Source of the DNA: a virus
Reading direction: 5' to 3' (one strand)
Virus record (IMG/VR): IMGVR_UViG_3300031803_000157
Coordinates: 1 to 50,062 of that record
Length of the DNA stretch: 50,062 nt
The notes beneath the pieces were generated by a model. That model had not been told where the DNA came from, did not search any database, and saw only the letters and a program-made list of their open reading frames with translations. The translations under genes were made by a program, and so were the position numbers. Shown in pieces: positions 1-50,062 of this stretch; position 1 is the stretch's first letter; every line of letters begins with the position of its first letter.

Positions 1-2280
1 TTCTTCTGTTGGAAGAACTGGGTCATCTGAAGGAAATCCTTGTTTAATTCTAATCAGTCCATCATCATTAATTACTAATCTATCTCTTCGTGGGAGATAG
101 TAATCATAAGAAACAGAAATATTGGAGCCAGGCAGTGGTAAATATGTGCCGACTGCGTAATCGTCTACCGATGCTCTAAAGTCTATTGTATCAGCAAGAT
201 TACGGGATTTCGTTTGTGAATCACGATAGCCTGGAACATCATCGTAAATAATACCAGCATCAGTAAATGAGTTAACCGCAAAATAGTTTGCAGTCGTAAT
301 ATTACCGAAAGTATATGATTTGTATGTTACTGTATAAGTACCTGGCTGACTTGGATTGACTTCATCATTCCAAGTGAATGTAGCATCATTAAAAGTCGAA
401 TCGGTATCACCACTGTGGGCATAAAATGAATCTATAACTTCTGTAGTATCAGGCGCAATAATAGAAGTAACTTCTGTTACCGCGTGGGGCAAGGTTAATG
501 TTTCATCTGTAAGAGTAAAATCACCTGTAGTTGTATCGTGAGATAGGGCTCTCCAGTTAGCATTAGACATATACATATCTGCCATAATAATGATATTATG
601 TCCACTTAGATTTGTAGAAACCGCTCCTGAAACTTGGTCTATAATAGTAATGAGAGCAGTTGTATTTCCTGACAAGTCAGCAGTCCAAGTATCGCCAGCG
701 GCGACAGTTCCGTTCTGTGGTATAACTGATTGAGAGAATTCATCCCAAATATATAGGATTCTTTCCCAGTGCATATCGTTGAAAACAGCAGGCACTGAAG
801 CAACACCACCAGATAGTGATGCTGTAGAGTTCTTTTGTGTTGAAAATGTTACCTGACCAAGAGATAGTGATGCGGTGACTGAGTGAATCTCAAACATCCA
901 AGGATAATTAACGCCCTTTTTGACAGCGGAACCAGTAGGACGATAAATTTTTGCGTATGTCGCCACGTCCGCTTCTGAAACAATATATCGTGCAGGTGCA
1001 ATCGCATCAAGACCAATTTCATTCTCGACATATATTCTGTACATATTGCCGAATTGAGTAACGTGGGTAACACGTTTTCTTTCGCCAATAGTATTTGGAG
1101 TTGTATTAGCAGATGTATGATTTTCATCTGTTACAAATATAACATATTCTTTGTTTACGACATTAAAAACGCCGTTGATATCGTATACATTTTCTATTTC
1201 AAAGTATGGTCCGAATTCAGGAACGATATGGTCATTTGCTACGTGACGGGTTGACCTTGCCCGGTCTGCTTCAACTGATATGGGAACTAAAAGTTCGTGT
1301 TCATATCCGTTGATGTATGCTTTGGAAGGGTCTACTTTAATTTTATAATGGTCAGCGGTAGAACCTTCTTTAAATTCGATTGGGAATGGATTTAGTGTAT
1401 AGTTGCCAGATTCATCATAAGTTCTCTGAGCCATCTCATTGCTGAGAAGAGAATAATCAGTCGATTCATATTTTGTGGTGACGATTCCATTTTCTACATC
1501 CATCAACCATAACCACTTATTAGCCTCACCAGAATCTGCCTCTTTAACAAGAGATAAAGTTATCTGATATCTGTCCCCGCCGGGTGCGTTCTGATTATAG
1601 AAACCAGAAGCAGGGTCGAGAAGTCTTGGGTCAGTCACTGACTGAACAATAACTTCTTCAATATCAAATCCAACTTTTGTGGTTGGTGTTGCGTTAACTG
1701 GGTCTAAGAAAATAGTTTGTGCTAGAACTGGAACAAAGAAATCATCAAGCCAGTAAACACCATTCTCAACTCTCGCCTCTAATGCTTGTCCTGTACCAAC
1801 TATGACTCCTGCTTTATAAAGTTGAGTGGGGTCATACCAAGAGTTGTCAATACAACTTCCATCGGGGGCAAAGCCACCATCGCAAACTGTATCGTATGTA
1901 AATAAATTTTCGTTTGAAAGAAATTGTCCAGAAAGGATTCTGTAATAATAGACGGGCTGTGTTTCATCATCGTGGAGTTGCGTAACAACAGCAACAGCGT
2001 TTGATGTTTCACCATAAACAACACGATTTAACCAAGTAGTATCAGCGGTTGCGAGTTGTATCCACTCTCTTTTGCCGAGACTAACTTCACCTCCAACAAC
2101 GGGAGTACCATTTAACCAAATATGGTTCGCCGAAGCAGACATCTGCTCCTGAAGAATAGATTGTATCTGTGTTAATTCTCTGGCTTGTACGGCACGACCA
2201 GGATTAAATAATATCCTTAAAAATCTATCTTCAACAGTGAAGTCATCATAGTATGGAGATGTGTTAAAATTATATGCCAT
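1..2280 (-). CDS. DUF4815-type virion structural protein (C-terminus beyond window)
   Basis: An open minus-strand frame runs from ATG at 2280 to the left edge, about 760 codons with no stop, so the C-terminus is missing. The start reads MAYNFNTSPYYDDF, followed by FLRILFNPGRAVQARELTQ and a ...DHI/NHIWLNGTPVVGG-like stretch. This N-terminal pattern is typical of DUF4815 structural proteins of marine T4-like phages, which are usually placed at the baseplate or tail fibre. A second recognisable piece is DPSKAYINGYEHEL near residue 315. It lies just downstream of gene 8, where T4 carries genes 9-12 for fibre attachment and short tail fibres, so a baseplate-periphery or fibre-network role is inferred. 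The rest is beta-rich and Thr/Asn/Asp-rich. The exact role is unknown. Confidence 0.75.
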   Translation of the reverse strand, partial: MAYNFNTSPYYDDFTVEDRFLRILFNPGRAVQARELTQIQSILQEQMSASANHIWLNGTPVVGGEVSLGKREWIQLATADTTWLNRVVYGETSNAVAVVTQLHDDETQPVYYYRILSGQFLSNENLFTYDTVCDGGFAPDGSCIDNSWYDPTQLYKAGVIVGTGQALEARVENGVYWLDDFFVPVLAQTIFLDPVNATPTTKVGFDIEEVIVQSVTDPRLLDPASGFYNQNAPGGDRYQITLSLVKEADSGEANKWLWLMDVENGIVTTKYESTDYSLLSNEMAQRTYDESGNYTLNPFPIEFKEGSTADHYKIKVDPSKAYINGYEHELLVPISVEADRARSTRHVANDHIVPEFGPYFEIENVYDINGVFNVVNKEYVIFVTDENHTSANTTPNTIGERKRVTHVTQFGNMYRIYVENEIGLDAIAPARYIVSEADVATYAKIYRPTGSAVKKGVNYPWMFEIHSVTASLSLGQVTFSTQKNSTASLSGGVASVPAVFNDMHWERILYIWDEFSQSVIPQNGTVAAGDTWTADLSGNTTALITIIDQVSGAVSTNLSGHNIIIMADMYMSNANWRALSHDTTTGDFTLTDETLTLPHAVTEVTSIIAPDTTEVIDSFYAHSGDTDSTFNDATFTWNDEVNPSQPGTYTVTYKSYTFGNITTANYFAVNSFTDAGIIYDDVPGYRDSQTKSRNLADTIDFRASVDDYAVGTYLPLPGSNISVSYDYYLPRRDRLVINDDGLIRIKQGFPSDDPVLPTEE

Positions 2281-2365
2281 TCGTATTTATCCTAAAAAAG
2301 TTCCTGTTGTCATCCTTGAAACACCCTTCACAAAAGAAAGGAAATTCATTAACTCTAAAACCGAC

Positions 2366-3376
2366 TTAGAATTCAACTACGAGTTTTAAATCTTCAATCT
2401 GGTCAGAGGCACGAGTAATCGCACGGCGATTCTCAAGATAAATTAACTGTCCACTATCTGCTTCTAGACTCACATTTGCATCGGCATATACGGCCGCTTG
2501 GGCCTTCGTTCCACCTCCAGCAAGTTCAGGGTTACGCAATAGACCAATCTGCCTAAAGTCATCGTTCTCTGGGAAACCATCTGAAGTTTCCAATCTAACG
2601 TGAATTAGTCCGTGATGGGTTTTTGCTGTAAAGATTGAATCAACATCGCCAAAATCCATTTGTTCTGAACCCGCTAATACGGCTGTACCTGATATAACAG
2701 GCATCCAGTCATTAGTTGTCGAGTTAATGATATCGTTCAATTCCAATTTGTATAGGAATGTCCATACATAGTTGTCAGACGTTGTTATTGGTAGAGCAAC
2801 AAGTCCCGCAACATCTCCTGTAAAGCCAGTTGGCTCTTCAGAAGCACCAGTAGGTAGCCATAAACCACCGACAGTACCTTCACACGTTGTTCGTGAAACA
2901 GCAGTTCCACCGTCAAAAATACCACCAACATAGCATTTGCCACCAGATGGTTCGCCTGTACACGAATATACACGATATTCGGAATTCATTACTGTAGAGT
3001 GATACCCTACTTTAGATACGAATGAACGTCCTGGTTCAGCAATTCCCGTTATGCCGCCAGCGGCATCTCCGTCAAATGCGATAGTATCGCCAACTTCCCA
3101 GTCAATACGTGGTAGCACCGGGGAAATATCATCGTTCTGTATTCGCTTGGTACCAACAATGTCGGTCCAATACTGACTTTCGTGTTCATCTAGAGGGTCA
3201 GGTAGTGTAAAGTTACCTGAACTTTCGTCATTTCCCTGTGCATCATCCGGCCAAGCATCAGAACGTCCAAAGCCAAGATACAGGTAGTTATCGTCAACAG
3301 AACCAGTAGTTTTGAACTGGTCGATAAAAACCATCAAGTTCTGAGTTCTGAATTTACTGGTTACAATTGCACCCAT
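2366..3376 (-). CDS. 8: Baseplate wedge protein gp8
   Basis: 336 aa, close to T4 gp8 (334 aa). The N-terminus AIVTSKFRTQNLM and the C-terminus with IYLENRRAITRASDQ match T4 gp8 (AIVTSKFRTEKML; IYMENRPPIIMAMDQ) closely enough to recognise by eye. FRQIGLLRNP corresponds to the T4 FRQISIITNP segment. gp8 is a dimeric wedge component that joins gp10, gp7, gp6 and gp53 in the contractile-tail baseplate. A cysteine cluster with a C..TVGGLW ending lies around residues 138-180, where T4 gp8 also has a C...GGKW segment. It is the first gene after a perfect late promoter box at 3423-3430 and follows the giant gene 7-slot protein. Confidence 0.93.
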   Translation of the reverse strand: MGAIVTSKFRTQNLMVFIDQFKTTGSVDDNYLYLGFGRSDAWPDDAQGNDESSGNFTLPDPLDEHESQYWTDIVGTKRIQNDDISPVLPRIDWEVGDTIAFDGDAAGGITGIAEPGRSFVSKVGYHSTVMNSEYRVYSCTGEPSGGKCYVGGIFDGGTAVSRTTCEGTVGGLWLPTGASEEPTGFTGDVAGLVALPITTSDNYVWTFLYKLELNDIINSTTNDWMPVISGTAVLAGSEQMDFGDVDSIFTAKTHHGLIHVRLETSDGFPENDDFRQIGLLRNPELAGGGTKAQAAVYADANVSLEADSGQLIYLENRRAITRASDQIEDLKLVVEF

Positions 3377-3422
3377 TTTGATTACTCCTTAAATTTGTAA
3401 TTTGATTATCTTTAATCAGAAC

Positions 3423-3430
3423 TATTTATA
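3423..3430 (-). promoter_or_regulatory. T4-type late promoter box, gene 8
   Basis: The minus strand reads TATAAATA, the exact T4 late -10 consensus, 47 nt upstream of the gene 8 ATG and in the gap after the stop of the gene 7-slot ORF coming from the right. It fits late expression of gene 8 and the following DUF4815 gene. Confidence 0.75.
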
Positions 3431-3459
3431 CGTTTTATTGATTAAATTTTACCATTGTT

Positions 3460-6400
3460 CTATGATGGGTCCTTCGGCCATACATTACTCTCATCAATGA
3501 TAGTAGTATGCTCGTGGTCTCCTAACCCACCGCCTGCGGTGCTTTGTGTCCATTCACCGCCTTGCTGTACGCTACCTGTATAGGATATCAGGTTATGATT
3601 ATCATAATCACTGGTCTGTGATACGATATTATAAGTCGAGCCATCCCACTCAAGAACTAATTCGTGAGTATATTGTGCCGCGTGAGTGGTATCTCTTTGT
3701 GGTGTAGTTATAAATGTGCCTGTTAATAAAGACACATAATCTGGAACATCTAGCCAATAGTCGTGGTCGTGATAACCACCACTTAATAGAAAAGTATGAA
3801 CAGTTGTTCCAGTACCAGCAATAATGTCATATTGGCTGATTCCATCTACAACAAATGTCCCATCTTGGCCCATATTTGGATTGAATTTAATCGTATATCC
3901 GTGGTAATGACTATCTGAACCATTCGGTGAATCAAAGAATATGAAGCCATAGTTAGCGTCTTGGGCATTAATTAGTTCATTTGCCTGACCAAGAGTGACA
4001 GGTTCACACATTCTACCAGCAAATGCACCCGCTGTATCAAGAGTACATCCCGTAAATAATAGATGGTCGTGGCTTCCTTCACCCTCAATAAAGGATGGCT
4101 GAATCCAAACTATCGGCGGATTATTCGCTTGAAGAATACTATTAATCCACGTCTTTCTTTCTGACAAATCTTCTATCGTCTCCGCCGTGGTAGACGTAGT
4201 AACATCATACGTAATTACTGGGTCACCGACAACAACTTGGTCAGTACCATCCGAATAGAAGGTCGTTGTAGTTGTGGTCGTAGTAACCTGTATAGTCGTT
4301 GTCTCAACTGTTGTGACCAAATCACTATACGTTGTTATTATAGTTGTATCGCCTGGGTCAGGTGTATCAGGATATGTGGTCGTAACTGGCGATAATTCTG
4401 TAGAAGTAACTTCTGTAGTAATATTCGGTGCAGAATTAAGGACCTCATCACTCGTTTCTATCTTCGTTACGTATATGCTACCACCTTCTTGCTGTGGTGT
4501 AACTTCGAGATTTGGATTCCAGTCAATTGTTAAGTTATGCCAGTGGAGCCCTTCTGAAAGATTCTCTACTACAGACACATAATATTTTGATGGGTCTTGC
4601 AGAACATCTTCAATACCACCTCTAATCCAAGTTATAGAAGATTCACAATAGAATATATCATTTGGGTCATCCCATTTTATAACATATTCGTGAAAGTGAG
4701 CACCCTCAATAGAATCATAGATAATAACTGAGTCTATAACTCCGTCAATTAGTTGCATACCTTGTTCAATTGTTAGTCCATCACAATAAGCAATCTCATT
4801 ATTCCAAGCAAACGGTCCAACAAGTGTGCCGTTATGAAAGTGAGGATGAGAACCACCAGGATACGGATAACCAGGTGAACCAAAATCAGGCACTATCTCT
4901 AGTAACTCGTTAAATCCAGGTCGTGAAGAAAGATTTGAAACATTAGTTGGATGTGCGTGACTACGTGGGTCAGTATCATAGAACTGGGCGCCATCACCTG
5001 ATTCCCATTTCTCAACATCTAAAGCAACAAATGACAATAAATTATCATCGTATGTAATTTTTATTCCGTGATAATGGTCTCCGTTAGCGATAGATGAATA
5101 CATCATTACTTCGTCAACCTCACCATTAATTAAGTCTGTCGCTTGATTATCATCTAATGGCATTGCTGTCCTGCCAGTATTTACACCAATTGTATCTAAT
5201 ACTGTGTTATTAAATGCGTGTAAATGGTCTGGTTGAGAACCTGCTAGATTATCCCAATCGTGTGCGTGTGATAGAGTAATATCAGGTGCAGTATAGAGTG
5301 GTGTACCATTCCAACCCAGATGTGTTAACACACCATCCATTGTGAGTGTATGTTCGTGAGTACGTAGAACTATGTCTACTGGAGAATATTCACCTGTACT
5401 ATTTACATCCCATAATTCTTCTACTTCATCAGCAACAAATTGCTGAGAGGAAAGGTTCCACATAATTTTATACTTGTGATAATGTTCGTGTTGGCCACTA
5501 TCAGTAATGGAAGAATAAACAATAATTTCATTAACAACTCCATTTGCTAAATCTTGTGCTTGAACTCTTGTAAACGGTGTTGCTAGTCTATTTGTGTTTG
5601 GACCAAATGTATCTAGTGTTGAACTATCAAAATAATGTAGATGGGTATTTTCGCCATACTCATTCGCACCTAAAATCTGTAGAATAGGTGCAGTTTCAAT
5701 ATAGAATTCTCCTGGACCTTCTTCAGTTTCTGGTGACCAAGGTGTATCAGCACCAGTATCATATGGTTCCCATTGCTCCGTTTCTGAGTTATAGTGCCAA
5801 CCAGCAGATGAACCGATAACAATCTCTTCGTCTAAAACTGCTGACCACGAAATTATTACTGGATGAATATGTGATTGCGGGTCGTTCCATTCCCATATTG
5901 GGTAGAACGAATCCCACTCAGTCATCTCAATATCTGATATTTCAAGTGCATCAAATTGTTCTTGAATTGGGTCGTATGTTACTTGATATCCGTGAACGTG
6001 TGCCGTTTCAGAGGCAGGTATTTGTGATTGTGCAGGAGTCTCAGTTTCCGAATCGTATGTCTCTGTCAATTTGTATATAGAGGTATTGTTTGGTCCAGTA
6101 CCTTGGAAAGTGTTAATACCTACACGAGTAGAGAGATAAATCTCTCCCGCTGTATCTTCACCAATCGTTATTAACGATTTATCGTGGGTTGTAAGTGTTA
6201 CTATTTGACTGACTGGGTCCCAGAATGAAAGGGCTTTTCTTTTCCACCCTATCGCACTGCTCCAAGTCGGCTCTGAGAATGTATCGTGTCCTTCTGGATT
6301 CGTTTGCCCAATTAAGTTGAATACATTAAAAGTAGCATTCCACATAATAGTAAATGTATGTGTATAAAATTCTGCGTGAACACTATCAGACTGAACGACA

Positions 6401-9400
6401 ACTACAGTGGAACCAGGTGTCGCTTGTAAAGAGGCTACTTGTGCAGGTGTTAATTCGCAAGTGTGGCTGTGGTCAGCAATGGTGCCAGAAGCATTCGGTG
6501 TTATATCAAAAGTCGCTGTAAGTCCCTCTGGGTCCTCTTCAAGTGCATATAGATGTCCAGAAGTACCAGCCCAACCTGTACTCCAATCACCAAATATATA
6601 CTTGTCTGTCATACCAGTCAATAGAGAGCCACGATATACGTAGCCGCCTGAGATACTGATGCCAGTTCCGTGACTGTATTCGTGTATAGGATGCTTTAAA
6701 TCATTTAAATATTCTGTCGTATTAGCATATTGTTGGTCAAGTGCGATTTGGTCGATGATTGCCTGGTCTTCCTCGTAGTAGTGATATGCTTCCATCACTC
6801 TCCAACCATAGTTGCCACCGGCTTCTATGATGTTAATTTCTTCAAACTTATTTTGACCAACGTCTGCACACCATAATCTATCTTCAGTATCGAAAGAGAA
6901 GCGCCAAGGATTACGTAATCCATATGCCCATATCTCTGGTCTGAAATATACTAGACCAGTATCGCCATATAGTTTCGCATTAGCAAAAGCGAATGGGTTG
7001 TCTGCAGGGATTGTGTACGGTATTCCATTCACGGTATCTTCTGTCGGGTCTATTCTGAGAATAGTGCCGAGAAGATTAGATGGGTTCTGAGCATTACCAT
7101 AAACACCGTGTCCACCGTGTCCACCTGAGGACGATGTATCACCTGCTGAACCACCATCTCCAAGTCCAATGTATAACATTCCGTCTGGACCAAATTTAAC
7201 TTCACCACCATTATGATTCATATCTGGTTGTGGAATTGTAAGAAGAATCCTTTCAGTCGCAACATCTACACTCGCACCTGCCACATTAGCAGTAAATTCT
7301 GAGATGATAGTAGTCGAAAGTGGATAACCGTAGGCACCAGTCGCTGGTCCTTGTTCTGTCATATAAAAGACATATAACTTACCGTTATTTGCGTAATCAG
7401 GATGAAAGTCAAGACCCAAAGTGCCACGTTCATCGTAAGCACCGAATGGTCCTAATCCGATAGCGTGTTGAATAGTCGTTAAGTCAAAAAATCCTTCTGT
7501 AACACCAGTTGTTGTGTGCAATAGATAGACAAGTCCTGACTGGTCAACAATAGCAATTTTATCTGGGTCCATTGGATATGCTACAATAGTCGCAATATCT
7601 GTTACTTGGTCTGTTACAAGAACATCACCAACTAAATCGCCTGTGTCACCTGAACCAGGAACTGACTGAATAAAGTTACTTGAATATAATCTAACCCAGT
7701 CTACATCTGGATTTAATGTGTCGCTCCAAGTCTGAGTATGTTGGAATGTGAATGATGGTTCGCTCAAGAACGTAGCAAGAGTTGAGTCATCTACGGAAGT
7801 AAATACGTTTTGTGGCCATGAATTTGAGGCCCAATCACCACCGCCCATAATATTTTCGTCAACAATTAATTCTGGTCTGAAGTTGTAACATATCCAAGTT
7901 GCAACTGGTGTATAAGTAAATCCGTGAGTTAATGCGTTGCCTTGGAAATCATTGTGTGTTTCCCAATCGACATCATACGTAACCAAATATTCGTGATAGT
8001 GGGCAGTTAGAGTGCCACTGTTATCTATTGTGCCACCTTGGAAGACACCATCAATTGTATTTGGACTACCGTTATCAAGTTTACCAACGTTATCGTATAG
8101 AGTAACTGAGGCAACTACGCCATCAATTAAGTCTCTCGCCTGTTGTCTTGTAAGGCAATCAGAAGTACGACCTCTTTGTCTGTCTACAATCTGGTCTTCC
8201 TCAAACCAGTGTACGTGATTCGTAGCCTCTGGAAGGAATGCTGTCGTATGTTTACTTGCGTTGAACTCTGGAATCTCAAAGGCATTGTGACTTATTAATG
8301 CTCTTGCTTGAGTATGTGTAAGACCAGAAGCAGTTTGTTCTGTTCCGTGTACAATCAAATTTGGAATTGCTTCATCATTAAAAGCGTGGTCGTGAAATGC
8401 CGCGGTACCGACTGTCATATTTGGCAATTCAAGTCCTTTAGTAACTCTAGTTGCTACTAGAGGAGCGAATCCATTTTTTCGTCCGTGAGAGTGAATCTCG
8501 TCAGATGCCTCAAATGCTTGAATTTCAACTGAATCAATAACATCATTAGTGACACCATATACTTTCTGAACAATAGTATCTTCTCTGTTTGACTCGAAAT
8601 GACCATAAGATTTTTCTGGAGCATATTCGGCCTCAGGCATAAACGCTTCGACCCACTCGACAAGTCTGCGGAGTGCTTTGAATACCCCAAGTTCCCAAAT
8701 TTCACAGGAAATCATACGACCATCTGTCGCACTATATAAGTCATCTCTAATGACCAATTCAGTTACCGATGGCGGGAACTCTGTAATTGGAAGAACTTTA
8801 AGAAGTTTATAGAATTCAAACAATACTTTTTCTGGATAGGCATCAAGTGCTAGTTTAACATCAGAATTCAACCAAGAAATTGTATATAATTTCTCTTTAA
8901 GTGAAGTACCAATTCTTTTAGAATCGAGTTCTAAGAGAACAGATAAATGGTCACCAGGTGACGCCCAGCCTACAGGATTAACTAATGTCGCCCTATTATC
9001 TAGGGTCTGCATCATTTCTATAACATACTCTTCAAATCCCTTCTCAAGATATACCCCAAAGCCAATGTGAGCGTGGCCGAGAGTACCGTGTTGTTCTGAT
9101 TCTTGGTCCCAGATATCTATAGCAACATCAAGATAGGAGAAGATATGGATAAGAAATTTAACATAATCAGTCGGCATCTCAACAGTCATATTAACTTTAG
9201 ACTGGAATGAGAATTCAGCAAATAGTTTTAGACCAACTGGATGCACCAGTTTCTTTAAGACTTCTCGATATGATTGAATAGGAACATCAGATTTGACCAC
9301 ATAAGAGAAATCCTGATAGTAATCGTTGTCTTGTAGTTTTCTGTCAGAAGAAAGGAAGCCAGCAGAATCTAACCAATAACCATTCGTTTTCCAAACAGAA

Positions 9401-10689
9401 GTATTTACATTTGGTTGTGTTGGATTATTGGCAAGAGCCTCACAAGTCTCTCTAGTATCAGGTGGAGACGAAACGCCCGTTAGAACATCATTTTCTACAC
9501 TCTGTAAAGGAGTTGTTACTTCAAGAAGAGGATACCACGCCAGGAATGCAGGCTCACCATAGTAAGGTGATTCGTGCAAATGTGCATCTGGGTGCATCGC
9601 GGCAAGACAATCAATTTGATTAGTGAAGGTACCTAAGACTGGCCAAGATTCCGATGTAGTACAGAAAGACTCAGTTGGAGTAGGATTCCAATATATGCCT
9701 CCAGTATTGTAAATCTTTTCACCAACTAAGAACTCGCCTGCTACTTCTAGCAAATTCATCTTGGTGTAATCTACATCTATTCCATCAATTTGAGCAGTTG
9801 CTCCAGAATCTGTACCTGTAATTGAAACTCTTTCTGGTACCCAGTGTACTTCATTCGGGTGACCTGAAATATACAACCATTTATCTAACCAATTATGTCC
9901 ATTAACGATACATTGGCCATCAGTACGTATACCTTCTGAAATAACAATTGCAACATAGGGTATAGTACCTAATGTTCCTACGTCTTCCCAGATTGGTTCG
10001 TCTTTAACAAAGGTCCCGCTAACGTCTGTAAGTAATAGTCTCTGATAATTTCCTGTAGTTACGATTTCATCCATATCTACGAATGCAGTAGCACCCGAGA
10101 TTTGACCAATTATCTTTTTATTGTATATGGCTCTGACTGTATCAGCATCGTGTACATTTTCAGTTTCGTTATAATATTCGGAACCCGAATCTGTCGTTGC
10201 TTTGTCAGTTAGAATTGTAATCCATTGAGGCTCATACCATACAGAACCAGATGCTTTCATCATCCATTGTTTTGGATAAATCGTTTCAACAGTAGTGTCG
10301 AAATCTCGTCTGAAGAGGAACTGCAGGGCAGATTCAGTACCTTTCTGCCTATATATTGGTTGAATATTTTTGGTTAGAAAAGCCTTATCAGTAGTAGGTA
10401 CGGTAGGGTCAATAGAAGTATGAGGAGTACCGTGAAGATATTGTTTCTCAAACTCTGGGATGAACTGGTCGAGAGCGTGGTCAACATCCACGTTCTGAAT
10501 CAAATCAGTTATCTGTGTATATTCACCTAGTTCCCCATTAACACCAGTTTCTCTCTCCAAGTATTCAAAATACTTGCGGAGAAAGGTGATGAACATAGGA
10601 TGGTCTTCCCGAACATAATCGGGGACCATACGCTCCACAAAGATTGATAGAAACTTTGCTGGAGATTTAGTGAATTTTTCGTTAGCCAT
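3460..10689 (-). CDS. Giant baseplate wedge protein in the gene 7 position, with embedded PQQ-type sugar dehydrogenase domain
   Basis: 2409 aa, lying between genes 6 and 8 exactly where T4 encodes gp7 (1032 aa), so a wedge role is inferred from synteny. Residues 1-150 carry the marine T4-like structural motif FITFLRKYFEYLERETG and IYRQKGTESALQFLFRRDF. Residues about 1030-1390 form a glucose/sorbosone dehydrogenase (GSDH/aldose sugar dehydrogenase) beta-propeller: GLDFHPDYANNGKLYVFYM, NHNGGEVKFGPDGMLYIGLG, IPADNPF, YGLRNPWRFSFD, GGNYGW and ISISGGYVYRG. His1159 (NHNGG) and Arg1259 (GLRNP) correspond to the family's catalytic His and PQQ-contacting Arg. About seven His-rich modules (HYHGYTIKF-like) flank the propeller, and a run of eight Thr sits near 4270-4290. 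The frame is continuous. A TATAAATT box (10710-10717) precedes the ATG. Confidence 0.85.
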   Translation of the reverse strand: MANEKFTKSPAKFLSIFVERMVPDYVREDHPMFITFLRKYFEYLERETGVNGELGEYTQITDLIQNVDVDHALDQFIPEFEKQYLHGTPHTSIDPTVPTTDKAFLTKNIQPIYRQKGTESALQFLFRRDFDTTVETIYPKQWMMKASGSVWYEPQWITILTDKATTDSGSEYYNETENVHDADTVRAIYNKKIIGQISGATAFVDMDEIVTTGNYQRLLLTDVSGTFVKDEPIWEDVGTLGTIPYVAIVISEGIRTDGQCIVNGHNWLDKWLYISGHPNEVHWVPERVSITGTDSGATAQIDGIDVDYTKMNLLEVAGEFLVGEKIYNTGGIYWNPTPTESFCTTSESWPVLGTFTNQIDCLAAMHPDAHLHESPYYGEPAFLAWYPLLEVTTPLQSVENDVLTGVSSPPDTRETCEALANNPTQPNVNTSVWKTNGYWLDSAGFLSSDRKLQDNDYYQDFSYVVKSDVPIQSYREVLKKLVHPVGLKLFAEFSFQSKVNMTVEMPTDYVKFLIHIFSYLDVAIDIWDQESEQHGTLGHAHIGFGVYLEKGFEEYVIEMMQTLDNRATLVNPVGWASPGDHLSVLLELDSKRIGTSLKEKLYTISWLNSDVKLALDAYPEKVLFEFYKLLKVLPITEFPPSVTELVIRDDLYSATDGRMISCEIWELGVFKALRRLVEWVEAFMPEAEYAPEKSYGHFESNREDTIVQKVYGVTNDVIDSVEIQAFEASDEIHSHGRKNGFAPLVATRVTKGLELPNMTVGTAAFHDHAFNDEAIPNLIVHGTEQTASGLTHTQARALISHNAFEIPEFNASKHTTAFLPEATNHVHWFEEDQIVDRQRGRTSDCLTRQQARDLIDGVVASVTLYDNVGKLDNGSPNTIDGVFQGGTIDNSGTLTAHYHEYLVTYDVDWETHNDFQGNALTHGFTYTPVATWICYNFRPELIVDENIMGGGDWASNSWPQNVFTSVDDSTLATFLSEPSFTFQHTQTWSDTLNPDVDWVRLYSSNFIQSVPGSGDTGDLVGDVLVTDQVTDIATIVAYPMDPDKIAIVDQSGLVYLLHTTTGVTEGFFDLTTIQHAIGLGPFGAYDERGTLGLDFHPDYANNGKLYVFYMTEQGPATGAYGYPLSTTIISEFTANVAGASVDVATERILLTIPQPDMNHNGGEVKFGPDGMLYIGLGDGGSAGDTSSSGGHGGHGVYGNAQNPSNLLGTILRIDPTEDTVNGIPYTIPADNPFAFANAKLYGDTGLVYFRPEIWAYGLRNPWRFSFDTEDRLWCADVGQNKFEEINIIEAGGNYGWRVMEAYHYYEEDQAIIDQIALDQQYANTTEYLNDLKHPIHEYSHGTGISISGGYVYRGSLLTGMTDKYIFGDWSTGWAGTSGHLYALEEDPEGLTATFDITPNASGTIADHSHTCELTPAQVASLQATPGSTVVVVQSDSVHAEFYTHTFTIMWNATFNVFNLIGQTNPEGHDTFSEPTWSSAIGWKRKALSFWDPVSQIVTLTTHDKSLITIGEDTAGEIYLSTRVGINTFQGTGPNNTSIYKLTETYDSETETPAQSQIPASETAHVHGYQVTYDPIQEQFDALEISDIEMTEWDSFYPIWEWNDPQSHIHPVIISWSAVLDEEIVIGSSAGWHYNSETEQWEPYDTGADTPWSPETEEGPGEFYIETAPILQILGANEYGENTHLHYFDSSTLDTFGPNTNRLATPFTRVQAQDLANGVVNEIIVYSSITDSGQHEHYHKYKIMWNLSSQQFVADEVEELWDVNSTGEYSPVDIVLRTHEHTLTMDGVLTHLGWNGTPLYTAPDITLSHAHDWDNLAGSQPDHLHAFNNTVLDTIGVNTGRTAMPLDDNQATDLINGEVDEVMMYSSIANGDHYHGIKITYDDNLLSFVALDVEKWESGDGAQFYDTDPRSHAHPTNVSNLSSRPGFNELLEIVPDFGSPGYPYPGGSHPHFHNGTLVGPFAWNNEIAYCDGLTIEQGMQLIDGVIDSVIIYDSIEGAHFHEYVIKWDDPNDIFYCESSITWIRGGIEDVLQDPSKYYVSVVENLSEGLHWHNLTIDWNPNLEVTPQQEGGSIYVTKIETSDEVLNSAPNITTEVTSTELSPVTTTYPDTPDPGDTTIITTYSDLVTTVETTTIQVTTTTTTTTFYSDGTDQVVVGDPVITYDVTTSTTAETIEDLSERKTWINSILQANNPPIVWIQPSFIEGEGSHDHLLFTGCTLDTAGAFAGRMCEPVTLGQANELINAQDANYGFIFFDSPNGSDSHYHGYTIKFNPNMGQDGTFVVDGISQYDIIAGTGTTVHTFLLSGGYHDHDYWLDVPDYVSLLTGTFITTPQRDTTHAAQYTHELVLEWDGSTYNIVSQTSDYDNHNLISYTGSVQQGGEWTQSTAGGGLGDHEHTTIIDESNVWPKDPS
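3890..8340 (-). repeat. His-rich ~75-residue protein repeats in the giant baseplate protein
   Basis: At least seven copies share a consensus: an H.H start, LDT.G...R, T..QA..LI.G.V..V..Y.S, then HYH.Y.I.WD. Endings are visible near 3910 (HYHGYTIKFN), 4690 (HFHEYVIKWDD), 5065 (HYHGIKITYDD), 5475 (HYHKYKIMWN), 5990 (HVHGYQVTYD), 6355 (YTHTFTIMWN) and 7990 (HYHEYLVTYD). The propeller domain interrupts the series. Histidine spacing suggests metal binding, as in YHYH-type or fibre domains, but this is inference. Confidence 0.7.
6520..7620 (-). other. GSDH/PQQ sugar-dehydrogenase beta-propeller domain within the giant baseplate protein
   Basis: This is the domain region of the preceding CDS. Motif order matches soluble aldose sugar dehydrogenases: a first blade with the IVDQSG.VYLL type, then GLDFHPD, NHNGG...GPDGMLYIGLGDGG, GTILRIDP, IPADNPF, EIWAYGLRNPWRF, DVGQN.FEEIN, GGNYGWR, HPIHEYSH and SGGYVYRG. 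The soluble PQQ glucose dehydrogenase family uses the His of the first long motif as base and the Arg-Asn of GLRNP for PQQ contact; both are present. Whether PQQ and calcium are actually bound cannot be told from sequence. Confidence 0.85.
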
Positions 10690-10707
10690 TATTTGTACCT
10701 ACACCCA

Positions 10708-12483
10708 TCAATTTATACTCTGCATTGTAACACTACTTTGATTTAGTACCAGCAGGTTACTTCTTATTGCAGTAATGTCGTTTGACTGTGGTGTAGCGTA
10801 CAAACTAATTACTGAGTTTGTGTCAAGAACTGGTCTAAATCCAATTAACTCAATAATTCCATTTTCATAATCAATGGTGCCCTGTTCAGTATTCAAAAAC
10901 TGTTCGTTGACAATATCATACAAGAGAATGTTCCCTTGACCATCGTCAAGTAATGCGTATTGGGTGCTAGTTTCTGTATTACCAAATACTGAGGAAACAG
11001 CAGAACCAGGAGTAATAGCATTATCATATCTGAAAATGTAGTTACCAACGGTATTCGATGCTTGAATATAAAACTTCTTATAGAATTTTACTGAGGTCAA
11101 GTTATTACTAATAGAAGGGTCAGCCGCATCAATAGTGTTGCCAAGTTTAGAATATCTCATAATAACTCTAAATTGGCTAACTTCTTCTTCAAAGAACGCC
11201 GCAATATCGGCAATAATTTTAGTTTGTACTTCACTAGAAGATAATGACGTTAATACTGGGTCATATTTAACTATAGTCTCAACATCAATATACGTATATT
11301 CTGGTGCAGTGATAATAGGATTAATTGCCAGCATATTATATTTTGATAGAATATCGTCAGTTAATTTTTGCTTTGTTAGAGGTGATAACTCAAGACCGTA
11401 TTTCGGTTTGATACAAATAAATACCGCACCATACTGTGGTGGGTCATTATCTTCTCCGCCCCAAACTGCAATAGACTCAATGTTTGGATATTTTTCTATC
11501 AAAATAGTTTTATAATCTTCGGCAGTCACCGCTCTATCTTGTCTCTCATATGCCCTCGGTGCAGTTTCTTTGATGTTTGCTGTACTTTCTGGTTCAGAAC
11601 CAAGAGAAGAAACATCAACTGTATTCACTGTTACTTGACCTGAGGTATATACACTATCAATAGTTGATTCAAGTGCAAAGACCTGCTCAGTAATTGTTGA
11701 AGTATAGTTACCTGTTGCGCCATCAGTAGACAGATATGTTACTTTAATACTCTGTGCATCAAGAGGAATTTTTCCGAAAATTCCGTTGCCAAAGTAAATC
11801 TCTGTAACTCCATCAAGTCCTTCTTGTAAGAAATATGTTGGAGTTTCGCCACCTAATTCAGATAAAACTTGATTGTTATCCCAAGGTTTATCATTAACTG
11901 TCATAGTGATAGTTGACCTATCACACGTTACATCTTCGATAAAAAATGATTGTGTTTCAGAAGTAGCATCATAAGTCCATTCTAAGCCCCTTAATACGCC
12001 TTGACGTAATTTAACTTCTCCTGCAAAAGCACCACCCTCATCTTCAAAAATATTGATTGTTTCTAGATTAGTAAATGGAGTTGGTACACCTGAAATATTC
12101 GATACAAATTGTGTGCCTTTTTCCATAACAATATAAGATGGGTCCTGACCAGTCGTGTCAAATTGTAATTTGACAATTGCTTCTGCGGCCGTCGCTGATT
12201 TTGGAATATATCCAATCGCTTTTGCGTGAGATACTACAGAATTTCTCAGGGTGGCCGTATCAAGAAACGCTTCGTTGACGGCCATATTTGTATGGAAGCC
12301 CATATAATGAGTCGTATATGCCATAACATCTAACATAACACTCATTCCAGAACCCTCAAAGTCGTAGTCTAAAAATTCATCCTGTCCTTTTAAGAATTCT
12401 TTGATATTACTCTTAATACCTTCAAATTCTAAATTTGATAAATCTAATGCTTTTGGATTACTTGTATAATTACCGTTTGCCAT
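10708..12483 (-). CDS. 6: Baseplate wedge protein gp6
   Basis: 591 aa. The N-terminus (DLEF.GIK..I..FLKGQDEF.DYDFEGSGMSVMLDVMAY) and MGFHTNMAVNEAFLDTATLR are the hallmark opening of T4-like gp6. The family's baseplate_J-like core follows (AYERQDRAVTAEDYKTILIE and WGGEDNDPPQYGAVFICIKP). gp6 dimers form the continuous inner ring that ties wedges together around the hub. The gene lies between 25 and the gene 7-slot ORF, the T4-like order 25-6-7-8, with 7 nt separating it from gene 25, which implies one transcript from the late promoter at 12924-12931. Confidence 0.92.
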   Translation of the reverse strand: MANGNYTSNPKALDLSNLEFEGIKSNIKEFLKGQDEFLDYDFEGSGMSVMLDVMAYTTHYMGFHTNMAVNEAFLDTATLRNSVVSHAKAIGYIPKSATAAEAIVKLQFDTTGQDPSYIVMEKGTQFVSNISGVPTPFTNLETINIFEDEGGAFAGEVKLRQGVLRGLEWTYDATSETQSFFIEDVTCDRSTITMTVNDKPWDNNQVLSELGGETPTYFLQEGLDGVTEIYFGNGIFGKIPLDAQSIKVTYLSTDGATGNYTSTITEQVFALESTIDSVYTSGQVTVNTVDVSSLGSEPESTANIKETAPRAYERQDRAVTAEDYKTILIEKYPNIESIAVWGGEDNDPPQYGAVFICIKPKYGLELSPLTKQKLTDDILSKYNMLAINPIITAPEYTYIDVETIVKYDPVLTSLSSSEVQTKIIADIAAFFEEEVSQFRVIMRYSKLGNTIDAADPSISNNLTSVKFYKKFYIQASNTVGNYIFRYDNAITPGSAVSSVFGNTETSTQYALLDDGQGNILLYDIVNEQFLNTEQGTIDYENGIIELIGFRPVLDTNSVISLYATPQSNDITAIRSNLLVLNQSSVTMQSIN

Positions 12484-12490
12484 ATCTCTA

Positions 12491-12898
12491 TTACCTCAAC
12501 CTGTTTAAGAAGAAATCTAACTCTACTGGAGAGCCTTCATTGACTGGAACGTACACGATTGTTACTGCATAACCATTCCTATCTGGGTCAGGCTTACATT
12601 GAACTCCTTGTAACTCAACTCTGGGTTCCTGAGAATTGATTGCCTCTTCAATTGCCGCTTCTAATATAACACGAGTTTCTGTAATCATTGGCTCAAATAA
12701 CGAATGATATACGGTTGAACCGAACTCGCTACTAAAAACACGTTCCCCTCGCCGGGTTTTGATGATATTAATGACCGAGCCGTTAATCGCATCTACATCC
12801 GACCTTCCAACAATATCATTGGTCATCGGATGCACAAGAAAATCCATATCTATGTCTCTATATTTTCTGATTCTCTGTGTTTTAATCGGCGCCGGCAT
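12491..12898 (-). CDS. 25: Baseplate wedge protein gp25 (lysozyme-fold family)
   Basis: 135 aa, the usual length. The segment TRRGERVFSSEFGSTVYHSL is the conserved gp25/W-family signature, ahead of a helix rich in acidic residues (ILEAAIEEAINSQEPRVEL). gp25 bridges the wedge core (gp6-gp53) to the tube/sheath and starts sheath polymerisation. It is the first gene downstream of an exact TATAAATA box (26 nt upstream), and gene 6 follows after 7 nt. The start at 12898 gives MPAPIKTQRIRKYRDIDMDF, typical of the family. Confidence 0.93.
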   Translation of the reverse strand: MPAPIKTQRIRKYRDIDMDFLVHPMTNDIVGRSDVDAINGSVINIIKTRRGERVFSSEFGSTVYHSLFEPMITETRVILEAAIEEAINSQEPRVELQGVQCKPDPDRNGYAVTIVYVPVNEGSPVELDFFLNRLR

Positions 12899-12923
12899 CT
12901 ACTTTTTCCTCTGTTGTCTACTA

Positions 12924-12931
12924 TATTTATA
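12924..12931 (-). promoter_or_regulatory. T4-type late promoter box, gene 25
   Basis: The minus strand reads TATAAATA in the short gap between the PAAR gene stop (12954) and the gene 25 start (12898). It matches the late consensus at all eight positions and would drive 25, 6 and the gene 7-slot ORF. Confidence 0.75.
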
Positions 12932-12953
12932 CTAATAGGTCGTAATCACATCA

Positions 12954-13244
12954 TTAACCATTTGCAAATACATCACCAGAACCTGTTTGATTTGAAGAGC
13001 CACAATCAACCGCATCTCCAATTCTTGACCAAGCCTGACCATTCACAAATACATCTGGAGAACCACTCGCTTGAGAGGCTCCGTGAGGTATACAAACGGC
13101 ACATCCGTGAGTCTGCCAAGCATCTCCTACTCTGTGTGCCGCTAGACTATTAGCAAACACATTAGGAGAGGCACTAGCATTTTCCCTCGGTGGGTAACAC
13201 CCGTGTCCTGTACAAATATCAGTTAATCTATGAACTGCTGGCAT
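12954..13244 (-). CDS. 5.4: PAAR-repeat spike-tip protein (gp5.4-like)
   Basis: 96 aa, close to T4 gp5.4. It has three tandem segments of the PAAR type, each ending with a pattern like SPDVFVNG..W.RIGD or SPNVFANSLAAHRVGD, with His and Cys residues (TGHGC, THGCAVC, VDCG) placed to bind a metal at the apex. PAAR proteins cap the VgrG/gp5 spike as a sharp cone that first contacts the membrane. The gene follows the 788-aa ORF by one base and is four genes downstream of gp5, so it belongs to the central-spike operon. Confidence 0.92.
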   Translation of the reverse strand: MPAVHRLTDICTGHGCYPPRENASASPNVFANSLAAHRVGDAWQTHGCAVCIPHGASQASGSPDVFVNGQAWSRIGDAVDCGSSNQTGSGDVFANG

Positions 13245-13245
13245 A

Positions 13246-15612
13246 TCAATTTCCTGTATCGCTCCCTGACTTAAATGAAGTGAAATTTAATGATGGCAAC
13301 TTTTTCGTATCAAACTGTATTGCTGACGGTACTTTCGACTTTGGATTTACAGCCTTTTTATTTGTGAATTTTCCCCAAGATTCGAGTGCTTTATTGGCCG
13401 CGCCACTCCTCTCTGTTCCCTTCGCACAAACCCAAGCCCCATTTGCATTTTCGCACACTGTTCTCGAACTGGCAGTGTCAATATCATAGGAACGGCCGCT
13501 GCCTGAAGCCCCACTACTTGATTCTTGAGCGACAGTCCAACTGCCACTATACTGTTCACAAACTGATTTTCCTGGTAAATAAGGGTCAACTTTTGTTGCT
13601 CCATATTTAGCCATTACTACTACTTCAGCAGATTGATAGATATTTCCGTCATCTCCCATTACATACTCACCAGAACCTGATGCTTTGGCCGCATCTACTT
13701 TTGCTGTCAAGGCTGGAGTATAAAAACTTGGTTCAATTAATTTATATCCATCAGGAAAAGCGAGGCTTGTAAAGTCACAAGAACCCGTTTCTTTTGTAGA
13801 AGCAACTGCCGGTTTCGGCTTACAACGACAAGTTTCTACATTTGACCAATCACCAGTTTTCATTGCGAGTTCTATTGCTTCCATTGATTGATGATATTCG
13901 GATATGTCACCACCAACATTAGATTGCTGTACAGCAACTGCCGTTAAAGAAGATGCTTGAGCAAGGGCCGCTCCTACCATAGATTTTACTGAGCCTGGTA
14001 ATTGGGCTGCCAGGGCGAAACTAGCCGATGAAAGAGGTAAAAAAGGCGCAGGGTCTTTAGGGTCGGGAGAAGATTTCGCCGCGGCCGTTGGAACTCCTGG
14101 CACGAATGGTGTTGCTTTTGTACCAAAAAATGCACCGGGGTCCGCAATAGCATCTCGAATTTTTGTCACTGGTGCTGGTGCTCCACCAGAAAGTGCAGAA
14201 GAAGGACTCGATGCAGGCGGGTCACCTACGATATTACTAAAAACATCTTTCAGTGTGGGTGCAATACTACCCATCGCGGCTTCAACAGAACCTGCGATTT
14301 GTATTTCATTCTCTGTCATTTCTCTTTCTTTCCACTCACCACCACTTGCTCCACATTCTGCTTCATTTCTATTAGCACTCATTCCTCTTTCCATATTTCT
14401 ATTGTCAACACCACCAGAACACCAACCAACTTTATGTACTTTAGCAACAGCCTCTTTATCTCTGGCTACTGCTTCATAATGTTTATCCATTGCATTAGCA
14501 ATGAAATTTGATTTTGTATCAACAAAACGATTCACTCCTGATGTAACTTCTTTTGTCAAATCTGTTACAGCACCTTCTGGTACTACCCAGCCAACTCCAT
14601 TAATATATTCCATCTGAGTTTTCGTATATTCTGCGGCGGCTGCTAAGGCTGTGCCGACAGGAATATCACTAGAAACATTAGCAAAACTTTTTAATCCTAC
14701 TTGGGCAGCCTGAGTCATTTTCGGTACAGAAGGCACACCACTCGCTACCCCACCCAACAAATCTCCAAGTGGAATAATAGGGTCCATAGGAGTTACTGTT
14801 TGGCCAGTTGCGGCTTCATACAATTTAACAATATCTGCCATCACTGGTTCAGTGATATGAGATAACATCATATTATTATTTACAAGGGCACAAGGGTCAG
14901 ATGTTGCCAATTTAGCAAAGGCAGCCCATTGTGCTAATTTAGTAAGGGCAGCCTGCATTGCATCAACATCCTTTTGTATCAGTTTGTTGAGTTCGGCCAT
15001 CATATTACCACACATATTGTTCATCTGTGCTACTAATTCTTGCATCACCGAAGTATTAGCCAAAATATTAGCCAAGGCATTTGGATTACCTAAATCATTT
15101 ATAACTGATTGTAGTCGAGATGAGAGTTGTGGTAAATCACCTAAGTTTAGTGCATCATCCATTATACCAGCAGACTCAAATAATGTAGCAAAACCAGCCA
15201 CACAATCTATCATACTATCTGCTTGATTTAATGCTTGAGATAATTCTCTTCCTGCTTGTTGAATACCTGTATTTTTGATATAGTCTGTTTGTGCGCCTAG
15301 TAGGGCATCTTGAGCAAAGTCGCCACAGGATGTGAACGCATCAGATACGTCTTGAACTTCTTGGAGTACTCCCCATATAGCATCAGCATCTTGAGGGAAA
15401 GCCTGTTGAAGAGCATATTGGTCAACCTTGCTTACAACATCAAGTGAAGTCGCGGCCGACTTCATAGAATTTACTTGATTAAACGCAGGAGACCGTAGTT
15501 CGCCACCAATTTTCCCTAACGCATCACCAACATCTTTGAAATATGATGTTCCTGTAGATGATACAATAGCCTCGCCTGGAGAGAGGAGTGTTGATAATGT
15601 TACATCGGCCAT
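13246..15612 (-). CDS. Unknown 788-aa protein of the central spike/hub operon
   Basis: I do not recognise a family. The protein is Ala/Ser-rich and mostly helical-looking, with no signal peptide and no convincing membrane segment. Short Cys-Trp segments recur: WCSGGVDN...CGASGGEW around residues 395-430, a CRCKP near 597, and CEQYSGSW and CENANGAW near 685-725. These resemble the C..GG.W element of gp8. Its place between the spike genes (5, oxygenase-like) and PAAR, with 1-10 nt gaps, makes a virion hub, spike or tail-injected protein likely. The Pro/Ala-rich middle (residues about 480-540) looks like a flexible linker. Confidence 0.6.
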   Translation of the reverse strand: MADVTLSTLLSPGEAIVSSTGTSYFKDVGDALGKIGGELRSPAFNQVNSMKSAATSLDVVSKVDQYALQQAFPQDADAIWGVLQEVQDVSDAFTSCGDFAQDALLGAQTDYIKNTGIQQAGRELSQALNQADSMIDCVAGFATLFESAGIMDDALNLGDLPQLSSRLQSVINDLGNPNALANILANTSVMQELVAQMNNMCGNMMAELNKLIQKDVDAMQAALTKLAQWAAFAKLATSDPCALVNNNMMLSHITEPVMADIVKLYEAATGQTVTPMDPIIPLGDLLGGVASGVPSVPKMTQAAQVGLKSFANVSSDIPVGTALAAAAEYTKTQMEYINGVGWVVPEGAVTDLTKEVTSGVNRFVDTKSNFIANAMDKHYEAVARDKEAVAKVHKVGWCSGGVDNRNMERGMSANRNEAECGASGGEWKEREMTENEIQIAGSVEAAMGSIAPTLKDVFSNIVGDPPASSPSSALSGGAPAPVTKIRDAIADPGAFFGTKATPFVPGVPTAAAKSSPDPKDPAPFLPLSSASFALAAQLPGSVKSMVGAALAQASSLTAVAVQQSNVGGDISEYHQSMEAIELAMKTGDWSNVETCRCKPKPAVASTKETGSCDFTSLAFPDGYKLIEPSFYTPALTAKVDAAKASGSGEYVMGDDGNIYQSAEVVVMAKYGATKVDPYLPGKSVCEQYSGSWTVAQESSSGASGSGRSYDIDTASSRTVCENANGAWVCAKGTERSGAANKALESWGKFTNKKAVNPKSKVPSAIQFDTKKLPSLNFTSFKSGSDTGN

Positions 15613-15622
15613 TTATTTCTCC

Positions 15623-16321
15623 CTACATAAAAAGTGGTTGGTTGATTCGATTATAATCGGTAAACATACCAAGGTCTACATTTTGACCGTGCAGAACATC
15701 TGCTTGATATAATACCATTCGATTATATACCATTTCCGCTTCAAACTCACAAGTATATGGCTTACCGCCATCAACTTTAGATTTAATATATTCAAACTCT
15801 GGTTCATCTACATCTAACACCCATTGTGGTTGCCAATCATCTGGAATAGTCATCTTACCAAAATGACTATACAAATTTGTTCCGCCTGCACATTCATCTG
15901 GTGTATTTAAATAAATCACACTTCCAAATTGAAATGAGGACTCGTCATCCTGCCACCAATCTTGATGAGGCAATATGCCTAGTGGATTCGCTTTTAAAGT
16001 AGAATCATTTAAAACATTTACTAAGAACACTTGATTGTCCCAATTATTATTAAATTCAATAAGGTCAAATTGACCATCGAAATATCTGGCACATAGATGA
16101 AGATATACATCATATAGTTTTTCTTTTACTTCAGTAGTATCAAAGACTCCTCTAGTTCCAGGAAATCCACTGGTCAAATCAGACGAATCATTATACTTTA
16201 AAGATAACGCAAGTTCCCGCACTTCATCTGGATTCTTGTAAAAATCATCAATGATGATTGCAGTGCGGCCCTTAATATCCTTGGTTATCTTAGGCGTCAT
16301 TTTTTCATTTGGTTCAAACAT
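15623..16321 (-). CDS. 2OG-Fe(II) oxygenase-like protein (DUF6445-like)
   Basis: 232 aa. The layout is that of a double-stranded beta-helix oxygenase: an iron-type motif in LPHQDWWQDD, the sheet GSVIYLNTPDECAGGTNLYSH, and a distal His in YQADVLHGQNV followed by DYNRINQPLF, whose Arg would contact 2-oxoglutarate. H.D...H...R order is typical of the superfamily and of DUF6445 in particular. Its start overlaps the gene 5 stop (TAATG), so it is translationally coupled inside the baseplate operon, an unexpected place for an enzyme. Substrate unknown; it could modify a virion protein or be packaged. Alternative: a catalytically dead structural relative. Confidence 0.65.
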   Translation of the reverse strand: MFEPNEKMTPKITKDIKGRTAIIIDDFYKNPDEVRELALSLKYNDSSDLTSGFPGTRGVFDTTEVKEKLYDVYLHLCARYFDGQFDLIEFNNNWDNQVFLVNVLNDSTLKANPLGILPHQDWWQDDESSFQFGSVIYLNTPDECAGGTNLYSHFGKMTIPDDWQPQWVLDVDEPEFEYIKSKVDGGKPYTCEFEAEMVYNRMVLYQADVLHGQNVDLGMFTDYNRINQPLFM

Positions 16322-17319
16322 TATGGATTTAAGTGTATAACACTTCCTTTAATTGTGTGGACTCCGTTTGACTGGTCAAGTTTAGTTCCAACAGTAGAAA
16401 TTTGTGTATTTCCTAATACATCTACTGTCCAATTTCCACCGACTTCTACATCCCAATTCCCTGATATTTCGTATGAGGCATTTCCAGCAACTCTGAAATG
16501 AGCATCGCCGTCAACTGTTACGTACATATTACCACCGTGGTCATCAATCGTACTCTTCGTAATATGAACATAATCATTACCCATTGTAATTTTATAGTTG
16601 TCTCTTATTATCTTTGTGACTTTTGAGCCCTCTTCTCGAATCTCTTCAAATGTGCCAGATTTATGCCATCTCATCATTCGCTCGTGGTCTACTGTATCAT
16701 CCCATTCTTCTACGTGACCACTTTCACTGGCTCTTACGTGATTGAACGGATACTCAGCATCAAATGGATTCTTTGGTTCATCCCACATAATTCCACCACC
16801 AAGAGCAATAACTACATTTTTATCTTCTTCACGACCACCTTCTGTATCGAGAGGAGTTGGCTTAGACTCAGCCTCTTCCATATCTGGTGGGAATTTAAAT
16901 GTTTTTCTTGCTCGTCTATGGGTATCTGGTTCAATTAAATGTGTTTCTTTTGGATAAACTTTATTTGGGTCATTGAAACCTGTAGGTTTGGGTTTCTCCA
17001 TAGGATATCCGCCAATCGTACCCATCACAATAGGTTCTTGACAGTTCTCACCATCTCTAAAGAATCCTATTACCCACGTTCCTTCTACTGGACCAAGAGG
17101 CGTCTGTCCGATTCCGTTCATGGCCGCTGACGTAAGCGATTGCATAGGATGTGCCCAAGGCAAATCTTCTGTAGGGATGCCTTCATCCTTACCTTGTACC
17201 TTCTTTTCTGTATGTAAACCAGCGATACGTACCTTCATTCGCCCAAGTTTCATAGGGTCACGTCTATCTTCTACGACACCCGTAAACCAAATAAAACCAT
17301 CAAATCCCATAAATTGCAT
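16321..17319 (-). CDS. 5: Central spike protein gp5, without lysozyme domain
   Basis: 332 aa against 575 in T4. The N-terminal OB domain is clear: FTGVVEDRRDPMKLGRMKVR, GIPTEDLPWAHPMQ and SAAMNGIGQTPLGPVEGTWV align with T4 gp5. The C-terminal part (after about residue 195) keeps HVRASESGHVEEWDDTVDHER, then the short-period V.G.....V.GN strands of the triple beta-helix needle. The T4 lysozyme insert between them is absent, replaced by a short acidic linker (residues 135-170). It therefore resembles VgrG-like spikes of other marine T4-likes. A 12-nt gap follows the hub gene upstream; gp27-type hub and PAAR tip are encoded in the same operon. Confidence 0.92.
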   Translation of the reverse strand: MQFMGFDGFIWFTGVVEDRRDPMKLGRMKVRIAGLHTEKKVQGKDEGIPTEDLPWAHPMQSLTSAAMNGIGQTPLGPVEGTWVIGFFRDGENCQEPIVMGTIGGYPMEKPKPTGFNDPNKVYPKETHLIEPDTHRRARKTFKFPPDMEEAESKPTPLDTEGGREEDKNVVIALGGGIMWDEPKNPFDAEYPFNHVRASESGHVEEWDDTVDHERMMRWHKSGTFEEIREEGSKVTKIIRDNYKITMGNDYVHITKSTIDDHGGNMYVTVDGDAHFRVAGNASYEISGNWDVEVGGNWTVDVLGNTQISTVGTKLDQSNGVHTIKGSVIHLNP

Positions 17320-17331
17320 AATATATCTCCT

Positions 17332-18630
17332 CTAGGCTCTCGCCGCTATTGTTACATCTGGGTCTGAGAAGAACCCATCTTTCATACACTCTAAGGTGCA
17401 TACATATTCACTTGTATTAATCTTGTGGTGTATTGCAGTAACTAACCAAAGACCAGTCAGATATTGGTCCTCTGGTATATCGTGAACGTGAATATGAGTT
17501 GGAATTCTTACTTGAATAACATCACCAGCAAAAATATTTGTATCACCAGGAATATCAAACTTAATGATATTGGTTCTCAATTCTGCTTTCTTCATATCAT
17601 ACCAAGGATAATGACTGAATTCTCCTTTATCGTGGATATCATACAAGTAATTGGAACTCATAAAGCCACTATGTTGCCAATCATTAACGTCTTTAAAAGG
17701 CTTCGCTGGAGGCCCATTAAGACCGATTCCTTCTGCATTAATTTTATGTATTTTCTCATCATATTTTACTGTGTATGGTGTTAGACTCTTTTCCAATATA
17801 TTATGAGTCAAGATAGACCCTGCATATTGACCATTCAACTGCCCGTTTGAAAGGTTAAAGCGTTGCATTTCAGAGTAGTTCTCCATTATAGCATTATCAA
17901 CCGTGAATCCACCTGCATCGGACACCAATTTCATAGGCATATTCTTCAACTTCAGAAACCTTTTGGTATCTTGACCCTTTAATTCATCAATAGTTTTGAA
18001 TTTAAACCCATCATTATTCTCAAAGAACACATAGTCTGATGCTCCTTCGGAGGAGACACTGTTCCTGGCAAGAAAATTTATTACCTGGAAAGGATTCCAA
18101 TTAGGAACAATTATATTTTTCTCGTGTTTGGTCGGAGTTGCTTTTAAATCAGTCCAGAGGCCGTGGCTCCCAAATTCCAGGATATTTACACCGATATAAT
18201 CTACTATCTCAGAGGCCGTCATCTTCAAGAATGAGCGACTGATTTTCTTTTTGTTGTTTACAAAAAGATACTTGGATGATATTCCTATATCATATTCAGT
18301 AAATTTCGGATTCTTGACTCCATTGCTTATACTGTTAATTTTAAATTCTTTTTCAAGATTCGCTGTTTTCTTCATTCCAGTATTTGGGGTCTCTAAGGTA
18401 AAATGTACCTCTTCTTCACCAGAACCGACTATACCGTTTGCTTCGACAAATCCTGTACCATCTTGAATTTTTATATTGCCGAACATACAATTATTATATA
18501 TGGATTCGTATATAGAGAGTTGGGACACAATGCCACTTATCTCTGCTTTGTCTCCTTTATAATTTTTGAACTCGACACTCCATTCTGTTGTTGTTTTCGG
18601 GTCAAGAGTCTCGAATGTAGGCATCGCCAT
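17332..18630 (-). CDS. 27: Baseplate hub protein, gp27-like
   Basis: 432 aa. Recognisable features of the marine T4-like hub protein are EFKNYKGDKAEISGIVSQL at the start, KKKISRSFLKMTASEIVDY in the middle, PFQVINFLARNS...DYVFFENNDGFKF, and a C-terminal INTSEYVCTLECMKDG. gp27 trimers form the ring on which the gp5 spike sits and through which the tube is docked. The position directly upstream of gene 5 supports this. T4 places 27 in another cluster, so the 53-27-5 order is a rearrangement relative to T4. It could alternatively be called gpD/gp44-type hub; the structural role would be the same. Confidence 0.8.
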   Translation of the reverse strand: MAMPTFETLDPKTTTEWSVEFKNYKGDKAEISGIVSQLSIYESIYNNCMFGNIKIQDGTGFVEANGIVGSGEEEVHFTLETPNTGMKKTANLEKEFKINSISNGVKNPKFTEYDIGISSKYLFVNNKKKISRSFLKMTASEIVDYIGVNILEFGSHGLWTDLKATPTKHEKNIIVPNWNPFQVINFLARNSVSSEGASDYVFFENNDGFKFKTIDELKGQDTKRFLKLKNMPMKLVSDAGGFTVDNAIMENYSEMQRFNLSNGQLNGQYAGSILTHNILEKSLTPYTVKYDEKIHKINAEGIGLNGPPAKPFKDVNDWQHSGFMSSNYLYDIHDKGEFSHYPWYDMKKAELRTNIIKFDIPGDTNIFAGDVIQVRIPTHIHVHDIPEDQYLTGLWLVTAIHHKINTSEYVCTLECMKDGFFSDPDVTIAARA

Positions 18631-18636
18631 AATATA

Positions 18637-19140
18637 TTACTCCTGATGTTGGACTTTTGTTTGTCTCATCCACTCTGCAAATTCCGCTTCTATCTTTGGA
18701 ATATGTTTAGGTTTTAACAGCATTACTTGTCTTTTTTCATCGTTCTTATGTAGTTCCCAAACAAGATTAGTAATCGGTACTCTATCATTTTCAGGACTAT
18801 CTTCTTTGAAGTGTGTAAATTCTGTATCTTCATAGTGATGAATGCCATTTCTATCGTCATATGCCATATCAGTATATGCGTATACTTCGGATTCTCTTTT
18901 TACCCAATCATAAAAGGGGTCAATGACCTTATTAATAACACATATAATCCACCACAAATCTTGATTACCATAAACCTCGAGAGCCAATTTTTCTGGCGTC
19001 ATTGTTTCTGCAATTTTTGCCGAATAATAGAGTGATTCATACTTTCTTACAGACTTTAGAAGGTCTATTCTATGGGTAATGTCAGAGATTGTGACCCCAT
19101 TATACATTAACTTAGGAAGAACTTGTGTATATTTAGCCAT
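18637..19140 (-). CDS. 53: Baseplate wedge protein gp53
   Basis: 167 aa. The conserved core KYESLYYSAKIAETMTPEKL...YGNQDLWWIICVINKVIDPFYDW is the T4 gp53 family signature. The LysM-like fold of gp53 clamps neighbouring wedges at the baseplate edge. The start codon overlaps the gene 48 stop (TAATGG at 19138-19143), showing coupling, and the hub gene follows after 6 nt. A C-terminal basic helix (LLKPKHIPKIEAEFAEWM) completes it. Confidence 0.9.
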   Translation of the reverse strand: MAKYTQVLPKLMYNGVTISDITHRIDLLKSVRKYESLYYSAKIAETMTPEKLALEVYGNQDLWWIICVINKVIDPFYDWVKRESEVYAYTDMAYDDRNGIHHYEDTEFTHFKEDSPENDRVPITNLVWELHKNDEKRQVMLLKPKHIPKIEAEFAEWMRQTKVQHQE

Positions 19141-20201
19141 TAGTAACCTCCTTTTTGTTGAACCATATCTGATGTAACAATAGCATTTTCTTTGAGGTTT
19201 ATTGTTAATTGTGTTTCAATAGGTGCGCCATCTTCATAAGCATTCCACGTACCTGTTGGAGTATAATTTACATCGACAGATAAAATAAAAGAATCTTTGA
19301 CCATAAAGAGATTCATATTTCTTTTGTTACCATACCAAAACTCTACATTGACGGTCGGCGGAATTGCCAATCGTCCGATGTTTCTTAAAGTATCTTTTGC
19401 ACCGTGCAAACCAGCAGTAGCGGCATCGCCTTTCGTCGGTAAGTTTTTAGCGTTGTCAGTGGTAGCCTCACCAGCCTCTTTTCCCGAAGAGTAATTCACA
19501 TCTCCGCCTCCAATCCCTTTTGCCACAGGAGAAGCATATCCCTTGAGAGCAAGAACAATCTGATTAATTCGATGTTGTTCATCTCTATTCTTTGGGGTCA
19601 TTCTCCAAGAGAAGGAGTGTGACCTAAGTTCTGCTCCATCATAAACTAATCCCATATTCTGATTCATTACAGAACCCAGATTCATTTTTGCACTAGAATT
19701 CATCGTGGTCAACGAACTAATTAGTTTTGATACTTCTTGCCCGGCATGCCAGGCAGTAACACCAACCTGATTCGCTATGTCTTTTGACATAGTATCTTTG
19801 TTTATTCCAACACCTCTATTCACCATCATATCTTCTACTTCAGTATATTTTTGATTATATGCTGTTTGAAGAGTTAGTGGCATAGGTAACCAAATATTCG
19901 CTAATAGCCAACTATCTAGGCCGTGATTCTGCCCAGGGACCAGTTCTTCTCGTTTCACTGGTACCCAAGAATTAACTATTAATCTAGTCCAAAAATTACC
20001 AGCGGACACAGCATCATCAGGAAATTTGAAAACTTGTGGTGCCTTTGCGACTGAATCTATGACATCATCGCCATCACTTCCCTTAAATTTTTGAGATATA
20101 CTAAGGTCACCGACAAAATCGGCAGCCGCGTCATAGCCCTCAGCAACGGCTTTGCCTGCCTTTGAACCCGCCCAGTAGTTCCACGTTGCGTGGTGTAACA
20201 T
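19140..20201 (-). CDS. 48: Baseplate tail-tube cap protein gp48
   Basis: 353 aa, near the T4 gp48 size (364). It carries AELRSHSFSWRMTPKNRDEQ...INQIVLALK, the family's tube-like beta-strand plus helix signature, and ends with strands typical of a tube-initiator (VKDSFILSVDVNYTPTGTW). gp48 and gp54 make the two rings between hub and tail tube; the partner gp54 is encoded on the opposite strand at 21386. This is the first gene of the minus baseplate operon, whose late promoter box (20235-20242) is shared as a palindrome with that of the plus operon. RBS-like GAGGAGAAAT precedes the ATG. Confidence 0.85.
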   Translation of the reverse strand: MLHHATWNYWAGSKAGKAVAEGYDAAADFVGDLSISQKFKGSDGDDVIDSVAKAPQVFKFPDDAVSAGNFWTRLIVNSWVPVKREELVPGQNHGLDSWLLANIWLPMPLTLQTAYNQKYTEVEDMMVNRGVGINKDTMSKDIANQVGVTAWHAGQEVSKLISSLTTMNSSAKMNLGSVMNQNMGLVYDGAELRSHSFSWRMTPKNRDEQHRINQIVLALKGYASPVAKGIGGGDVNYSSGKEAGEATTDNAKNLPTKGDAATAGLHGAKDTLRNIGRLAIPPTVNVEFWYGNKRNMNLFMVKDSFILSVDVNYTPTGTWNAYEDGAPIETQLTINLKENAIVTSDMVQQKGGY

Positions 20202-20234
20202 TATTGATTTCTCCTCTTAAATAGACTCTTCAAC

Positions 20235-20242
20235 TATTTATA
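20235..20242 (-). promoter_or_regulatory. T4-type late promoter box driving the minus baseplate operon
   Basis: The minus strand reads TATAAATA 34 nt upstream of the gene 48 ATG. It overlaps its plus-strand twin (20241-20248) by two bases, the whole forming the palindrome TATTTATATAAATA. Confidence 0.8.
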
Positions 20243-20248
20243 TAAATA
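20241..20248 (+). promoter_or_regulatory. T4-type late promoter box driving the plus operon
   Basis: The plus strand reads TATAAATA only 6 nt before the gene 4 ATG at 20255. With the usual spacing, transcription would begin at or next to the start codon, so the first cistron may be leaderless. No Shine-Dalgarno sequence is visible here. Confidence 0.75.
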
Positions 20249-20254
20249 ACTGTG

Positions 20255-20698
20255 ATGGCATATAAAGGTAAATACAAAGTTCGTAATCGTGAAAAATATG
20301 TTGGTGCAGTAGACGATGTGGTGTACCGTTCTTCTTGGGAAAGACGTTTTATGGTGTATGCAGACACGAATTCCAAAGTAATTAGATGGAATAGTGAAGA
20401 ATTGGTGATTCCGTACAAGAGCCCATTTGATGGGAAAGTGCATAGATATTTCCCTGATTTCTGGATTGAAGTACAAGATGAGAAAACAGGCAAGATTAAC
20501 AATATGATAATAGAGGTAAAACCGAAAGCCCAGTGTATGGAGCCGAAGAAACCAAAGACTGCGAGAAGTAAATATCGCTATATGAGAGATTTAAAGACGT
20601 GGAAAATTAATGAAGCAAAATGGGAAGTTGCACGAGCATTTTGTGATGAAAGAAAGTGGCAATTTAAACTACTCACAGAGGACCACCTGGTAAGGTAA
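20255..20698 (+). CDS. 4: Head completion nuclease gp4
   Basis: About 147 aa. SWERRFMVYADTNSKV, WNSEELVIPYKSPFDG, HRYFPDFWIEV and NMIIEVKPKAQ are the hallmark of T4 gp4 (gp50/65), a PD-(D/E)XK-fold head-completion protein needed to join heads to tails; the Asp of FPDF and the Glu/Lys of IEVKPK form the nuclease-like site. ATG at 20255 is chosen over GTG at 20252 for agreement with the family start. It opens the plus operon immediately after a late promoter, and the next ORF starts one base after its stop. Confidence 0.92.
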   Translation: MAYKGKYKVRNREKYVGAVDDVVYRSSWERRFMVYADTNSKVIRWNSEELVIPYKSPFDGKVHRYFPDFWIEVQDEKTGKINNMIIEVKPKAQCMEPKKPKTARSKYRYMRDLKTWKINEAKWEVARAFCDERKWQFKLLTEDHLVR

Positions 20699-20699
20699 T

Positions 20700-21386
20700 A
20701 TGGCTGTAGGAAAAATACTATTAGAAGTCGCAAAGGGAGCCACAAGGACAGCGAGTGATGGAAATCAATATCGTTGGTTAGGGGCCCAGTGGGGTAAAGT
20801 TAATCCCAAGTCTGGTAAGGCTGGACAGATGGCTAGAAGGGGCATTGCCGCCGAATTAACGTCAGCGGCCAGTGGCAAAAAACCTTCAAAAGCACAACAG
20901 GCTAAGAAGTCAGTAGCGTGGTTCAAGAAAAAAGTAGGCGAATCTGCAAAAGGCTTCACAAAGAAATCAGTTCTGAAGCCAGGAAAAATGTATACGTTCG
21001 GTTATGATGCTAAACTCAAAGCAATCCTCCCTTATTGGGACAAGTTTCCTCTCATTATTGTCTTGGATGTATACAAAGATGGCTTCCTTGGATTAAATTT
21101 TCATTATCTATCTCCTATAGACAGACAGAAATTCTTCACAAAAATAATTAAATTCGCCAATCAGAAGGGTGAGCCAGAAGATATGACGGACAAAGCAAAG
21201 TTTCTTATCTCTTGGGATGCAGTGCGAAATATCAAGCACGCCGACAAAATGATACATAAATACTTATACGGCCACGTAAGAACTAGCCTATTGGAAGCAC
21301 CGCCAAATGAGTGGGAGAATGTTATATTTCTACCATATCAGAGGTTTGTTGGTGCTAGTGCTAAATCAGTTTGGGGTAAACCATAA
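20700..21386 (+). CDS. Conserved T4-superfamily protein, possibly DNA end protector gp2-like
   Basis: 228 aa. The first 90 residues are basic and Ala/Lys-rich (KPSKAQQAKKSVAWFKKKVG). The second half holds the conserved marine T4-like block PGKMYTFGYDAKL...LPYWDKFPLIIVLDVYKDG, LGLNFHYLSPIDRQKF, then YLYGHVRTSLLEAP and EWENVIFLPYQRF. This block is common next to gene 4 in marine T4-likes, where T4 has gene 2 (protects DNA ends from RecBCD), and I assign gp2-like only on synteny and recollection. The basic N-terminus fits DNA contact. Its stop overlaps the next start (TAATG). Confidence 0.55.
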   Translation: MAVGKILLEVAKGATRTASDGNQYRWLGAQWGKVNPKSGKAGQMARRGIAAELTSAASGKKPSKAQQAKKSVAWFKKKVGESAKGFTKKSVLKPGKMYTFGYDAKLKAILPYWDKFPLIIVLDVYKDGFLGLNFHYLSPIDRQKFFTKIIKFANQKGEPEDMTDKAKFLISWDAVRNIKHADKMIHKYLYGHVRTSLLEAPPNEWENVIFLPYQRFVGASAKSVWGKP

Positions 21387-22318
21387 TGCAAGTATCAGAT
21401 TTTAATTCAGTAATGACTGGAGATGATTTCCAGAGAACTAATGTTTATTCTGTAGAAATTGGAATGCCCAATGGCCATTACAATAACGCTGCCTCTGATG
21501 GATGGTTCGGTAAATTTTATAATAATTCAGACGAAGGTGTTGTTCAAAAAGGTCTTTCGTATATGGCTAAAAATGTATCAGTTCCTGGTAAGTCAATAGG
21601 CACAATTGATGCTAAACGATTTGGTCCTATTTACAAAGTAGCAAATGATTTAATTATAGACACGATAACTATGACCTTTATGTTGAGTGAAGATTGGAGA
21701 GAACATCTTTTCTTTGATGGTTGGATATCAGGTATTATGGGCCAAGTTAAAGAAGGAACTGGCACAAGTGTTAGTAATACTGGTGGAAATAGACAATTAT
21801 ATACTTTAACGTATTATGATGATTATGTCAGTACAGTTAATATTATTCCGCTTGATAGACAAGGGGGCAGAGCGTCCACTATTAGTTTATATCAAGCGTG
21901 GCCATCTGCAATGGGACCCGTTGAAATGTCTTGGGGTGGTGAAGCAGAAATTGCCACTTTTAATGTTACTTGGTCATTTAAAGATTGGACTCACGAGAGT
22001 ACGGCCGGTTGGTGGGCTGACTCAGATGAAGAAGTTTCTAGACCTGATATGAAAGACAGTGCAATAGGTGGCAAGCATACGAGAAAAGATTATAAATCAA
22101 ACCTAGAGGCCAAAGTTTCGGCACAATTAGTAACAGAAGATGGCGGTAAGAGAATTGCAAATCGAATGGATAACAACAGAAGCCGACACCATTTGAGAAA
22201 AGATTATAATTCTAAGGTTTCTGCGGTATTTAATGAGCGGAGAAACAATGCTCAAAGAGAACGAGAAGCAGTCGCTAAAATGAATGCAACCCCACCCCTG
22301 GATGGCGGTGGACAATGA
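21386..22318 (+). CDS. 54: Baseplate tail-tube initiator gp54-like (tube-fold protein)
   Basis: 310 aa, close to T4 gp54 (320). It shows the gp19/gp54 tube fold pattern: MAKNVSVPGKSIGT near residue 60, LIIDTITMTFMLSEDWREH, YYDDYVSTVNIIPLDRQG and YQAWPSAMGPVEMSWGG...TFNVTWSFKDW. gp54 sits on gp48 and starts tube polymerisation. The charged C-terminal extension (residues 235-310, many Lys/Arg/Asn) goes beyond a plain tube subunit and supports gp54 over gp19. The start overlaps the previous stop, and the 26-like gene follows after 29 nt with an AGGAG site. Confidence 0.78.
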   Translation: MQVSDFNSVMTGDDFQRTNVYSVEIGMPNGHYNNAASDGWFGKFYNNSDEGVVQKGLSYMAKNVSVPGKSIGTIDAKRFGPIYKVANDLIIDTITMTFMLSEDWREHLFFDGWISGIMGQVKEGTGTSVSNTGGNRQLYTLTYYDDYVSTVNIIPLDRQGGRASTISLYQAWPSAMGPVEMSWGGEAEIATFNVTWSFKDWTHESTAGWWADSDEEVSRPDMKDSAIGGKHTRKDYKSNLEAKVSAQLVTEDGGKRIANRMDNNRSRHHLRKDYNSKVSAVFNERRNNAQREREAVAKMNATPPLDGGGQ

Positions 22319-22347
22319 TAACATAATGAGTTATAGGAGATAATATT

Positions 22348-23103
22348 ATGGCATTACCAAAAATAGATACACCGATATATAGTTGTAAATTACCATCGGA
22401 CAAAAAACAGTCTGTGACCTACAGACCATTTCTTGTGAGAGAAGAGAAAATTCTTCTGACCGCGATGGAAGGGGCTAAGGGATTAAAAGGTCAAGAATTT
22501 CAGACCGCAGTGAGAGATGTGATTGTTAGAATCATCGGAAACTGTACAGAAGGAAAGATAGATGGAGATAAGTTGCCAGCATTTGATGTTGACTATCTCT
22601 TTCTGAATATTAGAGCGAAAAGTCGTGGTGAAATAATTGAACCATCCTTTACGTGTAATCAAGTGAATGATGCAGGAGAAGCCTGTGGACACGTAGACCA
22701 ATATAAGATTCAGATTGATGAAATCAAGATTGATTTTCCGAATGAAGATTTATCCAAAGTGATGATAACGGAAGATATTGGACTTCAATTTAAATTTCTT
22801 ACCACGGCGGAGACGAAGGTCCACGATGATGAAAAGGACCAGATTGAAAAGATGTTCAAGATTATTGTAGACTCTGTTGATTATGTATTTGATGCGGAGA
22901 ATGTATACAAGGGGTCAGAGACATCAAAGCAGGAAATGATGACCTTTATTGAGAATTTGACTGAAGATGCCTTTGATAAAATCAAAGAATTCTTTGCTAA
23001 TCAACCGAAATTGAAACACGTAATAGATTATACGTGTAGTAAATGCGGACATAAAGAGCCAGTCACGTTGGAGGGGCTGGAGGATTTTTTCGGCTTTGCA
23101 TAA
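22348..23103 (+). CDS. 26: Baseplate hub assembly protein gp26-like
   Basis: 251 aa. LPSDKKQSVTYRPFLVREEK followed by LLTAMEG is the start typical of the T4 gp26 family (T4_baseplate). Two zinc-ribbon halves are visible: FTCNQ...EACGH near residues 98-112 and YTCSKCGH near 231-239. gp26 acts in central hub assembly. A good AGGAG ribosome site precedes ATG 22348. The last codons contain a T TTT TTC heptamer, from which ribosomes could slip -1 into the gp51-like frame; see the separate entry. Confidence 0.82.
   Translation: MALPKIDTPIYSCKLPSDKKQSVTYRPFLVREEKILLTAMEGAKGLKGQEFQTAVRDVIVRIIGNCTEGKIDGDKLPAFDVDYLFLNIRAKSRGEIIEPSFTCNQVNDAGEACGHVDQYKIQIDEIKIDFPNEDLSKVMITEDIGLQFKFLTTAETKVHDDEKDQIEKMFKIIVDSVDYVFDAENVYKGSETSKQEMMTFIENLTEDAFDKIKEFFANQPKLKHVIDYTCSKCGHKEPVTLEGLEDFFGFA
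23085..23091 (+). promoter_or_regulatory. Candidate -1 frameshift slippery heptamer T TTT TTC
   Basis: In the 26-like frame the codons read GAT TTT TTC GGC TTT GCA TAA. T_TTT_TTC is a canonical X_XXY_YYZ site in the correct phase, ten bases before the zero-frame stop begins. After a -1 slip the frame continues CGG CTT TGC ATA AGT without a stop to 23279. A weak downstream stem (ATGAT 23107-23111 with ATCAT 23122-23126) could help. Frameshifting just before the tape-measure gene is the classic phage tail-chaperone arrangement. Confidence 0.55.
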
Positions 23104-23279
23104 GTTATGATACGTTGGCCAATCATTATAAGACCAACTTCCAACTTATGCAACACCACAATTATAGTTTGTATGATTTAGAAAATATGCTCCCCTATGA
23201 GAGAGACATATATGTGAAGTTGTTAGGACAATGGTTAGAGGAAGAAAAGATGAGACACGAGCAAGTTAAAAGGAAATAA
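23091..23279 (+). CDS. 51: gp51-like hub assembly factor / tail chaperone extension (frame -1 of gene 26)
   Basis: The open frame downstream of the slippery site encodes ISYDTLANHYKTNFQLM, then QHHNYSLYDLENMLPYERD, then a charged helix, stopping at 23279 two bases before the tape-measure ATG. The pattern (short helix, QHH.YS..DLE.M.PYERDIYV) looks like the gp51-type protein that follows gene 26 in T4-likes. The protein-like sequence begins before the only ATG (23148, leaving 43 aa), and no ATG or GTG precedes it in frame (TTG 23115 is possible). Expression as a -1 fusion to the 26-like protein therefore fits best. Coordinates given cover the frame after the slip. Confidence 0.6.
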   Translation, partial: RLCISYDTLANHYKTNFQLMQHHNYSLYDLENMLPYERDIYVKLLGQWLEEEKMRHEQVKRK

Positions 23280-23281
23280 CG

Positions 23282-26200
23282 ATGGTACCTGAAACTTTAA
23301 TGAAAGTGCTGGCAGGAAAGAAGGTCCTGGAGGGCGGTATTAAAGGCGTGAATAAGGCCTTTGAGGGATTCTCTCTACAGGCTCGTGTTGACAAAATCCG
23401 AAAGAAGAAGCAAGCCAAAGAAGATAAGGAACAGCATAAGAAAGACTTAGCCCAAGCCAAAGCCGAAAATAAGCAATTCCTTAGAGAACAAGGGAATATG
23501 AGACAGGCTTTAAGTGATATGTCTGTGAATTTTTTCAAGTCCACAGAACAACAGAAAGAGGCCTTGGATGCCCAAGCAGAGTTAACTAAAGAGACTAAGA
23601 AGCAGGCAGACGATGCAAAGAAGGGCGGTGGCAAAGAAAAGACTGGCGGTCGTCAAGCAGGAACTCCAAATAAAGAAAAGGCAGAAGAAAAGCCAGTAAG
23701 TAATGGCTCCGCCATGGCCCCTGCGGCCATAGTAAAGGAAGAAGGTGTACCTACCGTAGTACAAGTTGAACAGGAGACTCCTGTTCCAGTTCAAAGCGAA
23801 TCAATGGCTGAATTGCTTGCCATCGAGAAAGATTTATTAGAGATAGACAAGCGAAGAGATGCCAGAGAAATTAAAGCGGCCAGAATGGCTCTGGAAGACC
23901 GTAGAGATAGAAAAAAGTTGATGATGGGTGCCGGTAAAGGCGGCCCACCTACGCTGAACAAAAAAGATGATGACGGCGGCGGATTCATAGCAGGTGTTGG
24001 TGCTTTCCTTAAAGGGCCAATTGGAAAAATTGCAATGGCCGTTACTGGTCTTAGCACTGCCACACTAGCATTAAAAACTTTATCTAACAAGTTTTTCAAG
24101 ACAAAATTCACGGTTCCTCCAACAGCCAAAGTTGCAGAAGTAGCCAAACAAGCCAAAGTCGCACCAACCGCTAAAGAAGCCAAGGTCGCTAAACAAGCCA
24201 AGGTAGCCAAAGTCGCACCTAAGGCCGAACAGGCGAAAGTTGCCAAGCAAGCCAAGGTCGCTAAACAAGCCAAGGTCGCTAAAGTTGCCAAGTTACCGGA
24301 GAACCTTAAGAGCGTCAAGACTGCGGCGGTGGCTAAGGTTGCACCAACGGCCCCTACTGCTAAAGTTGCCAAGTTACCGGAGAACCTTAAGAGCGTCAAG
24401 ACTGCGGCGGTGGCTAAGGTTGCACCTACCGCACCAACCGCAAAAGTGGCGGCAATTCCAGAAAACCTTAAGAGCGTCAAGACTGCGGCAGTAGCCAAAG
24501 TTGCACCTACCGCGCCGACAGCCAAAGTTCCTGTACTTCCAGATAACCTTAAAAACGTCAAGACGGCAGCGGTTGCCAAGGTTGCACCCACTGCCCCTAC
24601 TGCTAAAATCAATTATAGTCGATTGGGGAACATCTTTAAGAAATTACTACCTCCGCCACTTGCAACTGCTGTAGTCACTAATGCTGGCGTAGGTTCAGGC
24701 GATGCGGCCAAAGCCGATGCGAAGGCCAAAGCCGATGCGAAGGCCAAAGTCCAGCAACAGGGCCGGGCAGGGCCGCCTAGAGACGCAAGAGGACGATTTG
24801 TATCTACCAAACCGAATGTCGTACCAGATACCAAACCGACTGTCAAAGTAGATGCGAAAGTTAAAGTACCAACAAGCACAGGTGGTCCTCCAGGCCAAAA
24901 TATCAAAGCGCCTACAGTAACGGCACCACCAGTGGCTTCCACTGCTGTGAAAGAAACTGCAAAGAATGTTAATAAAATGTCAAAACTATTGAAAGGTGCA
25001 GGTACTGTATTAGGTAAAATCGCTATTCCATTGACAGTCGCAATGTCAGCCTTTGAAGTGTACTCTACTGAGACAAACGAAAACTTAGATAGAGTTGAAA
25101 AGAATATCCAACATACTAAGACGGCTGGTGGACTTGGTGGTGCCGTTACTGGTGCAGCCATCGGAGCGGCTGTCGGCTCAGTTGTTCCAGTTGTTGGAAC
25201 GATAATTGGTGGACTTGTCGGTGGTGCTTTGGGTTATTTTGCAGGCGGACAGGTTGCTGAAACTATAGCAGAAGAAGCCTCTGCTAAAACCGTTGAAACA
25301 AATGTATCAGGTAATTATGGATTAAGTAAAGAAGAAAAAATGTACCTTGCCAAAAAGGCCGAAAAAGGCGGTGCAGTTGATATAGGAACAGGTCACGGTG
25401 ATATTGATGATTTGGAAAAACTATCAAAATTGGATATCGAAACTTTAGAATCATTACTTGATGTTGAAACGTGGAAAGATAATGACCTAGAACAAATTAA
25501 AGCCATCTTAGAGGCGAAAAAAGAAGGCCGTGAAATGATATTTAAGGCGGCTGATAGCAAAAGTAAGTGGACTGGTGGAATGTTTGGAGAGGATGAAGCA
25601 CTTACATTTGGTGAGGCAGGCTCTGCTGGACCGAATCTTGTGGCTCCACAGGGTGTTGACACATCTAGTGCAGGTGTTGTTACGGGAGACCAACCACTAC
25701 CAACTATGATGGAAGCATCCGATAGACTAGAGGGAGCATTAGAAAAGGCTTATATGAAGGGAGATACCCTCGGTGCTGGAACACAAGAGTATGCGGATTG
25801 GCTGGCTGAGGTTGCCCGATTAGAACAAGATGTAGATGACTTAGATATGATGTCGGCAGACGAGTTTAATAAACTTACTCCAGATTCTAATATAATGGAT
25901 AGTTTCTATAAAGCAGGAACTACTGAAGGTTCTATATTCGTTCACGATGTACACCTTCTTGACTTTTTGAAGGGCAATTCAGGAAAGATGGCTATCGGTG
26001 GAAATGTTACAACACAAGACCTAGCCTGGAAAGTAAATCAAGATAAAATGAATACAGGCCCTGGTATTACCGAGGGCAACACCGCATTGGACTCAGCAAG
26101 ACTATCAGACGCCGTTATTACAGCAACTATGGCAGCCGAGGCCTCCAAAACTGAAGGTGGCGGTCCCACGACTGCGGTTATTGCACCAGTTGATAATAGT

Positions 26201-26299
26201 ACGGTAGTCACGAATCAGATAAATACTTCATCAACGGCTCACGCACCAATGTCGCCCGCAGGGATGGGTCATATGGGCATAAATACTCCGAGAGGTTAA
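23282..26299 (+). CDS. 29: Tail tape-measure protein (gp29-like)
   Basis: 1005 aa, the longest plus-strand gene, directly after the 26/51-like genes as T4 gene 29 follows 26-51-27-28. The N-terminal 200 residues are a charged coiled coil (KIRKKKQAKEDKEQHKKDL). Residues about 280-440 are Ala/Lys/Val repeats (KVAKQAKVAKQAK; then four 27-residue repeats with ENLKSVKTAAVAKVAPTAPT). A glycine-zipper hydrophobic segment (residues about 613-655, GAAIGAAVGSVVPVVGTIIG) resembles tape-measure membrane-insertion segments. The C-terminal third is acidic. Identification rests on size, repeats, zipper and position; direct similarity to T4 gp29 (590 aa) is not visible by eye. Confidence 0.7.
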   Translation: MVPETLMKVLAGKKVLEGGIKGVNKAFEGFSLQARVDKIRKKKQAKEDKEQHKKDLAQAKAENKQFLREQGNMRQALSDMSVNFFKSTEQQKEALDAQAELTKETKKQADDAKKGGGKEKTGGRQAGTPNKEKAEEKPVSNGSAMAPAAIVKEEGVPTVVQVEQETPVPVQSESMAELLAIEKDLLEIDKRRDAREIKAARMALEDRRDRKKLMMGAGKGGPPTLNKKDDDGGGFIAGVGAFLKGPIGKIAMAVTGLSTATLALKTLSNKFFKTKFTVPPTAKVAEVAKQAKVAPTAKEAKVAKQAKVAKVAPKAEQAKVAKQAKVAKQAKVAKVAKLPENLKSVKTAAVAKVAPTAPTAKVAKLPENLKSVKTAAVAKVAPTAPTAKVAAIPENLKSVKTAAVAKVAPTAPTAKVPVLPDNLKNVKTAAVAKVAPTAPTAKINYSRLGNIFKKLLPPPLATAVVTNAGVGSGDAAKADAKAKADAKAKVQQQGRAGPPRDARGRFVSTKPNVVPDTKPTVKVDAKVKVPTSTGGPPGQNIKAPTVTAPPVASTAVKETAKNVNKMSKLLKGAGTVLGKIAIPLTVAMSAFEVYSTETNENLDRVEKNIQHTKTAGGLGGAVTGAAIGAAVGSVVPVVGTIIGGLVGGALGYFAGGQVAETIAEEASAKTVETNVSGNYGLSKEEKMYLAKKAEKGGAVDIGTGHGDIDDLEKLSKLDIETLESLLDVETWKDNDLEQIKAILEAKKEGREMIFKAADSKSKWTGGMFGEDEALTFGEAGSAGPNLVAPQGVDTSSAGVVTGDQPLPTMMEASDRLEGALEKAYMKGDTLGAGTQEYADWLAEVARLEQDVDDLDMMSADEFNKLTPDSNIMDSFYKAGTTEGSIFVHDVHLLDFLKGNSGKMAIGGNVTTQDLAWKVNQDKMNTGPGITEGNTALDSARLSDAVITATMAAEASKTEGGGPTTAVIAPVDNSTVVTNQINTSSTAHAPMSPAGMGHMGINTPRG
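24121..24610 (+). repeat. Tandem repeats coding Ala-Lys-Val modules in the tape-measure gene
   Basis: From 24121 the DNA repeats short units coding KVAKQA (18 nt, imperfect). From about 24289 to 24610 there are four copies of an 81-nt unit whose core codes ENLKSVKTAAVAKVAPTAPT; the first two copies are almost identical at DNA level and the third and fourth have diverged. The gradient suggests recent duplication, a way to change tail length in 27-residue steps. Confidence 0.85.
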
Positions 26300-26300
26300 A

Positions 26301-27200
26301 ATGGAACAAACAATGAAAAAAGAACTAATTGACGAGGCCGTGCGCCTTGTAGAAGAAACACACAACGATGATATCGGTACCGCTGATTTCAGTTTTAACA
26401 AACTCATCAAGACATTTGAAGAGTTGCCAACAATATCTCTATTGAGAGAGGTTGCGACAACTGTTCCTATGAAAATGTCAACGGGCTCAATCATCAATAT
26501 TCGCAGAAATCCTGCCACCAATTCCTTTGAAACAGTAGAGGCTACATTAACAATAAACACCGCGGCCTCTAATCCAATTCAGTCTGGTCTTTCAATGGAA
26601 GCAATGCGTGACCTTAATAATCAATACGGATTGGATGGATATAAAATTGCGGCGAATCTATTAAAGGGAATTACTGATGCGGCAGAAAATACTGCTTTCT
26701 TCTCATTTATGGATGCCAACGCATTAAACACACCAGCATTAGTATTGTCTGACCCAAATTCAGCAGAACCGTGTTTGTTTGAGATTACTCAACGTGTTCA
26801 GGAACTTGTTATCAAGATGAATACTCCTAATTTCAGGACCTTTAATGCTTTTGCTATTCTTCCATACAAGAATGCGGCCAGTATCTCAGCACTTAGCCAC
26901 TATGTTCGTGGTGAAGAAGATGCGAATAAGGACTTGATTATTAATAAGATAGGCAAGACTTCATATTATGTCAATTCAGATACAACCGCAACAAAGGTAT
27001 ATGTTGGATTAAAAGCCAAGGATAAGAAATCTCTTGGTGCATCTTCAATCATTATGGGAACATTCCCACAAGAACTTTTGCGGTCAACGCACGTAGAATC
27101 CTTTCAAGGAAATATCGGTCTCTTAAATCGTTATGCTACTGCTATGAACCCACTACACGATACTGGTTATGAAATGTTGATGGAATTTACTATATCATAA
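26301..27200 (+). CDS. 24: gp23/gp24-family capsid-fold protein
   Basis: 299 aa. Two segments align with T4 gp24/gp23: SGLSMEAMRDLNNQYGLDG...NLLKGITDAAE (compare T4 gp24 TGITVELAQDLEANGFDA..FLEDLLATEMADE) and, near the C-terminus, QGNIGLLNRYATAMNPLHD (T4 QPSIGLLVRYALSANPYT). These are the E-loop/P-domain landmarks of the HK97-fold capsid proteins. It is shorter than gp24 (427 aa) and lacks the N-terminal half. It is odd for it to sit at the end of a tail operon, so a minor head or vertex protein, or a capsid-fold protein reused elsewhere, is inferred. It starts one base after the tape-measure stop, with GAGG upstream, and ends before a strong terminator. Confidence 0.62.
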   Translation: MEQTMKKELIDEAVRLVEETHNDDIGTADFSFNKLIKTFEELPTISLLREVATTVPMKMSTGSIINIRRNPATNSFETVEATLTINTAASNPIQSGLSMEAMRDLNNQYGLDGYKIAANLLKGITDAAENTAFFSFMDANALNTPALVLSDPNSAEPCLFEITQRVQELVIKMNTPNFRTFNAFAILPYKNAASISALSHYVRGEEDANKDLIINKIGKTSYYVNSDTTATKVYVGLKAKDKKSLGASSIIMGTFPQELLRSTHVESFQGNIGLLNRYATAMNPLHDTGYEMLMEFTIS

Positions 27201-27240
27201 AACTGGCCATGATTTTCGGGCATTTCCGCCCAAAAAAAAA

Positions 27241-27260
27241 GGGAGCCTTTGCGGGCTCCC
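27241..27260. terminator. Bidirectional intrinsic terminator between convergent operons
   Basis: GGGAGCC-TTTGCG-GGCTCCC, flanked by nine A on the left and TTTCTCTTT on the right, so each strand shows a GC stem followed by a T tract. It ends the plus structural operon and the minus gp32 gene. A second GGGC/GCCC stem lies at 27218-27231. Confidence 0.9.
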
Positions 27261-27286
27261 TTTCTCTTTGAGATAATCCTGATGGA

Positions 27287-28183
27287 CTATGCTTCGGCCA
27301 ATTTTGAGAAATAACTCATCGTATCGTCTTCCTCTACATCACCGCTATCTACAACTGGAATATCATCAGCCGTAGATTCTGTCACCATTGTTGCAGGTAC
27401 AGAAACGGATTCAGCAGTGAATGACGAAGTATCAGAATTACCTCCCCCGATTACTCGAAGGAATTTCTTCTTCAACTCATCATATGATTTGAACTTATCC
27501 TCACTGACTTCGGCTGTCAACGAATACAGACCGTTATAAAGGGTCTCCATTTCGCTTTCATCCTTCAGCCATTGAGAAGGTTCCTCAAAACCGGACTTGT
27601 CATACTTCACAAAACCGTCGGCTTTTCGTGCCTTAAGTTTGAAGTTAGCGCCGTTAAATAGATTAAACACATTAACGGGTGACTCATCATCAAACTCAGG
27701 TGCGCCTGCGGCCTGTATCATATCAAAAATAGACTTCCCATATTTGTAGAGAAAAACTTTCCCTTCATTTTCCGGATGGGCTGAATCATTAACAACATAG
27801 ACGTTTGAGATATACTGAAGCCTACGCTTCCTATCTCTCGCAATCTGTTTGTTAGAGTCTATACCAGAATTCCACAACTCACTGTTAGCCTCGGACACCG
27901 GGTCCTGCTTTTCAATGGTTGTGAGCGAATTCTCGATATACCAACCCCCTTTACCTTTGAAACCGTGAGAGTAGATTTTCACGAATGGAAAATCTTCCTT
28001 CTCGGGTGCATCGAGGAAACGAATAATAGCATATCCGTTGCTTGACTTATCCCGTTCCAACTTCCAGTAACGGTCGTCTACGTAACTTGCTTTCGACCCG
28101 CCAGCGGCCGATTGCAGTTTGTCCATCATTGATTCTACGTCCTTTTTTGACTTAGAACGCTTTTTAAGAGCGGCAAAACTCAT
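27287..28183 (-). CDS. 32: Single-stranded DNA-binding protein gp32
   Basis: 298 aa (T4: 301). The basic N-terminal cooperativity domain (MSFAALKKRSKSKKDVESMM) precedes the OB-type core with WKLERDKSSNGYAIIRFL, FPFVKIYSHGFKG.GGWYIENSL and LYKYGKSIFDMI. The C-terminus is acidic (VDSGDVEEDDTMSYFSKLAEA), the protein-interaction tail. gp32 coats ssDNA and coordinates replication and repair. The zinc ligands of T4 gp32 (His plus three Cys) are not kept: only SHG is present and the following loop has no cysteine, as in other marine homologues. The gp59 loader that binds gp32 is encoded at 30466. Confidence 0.93.
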   Translation of the reverse strand: MSFAALKKRSKSKKDVESMMDKLQSAAGGSKASYVDDRYWKLERDKSSNGYAIIRFLDAPEKEDFPFVKIYSHGFKGKGGWYIENSLTTIEKQDPVSEANSELWNSGIDSNKQIARDRKRRLQYISNVYVVNDSAHPENEGKVFLYKYGKSIFDMIQAAGAPEFDDESPVNVFNLFNGANFKLKARKADGFVKYDKSGFEEPSQWLKDESEMETLYNGLYSLTAEVSEDKFKSYDELKKKFLRVIGGGNSDTSSFTAESVSVPATMVTESTADDIPVVDSGDVEEDDTMSYFSKLAEA

Positions 28184-28281
28184 AATACTTCTCCTATTGT
28201 TTTGTATTAGATTTAAGGTGTGGCACTATGCCACTTACCTGCTTGTGTAGTTTGTAAATAGCACTACCCACTATGATGTTA

Positions 28282-28596
28282 TCAGCCCTTCGGGGTCTTA
28301 TCAGTAGCACCATCGACCCGAATTTTCTCAGGTGCTGGTTGTGGTGCTTTCTTAACTTTAACTCCGCCGACTGGCAGTGGTGCATCGTCACCATCCATCA
28401 CGGCTTTAATCGCTTGAGCAAAACCTGCCCTAGCCATTTCAAGTCGCTGAACTTCTTTGTCAATAGAAACCAGATGCTCAATAGCAATCTTTGCCACGGT
28501 CGGCAAAGTATCTACATCATACTCGTTCCCATCAATTCGTACGGTATTCTTCTGTACGATACCTTTCAAATTTGCTACTTTTTCTTCATCAGTCAT
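28282..28596 (-). CDS. Small conserved protein, DUF6447-like
   Basis: 104 aa. The core IDGNEYDVDTLPTVAKIAIEHL..IDKEVQRLEMARAGFAQAIK resembles DUF6447, a short domain with a beta hairpin followed by a coiled helix that is found in phages and bacteria; no function is known to me. The C-terminus is Pro/Lys-rich and disordered. Both an exact TATAAATA late box (28617-28624) and a perfect sigma70-type promoter (28631-28659) precede it, so early and late expression are both possible. AGGAG lies before the ATG. Confidence 0.6.
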   Translation of the reverse strand: MTDEEKVANLKGIVQKNTVRIDGNEYDVDTLPTVAKIAIEHLVSIDKEVQRLEMARAGFAQAIKAVMDGDDAPLPVGGVKVKKAPQPAPEKIRVDGATDKTPKG

Positions 28597-28616
28597 ATTT
28601 AATATTCTCCTACTTT

Positions 28617-28624
28617 TATTTATA
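28617..28624 (-). promoter_or_regulatory. T4-type late promoter box
   Basis: The minus strand reads TATAAATA 21 nt upstream of ATG 28596 and 7 nt downstream of a sigma70-type -10 box, a stacked early/late promoter pair for the small gene and gp32 beyond it. Confidence 0.7.
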
Positions 28625-28630
28625 AGGGTT

Positions 28631-28659
28631 ATTATACACTATTTAATCAGTCTTGTCAA
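28631..28659 (-). promoter_or_regulatory. Consensus sigma70-type promoter (TTGACA-17-TATAAT)
   Basis: -35 at 28654-28659 and -10 at 28631-28636, 17-nt spacer, both hexamers perfect on the minus strand. It overlaps the last codons of the upstream 82-aa gene. Confidence 0.85.
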
Positions 28660-28891
28660 CTACTTTATCTTCTAATTTCTCGATTTCTTTTTTGATTTTG
28701 GTCCTCTCACGCTTTAAAGTATGTATCTCCTCACGAATCCACTCAGCATCTCGTTTATCGTCTAATGCGGCCTCCATACGGTTGCCAGTAGTCTGTACTT
28801 CCTCAATCAACCCAAGAAGCATACCAAAATTTAAAGTCTTGGTAGTGGTCCGCATCTCCTCTAATATATCGCACAAATATCGGTTTGCCAT
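28643..28891 (-). CDS. Conserved hypothetical of T4-like marine phages, coiled coil
   Basis: 82 aa beginning MANRYLCDILEEMRTTTKTL, then LLGLIEEVQTTGNRMEAALDD, then a Lys/Glu coiled coil to the C-terminus. I recall this opening as a frequent small conserved protein in T4-like cyanophages, where it has no assigned function. A perfect sigma70-type promoter lies 45-73 nt upstream (28936-28964), so it is probably early. The next promoter downstream sits within its final codons. Confidence 0.7.
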   Translation of the reverse strand: MANRYLCDILEEMRTTTKTLNFGMLLGLIEEVQTTGNRMEAALDDKRDAEWIREEIHTLKRERTKIKKEIEKLEDKVVDKTD

Positions 28892-28935
28892 TAGAATAGT
28901 ACCTGTTTATTACCAAAGTTCAATTCTTAATAGTT

Positions 28936-28964
28936 ATTATACAGCATCCTTATTCATTTGTCAA
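28936..28964 (-). promoter_or_regulatory. Consensus sigma70-type promoter
   Basis: Minus strand TTGACA (28959-28964), 17-nt spacer, TATAAT (28936-28941). It overlaps the 3' end of thyX and would transcribe the 82-aa gene. Confidence 0.85.
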
Positions 28965-29960
28965 GAGTTTTTTTACATTTTTTGCATATTTTTTCACTTC
29001 CAATTGGGCAGTTCCTTCTATCCGTAGGTCAAATAGCCTCTTATAGGCATTAATAGAGGCCGTTTCCACGAACTCCGTATACATCGACTGAGGCAATAAG
29101 GACCTGGCCTGTTCCGGGCATATGTTCTCCACGTCAATCATTTCGTTATATTTAGCCTGCACTCCATAGGTAGCATCGGCTATCCATCCTGCCATATCAT
29201 CAGTATATTCGTGAATTTCCTCAGAGGAACCCTGCTTCACATTATCAGCCCGGAGCCTCCATTCGTGTGGAATAAAGAATTCTGGTGGACTTGATACATA
29301 CCTTCTCGATACTTCGTTTCTCGTGAAACCAATTTGATGCTTATACCACTGTCGAGACACGAAAATCGGCATCCTGATTCTGAATTGTGCTACTTGAAGT
29401 TTGTCAGTATCCCATCCTAGACCTTGATATAAGTGTTTCTTATACCACCACGTATTATCTATATCACTCAGCATATGTGTCCAATCTTCGACTAGATGAC
29501 CATCGATTTGGAGCGGACCTATTTTGAATGCGGCGAGGGTAACGCCATTATTATACCTCATACTTTCTGTTATTACACCGTGCTTCAGAAACGCATATAA
29601 GGAACCACGCTCATAAAAGCGAACTGCTTCCCGGCCTGTGGTTTGATTTATTGAAATAACTGACCGAACAAACTGGTCATTAGCAGTCTGGGTAATCCAT
29701 ACGATATACCTTTCTGTACTCATCTCTCGCTCAAGTAAATATTGACAGTGAGAGAATGGAGTCCAGTGATTGTGTTTCGCCAGGAAATTGATTAATCCTG
29801 TATCTTTTTTTGTATCGAATTCGGTGTGGACTTTGTCCATCGATACTCTGGCCGCATTAACTACTTGTAAGTCTGTAGGAGTAATAGGCAACATTTCAAC
29901 GGACGAAATCCCATCTCCCAATGGGTCTAACTTTTGTCCGAGCGTATCATTTCTCATCAT
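28950..29960 (-). CDS. thyX: FAD-dependent thymidylate synthase ThyX
   Basis: 336 aa. ThyX methylates dUMP to dTMP using FAD and methylene-tetrahydrofolate. Motifs seen are HNHWTPFSHCQYLLEREMS, FVSRQWYKHQIGFTRNEVS followed by RRY (the phage variant of the ThyX RHR-S-RY signature), and CPEQARSLLPQSMYTEF. The length exceeds bacterial ThyX (about 250) by inserts typical of T4-like marine phages. The gene overlaps the start of the preceding small gene by 14 nt and sits among gp32, gp59 and nrd genes, supplying nucleotides for phage replication. Its last codons host a promoter. Confidence 0.93.
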   Translation of the reverse strand: MMRNDTLGQKLDPLGDGISSVEMLPITPTDLQVVNAARVSMDKVHTEFDTKKDTGLINFLAKHNHWTPFSHCQYLLEREMSTERYIVWITQTANDQFVRSVISINQTTGREAVRFYERGSLYAFLKHGVITESMRYNNGVTLAAFKIGPLQIDGHLVEDWTHMLSDIDNTWWYKKHLYQGLGWDTDKLQVAQFRIRMPIFVSRQWYKHQIGFTRNEVSRRYVSSPPEFFIPHEWRLRADNVKQGSSEEIHEYTDDMAGWIADATYGVQAKYNEMIDVENICPEQARSLLPQSMYTEFVETASINAYKRLFDLRIEGTAQLEVKKYAKNVKKLLTNE

Positions 29961-30240
29961 CTAATTTTTCACCCTTATCAGTTCGTTTTCCTAGCCATTC
30001 CCATAAAGACCAGCCCCACCGGTCATCAATTCTATGGAAGTCTGCCTCATTAACTACACGATAACATACATCACCAAGTTTAATTTTAACTTCATCTGCC
30101 TGTGGCATTGACGTACATCCATAATCTGTTTCTCTAATAACAAAAGCAAATCCTTGTGTAGACACGTGGCCTGGTATCTCATTAATCTCAATTTCCGCCA
30201 TCGCCAGTGTACCTGAAAGTATAATAGATTCGAGTAACAA
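29947..30240 (-). CDS. Hypothetical 97-aa protein
   Basis: Not recognised. The first 15 residues are hydrophobic (MLLESIILSGTLAMA), possibly a weak signal or an artefact of a start upstream of MAEIEINEIPG (M14), which would give 84 aa. The body is mixed beta with a Trp-rich C-terminal segment (DDRWGWSLWEWLGKR). It overlaps thyX by 14 nt and follows the 77-aa gene after 8 nt, so it belongs to the 33-59-thyX transcript. Confidence 0.5.
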   Translation of the reverse strand: MLLESIILSGTLAMAEIEINEIPGHVSTQGFAFVIRETDYGCTSMPQADEVKIKLGDVCYRVVNEADFHRIDDRWGWSLWEWLGKRTDKGEKLDDEK

Positions 30241-30248
30241 TGGGCACT

Positions 30249-30482
30249 TTAGCCTTCCTGTAATAGTTGTTTGACGCCTTCTGTGGCATTTAACATATCA
30301 ACTAACATTTGATAATCTTCTCTGGCCTTACCTGGAAGAGGATATGATAAGGTGGTCTCTACTGAAACGTCATTGAGTAAATATCTCAATTTCAGGTCCT
30401 CCCCTCCGTCATATGTAACCTCTTTCAACTTAACTTTGGTCAAATTGATTTCTGTATCGTGATTGTCATTCATTTGTGGCAT
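30249..30482 (-). CDS. Hypothetical 77-aa protein
   Basis: Not recognised. Beta strands (LTKVKLKEVTYDGGEDLKL) are followed by a C-terminal helix (REDYQMLVDMLNATEGVKQLL). It overlaps the 3' end of gene 59 by 17 nt, a tight linkage that suggests it is co-translated with the helicase loader. Confidence 0.55.
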   Translation of the reverse strand: MPQMNDNHDTEINLTKVKLKEVTYDGGEDLKLRYLLNDVSVETTLSYPLPGKAREDYQMLVDMLNATEGVKQLLQEG

Positions 30483-31092
30483 TACAAAATACTCCCTTCA
30501 TTATATCGCTATAATGCTTTGTGTTTAAATTTAGAAATTCAGCGTATCTGTCATATCTATATTGCTCTGTTGGAAAGATGAGGGAGTCAGTAATATTCTT
30601 ACCGATACGCTTACTGAAATTTAGAATTTTATCCATAATGATATAACTCTCCACTTCAATCAACCTCTGTTGGACGAATCTGAATATAATAGGATGTTCT
30701 CCATCTTCGACATCAAACAATCTATCAAATTCTAATCCTCGGCCTGTAAGGAACTCCTTCACTTCTTTCAAATCTTCCTCAAATATGTATGATAGAGATT
30801 GTACCCGTTTCTTCCACTTGAAATAAACGTCTTCCGATTCTCTCGAATGTAAATTCCCTATCCATACTTCATCACTCCCGTGATAAGCAAAGTTGGCTAC
30901 AAAATATTGTAGCAAATCCTTGCTTTGTTTGTCTCCTAAAGCCTCAAAAAAGTATCTATCATTACGACTGTCATAACTTTGAGAACCGTTTAATCTGGTC
31001 TTTCCGTTATATTTGACAAAGTTGTAATCATTATGTATACTAAAATGTTGCTTTAAGGAAACATATAATTTATATGCTTCAAATCCTGTCAC
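30466..31092 (-). CDS. 59: Helicase loader gp59
   Basis: 208 aa (T4: 217). It aligns with T4 gp59 by eye: YKLYVSLKQHF, YNFVKYNGK.R, RNDRYFFEALGDKQSKDL, VWIGNLHSRES, FKWKKRVQSLSYIFEEDLK, and a C-terminal block with YDRYAEFLNLN. gp59 loads gp41 helicase onto gp32-coated forks and is central to recombination-dependent replication. Its start overlaps the gene 33-like stop by 4 nt (ATGA), the T4 neighbour order 59-33. Confidence 0.88.
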   Translation of the reverse strand: MTGFEAYKLYVSLKQHFSIHNDYNFVKYNGKTRLNGSQSYDSRNDRYFFEALGDKQSKDLLQYFVANFAYHGSDEVWIGNLHSRESEDVYFKWKKRVQSLSYIFEEDLKEVKEFLTGRGLEFDRLFDVEDGEHPIIFRFVQQRLIEVESYIIMDKILNFSKRIGKNITDSLIFPTEQYRYDRYAEFLNLNTKHYSDIMKGVFCNATNE

Positions 31093-31319
31093 AATGGTAA
31101 TACGCTACCTTCTTCATCATCTTTTTTAATCACATTATTTGCCACTGCTTCTTTAGTTATCTTTACTAAAAAGGCGGGCGATATTAATTTAGCAACTTGT
31201 TTTGGTTCCATCTGGTGTTCTACCATATATTCAACCATTGCATCCATATACGAAACTCCTGCATCAATTCTTTCTTCGATTAAAACTTGAAATGATTGTT
31301 GCTTATTCACCTTCCTCAT
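31089..31319 (-). CDS. 33: Late transcription co-activator gp33-like
   Basis: 76 aa. The middle MRKVNKQQSFQVLIEERIDA, SYMDAMVEYMVEHQMEPKQV and SPAFLVKITKEAVAN match the short gp33 of marine T4-likes (sigma-adaptor helices; T4 gp33 is 112 aa). gp33 binds the RNA polymerase flap and the sliding clamp to activate late promoters, in keeping with the TATAAATA boxes in this window. It lies directly beside gene 59 as in T4, with ATGA overlaps on both sides. Recognition rests on a short sequence plus synteny. Confidence 0.75.
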   Translation of the reverse strand: MRKVNKQQSFQVLIEERIDAGVSYMDAMVEYMVEHQMEPKQVAKLISPAFLVKITKEAVANNVIKKDDEEGSVLPL

Positions 31320-31723
31320 AGTTTATAGTTTCCCTTTCCTGGAAACACGTTTCTTATACCACCAATCGGGTCATCTACATCATCTTTCCTTCTAGGTATA
31401 AGATGTACGTGAGCGTGTTCTATTGTCTGTCCAGCATCACAGCCAGAATTGAATCCGACATTGAATCCGGTGATTGTGTCATCAACTTCCTTCAAAAGAA
31501 ATTTCTGTCTTTGTAGAATTCTGAATAACGACAATGTTTCATCTCCATATAAATCGAATATGTCGGTTACGTGCCTATTTGGAATTAACAAGGTATGATA
31601 CTTGCTCACAGGATAATTATCTCTTATAGCAAAGAACGAATCATTATTCTCTACTATTTTGCGAAAACCAGTCATTCTGACTGGCTTATTTAAAATCTCA
31701 CAAAACAGACATTCAGGCTTCAT
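31316..31723 (-). CDS. HIT-family nucleotide hydrolase
   Basis: 135 aa. It has the histidine triad EHAHVHLIPRR near residue 103, and the upstream HIT strand YHTLLIPNRHVTDIFDL, with an N-terminal CLFCEI Cys pair typical of the HinT/Ap4A-type branch. HIT enzymes cleave nucleoside phosphoramidates or diadenosine polyphosphates. The gene is first after a perfect sigma70-type promoter (31734-31762) and overlaps gene 33 by 4 nt, so the enzyme, gp33, gp59 and thyX probably share an early transcript. Its role in phage infection is unknown. Confidence 0.88.
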   Translation of the reverse strand: MKPECLFCEILNKPVRMTGFRKIVENNDSFFAIRDNYPVSKYHTLLIPNRHVTDIFDLYGDETLSLFRILQRQKFLLKEVDDTITGFNVGFNSGCDAGQTIEHAHVHLIPRRKDDVDDPIGGIRNVFPGKGNYKL

Positions 31724-31733
31724 AATGTCTCAT

Positions 31734-31762
31734 ATTATAACATAAGCCTCCCTACCTGTCAA
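31734..31762 (-). promoter_or_regulatory. Consensus sigma70-type promoter
   Basis: Minus strand TTGACA (31757-31762), 17-nt spacer, TATAAT (31734-31739), just upstream of the HIT gene and overlapping the last codons of the DUF1289 gene. Confidence 0.85.
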
Positions 31763-31958
31763 GTAGTTCTTTACAAATGACCTCGCGGTCCTCAAATGAA
31801 ATGGTCTCCCACCCTTTGATTTCTGCTAGTGTACGTTTACAGGTAACACAATAGTCCGACTCTAAACTCATTTTACAATGTATGTCGTTCCTACCAACAC
31901 AAGGTGATTGTGCTACGCATTGGCTATAAAATTTTTCTTTTTGATTTTGGGTACTCAT
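31752..31958 (-). CDS. DUF1289-like small cysteine-rich protein
   Basis: 68 aa. AQSPCVGRNDIHCKM...YCVTCKRTLAEIKGW matches the DUF1289 pattern SPC...C.....C.GC.RTL.EI..W, followed by FEDREVI. DUF1289 is a proteobacterial family, frequent in alphaproteobacteria, with four cysteines that probably bind zinc; function is unknown. Its stop overlaps the next promoter, and one base separates it from the preceding metallopeptidase gene. Confidence 0.7.
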   Translation of the reverse strand: MSTQNQKEKFYSQCVAQSPCVGRNDIHCKMSLESDYCVTCKRTLAEIKGWETISFEDREVICKELLDR

Positions 31959-31959
31959 A

Positions 31960-32616
31960 TTAGGTCTCTAGCCTCTTTAATGCTTTTTTAACTATTAGGT
32001 GAACAACTTCGCTATTCCATCCAAAAGTATCAACATAGTCACAGAAGATAGGACTTTCATCTTGACGGATTTTATTGTATTCTCGCAATCTGCCGTAGGC
32101 TTCCATATAAGTATAATGCTTCAGAAGGTCAAGAGCAACATCGTTTGCATAGGCATCGATTTCATCTGGGTCGCTCAAATAGACAATTTTCTTTTGTTCG
32201 TCCGTCATTCCGTCATAATAGAAGGGCATAGGCTTTTCGCCATCCATATTAATTCTTTTTTCTGCTTGGTTCCTATGAATCATTTCGTGTTCGAGGGTTT
32301 GAGTAATCTGGTGTTTTAAGAACATCCAGTCTTTAGTATTTATAGTGATTGGGCTGTTCTCGTTGTTGAAAACCAACTCTAATTCTATATTGAAATCGTC
32401 ATCTTCATCATCAAATCCCATCTCGGTTTCATCGAAAAAGCCATTGGCCGTGATAGTATTTTCTGGGATGCCATCAAAGGACGTAGAAGAAACTTCGACT
32501 CCCAAGGGAGCAAATTTCCTGGCGAAAGTGTCCTGAATCTCTTCAGCAGATAGGGTAATACCCACTATTTGCTCTTCGAGGTCGGTCATCATTTTTGTTA
32601 TTTTTCTCTCATTCAT
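31960..32616 (-). CDS. Zinc metallopeptidase-like protein (HExxH, SprT-like layout)
   Basis: 218 aa from ATG 32616. The zinc motif HEMIH is in QTLEHEMIHRNQAEKR (about residue 127), followed by an acidic SDPDEIDAYANDVALDLLKH where a third ligand could lie. The Asp/Glu-rich N-terminal region (DEDDDFNIELELVF) precedes it. The frame is open upstream to 32733, but the promoter -10 at 32623-32628 puts the transcript start near 32616, so the longer version is unlikely; ATG 32592 is another candidate. SprT-like proteases act on DNA-protein crosslinks; whether this one does is not shown. Confidence 0.68.
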   Translation of the reverse strand: MNERKITKMMTDLEEQIVGITLSAEEIQDTFARKFAPLGVEVSSTSFDGIPENTITANGFFDETEMGFDDEDDDFNIELELVFNNENSPITINTKDWMFLKHQITQTLEHEMIHRNQAEKRINMDGEKPMPFYYDGMTDEQKKIVYLSDPDEIDAYANDVALDLLKHYTYMEAYGRLREYNKIRQDESPIFCDYVDTFGWNSEVVHLIVKKALKRLET

Positions 32617-32622
32617 ACTACT

Positions 32623-32651
32623 ATTATACATAATAATAGGAGGTTTGTCAA
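32623..32651 (-). promoter_or_regulatory. Consensus sigma70-type promoter
   Basis: Minus strand TTGACA (32646-32651), 17-nt spacer, TATAAT (32623-32628). The expected start falls on the ATG of the metallopeptidase gene, implying a leaderless or very short leader. Confidence 0.85.
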
Positions 32652-32702
32652 GTCTTTTTCGTCTTTTTTTCATAAAAATCTCACTGGAATCAACCTTTTT
32701 TA

Positions 32703-32951
32703 TTAACCAGAACCACCTGTGAAGTCTTGCCAATTAGCATCCTTCATCACTGACACAGTAGGTGTGTAGGTGAATTCCAACCCGGCCATACGGCCAATAT
32801 AGGGTTTCCTTACGTCTGTTCTGTGGAGTTCCAGGGCGACAGTTGTGCCCTCTATTACCACTCTCATATGTTTATCATTTTTATGGGCGACATCCGCGTT
32901 GGCATCTACTTCAGTTTCGAGACAGTGAATAACTACGCTTTCCATATACAT
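32703..32951 (-). CDS. Hypothetical 82-aa protein
   Basis: Not recognised. A beta-rich protein (MRVVIEGTTVALELHRTDVR; LEFTYTPTVSVM) ending GGSG, no Cys clusters and no membrane segment. The start could be M1 (32951) or M3 (32945). It lies between a two-TM mini-protein and the next promoter, in the run of small early-type genes. Confidence 0.5.
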   Translation of the reverse strand: MYMESVVIHCLETEVDANADVAHKNDKHMRVVIEGTTVALELHRTDVRKPYIGRMAGLEFTYTPTVSVMKDANWQDFTGGSG

Positions 32952-32963
32952 TGCTTTTCCTTT

Positions 32964-33137
32964 CTATTTACCTAGAAATTTATTAAAAAACGACTCTGGG
33001 AGAGATGGAACGGCCTCCCACCAAACGAATAAGGTTAATGGTACTAACCAAACTAATGCTAGATACCATATAGCATCACCTTGTAATACTATGTACACTG
33101 CGAAAATGCTCAGACCTAGGGCAAAAAGGAACTTCAT
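32964..33137 (-). CDS. 57-aa membrane protein, two TM segments
   Basis: ATG 33137 to TAG 32964. It reads MKFLFALGLSIFAVYIVLQG, then a second hydrophobic segment AIWYLALVWLVPLTLFVWW and a short polar tail. Two helices with a tight turn are likely, so the N-terminus and C-terminus would be on the same side. The 68-aa gene upstream ends at 33138, directly abutting the ATG, which supports co-translation. No family is recognised. Confidence 0.6.
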   Translation of the reverse strand: MKFLFALGLSIFAVYIVLQGDAIWYLALVWLVPLTLFVWWEAVPSLPESFFNKFLGK

Positions 33138-33344
33138 TTACGAAGGCCTTTCTTGTGCTTCCATTGATACATTCCTCAACTGCTCACCATATCCCTCCAT
33201 ATAATCAGCATAGAGTTTGGGATATTTGTAATTCTTTGGTCGTTCCTGAGGTTTCTCACCAAATTCTGATGCTACCCAGCCAGCGATATAAAATCTGTTT
33301 TTACGTCTTAGATACTGGTCTCGGTTTGATGCTGTTATTACCAT
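33138..33344 (-). CDS. Hypothetical 68-aa protein
   Basis: Not recognised. It is hydrophilic, Tyr/Arg-rich (QYLRRKNRFYIAGWVASEFG; YADYMEGYGEQLRN). An AGGAG-type ribosome site lies before the ATG and a perfect sigma70-type promoter lies 24-52 nt upstream (33368-33396), making it the first gene of an early transcript that continues into the two-TM protein. Confidence 0.55.
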   Translation of the reverse strand: MVITASNRDQYLRRKNRFYIAGWVASEFGEKPQERPKNYKYPKLYADYMEGYGEQLRNVSMEAQERPS

Positions 33345-33367
33345 ATATTTCTCCTGTTAATTAGTAT

Positions 33368-33396
33368 ATTATACACTAAGTTGGGCCATTTGTCAA
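33368..33396 (-). promoter_or_regulatory. Consensus sigma70-type promoter
   Basis: Minus strand TTGACA (33391-33396), 17-nt spacer, TATAAT (33368-33373). The -35 overlaps the final codons of the DUF6356-like gene. Confidence 0.85.
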
Positions 33397-33602
33397 CACT
33401 TTCCTTCACGTTCTTCTATAAGTTTTCCCATCTCCTGTATCACACAACTCGATGTCTTGCGAAACCAGAATGGAAATACAGCGTGAATAAGTGCCACAAA
33501 GAACAATAATAGAAAGGTAAATGCGTATCTCACTGCCATGGCCATATGCTCAAAGTATGTTTCATCCACCTCTTGTGGATGTTTCGTAAAGGGGTTCTTC
33601 AT
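33393..33602 (-). CDS. DUF6356-like single-TM protein
   Basis: 69 aa from ATG 33602 (an upstream in-frame ATG exists at 33614). MKNPFTKHPQEVDETYFEHM followed by a hydrophobic helix (YAFTFLLLFFVALIHAVFPF) matches the DUF6356 pattern of alphaproteobacteria, which starts NPFT.HP..VGETY.EH. The chosen start overlaps the upstream stop as ATGA. Function unknown; membrane location is inferred. A bacterial-family gene in a phage early region suggests uptake from a host. Confidence 0.65.
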   Translation of the reverse strand: MKNPFTKHPQEVDETYFEHMAMAVRYAFTFLLLFFVALIHAVFPFWFRKTSSCVIQEMGKLIEEREGKC

Positions 33603-33985
33603 TCGCCCATCCATCCTTCATCCGAGGCGTCTTTAAGGTGGCCAGGGGTGTTTATGCCTTCCACATCAATCTTGCTAATCTGTTCGTTTTCTGATTCCTC
33701 AAACAATATCATAGTAATCAGACTATAGATTGCCATATCCATTAAAGTGTCTTTAATGTTTTCTTCCTTAAATTTGAATTCGCCCTTCTTTATAAAATTG
33801 GCAAGACGGGCATATTTATCACCCATACGAATAACTGAGCCTTGCCAGGCAGCAACCCCGGCTAATTCAGATAATCTAAAATTGGCAAATATATCTTCCT
33901 CTGCTCCATAGTCGTGTCGCTTCTTATCGTGCAACTCTTTGATACTGTCCAAAATCTCATAAAATCTCTCACTTTGTTTATTCAC
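33599..33985 (-). CDS. Nmad1/DUF1599-like protein
   Basis: 128 aa. FYEILDSIKELHDKKRHDYG, EDIFANFRLSE, WQGSVIRMGDKYARLANF and KDTLMDMAIYSLI form the helical pattern of DUF1599 (nucleotide modification-associated domain 1), also reminiscent of MazG-like all-alpha folds. Families of this kind are linked to modified nucleotides in phages, which would fit the glycosyltransferases at 46.7-49.1 kb. Starts and stops overlap its neighbours by 4 nt on both sides. Assignment is moderate: an MazG-like nucleotide-pyrophosphatase remains possible, but I see no clear EExxE motif. Confidence 0.5.
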   Translation of the reverse strand: MNKQSERFYEILDSIKELHDKKRHDYGAEEDIFANFRLSELAGVAAWQGSVIRMGDKYARLANFIKKGEFKFKEENIKDTLMDMAIYSLITMILFEESENEQISKIDVEGINTPGHLKDASDEGWMGE

Positions 33986-34281
33986 TGTGGCTCATCTCCT
34001 AGGTGTTGTATCAATTTTTTTTGAAGGTCCGCGGTTGTAGGTTCCTCCGTGAAGTCCTTCTTTAACACGAAATCTGAGGCAAGTTGCCTAACATCTCGTT
34101 TTGATAGTCCGTACTTCTCACTCAAACGGGTTACAATAGACTTGACCTCGTCACAGTTCTTATCTATGATTCCCATAAAATATGAAATCTCTCGTAGTCC
34201 TTCGTGGATTTTCATAATTTCATCGGCATTGGTCAGGTAATAACTGGGCTTATCCAAGGTATTGTCCTCCGACATCATCAT
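33982..34281 (-). CDS. Hypothetical, possible DsbA-like dsDNA-binding late modulator
   Basis: 99 aa. The helices KNCDEVKSIVTRLSEKYGL.KRDVRQLASDFVLKKDF resemble in layout T4 DsbA (89 aa, a dsDNA-binding protein encoded next to genes 33 and 59), but the likeness is one of pattern only. Three consecutive Met codons begin it; MSEDNTLDKP from 34275 is a sensible start. It overlaps the zinc-ribbon gene upstream by 32 nt at most and the Nmad1-like gene by 4 nt. Confidence 0.45.
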   Translation of the reverse strand: MMMSEDNTLDKPSYYLTNADEIMKIHEGLREISYFMGIIDKNCDEVKSIVTRLSEKYGLSKRDVRQLASDFVLKKDFTEEPTTADLQKKLIQHLGDEPQ

Positions 34282-34600
34282 ACCAGGAAGTCCTCATCGT
34301 CTGCTTTCTCGGTGTATTTACACGTACCGTTAACTCAACACGTTTTGGTTCCTCGTATTGTTTTTCTACAACTAAGTAGTGATTACATATATCACAAAAG
34401 ATTGAACTGGGGTCCCATTTCATTTCCATTGCGATTTTATTGGGGATGTTAACTGCTTGGTGATAATTTCCGGCAGCGGTAGAATGTACGATGGGAAACT
34501 CAATTCTTTCGTGACATTGAGGACAATAAACCATTACGAAATCTATTTCATCGAACTGGTCAGCCGCGTCGGCTGGGTCAATAAAGTGACCATCTAACAT
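34250..34600 (-). CDS. Zinc-ribbon hypothetical protein
   Basis: 116 aa. Two Cys pairs, YCPQCHE (about residue 26) and FCDICNHYL (about residue 69), form a probable zinc ribbon. An acidic N-terminus and a basic C-terminal tail (EEPKRVELTVRVNTPRKQ) flank it. No family is recognised. AGGAG precedes the ATG, and the FTR1-like gene lies 14 nt upstream, so it is part of the same transcript. Confidence 0.55.
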   Translation of the reverse strand: MLDGHFIDPADAADQFDEIDFVMVYCPQCHERIEFPIVHSTAAGNYHQAVNIPNKIAMEMKWDPSSIFCDICNHYLVVEKQYEEPKRVELTVRVNTPRKQTMRTSWYDDVGGQYLG

Positions 34601-34614
34601 AATATATCTCCTTG

Positions 34615-35277
34615 TTAAGAGTTAATTAATGGTAAAACTTCTCCAACTCCTTTGTACCCAAAATATACTGCCAAAGTAATAAAGAAATACTTGCTGTATT
34701 GAAATACTTTAGCGGTAGGTATTCGTTGAATACCCTTTCTCATTATACCATAAACTCCCAATAATCCGACAAAGCCCACAATACCACCAACAAAGATAGA
34801 TGTCTGGTCTGTGGCAGTGCTTGAGAATAGGGCCGCATAAAACAGAACTATCTCAAATCCCTCTCGGAGTATGGCTAATGTCACGGCTAGGGTTAATGCC
34901 AAGGACGACCATATCGTCAATTCGATGTCGAGTACCGCCGGCCTTAGTTTAGTTACAATATCTTCTTCAAAATGATTGTATGCTCCGTGGCACCATATTG
35001 CTAGATAGGCTAATACGCCTGAGGCCAGGAGGAGCGTAACTCCTTCAAACCATTCTTCGTGTGCGTGGGTTAGACCTGCAATGAATTTGAATCCCATTGC
35101 AACTCCTATTGACAATAGGACACCACTTACGATGCCATACCATATCCATTTTTCTTTACCTTGTGAATCAAATCTCCCCAAATAGGTAAAGATTAACATA
35201 ACGATTAACATCGCCTCGAAGCCTTCTCTCAAGATAATAAAGAGAGACCCCATAAATGGTGTAATACTCATACTCAT
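34615..35277 (-). CDS. FTR1/EfeU-type iron permease
   Basis: 220 aa, six to seven hydrophobic segments. The two signature motifs of the FTR1 family are intact: REGFE at residues 17-21 (ILREGFEAMLIVMLIF) and REGFE at residues 138-142 (LAILREGFEIVLFYAALF). In yeast Ftr1p and E. coli EfeU the paired REGxE helices carry iron through the membrane. At 220 residues it is slightly shorter than bacterial EfeU (about 280), missing only part of the C-terminal end. It would act in the host inner membrane. No EfeO/EfeB partner is visible in the window. A phage-encoded iron permease is unusual. Confidence 0.88.
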   Translation of the reverse strand: MSMSITPFMGSLFIILREGFEAMLIVMLIFTYLGRFDSQGKEKWIWYGIVSGVLLSIGVAMGFKFIAGLTHAHEEWFEGVTLLLASGVLAYLAIWCHGAYNHFEEDIVTKLRPAVLDIELTIWSSLALTLAVTLAILREGFEIVLFYAALFSSTATDQTSIFVGGIVGFVGLLGVYGIMRKGIQRIPTAKVFQYSKYFFITLAVYFGYKGVGEVLPLINS

Positions 35278-35296
35278 ATCCTTTTACAATATTTAG

Positions 35297-35377
35297 TTAA
35301 ATTGCTCCTATGATTTTCCACACAAACCAGCATAAAATCAAAATGCTTATGATTATTTTAAGGTTATAAAAAGTCAT
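35297..35377 (-). CDS. Possible 26-aa single-TM peptide
   Basis: The minus-strand frame reads MTFYNLKIIISILILCWFVW then KIIGAI and TAA. It overlaps the end of the upstream 125-aa gene by 14 nt and lies directly before the iron permease. Hydrophobic mini-proteins are common here, but this one is too short to be confident. Confidence 0.28.
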   Translation of the reverse strand: MTFYNLKIIISILILCWFVWKIIGAI

Positions 35378-35741
35378 TGAACGATTTTATTAATGCGTGA
35401 ATTGGCACCAAGATTCCCCAAGAGGTGTCATTATCGCCACCTCGGACTCTCTTGGCTCTATGCTTCAGGACTATCTGTTTCAAATCCTCCACTGTTTTGG
35501 TGATATTGAAACAGAATTTGTCTTGATGATAGAAGTTTACTGACCAGTACTTGGCTTGTGTCGTACAAATACCACTAGGTTTGTCTCTGCTTTCAGTCTC
35601 AACAAAGTGGTTGCCCGTCCTAACCCAGATGTCTCTTTCTGACTTGACCTCGGTCTTGTCTCCTGCTACTATCTCAGCAACAGTATTTTCGCCTACTTGA
35701 CCCCATTTGAGGTCGTATCTAAAGTCGGCGTTATGGTCCAT
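35364..35741 (-). CDS. Hypothetical, PD-(D/E)XK nuclease-like
   Basis: 125 aa. AGDKTEVKSERDIWVRTGNH followed by FVETESRDKPSGI and TTQAKYW suggests the restriction-endonuclease-like core: EVKSER gives the E.K pair, and GNHFVETESR the second conserved patch seen in small phage resolvase-like nucleases. Its start overlaps the end of the 49-aa TM gene by 11 nt. A single-domain nuclease of this size could act in recombination or in breaking host DNA; the substrate cannot be told. Confidence 0.5.
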   Translation of the reverse strand: MDHNADFRYDLKWGQVGENTVAEIVAGDKTEVKSERDIWVRTGNHFVETESRDKPSGICTTQAKYWSVNFYHQDKFCFNITKTVEDLKQIVLKHRAKRVRGGDNDTSWGILVPIHALIKSFNDFL

Positions 35742-35880
35742 ATTTCACCAGTTTGGCCTTCTCTTCTTCCAGGTAGGCCTCGTTTATCTTATCATTCGCA
35801 TCCATAAAGAACACGAAAAAGAACATAGAGGCGAGACCCAGGGCCGCGACTCCGACAACCAAATATGCTATAAATTCCAT
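35731..35880 (-). CDS. 49-aa single-TM protein
   Basis: ATG 35880 to TAA 35731. The N-terminus MEFIAYLVVGVAALGLASMF continues hydrophobic through FFVFFMD, followed by an acidic/basic helix (DKINEAYLEEEKAKLVKYGP). GGAGATATAATT ATG provides a clear ribosome site. It is the first gene after the sigma70-type promoter at 35916-35944, heading the iron-permease transcript. Confidence 0.6.
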   Translation of the reverse strand: MEFIAYLVVGVAALGLASMFFFVFFMDANDKINEAYLEEEKAKLVKYGP

Positions 35881-35915
35881 AATTATATCTCCTTAATTGT
35901 TACAATATAGGTACT

Positions 35916-35944
35916 ATTATACTCTATGGCCGCCCTCCTGTCAA
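35916..35944 (-). promoter_or_regulatory. Consensus sigma70-type promoter
   Basis: Minus strand TTGACA (35939-35944), 17-nt spacer, TATAAT (35916-35921). It lies back to back with the plus-strand late box at 35958-35965, a divergent early/late pair. Confidence 0.85.
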
Positions 35945-35957
35945 GTCTTTTTTTACA

Positions 35958-35965
35958 TATAAATA
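35958..35965 (+). promoter_or_regulatory. T4-type late promoter box of the membrane-protein cassette
   Basis: TATAAATA on the plus strand 25 nt before ATG 35991; GGGGG at 35975-35979 could serve as a ribosome site. It implies late expression of the five-gene cassette, the time expected for lysis genes. Confidence 0.75.
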
Positions 35966-35990
35966 GATATATTAGGGGGAATATACTAAA

Positions 35991-36434
35991 ATGTTTGGAA
36001 TACCATTAGAAGTCATATCAATGCTGGCATCCACTATGCTTGGTGGATATATGAAGATGAAGGCCGACGCCCGTGAGGACGAACACGCCCGAAATATGAT
36101 GACCCTCAAATTGTTGAATTTTGAGGAAAAAGCAACAAAAGGAGCCAGAGCATTACAGACCAAGTCTGCGAAGTGGGCTAGGAAATTCATCGTGGTAACA
36201 CTTATGGCCTTGGCCGCATTTATATTAATTGCGCCAGTTCTGTGGGTAACCCCAACCAATGTACTCTCTGAAGTAACACACGGATTTAAAGTATGGCTAT
36301 TTGACTTCACCTGGACCTCAATGGAATGGAAAGAATTGACTGGTATAGTAACTCCAGAATGGCTCCCATATGCAATTATGAACGTCATAGGATTCTATTT
36401 TGGTACCGCAGCCGTCAACAGATGGCGTAATTGA
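35991..36434 (+). CDS. Three-TM-like membrane protein, candidate holin
   Basis: 147 aa. An N-terminal glycine-containing hydrophobic stretch (MFGIPLEVISMLASTMLGGY) is followed by a charged segment, then a strong helix (KFIVVTLMALAAFILIAPVL) and a C-terminal one (YAIMNVIGFYFGTAAV) ending NRWRN. Size and topology fit 3-TM holins such as those in gene-transfer-agent-like and marine phages, and late expression fits lysis, but there is no diagnostic motif. The mini-MscS gene overlaps its stop (TGATG). Confidence 0.5.
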   Translation: MFGIPLEVISMLASTMLGGYMKMKADAREDEHARNMMTLKLLNFEEKATKGARALQTKSAKWARKFIVVTLMALAAFILIAPVLWVTPTNVLSEVTHGFKVWLFDFTWTSMEWKELTGIVTPEWLPYAIMNVIGFYFGTAAVNRWRN

Positions 36435-36796
36435 TGGAGACAGAAATAATGTCGGTTGGTGATGTAGCATTTGAATTTACTGGTTTATTGATGCCGTTTA
36501 TAAGTGCATTATTGATACTCGTAATCACGCTATGGTTTAAAGATTTCGCAACGAAGATTGCGAGAGGCCTGACATTTAAAATGAATAAGGCCTTTAACGA
36601 GGGCGACAAAGTTATACTTGATGGTGAAGAGTCGATTATTGTAAAGATTGGATTGACTGAAACCGTATTTGGTGTATATAATGGAAATGGATATACTTGG
36701 CGGTATGTGCCCAATGAAAGAATACCATATTTAAAATTAGAGAAAGTGATTAATCCAGAGTTACATTTAGATGAAATACCTAAGAAAGGAAAGTGA
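36434..36796 (+). CDS. Mini-MscS: phage mechanosensitive-channel-like protein
   Basis: 120 aa. One TM helix (LLMPFISALLILVITLWF) leads directly into the pore-helix/beta-domain pattern of MscS: FKDFATKIARGLTFKMNKAF, NEGDKVILDGEESIIVKIGL and ETVFGVYNGNGYTWRYVPNE. Full MscS has about 286 aa with three TM helices; here only the third helix and the beta domain remain. Assembled heptamers could act as a channel or holin-like pore. ATG 36434 overlaps the upstream stop and GTG 36793 of the next gene overlaps its own stop, so the cassette is tightly coupled. Confidence 0.75.
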   Translation: METEIMSVGDVAFEFTGLLMPFISALLILVITLWFKDFATKIARGLTFKMNKAFNEGDKVILDGEESIIVKIGLTETVFGVYNGNGYTWRYVPNERIPYLKLEKVINPELHLDEIPKKGK

Positions 36797-37050
36797 ATAA
36801 TCAAATAATAGCAATGGTCATTGGCATACTCATAATGTTGGGTGGCTGGAATTTGACACAAACATTTAGTCTGTCAACTAATCAGGCGGTCCAGTTAGAT
36901 AAGGTAGCAAAATTAGAAAGACACGTTGAAATTCTCCAAGTTAAATTGGATGACGTAAAGGATAAAGAAGAAGAGATTATGGAACAACATCAAAAATTAT
37001 TTGAGGCACTGGCAAAGGATGAAAGCCCCTCAAGGAGTTACAATTATTAG
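36793..37050 (+). CDS. TM plus coiled-coil protein (i-spanin-like layout)
   Basis: 85 aa from GTG 36793. A single N-terminal TM (IIAMVIGILIMLGGWNLTQ) is followed by a heptad-rich segment (QAVQLDKVAKLERHVEILQV) to residue about 75. This is the layout of inner-membrane spanins, which join an outer-membrane lipoprotein to disrupt the envelope after lysozyme action. GTGA overlap with the mini-MscS gene. The spanin idea is based only on topology and neighbours. Confidence 0.55.
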   Translation: MNNQIIAMVIGILIMLGGWNLTQTFSLSTNQAVQLDKVAKLERHVEILQVKLDDVKDKEEEIMEQHQKLFEALAKDESPSRSYNY

Positions 37051-37206
37051 ATGAGTAAAGACGCCAGACAAAAACTACGCCGTAGAAAACGAAAAGCCTT
37101 GAGGATGAGTAGATTAGGATTTACCTCCAGGCTAAGAAAGGATACAGATTATGAGAAAGAAAGTGACGAAGAAGAAGCCCGAAGCCGAGTCCAGCTGGTT
37201 CAATAG
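37051..37206 (+). CDS. 51-aa basic protein
   Basis: ATG 37051 abuts the preceding TAG and the frame ends at TAG 37206. It reads MSKDARQKLRRRKRKALRMS, RLGFTSRLRK, then an acidic stretch. The last 56 nt overlap, in another frame, the start of the next gene (ATG 37151). Strongly basic short proteins of this kind occur in T4-likes but no function is known. The nested overlap recalls spanin gene pairs, although this ORF lacks a TM or lipobox. Confidence 0.5.
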   Translation: MSKDARQKLRRRKRKALRMSRLGFTSRLRKDTDYEKESDEEEARSRVQLVQ

Positions 37207-37639
37207 ACCCGTATTTTATGCGATGGGCGTTGTGGCCCTGTCCTCTATGATAACGGCTTGTACTCTGCTCACGATGGTTTTGCCCGAGAAGGATAGCATT
37301 TCACAATCCTCCCTTAGAGTTCCACTAGTAGTGGAGCCCGGCCCAGAATTCCCAATAGTAATAACTGAAGATGACTCGAAGGAGCCTGGTGTGGCCATGA
37401 TTTCGGCCTCTGACTTAGAAGCCCTTTGGGATGCAATGAGAAGCCATTCTAAATTCTCCCACCCACCACTCAGTGACAAAGAGATACTATTCAAGTGTCA
37501 TAAACTTGCTGGTACTTTATATTCTTGTAAGATAGTACAAGGTCAAGACCCGATACTCAGTTCCGACCCGCCTACAGTTGATGACAATAAGGAACCACAA
37601 GTAGAAAAAGAATCAAAAAATTGGGACCCATTCAAATAA
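37151..37639 (+). CDS. Membrane-anchored protein, possible outer-membrane spanin or lipoprotein
   Basis: 162 aa. The N-terminus is very basic (MRKKVTKKKP), followed by a hydrophobic segment FYAMGVVALSSMITACTLLT. The sequence ITAC matches a lipobox, but the hydrophobic run continues past the Cys, so an uncleaved anchor is equally possible. The rest is polar with two Cys (FKCHKLAGTLYSCKIV, residues about 114-127) and a Pro/Glu-rich tail. Last gene of the late membrane cassette; the terminator at 37654-37673 follows. Confidence 0.55.
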   Translation: MRKKVTKKKPEAESSWFNRPVFYAMGVVALSSMITACTLLTMVLPEKDSISQSSLRVPLVVEPGPEFPIVITEDDSKEPGVAMISASDLEALWDAMRSHSKFSHPPLSDKEILFKCHKLAGTLYSCKIVQGQDPILSSDPPTVDDNKEPQVEKESKNWDPFK

Positions 37640-37653
37640 CCTCAAATGAAAAA

Positions 37654-37673
37654 GAGGCCCCCGAAGGGGCCTC
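37654..37673. terminator. Bidirectional-type terminator between the membrane cassette and hsp20
   Basis: GAGGCCCC-CGAA-GGGGCCTC, an 8-bp GC stem. On the minus strand the loop is TTCG, closed by C and G, and the stem is followed by TTTTTCATTT, a good terminator for hsp20. On the plus strand CTTTAGTAG follows, which is weaker. Confidence 0.82.
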
Positions 37674-37693
37674 CTTTAGTAGTTAATAAAAAC

Positions 37694-38158
37694 TTATTTC
37701 TTACTTTTTTCAGCAAGAAATTCCTGAGAGGAACTACCAATTTTTATAACTTTTGGCTTATCCTCTTCCGGAATAACGACATCCATTCTAATGGTTAATA
37801 CACCATCAGCCAAATTTCCATCAACAATTTTGATGTTATCACCTATTGTGAATTGACTTTGAAATGAACGATTCGCAATCCCTCTGTGGACGAAGTTGCC
37901 TTCTGCTTCTGAACTTTTTTGTCCAACAACTCTCAAGACATTCTTCTCAAGTTCCACTTTCAATTCGCTCTCTTTCCAACCGGCAAGAGCAAACTCCAAC
38001 ACGTACTTATCACCATCTTTGATGATATTGTGTGGGGGATACTTAGCAGGCGGATTCTGGTCGAATTCCTGTAGTGCGTTAAAGATGTTGTCGAGTCCGA
38101 AGGACTGTGTTGACCAAGGGTCGAAAAAAGCCCTTGCTGGTGTTAATTGCCTATTCAT
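37694..38158 (-). CDS. hsp20: Small heat-shock protein Hsp20
   Basis: 154 aa from ATG 38158 (an upstream in-frame ATG at 38182 lacks a ribosome site, while AAGGAGAAAATT precedes 38158). The alpha-crystallin domain is clear: YPPHNIIKDGDKYVLEFALA, ESELKVELEKNVLRVVGQKS, HRGIANRSFQSQFTI and LADGVLTIRM, with a C-terminal I.I motif (PKVIKIGS). Hsp20 proteins hold unfolding proteins and are common in T4-like marine phages, probably aiding virion assembly. The tmRNA gene lies immediately upstream on the same strand. Confidence 0.92.
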   Translation of the reverse strand: MNRQLTPARAFFDPWSTQSFGLDNIFNALQEFDQNPPAKYPPHNIIKDGDKYVLEFALAGWKESELKVELEKNVLRVVGQKSSEAEGNFVHRGIANRSFQSQFTIGDNIKIVDGNLADGVLTIRMDVVIPEEDKPKVIKIGSSSQEFLAEKSKK

Positions 38159-38220
38159 AATTTTCTCCTTATATTTAAGCAAGATTTAATTGCGTGGCCT
38201 TACTATTAAGAACCACTCTT

Positions 38221-38253
38221 ATTGACAATAGACCCGAAGGCTCTACTGACAAT
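38221..38253 (-). ncRNA. Long UUCG-capped hairpin downstream of the tmRNA
   Basis: On the minus strand the segment starts ATTGTCAGTAGAGCC, has TTCG as loop, and returns as GGTCTATTGTCAAT. Pairing is complete apart from a U-U mismatch, a G-U pair and a bulged G. C(UUCG)G is a very stable tetraloop. No T tract follows, so it is not an intrinsic terminator; it may end or protect the structured RNA upstream of hsp20. Confidence 0.55.
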
Positions 38254-38392
38254 TAGTTGGTAGCACCGTAAACTACCAGTGGGGGTAAAGTTTTTAAACT
38301 CTCTAGGTGTCCCCTTGTCTCAGAATGATGGGCTACTAAGCGTCTTATCGCCATCCCGGCATTGCTCGGCCACTGACTCATTCTTGAACCAT
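38254..38392 (-). other. Structured non-coding stretch between the tmRNA pseudoknots and the UUCG hairpin
   Basis: No credible ORF. Short stems can be drawn, such as GGTAG/CTACC near 38259-38279 and GAATGA/TCATTC joining 38321-38326 with 38379-38384. It may be a further part of the tmRNA coding piece or the leader of hsp20. I see nothing else. Confidence 0.4.
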
Positions 38393-38509
38393 ATACACGG
38401 TTTTTTAAGCCCGTATTATGAGCCGATTAGCATCTCTATTCGGCTCACGAAAAAACTGCTAGGGTTTTTTGGTGATAAGGTAACCCTAGCGAAATCCTCA
38501 TCTCACAGC

Positions 38510-38542
38510 CTAAGCCGCGAGAGCGTAATTATAATCGTTGCC
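38510..38542 (-). other. tmRNA proteolysis-tag reading frame GNDYNYALAA-stop
   Basis: Codons GGC AAC GAT TAT AAT TAC, then GCT CTC GCG GCT TAG. Compare the E. coli tag ANDENYALAA. The resume codon would be GGC (Gly) rather than GCA (Ala). The C-terminal ALAA is the ClpXP-type degron. Confidence 0.85.
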
Positions 38543-38634
38543 AATTATATTTATGACACATATTTTAACGACTTCTGTATCTTTCGGTCGAGCGATTATT
38601 ATCTTTGCCTATCCAATCGATTCTAGTCGCCCCC

Positions 38635-38768
38635 ATCATAAAGAAACTTGATATAGTAGCGTGTAGTGCGGTTCCTAATTTGTAGAAGCAGACTACCAAG
38701 ACTGCTTTGAGACTTTCCTCCGCACTAGAGGCTGTTGCTCCTCAAACATACTATATCAAATTTCCTTA
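38635..38768 (-). ncRNA. Structured spacer of the permuted tmRNA
   Basis: The spacer that processing must remove is itself folded: TTGATATAGTA/TACTATATCAA (38749-38759 with 38648-38658, 11 bp, perfect) encloses TAGTGCGG/CCGCACTA (38720-38727 with 38664-38671, 8 bp, perfect) and small hairpins. The outer stem brings the mature 3' CCA and the mature 5' end together. Confidence 0.7.
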
Positions 38769-38982
38769 TGGTGGAGGCGGAGAGATTCGCACTCTCGTCT
38801 TGAATAACTCCAATAACAACTTTACGCTGTTTTGTCATCTACGGGGTACAAACGTATGCCCCAAAAATGATTCCCATAATTGTCATAATAAACATCCATT
38901 TATAACAACAAGAATTCCACTCCATTGTTTTATCCTCTAAAAAGGATTAATAATCCGGATTCATACTAACCAGTACTTCATA

Positions 38983-39186
38983 CTATTTGTCTCCGTTTAC
39001 AAAATTCATAATTATATTTGCTTCTCGAATCGCATCTTCTGGCTCAGGCCAAACTGGAGGTTCCAGTATCTTTCCGTCTGTTTCTCTTGCTACATCGACC
39101 CGTTCTTTTTGTGCCCAGTAAGCCTCTTTAAGTCGCTCAAGGGCGGCGTTGTACATATCAAATCTTAGTTCATATGGTGTTGCCAT
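38983..39186 (-). CDS. Conserved small protein of T4-like marine phages
   Basis: 67 aa starting MATPYELRFDMYNAALERLK, an opening I recall from frequent small T4-like cyanophage proteins of unknown function. It is helical and ends PEPEDAIREANIIMNFVNGD. An AGGAG site precedes the ATG and an exact TATAAATA box (39244-39251) lies 58 nt upstream, so late expression is likely. It could also read through into the tmRNA region. Confidence 0.65.
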   Translation of the reverse strand: MATPYELRFDMYNAALERLKEAYWAQKERVDVARETDGKILEPPVWPEPEDAIREANIIMNFVNGDK

Positions 39187-39243
39187 AATACTTCTCCTGT
39201 GTGTGTTTTGTGTGTGTAGGTCGAAATTGAACTCTACAAGAAG

Positions 39244-39251
39244 TATTTATA
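39244..39251 (-). promoter_or_regulatory. T4-type late promoter box
   Basis: Minus strand TATAAATA between the HD-hydrolase stop (39257) and the 67-aa gene. A TG-rich leader (39200-39220) follows. Confidence 0.7.
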
Positions 39252-39256
39252 ACGTC

Positions 39257-39829
39257 CTAATTCGCAAATCTTCCGTGAATCTGTGATAATGCCTTGGTCA
39301 TTTCCCTAGTAATCGAAGGCGGAATGTCTCTGTCCTCGAATATCTCAATTAATGACTTATAATACCAGAACTGGGTATCTTTCTGACTATTAAACATAGA
39401 CCAGATATCATCACCATATTTCTCATAATCTGTAAGAGTATCTCGTAAATTGTGTAATTTATCAGCGGCGCCAACTAAAACAGCATCATATGGTGCATCG
39501 GCTATTCGTGCAAGATAATCCTTTTTCCTCTGTTTCCAAGGGCGTTTATCGTGGTCTGGCTCGGTCACATAATCTACAATGACCGCGACATAATTACCAA
39601 AGAGACCTGCAATCTCATCAAGAGTCCTATCGGTATCTTCTACAACATCGTGAAGGAGTCCACCTATGACTGCTTCAACTGTTGCATCGTGACTTTTAAG
39701 AATGTCTGCGACCGCTAGAGGATGAGTAATATATGCCTTTCCTCCTGGACCTTTACGCATCTGGCCATCGTGAGCCTCTTCGGCAAACTGTTCTGCTTGT
39801 CTAATTATGTCAAAATATTCGGCTTTCAT
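39257..39829 (-). CDS. HD-domain (p)ppGpp hydrolase-like protein (MESH1/SpoT type)
   Basis: 190 aa. AEEAHDGQMRKGPGGKAYIT and HPLAVADIL supply the first metal-site His, VIGGLLHDVVEDTD the HD...ED motif, and VLVGAADKLHNLRDTL the final Asp; this order matches MESH1 and the hydrolase half of SpoT. No synthetase domain is attached. Such an enzyme would remove the alarmone (p)ppGpp and counter the host stringent response during infection; the precise substrate is inferred. It lies 6 nt after the small basic ORF and before the late-promoter gene. Confidence 0.85.
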   Translation of the reverse strand: MKAEYFDIIRQAEQFAEEAHDGQMRKGPGGKAYITHPLAVADILKSHDATVEAVIGGLLHDVVEDTDRTLDEIAGLFGNYVAVIVDYVTEPDHDKRPWKQRKKDYLARIADAPYDAVLVGAADKLHNLRDTLTDYEKYGDDIWSMFNSQKDTQFWYYKSLIEIFEDRDIPPSITREMTKALSQIHGRFAN

Positions 39830-39835
39830 AATATA

Positions 39836-40066
39836 TCAACTCACTTTCACCCGTTTCCGTTTTGTGCTATGTGTCTCTCGGCCGTTCCATTTAATCAAAT
39901 TCTTCATTCTCGAAACCAAGTTCTTCTTCTTTTTAGGACTTAGTTCTCCTTTATCTAATTCGTGAAGTTTCTGCTTCGTGTTCTTCAATATCACTCGTTT
40001 CTTCAAAGCGTAGGCAGTTTTCTGATTCACTCTCTCCTCCAGTATTAAGGGAAAATACAACTTCAC
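39836..40066 (-). CDS. Hypothetical 76-aa basic protein
   Basis: Not recognised. It is highly Lys/Arg-rich (LKKRVILKNTKQKLHELDKG; KKKKNLVSRMKNLIKW) with no acidic tail, so nucleic-acid binding is possible. Located between the HD hydrolase (6 nt) and a 39-aa TM gene. Confidence 0.5.
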   Translation of the reverse strand: MKLYFPLILEERVNQKTAYALKKRVILKNTKQKLHELDKGELSPKKKKNLVSRMKNLIKWNGRETHSTKRKRVKVS

Positions 40067-40083
40067 ATATAAGTTAAAATTCT

Positions 40084-40203
40084 CTATCGGTAGGTGTCTA
40101 TTTTATCTGTGAACTTGTTCCAGGCCCTAACGAGTAATGTTTTCTCGTGTACAAACCAGCCTAGAGCAAAGCCTACAATAAAAACAAATATACAAGTAAG
40201 CAT
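40084..40203 (-). CDS. 39-aa single-TM protein
   Basis: ATG 40203 to TAG 40084, with AAGGAGAAAAA before the ATG. It reads MLTCIFVFIVGFALGWFVHE, then a polar tail (KTLLVRAWNKFTDKIDTYR). One TM helix with a GxxxG-like face. No family; it follows the lipoprotein gene by 15 nt. Confidence 0.55.
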   Translation of the reverse strand: MLTCIFVFIVGFALGWFVHEKTLLVRAWNKFTDKIDTYR

Positions 40204-40218
40204 TTTTTCTCCTTTCTT

Positions 40219-40749
40219 TTAGTGTCGTTGTATTGAAACCGTCACTACGATTTTCTGGTGATTAAATGGCGGCTTCCAATTCTGACGAATTGTGAAGGTT
40301 TCACCCGCATATGATAATGTCACACGATAATGTGAGATTTGGTGAGAGGGTGCTGAATCAGTATGATAATGATTTGTGCATACCCTACGCTGACCACCGT
40401 TATGATTGTGACCACCTTCCGTATTCCCGGCGATTACTCCACCGAGTATTGCACCGACGGCTGTTGCCCCGGCATCGTGATTACCAATTTGATTTCCTAT
40501 AACACCACCGATGATAGCACCGATAATTTCATTACTGGCGTTGTGGTCACCGCGGTGATACGTGCTACCAGTATTCTCATAATGACAATCTTGGTGAGTC
40601 GTTCTCGTTTGCACTTGGCGGTATACTTCTTCCACGTTAACTACTTTAGCGTAGCCAACAAACGAGGTCCCACCCGCTGATGCGGACGTGGGATATGTAG
40701 CACAACCGGCAGTGAATAGGCATATTGCCAATAATGTAGTAATTTTCAT
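40219..40749 (-). CDS. Glycine-zipper outer-membrane lipoprotein (SlyB / 17-kDa antigen type)
   Basis: 176 aa from ATG 40749 (the frame extends to 40770, but the signal peptide starts here). Signal and lipobox: MKITTLLAICLFTAGCATYP, Cys at residue 16. A glycine zipper follows in the middle (NEIIGAIIGGVIGNQIGNHD; GATAVGAILGGVIAGN), the 2TM domain of SlyB and rickettsial 17-kDa antigen. His-rich loops (GGHNHNGG, CTNHYH) surround it. A perfect sigma70-type promoter lies 48-76 nt upstream, and a TATAAATG box at 40784-40791. It would be lipidated and sent to the outer membrane; superinfection exclusion or envelope stabilisation are possible roles. Confidence 0.8.
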   Translation of the reverse strand: MKITTLLAICLFTAGCATYPTSASAGGTSFVGYAKVVNVEEVYRQVQTRTTHQDCHYENTGSTYHRGDHNASNEIIGAIIGGVIGNQIGNHDAGATAVGAILGGVIAGNTEGGHNHNGGQRRVCTNHYHTDSAPSHQISHYRVTLSYAGETFTIRQNWKPPFNHQKIVVTVSIQRH

Positions 40750-40796
40750 CGATAGTCTCCTTTCAGTCAAATCTAAGTCTTTTCATTTATATGTAT

Positions 40797-40825
40797 ATTA
40801 TACTCTAATTAAGGGCCGCTGTCAA
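40797..40825 (-). promoter_or_regulatory. Consensus sigma70-type promoter
   Basis: Minus strand TTGACA (40820-40825), 17-nt spacer, TATAAT (40797-40802); the -35 overlaps the last codons of the nucleotidase gene. It serves the lipoprotein gene. Confidence 0.85.
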
Positions 40826-41326
40826 CCCTTTTTTCACTTTGCCTAGGGTATCTTTATTGGCCTGGTAGCGGATTCCGATACCGCCTTTTGCTACCCAATC
40901 GGCTATATTCTCTGGTTTATCGTCAATAAGAACATTCGGGATTCCGTTCTTTATTGCATATTTGCCTTTATTACTGGTTAAGACGAGGTTCTCGCTCTTA
41001 GGTGGAACGAAGCCTTTGTCGTTCAACCAGACTTTCTTCCAATAGGAAGAATTCTTGTGGTCACCCCTCAGAGGTGAAGAGCATATTCCCCAATCGTCAC
41101 CAGCATATTCTTTCACCAATTCGACCAACGCTTTAGACGTTGGGTATAAATCCAGCGTGTTAAAAAAGTCGGTCTTGGCTAATTCGTTAATCTTGGTCTC
41201 TACATCTTCAATTTCTTTCCAGTGCTTCTTTCCGTTGGCCGCGGCAAATGCTGTAAAGAAGTCTGCAATCACCCCGTCCATATCTATGTAAACTGTCATA
41301 TCATTTTTTAATTCTTTCTCTATCAT
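40805..41326 (-). CDS. HAD-type 5'(3')-deoxyribonucleotidase
   Basis: 173 aa from ATG 41326. The HAD nucleophile motif VYIDMDGVIADFFTAF appears at about residue 12, ICSSPLRGDHKNSSYWKKVW gives motif II, and VLIDDKPENIADW motif IV. This is the layout of the 5' nucleotidase, deoxy (Pyr), cytosolic family that dephosphorylates deoxynucleotides; T4-likes often carry one. The frame extends upstream to 41377, but the promoter -10 at 41333-41338 places transcription start next to 41326; ATG 41299 would also give a complete domain. It may trim nucleotide pools alongside thyX and nrdAB. Confidence 0.85.
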   Translation of the reverse strand: MIEKELKNDMTVYIDMDGVIADFFTAFAAANGKKHWKEIEDVETKINELAKTDFFNTLDLYPTSKALVELVKEYAGDDWGICSSPLRGDHKNSSYWKKVWLNDKGFVPPKSENLVLTSNKGKYAIKNGIPNVLIDDKPENIADWVAKGGIGIRYQANKDTLGKVKKGLTAALN

Positions 41327-41332
41327 AACTCT

Positions 41333-41361
41333 ATTATACTGTATTAGAGGGCAGATGTCAA
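41333..41361 (-). promoter_or_regulatory. Consensus sigma70-type promoter
   Basis: Minus strand TTGACA (41356-41361), 17-nt spacer, TATAAT (41333-41338), preceded by AAAAGAC as in three other copies. The transcript would start at or near the nucleotidase ATG. Confidence 0.85.
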
Positions 41362-41558
41362 GTCTTTTTATACACAATTCCTGCTTTTTTTGACGTTTTT
41401 TGACGTTTTGGTAAATTTGTTGTAAAAATACAACAGAATGTCAATCCCTCCAGCCCTCACCTTTCCATAGGTGGTGGAATCGGTGTTTTAAAATTGTAAT
41501 CCATAGTCTCAGAAAGGAATCTTCAGCATAGGTTCCTGCCTGACAGTGCAAAATATAT

Positions 41559-41879
41559 TTAGTCATTATGGGGTGCCGCCTCGGAGTGATGATAGTAATC
41601 TATTGCTGGCCAATGTATGGCATAAAATACTCCAGACGCAATAACGGCGCCCAAAACGACTCCTTGCGTAAATCGTTTAATGGTTTTCCAGTTCTTGATT
41701 CTCGTATCAGTACCCATCTTCTGCCACATTTTATATCCTTGATGAAACTTCCAGAAAGAATATCCTGTCAAAATCATGGCCAGTCCAATCAGGTATGGGG
41801 TGTACGGACTATCAATAGCCAGTACCCCCATCCCTATCAGAAAGGCAATTAGTCCGTTAATCCAACATATGGGACACAT
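41559..41879 (-). CDS. Small membrane protein with N-terminal CPIC
   Basis: 106 aa. MCPICWINGLIAFLIGMGVL begins with a Cys pair followed by a hydrophobic helix; a second helix (YLIGLAMILTGYSFW) and a third (RFTQGVVLGAVIASGVFYAI) follow, and the end is His-rich (YYHHSEAAPHND). A thiol/metal-binding role is possible, but I cannot assign a family. It is 12 nt after a tiny hydrophobic ORF that follows the SbmA/BacA gene, so probably co-transcribed with it. Confidence 0.6.
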   Translation of the reverse strand: MCPICWINGLIAFLIGMGVLAIDSPYTPYLIGLAMILTGYSFWKFHQGYKMWQKMGTDTRIKNWKTIKRFTQGVVLGAVIASGVFYAIHWPAIDYYHHSEAAPHND

Positions 41880-41891
41880 ATCGTTCTCCTT

Positions 41892-41990
41892 TTAAAAAAA
41901 ATATACCGTTAAATAAAATCCAAGTAAGGAGGCGACAAGTGTCAATTGAGCAATCAACTCCCACGGTAGTAGACTATACCTTAACTTCAT
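41892..41990 (-). CDS. Possible 32-aa hydrophobic peptide
   Basis: ATG 41990 to TAA 41892: MKLRYSLLPWELIAQLTLVA then SLLGFYLTVYFF. It overlaps the SbmA/BacA gene end by 17 nt and fills the gap before the CPIC membrane protein. AGGAG lies after it for the next gene. One TM helix; coding status not certain. Confidence 0.42.
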   Translation of the reverse strand: MKLRYSLLPWELIAQLTLVASLLGFYLTVYFF

Positions 41991-43008
41991 ACTTCACCAA
42001 ATTCCTTTCAAACTCGTGTAGTCGCATCCAAATAGAACGTAGTTCTGTGATGGTGGTCCAGTTATGTAAGAACAAAGCGAATCCGCCGTGTACTTTACTG
42101 AACGCATTGCTGACTTGTACTAATATGCCTAACATTATTGCACCAGTAAATAGACTCGGTCCCATAATTAGATATGGAACAATAATCATAAACTGGTCGT
42201 AGGTAATCATCCAAGTATCAAAATACCCGTAGTGTAGGTACAATCGCTGATAGTTGAATCTTATACCTGTGAATAGACTCCATATAGTTTCTTCTTGTGC
42301 ATACTTAACCTTGTCATCTTCACCAAGCACTAAGTCTTTTCTAAAGGCCGCTTCTACTTTCTGATTGTTGTATTCTAGTCCTGGAAGTTTCCAACCAACG
42401 AACCAAGAGATAATTACACCACCAAGAGATACTGCAAGAGTTACCCATACTAGGGACCCCGGAATATCACTAAAGAAAGGAATTGTAACGTGAACGCTCA
42501 GTGCCCACAGAACTGGAATAAATGCTACCAGTGTCATCACTGCCCTTACAACTTGTAAGCCCAATGACTCTACTATTCTAGCAAATCTATTACAGTCTTC
42601 CTGTATACGCTGAGAGGCGCCTTCTATTTCTTCTTTGACTGTTTTCCATCTTGGTATGTAATCAAACGTAATAGCCTCACGCCATCGTAGTCCATACAGA
42701 CGAGTAAACCAACCAGTCAGAACTGCCAATATTACATAAGGAAATGCCAGTACAGCAAACGAAGGTTCTCCCTCAAAGCCATTAGCCCAATAAGAAAGAC
42801 TAATTAACTTATCGTAGAATAATGTAATACCTACTGCTGAATTATCTACATAATCTCCTGATGTTTGGAGTAAGTTATAAAATCCTCCATACCATTTGTT
42901 TATGGCTACAGTTATTTGTACTTGTACCCACAATGAAGTGGCAAGTAAGAGGCCACCTCCCCAGGCCCACATTGCCCATTTTTTACTTCTATAAAATGCT
43001 CTAATCAT
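41974..43008 (-). CDS. SbmA/BacA-type peptide uptake permease
   Basis: 344 aa with about seven hydrophobic segments and no ATPase motif. The family signature is clear: IRAFYRSKKWAMWAWGGGLL, QITVAINKWYGGFYNLLQ, LYGLRWREAITFDYIPRW, EGASQRIQEDCNRFARIVES, KLPGLEYNNQKVEAAFRKDL, then GEDD and FNYQRLYLHYGYFDTW. SbmA (E. coli) and BacA (rhizobia, Brucella) are proton-driven inner-membrane importers of peptides such as microcins and proline-rich antimicrobial peptides. At 344 residues it is shorter than SbmA (406) at the ends. It sits downstream of nrdA-nrdB by 30 nt. A phage copy is exceptional. Confidence 0.88.
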   Translation of the reverse strand: MIRAFYRSKKWAMWAWGGGLLLATSLWVQVQITVAINKWYGGFYNLLQTSGDYVDNSAVGITLFYDKLISLSYWANGFEGEPSFAVLAFPYVILAVLTGWFTRLYGLRWREAITFDYIPRWKTVKEEIEGASQRIQEDCNRFARIVESLGLQVVRAVMTLVAFIPVLWALSVHVTIPFFSDIPGSLVWVTLAVSLGGVIISWFVGWKLPGLEYNNQKVEAAFRKDLVLGEDDKVKYAQEETIWSLFTGIRFNYQRLYLHYGYFDTWMITYDQFMIIVPYLIMGPSLFTGAIMLGILVQVSNAFSKVHGGFALFLHNWTTITELRSIWMRLHEFERNLVKYEVKV

Positions 43009-43038
43009 AATGTACGCTTCCTCAAGCGTTATCTCTAG

Positions 43039-44202
43039 TTATAAATCATCTAACGCAAAGTCCTCATCTTTACTGTTATCAATCGCCGCAATGTAATTAA
43101 CAGACTCAATCTCTTGAGGTGCTGATTTCACATTGCTCGAATCGAGGTAGTTATCTACCCACGGTACTGGGTTAAATAACTGGTCATTCAGTCCAATCTT
43201 TTTAGGTTCTAGGCCGATGTTCTTCATTCGTACCCAGAAAATATAATCCATATAATCTTTCAAAATTTGAGCATTCATACCAATTAATGGAGACCCCTTA
43301 GAGAATAGATATTCAATCCAATCCATCTCCTCTTCGTATGCTACTTTAAACATATCATACGTTTCGTCTTCCTGCTCCTTGATAACCTCTTTAAATCCTT
43401 CACTTGCATCGGTCCTAAGGAGCATCAGGACTCTCTGAAATACATCTAGGTGCACCATTTCATCTCGTGCAATCAACTTGAATATGTTACTCGACCCAGT
43501 CATCAACTTCACTGGTTGTTCTGAGAAGGACCAGTTAGTCACAAATGTTGCAAAGAATCTGATTCCTTCAAACATATTAAATGCCAGAGCCGCTTTATAT
43601 ATGGCGGTCTTAATAAGTTTCTCGTCAACGTCTTTATAAATTTTCTTTCCGCCGTTTTTAATGGAAGTCTGATTTGCCTCCATCTTTTCAAAGACACTAT
43701 TAGACCAATCAAAGGCACTGAGAAGGCTGGTAGCCCGTTTTTGGATATACTCATCTTCTATGATTGACTCGACAAACTCATCAATATCATTATAGATAGC
43801 ACGAACCATTTCTGTATATGATTCAGAGTGGAGTAATTCGTTGTTCTGGTGATTTGTTATATAGAGTTCCCATTCAGGATTGTTGGACAGTCCGCCGTTA
43901 TTAAATAACTGAAGTGGTGCCCTGCCTGCCATTGAGTCCAATGTAATTGCAAATTTTAGACCTGCTTCATAGATATGGCGACCTGCTTCATCAAGGCTAT
44001 CGAAATCTATTTTGTCTTTGGACAAGTCAATTTCATTCTTACTCCAATTTCCAATCGCTCTTAATTCTTCTGCGAAATCAAGAATCCATTTATATTTGGG
44101 GTCGTGATAGGTTTGGATATTTCTATTACCCGAATTAGGACCTAGAAATAGACGAGTTTTCTTGCTGTTTACTGCTTCACCTAATGAAAATATATTACTC
44201 AT
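43039..44202 (-). CDS. nrdB: Ribonucleotide reductase class Ia, small subunit NrdB
   Basis: 387 aa (E. coli: 376). Iron-ligand motifs are in order: NELLHSESYTEMVRAI (includes His and the position of the radical Tyr, SYTE), AFNMFEGIRFFATF and LIARDEMVHLDVFQ. The C-terminus is acidic (DEDFALDDL), the segment that docks to NrdA. With NrdA it makes deoxynucleotides for phage DNA. It starts 11 nt after the nrdA stop, so one transcript; the SbmA/BacA-like gene follows. Confidence 0.95.
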   Translation of the reverse strand: MSNIFSLGEAVNSKKTRLFLGPNSGNRNIQTYHDPKYKWILDFAEELRAIGNWSKNEIDLSKDKIDFDSLDEAGRHIYEAGLKFAITLDSMAGRAPLQLFNNGGLSNNPEWELYITNHQNNELLHSESYTEMVRAIYNDIDEFVESIIEDEYIQKRATSLLSAFDWSNSVFEKMEANQTSIKNGGKKIYKDVDEKLIKTAIYKAALAFNMFEGIRFFATFVTNWSFSEQPVKLMTGSSNIFKLIARDEMVHLDVFQRVLMLLRTDASEGFKEVIKEQEDETYDMFKVAYEEEMDWIEYLFSKGSPLIGMNAQILKDYMDYIFWVRMKNIGLEPKKIGLNDQLFNPVPWVDNYLDSSNVKSAPQEIESVNYIAAIDNSKDEDFALDDL

Positions 44203-44213
44203 TTATTTCTCCG

Positions 44214-46574
44214 TTATATGGTACAAGCACCGCTTTCACAGGCATCTTCATCTTCAAGAGGAACATCATCATTACTCATAGACTCTTGATAGTTTAGGTT
44301 AACCTCACTGGTATTTTCTTTATCCTTAGAACGAATATAATATAGGCTCTTCAGTCCATATTTATAAGCGGTCAGGATATCTCGTTTTACTCTATTGGCA
44401 TCCAATATCTTTCCTTCTATCTTTGTTAAATCATACCACTGATTGACACTCATCCCTTGGTCAATAAACTTCTGGAGAATTGCCATCAATTTAATATACT
44501 CTGAACTGTCATTATTGGGGAACTCCCACGCCTTCATATAGTAACTCTCTTTCTCGTAATCTGGTACAAGACTTCTAACTGTATATGCGGCAGATTCAAA
44601 TGTATCGGTGACCGATTGAATAGGGTCGATGCCTTGTGTCGAATTGGACACAAGAGAGGATGATGCTGTGGGTGGAATGGCTGATAACGTGGTGTTACGC
44701 ATTCCGTGTTTCTTAATCTTCTTCCTCAGGTGTTCCCAATCACATAACAGATTATTTTCAACAATCTTGTCCACATTCTTATTGTATGTATCGATTGGTA
44801 ATTTAACTTCTGAATATCTACTCTTTTTAAATGCTGTACAAGGACCACGTTCTTTGGCTAATGCCACACTTGCTTTAATCAGTCCATATTGGAACCGTTC
44901 GGCCCATCTATGTGCTAACTCTTTACTTTTTACTGTACCAAGTCTCGCTTCGTGTTTAGCGAGGAAATGAGCAAAGTCGGAGATACCAATTCCTAAAAAT
45001 CGATATGCTCTTGCCGGATATTCGGCCGCGTCCAATGGATATACTTGTATGTCGATTAGATTGTCCAAGAATCGAACCAACAGATATGTTAGTGCATCAA
45101 GTCTAGTAATGTTCTGGAGTTTGCCGAAATTGACACAACTCAGAATGCAAAGGGATATCATACCGTTGTCGGTATCATAATCCTCTATATTCTCATACTT
45201 AGTCGTTTTCAATCCCTCGAAAGTCATTGCTTTCGTGGGCAAGAAAATTTCAGAGCAGAGATTTGTCTGTGTAACTGGCTCCTTGAACATACCCTGCTTA
45301 TTGATATTATCAACGAAATGAATATAGATACGACCAGTTCCAACACGTTCTTTGACCAGTTTATTAAAGATATCTACAGCGGGCACACTCTTCTTTCTGA
45401 TGCCACGCTTGGTTTCGTATCTTAAATAAGCCGCTTCAAATTTCTTGGTATCTCCATAATGCTCAAATAATTCAGGAACATCCTCTGCACTGAATAAAGT
45501 ATAGTCCTCTTTCTTCATCAATCTATCAATGAAGTGATTGGTGATACCAATTGAATAGTCTATGAATCTTGCTCTTGTCGTATTGGAGCCTTGATTGTTC
45601 TTATACTCAAGAACATCCATAATCTCCCAATTAAAAATCGGATAGTTAACTACAGTAGCACCAGTCCTCAAAGCATTTTGAGTAAACTGTTTTGATACTG
45701 ATTCGATTGCTTTGAGTAATGGAAGGGCTCCGGTGTGCTTGACTGTGCCTTGTTTAACAGGCGCCAAAACACCTCTAATAGGTCCCATATCGATGCCAAT
45801 GCCTGCTCTCTGACTTGTCATCATTGATGTTGCATATTCAGTCGCAAGGATTGATTCGGCAGTATCGCCCATCTTAATCTTGCAACACGAACTAAACATT
45901 TTCAGTTGAGTACGAACACCAGAGATTACTGGAGTTGGTAGACTTATTTCGTCATTCTTTAGGGCAGTATAAAAATCGATAATCAAATTCGTTCTTGAGC
46001 CATTGCCATTGGTGTTTTCATCAGCAAAAATGACCATAGGAATAATCATAAAAGTTTCCTGTGGCATCTCAAGAAGAACGTCTTTGTTCTTTACATCTCT
46101 GATTAGATATTTGGATTCTAATTGAATGACGGAAGCATATCCGCGATTCATATCATTATCATAATCCAAAAATGTGCCTAACTCTTTTATCTCATCTTCT
46201 GTATATTTTTTTAGAATGTCTGGTGAGTATAGTTTTCTGTCTACGTGTCCCTTTATATATTCAAGGAATGGCGTAGGCTTAATTTCCTTGTATACCTGCT
46301 TCCGCATATCAATCATAAGCAGACGACCTGCAAAGAGGTCATAATCAGGCGTATCAGGGCCTATCTTTTCAGCGGCAGACTTTATTAGTGTTTGTTGGAT
46401 ATCTCGGGAAGATATCTTATTAACAATCTTGATGTGGGCATTGATGGCAGTTTCGGATACGGATACGTTCAACCCATTTGAACACCATTCCAGCATTTTG
46501 TGTATCTTATCGTAATCTAGAGGCTGAAGGGTGCCGTCCCTTTTTCTAACTAGATTTTCCTTCGTTTCAACCAT
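44214..46574 (-). CDS. nrdA: Ribonucleotide reductase class Ia, large subunit NrdA
   Basis: 786 aa from ATG 46574, which has GGAG six bases upstream; the frame is open from a TTG at 46592. The ATP-cone start ENLVRKRDGTLQPLDYDKIH is kept. Active-site segments are seen: MFSSCCKIKMGDT, QTNLCSEIFLP (N.CxE radical triad), SLCILSCVNFG, and the C-terminal redox pair CESGACTI, the same ending as E. coli NrdA apart from the penultimate residue. Reduces NDPs to dNDPs with NrdB. A stem-loop (46598-46616) and a late box (46691-46698) lie upstream. Confidence 0.95.
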   Translation of the reverse strand: MVETKENLVRKRDGTLQPLDYDKIHKMLEWCSNGLNVSVSETAINAHIKIVNKISSRDIQQTLIKSAAEKIGPDTPDYDLFAGRLLMIDMRKQVYKEIKPTPFLEYIKGHVDRKLYSPDILKKYTEDEIKELGTFLDYDNDMNRGYASVIQLESKYLIRDVKNKDVLLEMPQETFMIIPMVIFADENTNGNGSRTNLIIDFYTALKNDEISLPTPVISGVRTQLKMFSSCCKIKMGDTAESILATEYATSMMTSQRAGIGIDMGPIRGVLAPVKQGTVKHTGALPLLKAIESVSKQFTQNALRTGATVVNYPIFNWEIMDVLEYKNNQGSNTTRARFIDYSIGITNHFIDRLMKKEDYTLFSAEDVPELFEHYGDTKKFEAAYLRYETKRGIRKKSVPAVDIFNKLVKERVGTGRIYIHFVDNINKQGMFKEPVTQTNLCSEIFLPTKAMTFEGLKTTKYENIEDYDTDNGMISLCILSCVNFGKLQNITRLDALTYLLVRFLDNLIDIQVYPLDAAEYPARAYRFLGIGISDFAHFLAKHEARLGTVKSKELAHRWAERFQYGLIKASVALAKERGPCTAFKKSRYSEVKLPIDTYNKNVDKIVENNLLCDWEHLRKKIKKHGMRNTTLSAIPPTASSSLVSNSTQGIDPIQSVTDTFESAAYTVRSLVPDYEKESYYMKAWEFPNNDSSEYIKLMAILQKFIDQGMSVNQWYDLTKIEGKILDANRVKRDILTAYKYGLKSLYYIRSKDKENTSEVNLNYQESMSNDDVPLEDEDACESGACTI

Positions 46575-46597
46575 TTCGACTCCATAAATCAATAAAA

Positions 46598-46616
46598 GAT
46601 GCTAGACTACAGCATC
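46598..46616 (-). terminator. Stem-loop with T tract ahead of nrdA (terminator or attenuator)
   Basis: Minus strand GATGCT-GTAGTCT-AGCATC followed by TTTTATT, 6-bp stem. It stands between the glycosyltransferase operon and nrdA, so it probably ends the former; partial read-through could regulate nrdA. Confidence 0.5.
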
Positions 46617-46690
46617 CGGCGTTATCTCATTCTCCCATTATATCTTTAACAAGTGGGAATTATTCTACTTATACTAGGCAAGTAACTTTC

Positions 46691-46698
46691 TATTTATA
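46691..46698 (-). promoter_or_regulatory. Possible T4-type late promoter box upstream of nrdA
   Basis: Minus strand TATAAATA 117 nt before the nrdA ATG, in the gap after the stop of the glycosyltransferase gene. Distance is greater than at other boxes, and the stem-loop lies between, so its use is less certain. Confidence 0.5.
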
Positions 46699-46707
46699 TT
46701 TTTTTCG

Positions 46708-47700
46708 TTATCTACGGCTGGCAGGAATGTATACTTCTTCATTTAACATCCTATTACCCTTTTTATCCGTATCTGTCAACACAAGTCCATAGTCATTAAC
46801 TCCACGAGGAATGTTTTCAAATTCTGGCTTGTATTTTAGTTTGTTTTTCTTGAATGGCCCATAGTCGCAGAAATGATGCCATCTCCCATACTTCCATACT
46901 ATACGACAAACGTCTGGGTGCATATCCACGAGCATCTGGCTCTTCTTAATAGTGCCCTCTGGATTGTAGCCAGTCTCTTCAAACTCTTCATTGTCGGTGG
47001 CCTCTACGTGATAGAATTCTTCTGTATTACCACCCTTTACAGTTTGTGTCGCACATTTGCCTTGAAGGAAATGATTGAACTGTATAGTGCAATCTCCGTC
47101 TTTTAAAATTCTCAATGAGAGGTCAGTATCTTCATTGTATCGACCTCGCCAACGATGTACGGTATCGTTCTTGATTAAGTTGCAAGAGTATATTCGAGTG
47201 TTAGTCACATATGGTGGATACTTCTGATTCGGTGCTATGAAGAACCTGTACTGGAGTCCGCCCATTTTGACGTTCTCATATCTATCACAAAAATCTTCGC
47301 ACGACCTAAACAATGCTCCGTTCTCTACACGATACCTAAAGTTTTTTTCAAGTCGATAGAAGTCGGCAATATTATCATCCATTACCCAATGCCATTCTGT
47401 ACCTAGAACTTCTTTAGCGTGGTCCCAACACCAATTTCTTGCTCTCCCTGGACCATCACTGTGATTTGAAAAAGGAAGAATCAATAGTATAGCATAGTTT
47501 AGGTTAAATTTCTCCAATGCCAATTCATATGATTTTTCATCTTGTGGTTCAATAGCAATATAGTGATGTACTTTCATCCGAGTCAAAGACCTAGATGTTA
47601 TCATCGAATCCGCTCGACCCTTACTAATAGTGTAAAGGGGATATTGAGGATAATGTGGGTCCTCGTGAGGAGTTCTTTGAAGTTTTGGGCTCATAGGCAT
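46708..47700 (-). CDS. TET-associated glycosyltransferase (TAGT-type)
   Basis: 330 aa. YPLYTISKGRADSMITSRSL, KVHHYIAIEPQDE, GPGRARNWCWDHAKE, EWHWVMDDNIADFYRL, FCDRYENVKMGGLQYRFFI, NTRIYSCNLIKND and RWRGRYNEDTDLSLRILKDG match the phage TAGT family, which is linked to TET/JBP dioxygenases and thought to glycosylate hydroxymethylcytosine in DNA. The DD of MDDN is the nucleotide-sugar/metal site (GT-A fold). AGGAG precedes ATG 47700. No TET/JBP gene is seen in this window. A second glycosyltransferase lies just upstream. Confidence 0.82.
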   Translation of the reverse strand: MPMSPKLQRTPHEDPHYPQYPLYTISKGRADSMITSRSLTRMKVHHYIAIEPQDEKSYELALEKFNLNYAILLILPFSNHSDGPGRARNWCWDHAKEVLGTEWHWVMDDNIADFYRLEKNFRYRVENGALFRSCEDFCDRYENVKMGGLQYRFFIAPNQKYPPYVTNTRIYSCNLIKNDTVHRWRGRYNEDTDLSLRILKDGDCTIQFNHFLQGKCATQTVKGGNTEEFYHVEATDNEEFEETGYNPEGTIKKSQMLVDMHPDVCRIVWKYGRWHHFCDYGPFKKNKLKYKPEFENIPRGVNDYGLVLTDTDKKGNRMLNEEVYIPASRR

Positions 47701-47788
47701 TTCAAAAATCTCCTAATTCTATATTGGGTTATCCATATAGTATTAAAAATCTTTGCTTTAATTATATACCATTCAATCACATCGTCTC

Positions 47789-47953
47789 CTATTTCCGTAG
47801 TGTTCGAGGGTCAGCGTTACCAACCCAGTGAGCAGGAAACTCCTCGACACCAGATTCTGTCCAACCATCCAATCCCCAACTCGGACTGTAGGTGACCGCG
47901 AACGCAATTAATAAACCTATCGTACAAATCCAACCAATATATGCTCTAATCAC
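47789..47953 (-). CDS. 54-aa signal-anchor protein
   Basis: GTG 47953 overlaps the glycosyltransferase stop (GTGA); TAG at 47789. It reads VIRAYIGWICTIGLLIAFAV, then TYSPSWGLDGWTESGVEEFP, AHWVGNADPRTLRK: one TM followed by a Trp-rich extracytoplasmic segment. It lies between the two glycosyltransferase genes. No family recognised. Confidence 0.55.
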   Translation of the reverse strand: MIRAYIGWICTIGLLIAFAVTYSPSWGLDGWTESGVEEFPAHWVGNADPRTLRK

Positions 47954-49086
47954 ATTATACTCCAGTCAGTAATTAGCGGCCTACCATTCACCGCAAATTG
48001 GGTTAATGTTGGTCGTTCTAATACTTCAAAAGGTACATTATACATCATTTCGCTCCACTTGTCAACCCATTTTTCTTTGCTGTGTTTCTTCTTTGTTGAT
48101 TCGCTTAACGCCAATCGGTTCTCATACGCATCAAACTTAAATCTCATCGTATGGATAGCCTCTGTTAATTCTTCTGGTTTCACGTTCCTGTCAAGTATTT
48201 TGAAATGGCCGTGGTCGGCGGGAATCGTTTCCGAAGAATGTTTACCACTCTTATCACTCAGCAGAATAACTGGCACTCCGTGAAGAAGTGCTTCCAATAC
48301 AGTGATTCCCCACGATTCAACTGGACAAGTGGAAACATAACAGGCTGCCATAGACATTGTTTCTAGTGTGTCTCGATGAGTTAGCCCTCTGTAAGTATAC
48401 CGTGGATTTTTCCAATGAAGATTATCATCCCAATACTTTTTCTGATTTTCGCTGTGTTGGTAATTATCTGCATTGGTAAGAACACAGGAAGATAAATCGG
48501 TGGATGCTAATTTCTTATGAAGTAGAAATGGATTCTTCGTCAAGTCGGTTCTGCCAATAGTTACTGTATCATACCTAAGTTGTTTTGATACTAATTCATT
48601 ACCATTAGCAAAGGAAGAGTTTATCGTTCCTTTGACTCCCCTCAATGGCCATCCAGTAATACGTTTAACATTTTTATCGTGAAATTCTGCCTGGTGCTTT
48701 GAGACAAAATACAAATGTCCTCCAGCATCAATGAACTCCTGTATGCCTTTCCACCAAGTGACGTATCGTATATCTCGTACCAGTGGTTCGTGCATAACCA
48801 TAATCGTTGGTATACCTTCCTCTATCAGAGGAATAGTAAAATACCAATCAATATCGTTAATGATTATAAGGTCTGGGTGGTGCTTTCGGACAGCATCAAG
48901 GAAAACCTTCTTTGTCTTTTTCGCTTGTCTATCTTCTGTTGTGATTTCTACTGGAATTGAATCGGCGGGAAATGCCTCATACAAATTTCTGACAAACTTC
49001 TCAATGCCACCACCCACAGTTTTACTGTGAATATTGTGACCGCTTCTCGACAGATAAGGAAGAAGAATTTTCTTACTCATTCTCAT
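47950..49086 (-). CDS. GT-B fold glycosyltransferase (GT4-like; possible DNA glucosyltransferase)
   Basis: 378 aa. The N-terminal half holds LLPYLSRSGHNIHSKTVGGG with a GGGIEKFVRNL nucleotide-sugar loop; the C-terminal half has TIGRTDLTKNPFLLHKKL, YVSTCPVESWGITVLEALLH and GVPVILLSDKSGKH, the E..G...LEA pattern of GT4 retaining enzymes. T4 alpha-glucosyltransferase has a similar IGRTT..KGF segment, so DNA glucosylation is possible, but envelope or protein glycosylation cannot be excluded. It overlaps the 119-aa gene upstream by 8-14 nt. An internal promoter (48037-48065) sits near its 3' end. Confidence 0.72.
   Translation of the reverse strand: MRMSKKILLPYLSRSGHNIHSKTVGGGIEKFVRNLYEAFPADSIPVEITTEDRQAKKTKKVFLDAVRKHHPDLIIINDIDWYFTIPLIEEGIPTIMVMHEPLVRDIRYVTWWKGIQEFIDAGGHLYFVSKHQAEFHDKNVKRITGWPLRGVKGTINSSFANGNELVSKQLRYDTVTIGRTDLTKNPFLLHKKLASTDLSSCVLTNADNYQHSENQKKYWDDNLHWKNPRYTYRGLTHRDTLETMSMAACYVSTCPVESWGITVLEALLHGVPVILLSDKSGKHSSETIPADHGHFKILDRNVKPEELTEAIHTMRFKFDAYENRLALSESTKKKHSKEKWVDKWSEMMYNVPFEVLERPTLTQFAVNGRPLITDWSIM
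48037..48065 (-). promoter_or_regulatory. Consensus sigma70-type promoter inside the GT-B gene
   Basis: Minus strand TTGACA (48060-48065), 17-nt spacer, TATAAT (48037-48042), within codons for VDKWSEMMYNVPF. It could give extra transcription of the 54-aa and TAGT genes. Confidence 0.7.
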
Positions 49087-49432
49087 CCATCCAACGGAGA
49101 AGAGAGTTTGCTGTTACATCAAGGTGTGGATGCCAAGCGGACTTGGTCTTTTCGGTCAGTCTTTGACCTATCTTTTTCTGGAAATCGTCATAGTCTTCCT
49201 TTGTTCTGAAAGACATAATGACTTTCTTGTACGGTTCGTTATGCTCTTGGGTGTATGAAGGCATCTGTTTCCAGTGACTTCTCCACGAATCGAGGTCTAC
49301 TTCATCATTCGTGCCTTTTGTCTCACCCATAAATTCTCCGAGTGTTGTGGGCAACGATGAATCATCTACCTCTCCTAAATAGTTGTCGTACTCGGACGAC
49401 TCTTCCACCTCAACTTTACGTTTATCAACCAT
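49073..49432 (-). CDS. Conserved phage protein with a GQ.LT.KTKSAW motif
   Basis: 119 aa. HWKQMPSYTQEHNEPYKKVI, MSFRTKEDYDDFQKKIG, QRLTEKTKSAWHPHLDV and a final RWMDE form a compact domain that I recall as a recurrent phage module (W..MP....ED....I.V.F....D...F..L.GQ..T.KT.S.W.P), often near DNA-modification or ParB-like genes. The function is unknown. First gene after the promoter at 49464-49492 and overlapping the GT-B gene, which ties it to the same operon. Confidence 0.6.
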   Translation of the reverse strand: MVDKRKVEVEESSEYDNYLGEVDDSSLPTTLGEFMGETKGTNDEVDLDSWRSHWKQMPSYTQEHNEPYKKVIMSFRTKEDYDDFQKKIGQRLTEKTKSAWHPHLDVTANSLLRWMDENE

Positions 49433-49463
49433 AATATACCTATTTTTATGTTAAATTTTATCT

Positions 49464-49492
49464 ATTATACACCATCCTGGATAGAATGTCAA
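49464..49492 (-). promoter_or_regulatory. Consensus sigma70-type promoter
   Basis: Minus strand TTGACA (49487-49492), 17-nt spacer, TATAAT (49464-49469), preceded by AAAAGAC. It overlaps no coding sequence except the flank of the lysozyme stop and heads the glycosyltransferase operon. Confidence 0.85.
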
Positions 49493-49498
49493 GTCTTT

Positions 49499-50062
49499 TT
49501 ACACATCCATAACTCCGTATTCTCCCTTTGTCCATATCTTCTCTTCTTGGGCCCTTCTCTTAATGAGGGCTTTGTTAAATTTTCCACCCGCACAAACAAA
49601 TCCGCGGTGATGGTCAAACGCTTCGATTAAGAATAGATTGATATGACCATTATTTAAATGTTTCAACGCCACCGAATTACCAAAAATTGTCGGCCCAATA
49701 TTATAGACCAACGACACCAAAGCATTTCTTTGGTGTTTGGTAAGCGGATATGTAACCAAATTGTTGATGAAATTATTCGCTTCCATCAACTTCCACTTCA
49801 TTATTCGTTCTGCTTCTACTCTAGTATTAGCAGTAAATAGATAGGCACGAGTGCCATATCCTTTGGCTTTGTGACCCATATCATTGTATACTTCTACTTC
49901 CACTTCGCCTCTCATAAGAGATGGGTTTTCTACCATCTGTACAAAAACTATTAATTTCTCATCTGGCTGCCAGGGCAAAGTTGCTTCAACTTTGCTACTA
50001 ATACCAGCCGATGCCGCCCAAATCAAACATAACGTCATAACAAAAAATGAGAAAATCTTAAT
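49499..50062 (-). CDS. GH24 phage lysozyme (endolysin) with N-terminal signal/anchor, start beyond window
   Basis: At least 187 codons. The frame is open past ATG 50038 to the right edge, reading IKIFSFFVMTLCLIWAASAG, so the true start with a basic residue and a hydrophobic helix is probably outside the window. The GH24 pattern is present: Glu in FVQMVENPSLM, Asp in VYNDMGHKAKGYGT with the Thr, then VEAERIMKWKL, LTKHQRNALVSLVYNIGP and a C-terminal FNKALIKRRAQEEKIW. The E-D-T triad of T4-type lysozymes seems intact though spacing is longer than usual. The hydrophobic N-terminus suggests Sec export or a signal-arrest-release enzyme. It would replace the lysozyme domain missing from gp5 only in lysis, not in the spike. 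Confidence 0.82.
   Translation of the reverse strand: MKIFSFFVMTLCLIWAASAGISSKVEATLPWQPDEKLIVFVQMVENPSLMRGEVEVEVYNDMGHKAKGYGTRAYLFTANTRVEAERIMKWKLMEANNFINNLVTYPLTKHQRNALVSLVYNIGPTIFGNSVALKHLNNGHINLFLIEAFDHHRGFVCAGGKFNKALIKRRAQEEKIWTKGEYGVMDV

Follow-up and report, generated by a model that had tools for sequence, protein, structure and literature searches.

Why a propeller of the sugar dehydrogenase type should lie within a phage baseplate protein, and whether it binds or oxidises sugars there, is the question raised by this locus. The window analysed here is the whole stretch of 50,062 nucleotides constituting the 50-kb IMG/VR virus record IMGVR_UViG_3300031803_000157. It harbors a T4-like gene set (gp32, a gp53-type wedge protein, gp25, gp6, gp8, tail tube, NrdAB and others), and it belongs to a lineage of marine T4-like phages that have not been cultured. 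Two glycosyltransferase-like genes at 46708-49086 (PHROG 842, beta-glucosyl-HMC-alpha-glucosyltransferase, and PHROG 4356) are possibly involved in DNA base modification. The baseplate locus comprises the following features:

12491..12898, minus strand: gp25 (context), PF04965 E=9e-13
10708..12483, minus strand: gp6 baseplate wedge protein (context), PHROG 219 E=1e-159
3460..10689, minus strand: 2409-aa baseplate wedge protein of the gp7 slot with a C-terminal extension, a long ORF that is also present in relatives
9169..10689, minus strand: conserved wedge core of this protein, aa 1-507, matched by PHROG 17744 (E=1e-47) and PF23786 and, in BLASTP, by the slot proteins of phages Cr30 and Melnitz
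2366..3376, minus strand: gp8 baseplate wedge protein (context), PF09215 E=3e-31

With the gene order gp25, gp6, 2409-aa ORF and gp8, the ORF fills the position of gene 7, so that its assignment to the gene 7 slot in the original prediction is borne out by position. Its N-terminal ~500 residues match baseplate wedge families, and the homologue of phage Cr30 is annotated as 'structural protein'. Homology to T4 gp7 was not detected by sequence: profile A3 returned no chain at E<=10 from the PDB entries searched, among which the T4 baseplate structures should be. This is in line with PMC7029224, according to which a recognisable T4 Gp7 is also missing in marine pelagi- and cyanomyophages.

In BLASTP, homology of the window protein to the slot proteins of Caulobacter phage Cr30 (767 aa) and Methylophilales phage Melnitz (896 aa) was confined to aa 12-507. 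As homology to isolates ends at aa 507, everything beyond about aa 530 represents an added C-terminal extension. These ~1900 aa contain HxH motifs, followed by the propeller and then by further HxH repeats, with about 20 HxH motifs, while a pattern scan of the whole 2409-aa protein yielded 25. The parts of the extension are:

7972..8394, minus strand: HxH motifs on the N-terminal side of the extension, aa 766-906 (pattern scan, repeat listing, conserved histidines)
6055..7617, minus strand: GSDH/HHIP-like six-bladed propeller, about aa 1025-1545 (PF07995, AlphaFold2, Foldseek)
6256..6507, minus strand: insertion of ~85 aa that precedes the last blade and includes an HxH motif (alignment)
3463..6012, minus strand: C-terminal HxH array of several ~60-aa repeats with paired HxH (pattern scan, repeat listing)

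The GSDH family PF07995 was matched by aa 1087-1367 (about nt 6589-7431) with 110.5 bits (E=1.4e-31), which is far beyond chance given a cut-off of 25 bits. The predicted location of a GSDH domain inside the 2409-aa baseplate ORF was thus confirmed. An AlphaFold2 model built from 26 sequences reached a mean pLDDT of 73 (70-95 over the greater part of the propeller), and we assign medium confidence to the modelled fold; a first model from 14 sequences (pLDDT 65) had been discarded as too weak before the alignment was deepened. In Foldseek searches with the propeller model, the Hedgehog-interacting protein (HHIP; E=1.7e-20) and soluble quinoprotein glucose dehydrogenase (sGDH; 1.7e-17) were retrieved, and aldose sugar dehydrogenases (Asd), including PQQ-bound ones, were aligned over their full length (target-normalised TM-scores of 0.72 for 3das and up to 0.78 for 7cgz). 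Model and structural matches together support a complete six-bladed propeller of the GSDH superfamily over aa 1025-1545, as had been anticipated. The coordinates originally proposed for it, 6520-7620, cover most of the propeller, but the last blade (~aa 1480-1545) follows the ~85-aa insertion, so that the domain ends at about nt 6055 and not at 6520. By alignment, this insertion is missing from L055, L121 and cellular relatives.

The same fusion was found in 34 further IMG/VR contigs (23 loci by protein scan and 11 contigs by motif scans), some of which are samples of one virus, and the order gp25-gp6-X-gp8 was present in every fusion contig with flanks available. A chance or assembly fusion was therefore rejected. 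Complete fusion ORFs mostly measured 2353-2784 aa. The slot ORF at L020:6194-11977 stops early (1927 aa) compared with 2675 aa in the very similar L023, due to a frameshift or an assembly error. Between the window and its relatives, dN/dS was 0.11-0.20 for the GSDH part, with similar values for the core and the HxH part, indicating that the GSDH part is under purifying selection.

In a survey anchored on gp6, GSDH was present in 9 out of 9 long slot proteins that were complete (2353-2784 aa) and accompanied by a gp6 of 63% identity or more; with a gp6 of 33-40% identity, no slot protein had it. The slot protein encoded at L185:2220-4349 (gp6 79% identical) has 709 aa and contains neither GSDH nor HxH array; L185 is a single short contig, representing a natural variant or an assembly artefact. 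In L199:9428-17587 and L200 (gp6 40%), which represent a sister lineage, the 2720-aa slot proteins carry FG-GAP (integrin-type) propeller repeats within the wedge core in place of GSDH. Both the FG-GAP propeller in the slot of L199 and the absence of the extension from L185 agree with a module that can be exchanged.

Outside the main family, GSDH was again found attached to proteins of the virion type. In the distant T4-like phage L095 (gp6 31% identical), the gp7 slot is occupied by a 2852-aa protein, with gp8 coming next, and the C-terminus of this protein is a GSDH domain (137 bits to PF07995) that has no HxH insertion. L121 encodes, close to a gp5-like hub of the same gene cluster, a 674-aa tail-fibre-type protein with GSDH as its C-terminal half (164 bits). 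The C-terminus is the usual receptor-binding end of tail fibres. In a tree of phage and cellular GSDH sequences, the main family formed one clade and the domains of L095 and L121 were sisters (98; the pair is also given as L055 and L121) on differing carrier proteins, with 44 for a single origin of all phage copies. Two YYYCxxH cupredoxin-like loops lie upstream of the L095 domain (L095:3102-4061); they were considered as a copper electron-acceptor domain and rejected, a cupredoxin being unconfirmed by Pfam. Two further GSDH-type loci were observed: L142:7279-10974, whose 1231-aa product, a structural-looking phage protein, combines two GSDH-like domains with proline-rich linkers, and L147:9985-11535, a free-standing secreted GSDH that probably has a signal peptide and is neighboured by tail, sigma-factor and endolysin genes on a phage contig. 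For the window, a host metabolic cargo gene (AMG) was rejected, as the GSDH domain lies inside the wedge ORF.

No sugar-dehydrogenase-type virion propeller was found in isolated phages. The clear GSDH matches in the phage collection were bacterial contigs filed as phage. 'Acinetobacter phage MD-2021a' was rejected as a phage homologue, since genes of a bacterial chromosome, among them mutY, tag and purC, lie in the stretch read from its contig, CAKLQH020000008.1; a second record of this name, CAKLQF020000012.1, gives the same match. The viral structure library yielded matches named GSDH from giant viruses only (Pithovirus and Marseillevirus metagenome genomes, LCPAC, LCMAC), and a search of the literature on GSDH or PQQ in phage tails gave no precedent.

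The HxH repeats follow the form HxH ... ARxLIxG ... HYHxYxIxWD, which is kept across the family. Assignment of the array to a known domain was rejected, since searches of Pfam, PHROGs (with the whole protein as query), isolated phages and PDB sequences were empty; judged by its motifs, it is possibly a new metal-binding virion domain. In T4, the HxH repeats of fibre tips bind metal. By analogy, the HxH repeats of the window protein could bind Fe, Zn or Cu, with the propeller as a passive part of a metal-rich appendage. The 25 motifs, most of them retained across 15-18 relatives, fit such a metal-centred tip, but the GSDH-bearing slot protein of L095 contains a single HxH motif and the fibre-type protein of L121 has GSDH without any array. 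The propeller is thus independent of the HxH array, and we consider a metal-centred tip with a passive propeller very unlikely.

To understand what the propeller could do, its pocket was compared with that of sGDH, for which the following positions are relevant:

7213..7215, minus strand: His1159 (NHNGG), equivalent of the sGDH catalytic base His144; His in 25/25 aligned members covering the site
6910..6915, minus strand: Arg1259-Asn1260 (RNPW), equivalents of sGDH Arg228-Asn229; invariant, His-Asp in HHIP
6853..6867, minus strand: ADVGQ loop with Gly1278, aligned with the calcium-site Gly247 of sGDH (alignment)
6163..6177, minus strand: SLITI of the last blade at the place of the PQQ-binding Arg406/Arg408 of sGDH/Asd, without Arg (alignment)

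The numbers Asp163 and Arg406 and the column assignments follow our own alignment. Asp1178 lies in a GDGG motif of the propeller. The motifs NHNGG, GDGG, RNPW and ADVGQ were kept in the aligned phage relatives covering them, with small changes at non-pocket letters only. Equivalents of sGDH H144, D163, R228, N229 and G247 were invariant across the phage family members covering them. The presence of a catalytic-type His and a PQQ-contact Arg-Asn was therefore verified, and the polar pocket residues (His, Arg-Asn, Asp and His1340) remained invariant down to about 37% identity. This degree of conservation exceeds what would be needed if the propeller were a rigid, ligand-free spacer that sets the length and geometry of the appendage and uses the motif residues for folding. 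Many of these residues are located in turns of the propeller, several are present in HHIP without known enzymatic function, and the extension seems dispensable in L185, all of which would suit a spacer; in L095 and L121, on the other hand, GSDH is located at the very C-terminus, where nothing is left to space. A purely structural role of this kind appears unlikely to us.

The likely base of sGDH is His144, which is assisted by calcium and Arg228; the ketones of PQQ are flanked by Arg228/Asn229 (PMC6881810). The PQQ carboxylates are held by Lys377 and C-terminal arginines in characterised six-bladed quinoproteins (PMC6881789, PMC6881810). One clamp Arg (R621 in CcPDH) is common to sGDH, Asd and AA12, while Lys377 is not essential, as AA12 enzymes show (PMC6881789). 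In the alignment of the main phage family, neither Arg nor Lys was present at the columns of this clamp (K377, R406/R408). The Lys377 region was occupied by S/G/T and the Arg406/Arg408 region by L/I/V and T/S/C/G (26 members at the last-blade columns, where the alignment is of moderate certainty). Some cellular relatives (L026, L027) keep one Lys/Arg at the clamp. According to an alignment by eye, His1340 could take over as ligand in the manner of CcPDH His539. By alignment, the PQQ site is thus half kept and half lost, with the kept half under strong constraint. The propeller falls into the HHIP/HHIPL-like (DVGQ) subclade, to which it is nearest by sequence and fold and with which it shares the DVGQ and FGDW/Y motifs and the lost clamp. 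With the sGDH-type NCBIfam model TIGR03606, it scored 62.8 bits, far below the cut-off of 434.55; one of the cellular DVGQ-type proteins that bear the name 'PQQ-dependent sugar dehydrogenase' failed this cut-off as well (80 bits). Neither an electron-accepting Pfam domain nor a C-x-x-H copper motif was found in the window protein.

These data bear on the possibility that the propeller is an active virion-borne oxidoreductase, which would take up Ca2+ and a quinone (PQQ or a different one) from its environment, oxidise surface sugars during adsorption and pass electrons to an external acceptor. The invariant equivalents of the catalytic and calcium-site residues, the end-to-end match of the model to aldose sugar dehydrogenases, the naming of the cellular cousins and the dispensability of Lys377 are consistent with it, and other members of the subclade have fused copper domains as possible electron takers. 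The lack of any Arg or Lys at the clamp, including the Arg shared by sGDH, Asd and AA12, the low TIGR03606 score, the missing electron acceptor and the closer relationship to HHIP than to sGDH all argue against it. PQQ catalysis would need a cofactor from outside and an unusual mode of carboxylate binding, and we regard an active oxidoreductase as improbable. That a redox enzyme dependent on a quinone and calcium is built into the wedge protein and alters host-surface glycans during adsorption by oxidising sugars likewise seems improbable. The designation 'PQQ-type' is supported for the retained His, Asp, Arg-Asn and Gly and not for the site as a whole, in view of the clamp, the family cut-off and HHIP as nearest solved structure.

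Despite the loss of the clamp, the invariance of the pocket residues, together with dN/dS of 0.11-0.20, indicates that some function has been retained. We favor an exchangeable host-surface-binding (adhesin) module, probably calcium-bound and devoid of classical PQQ turnover, to which we give an even chance. In this adhesin model, the gp7-slot wedge protein would act as scaffold, its ~500-aa core building the baseplate wedge and the ~1900-aa extension hanging outside the wedge core, presumably exposed outward given the position of the wedge. The pocket on the top face of the propeller would hold a sugar, probably a glycan, or another ligand of the envelope, probably with calcium. The occurrence of GSDH on the gp7-slot proteins of two distant phages and on the fibre C-terminus of a third supports an adhesin, as does the binding function of HHIP, to which the propeller is closest among solved structures. 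Of the two activities first considered, binding or oxidising cell-surface sugars, an action on such sugars is plausible, while a PQQ-type enzyme was not supported. The data agree better with the alternative raised in the original prediction, namely reuse of a carbohydrate-binding propeller for the virion, given the missing clamp, the proximity to HHIP and the lack of an electron-accepting domain. His, Asp, Arg-Asn and the calcium loop are kept more strictly than in HHIP, which could reflect retained catalysis.

Tail spikes and fibres are familiar carriers of enzymes and lectins. While adhesin and enzyme domains on tail proteins thus have precedents, a GSDH-type propeller in this place has none in the collections and papers searched. 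It points to the gp7-slot wedge protein as a carrier of exchangeable propellers, and its conserved, defined pocket offers a lead to the receptor of a recurrent group of uncultured marine phages. We know of no redox cofactor at a phage baseplate, and PQQ binding, if true, would be the first case.

Compared with known systems, the slot proteins of Cr30 and Melnitz share the gp6-X-gp8 position and a homologous core with the window protein, but have neither GSDH nor HxH array. VrlC-type and other baseplate proteins of pelagimyophages and cyanomyophages are likewise operon proteins with host-recognition domains (YHYH, concanavalin-like), and no GSDH domain was found in the searched passages of PMC7029224. 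The GSDH proteins of giant viruses (LCPAC, LCMAC) belong to viruses of eukaryotes and are not baseplate proteins. The sGDH (1c9u/1cq1) and Asd (2g8s, 3a9g, 3das) enzymes are six-bladed and have the catalytic-type His, Asp, Arg-Asn and calcium-loop Gly in common with the window propeller, which differs from them in lacking the K377 and R406/R408 equivalents and in scoring far under the sGDH family cut-off. The cellular DVGQ-type 'PQQ-dependent sugar dehydrogenases' of Pontibacter, Haladaptatus, Gemmatirosa, Verrucomicrobia and Phycisphaerae belong to the same PF07995 subclade, are about 35-44% identical and share the ADVGQ..EE, GGNYGW and FGDW/Y motifs; unlike the window protein, they show no phage fusion, and several have N-terminal plastocyanin-type domains. 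The best solved match is the HHIP propeller (PDB 2wfx/3ho3/7pgm; sequence profile E=2e-31, fold E=2e-20), which also lacks the PQQ clamp and keeps the His and GDG motifs. HHIP differs in having His-Asp in place of Arg-Asn and in being an animal signalling protein with EGF repeats and without baseplate core or HxH array, and its propeller-containing part binds heparin (PMC8660895).
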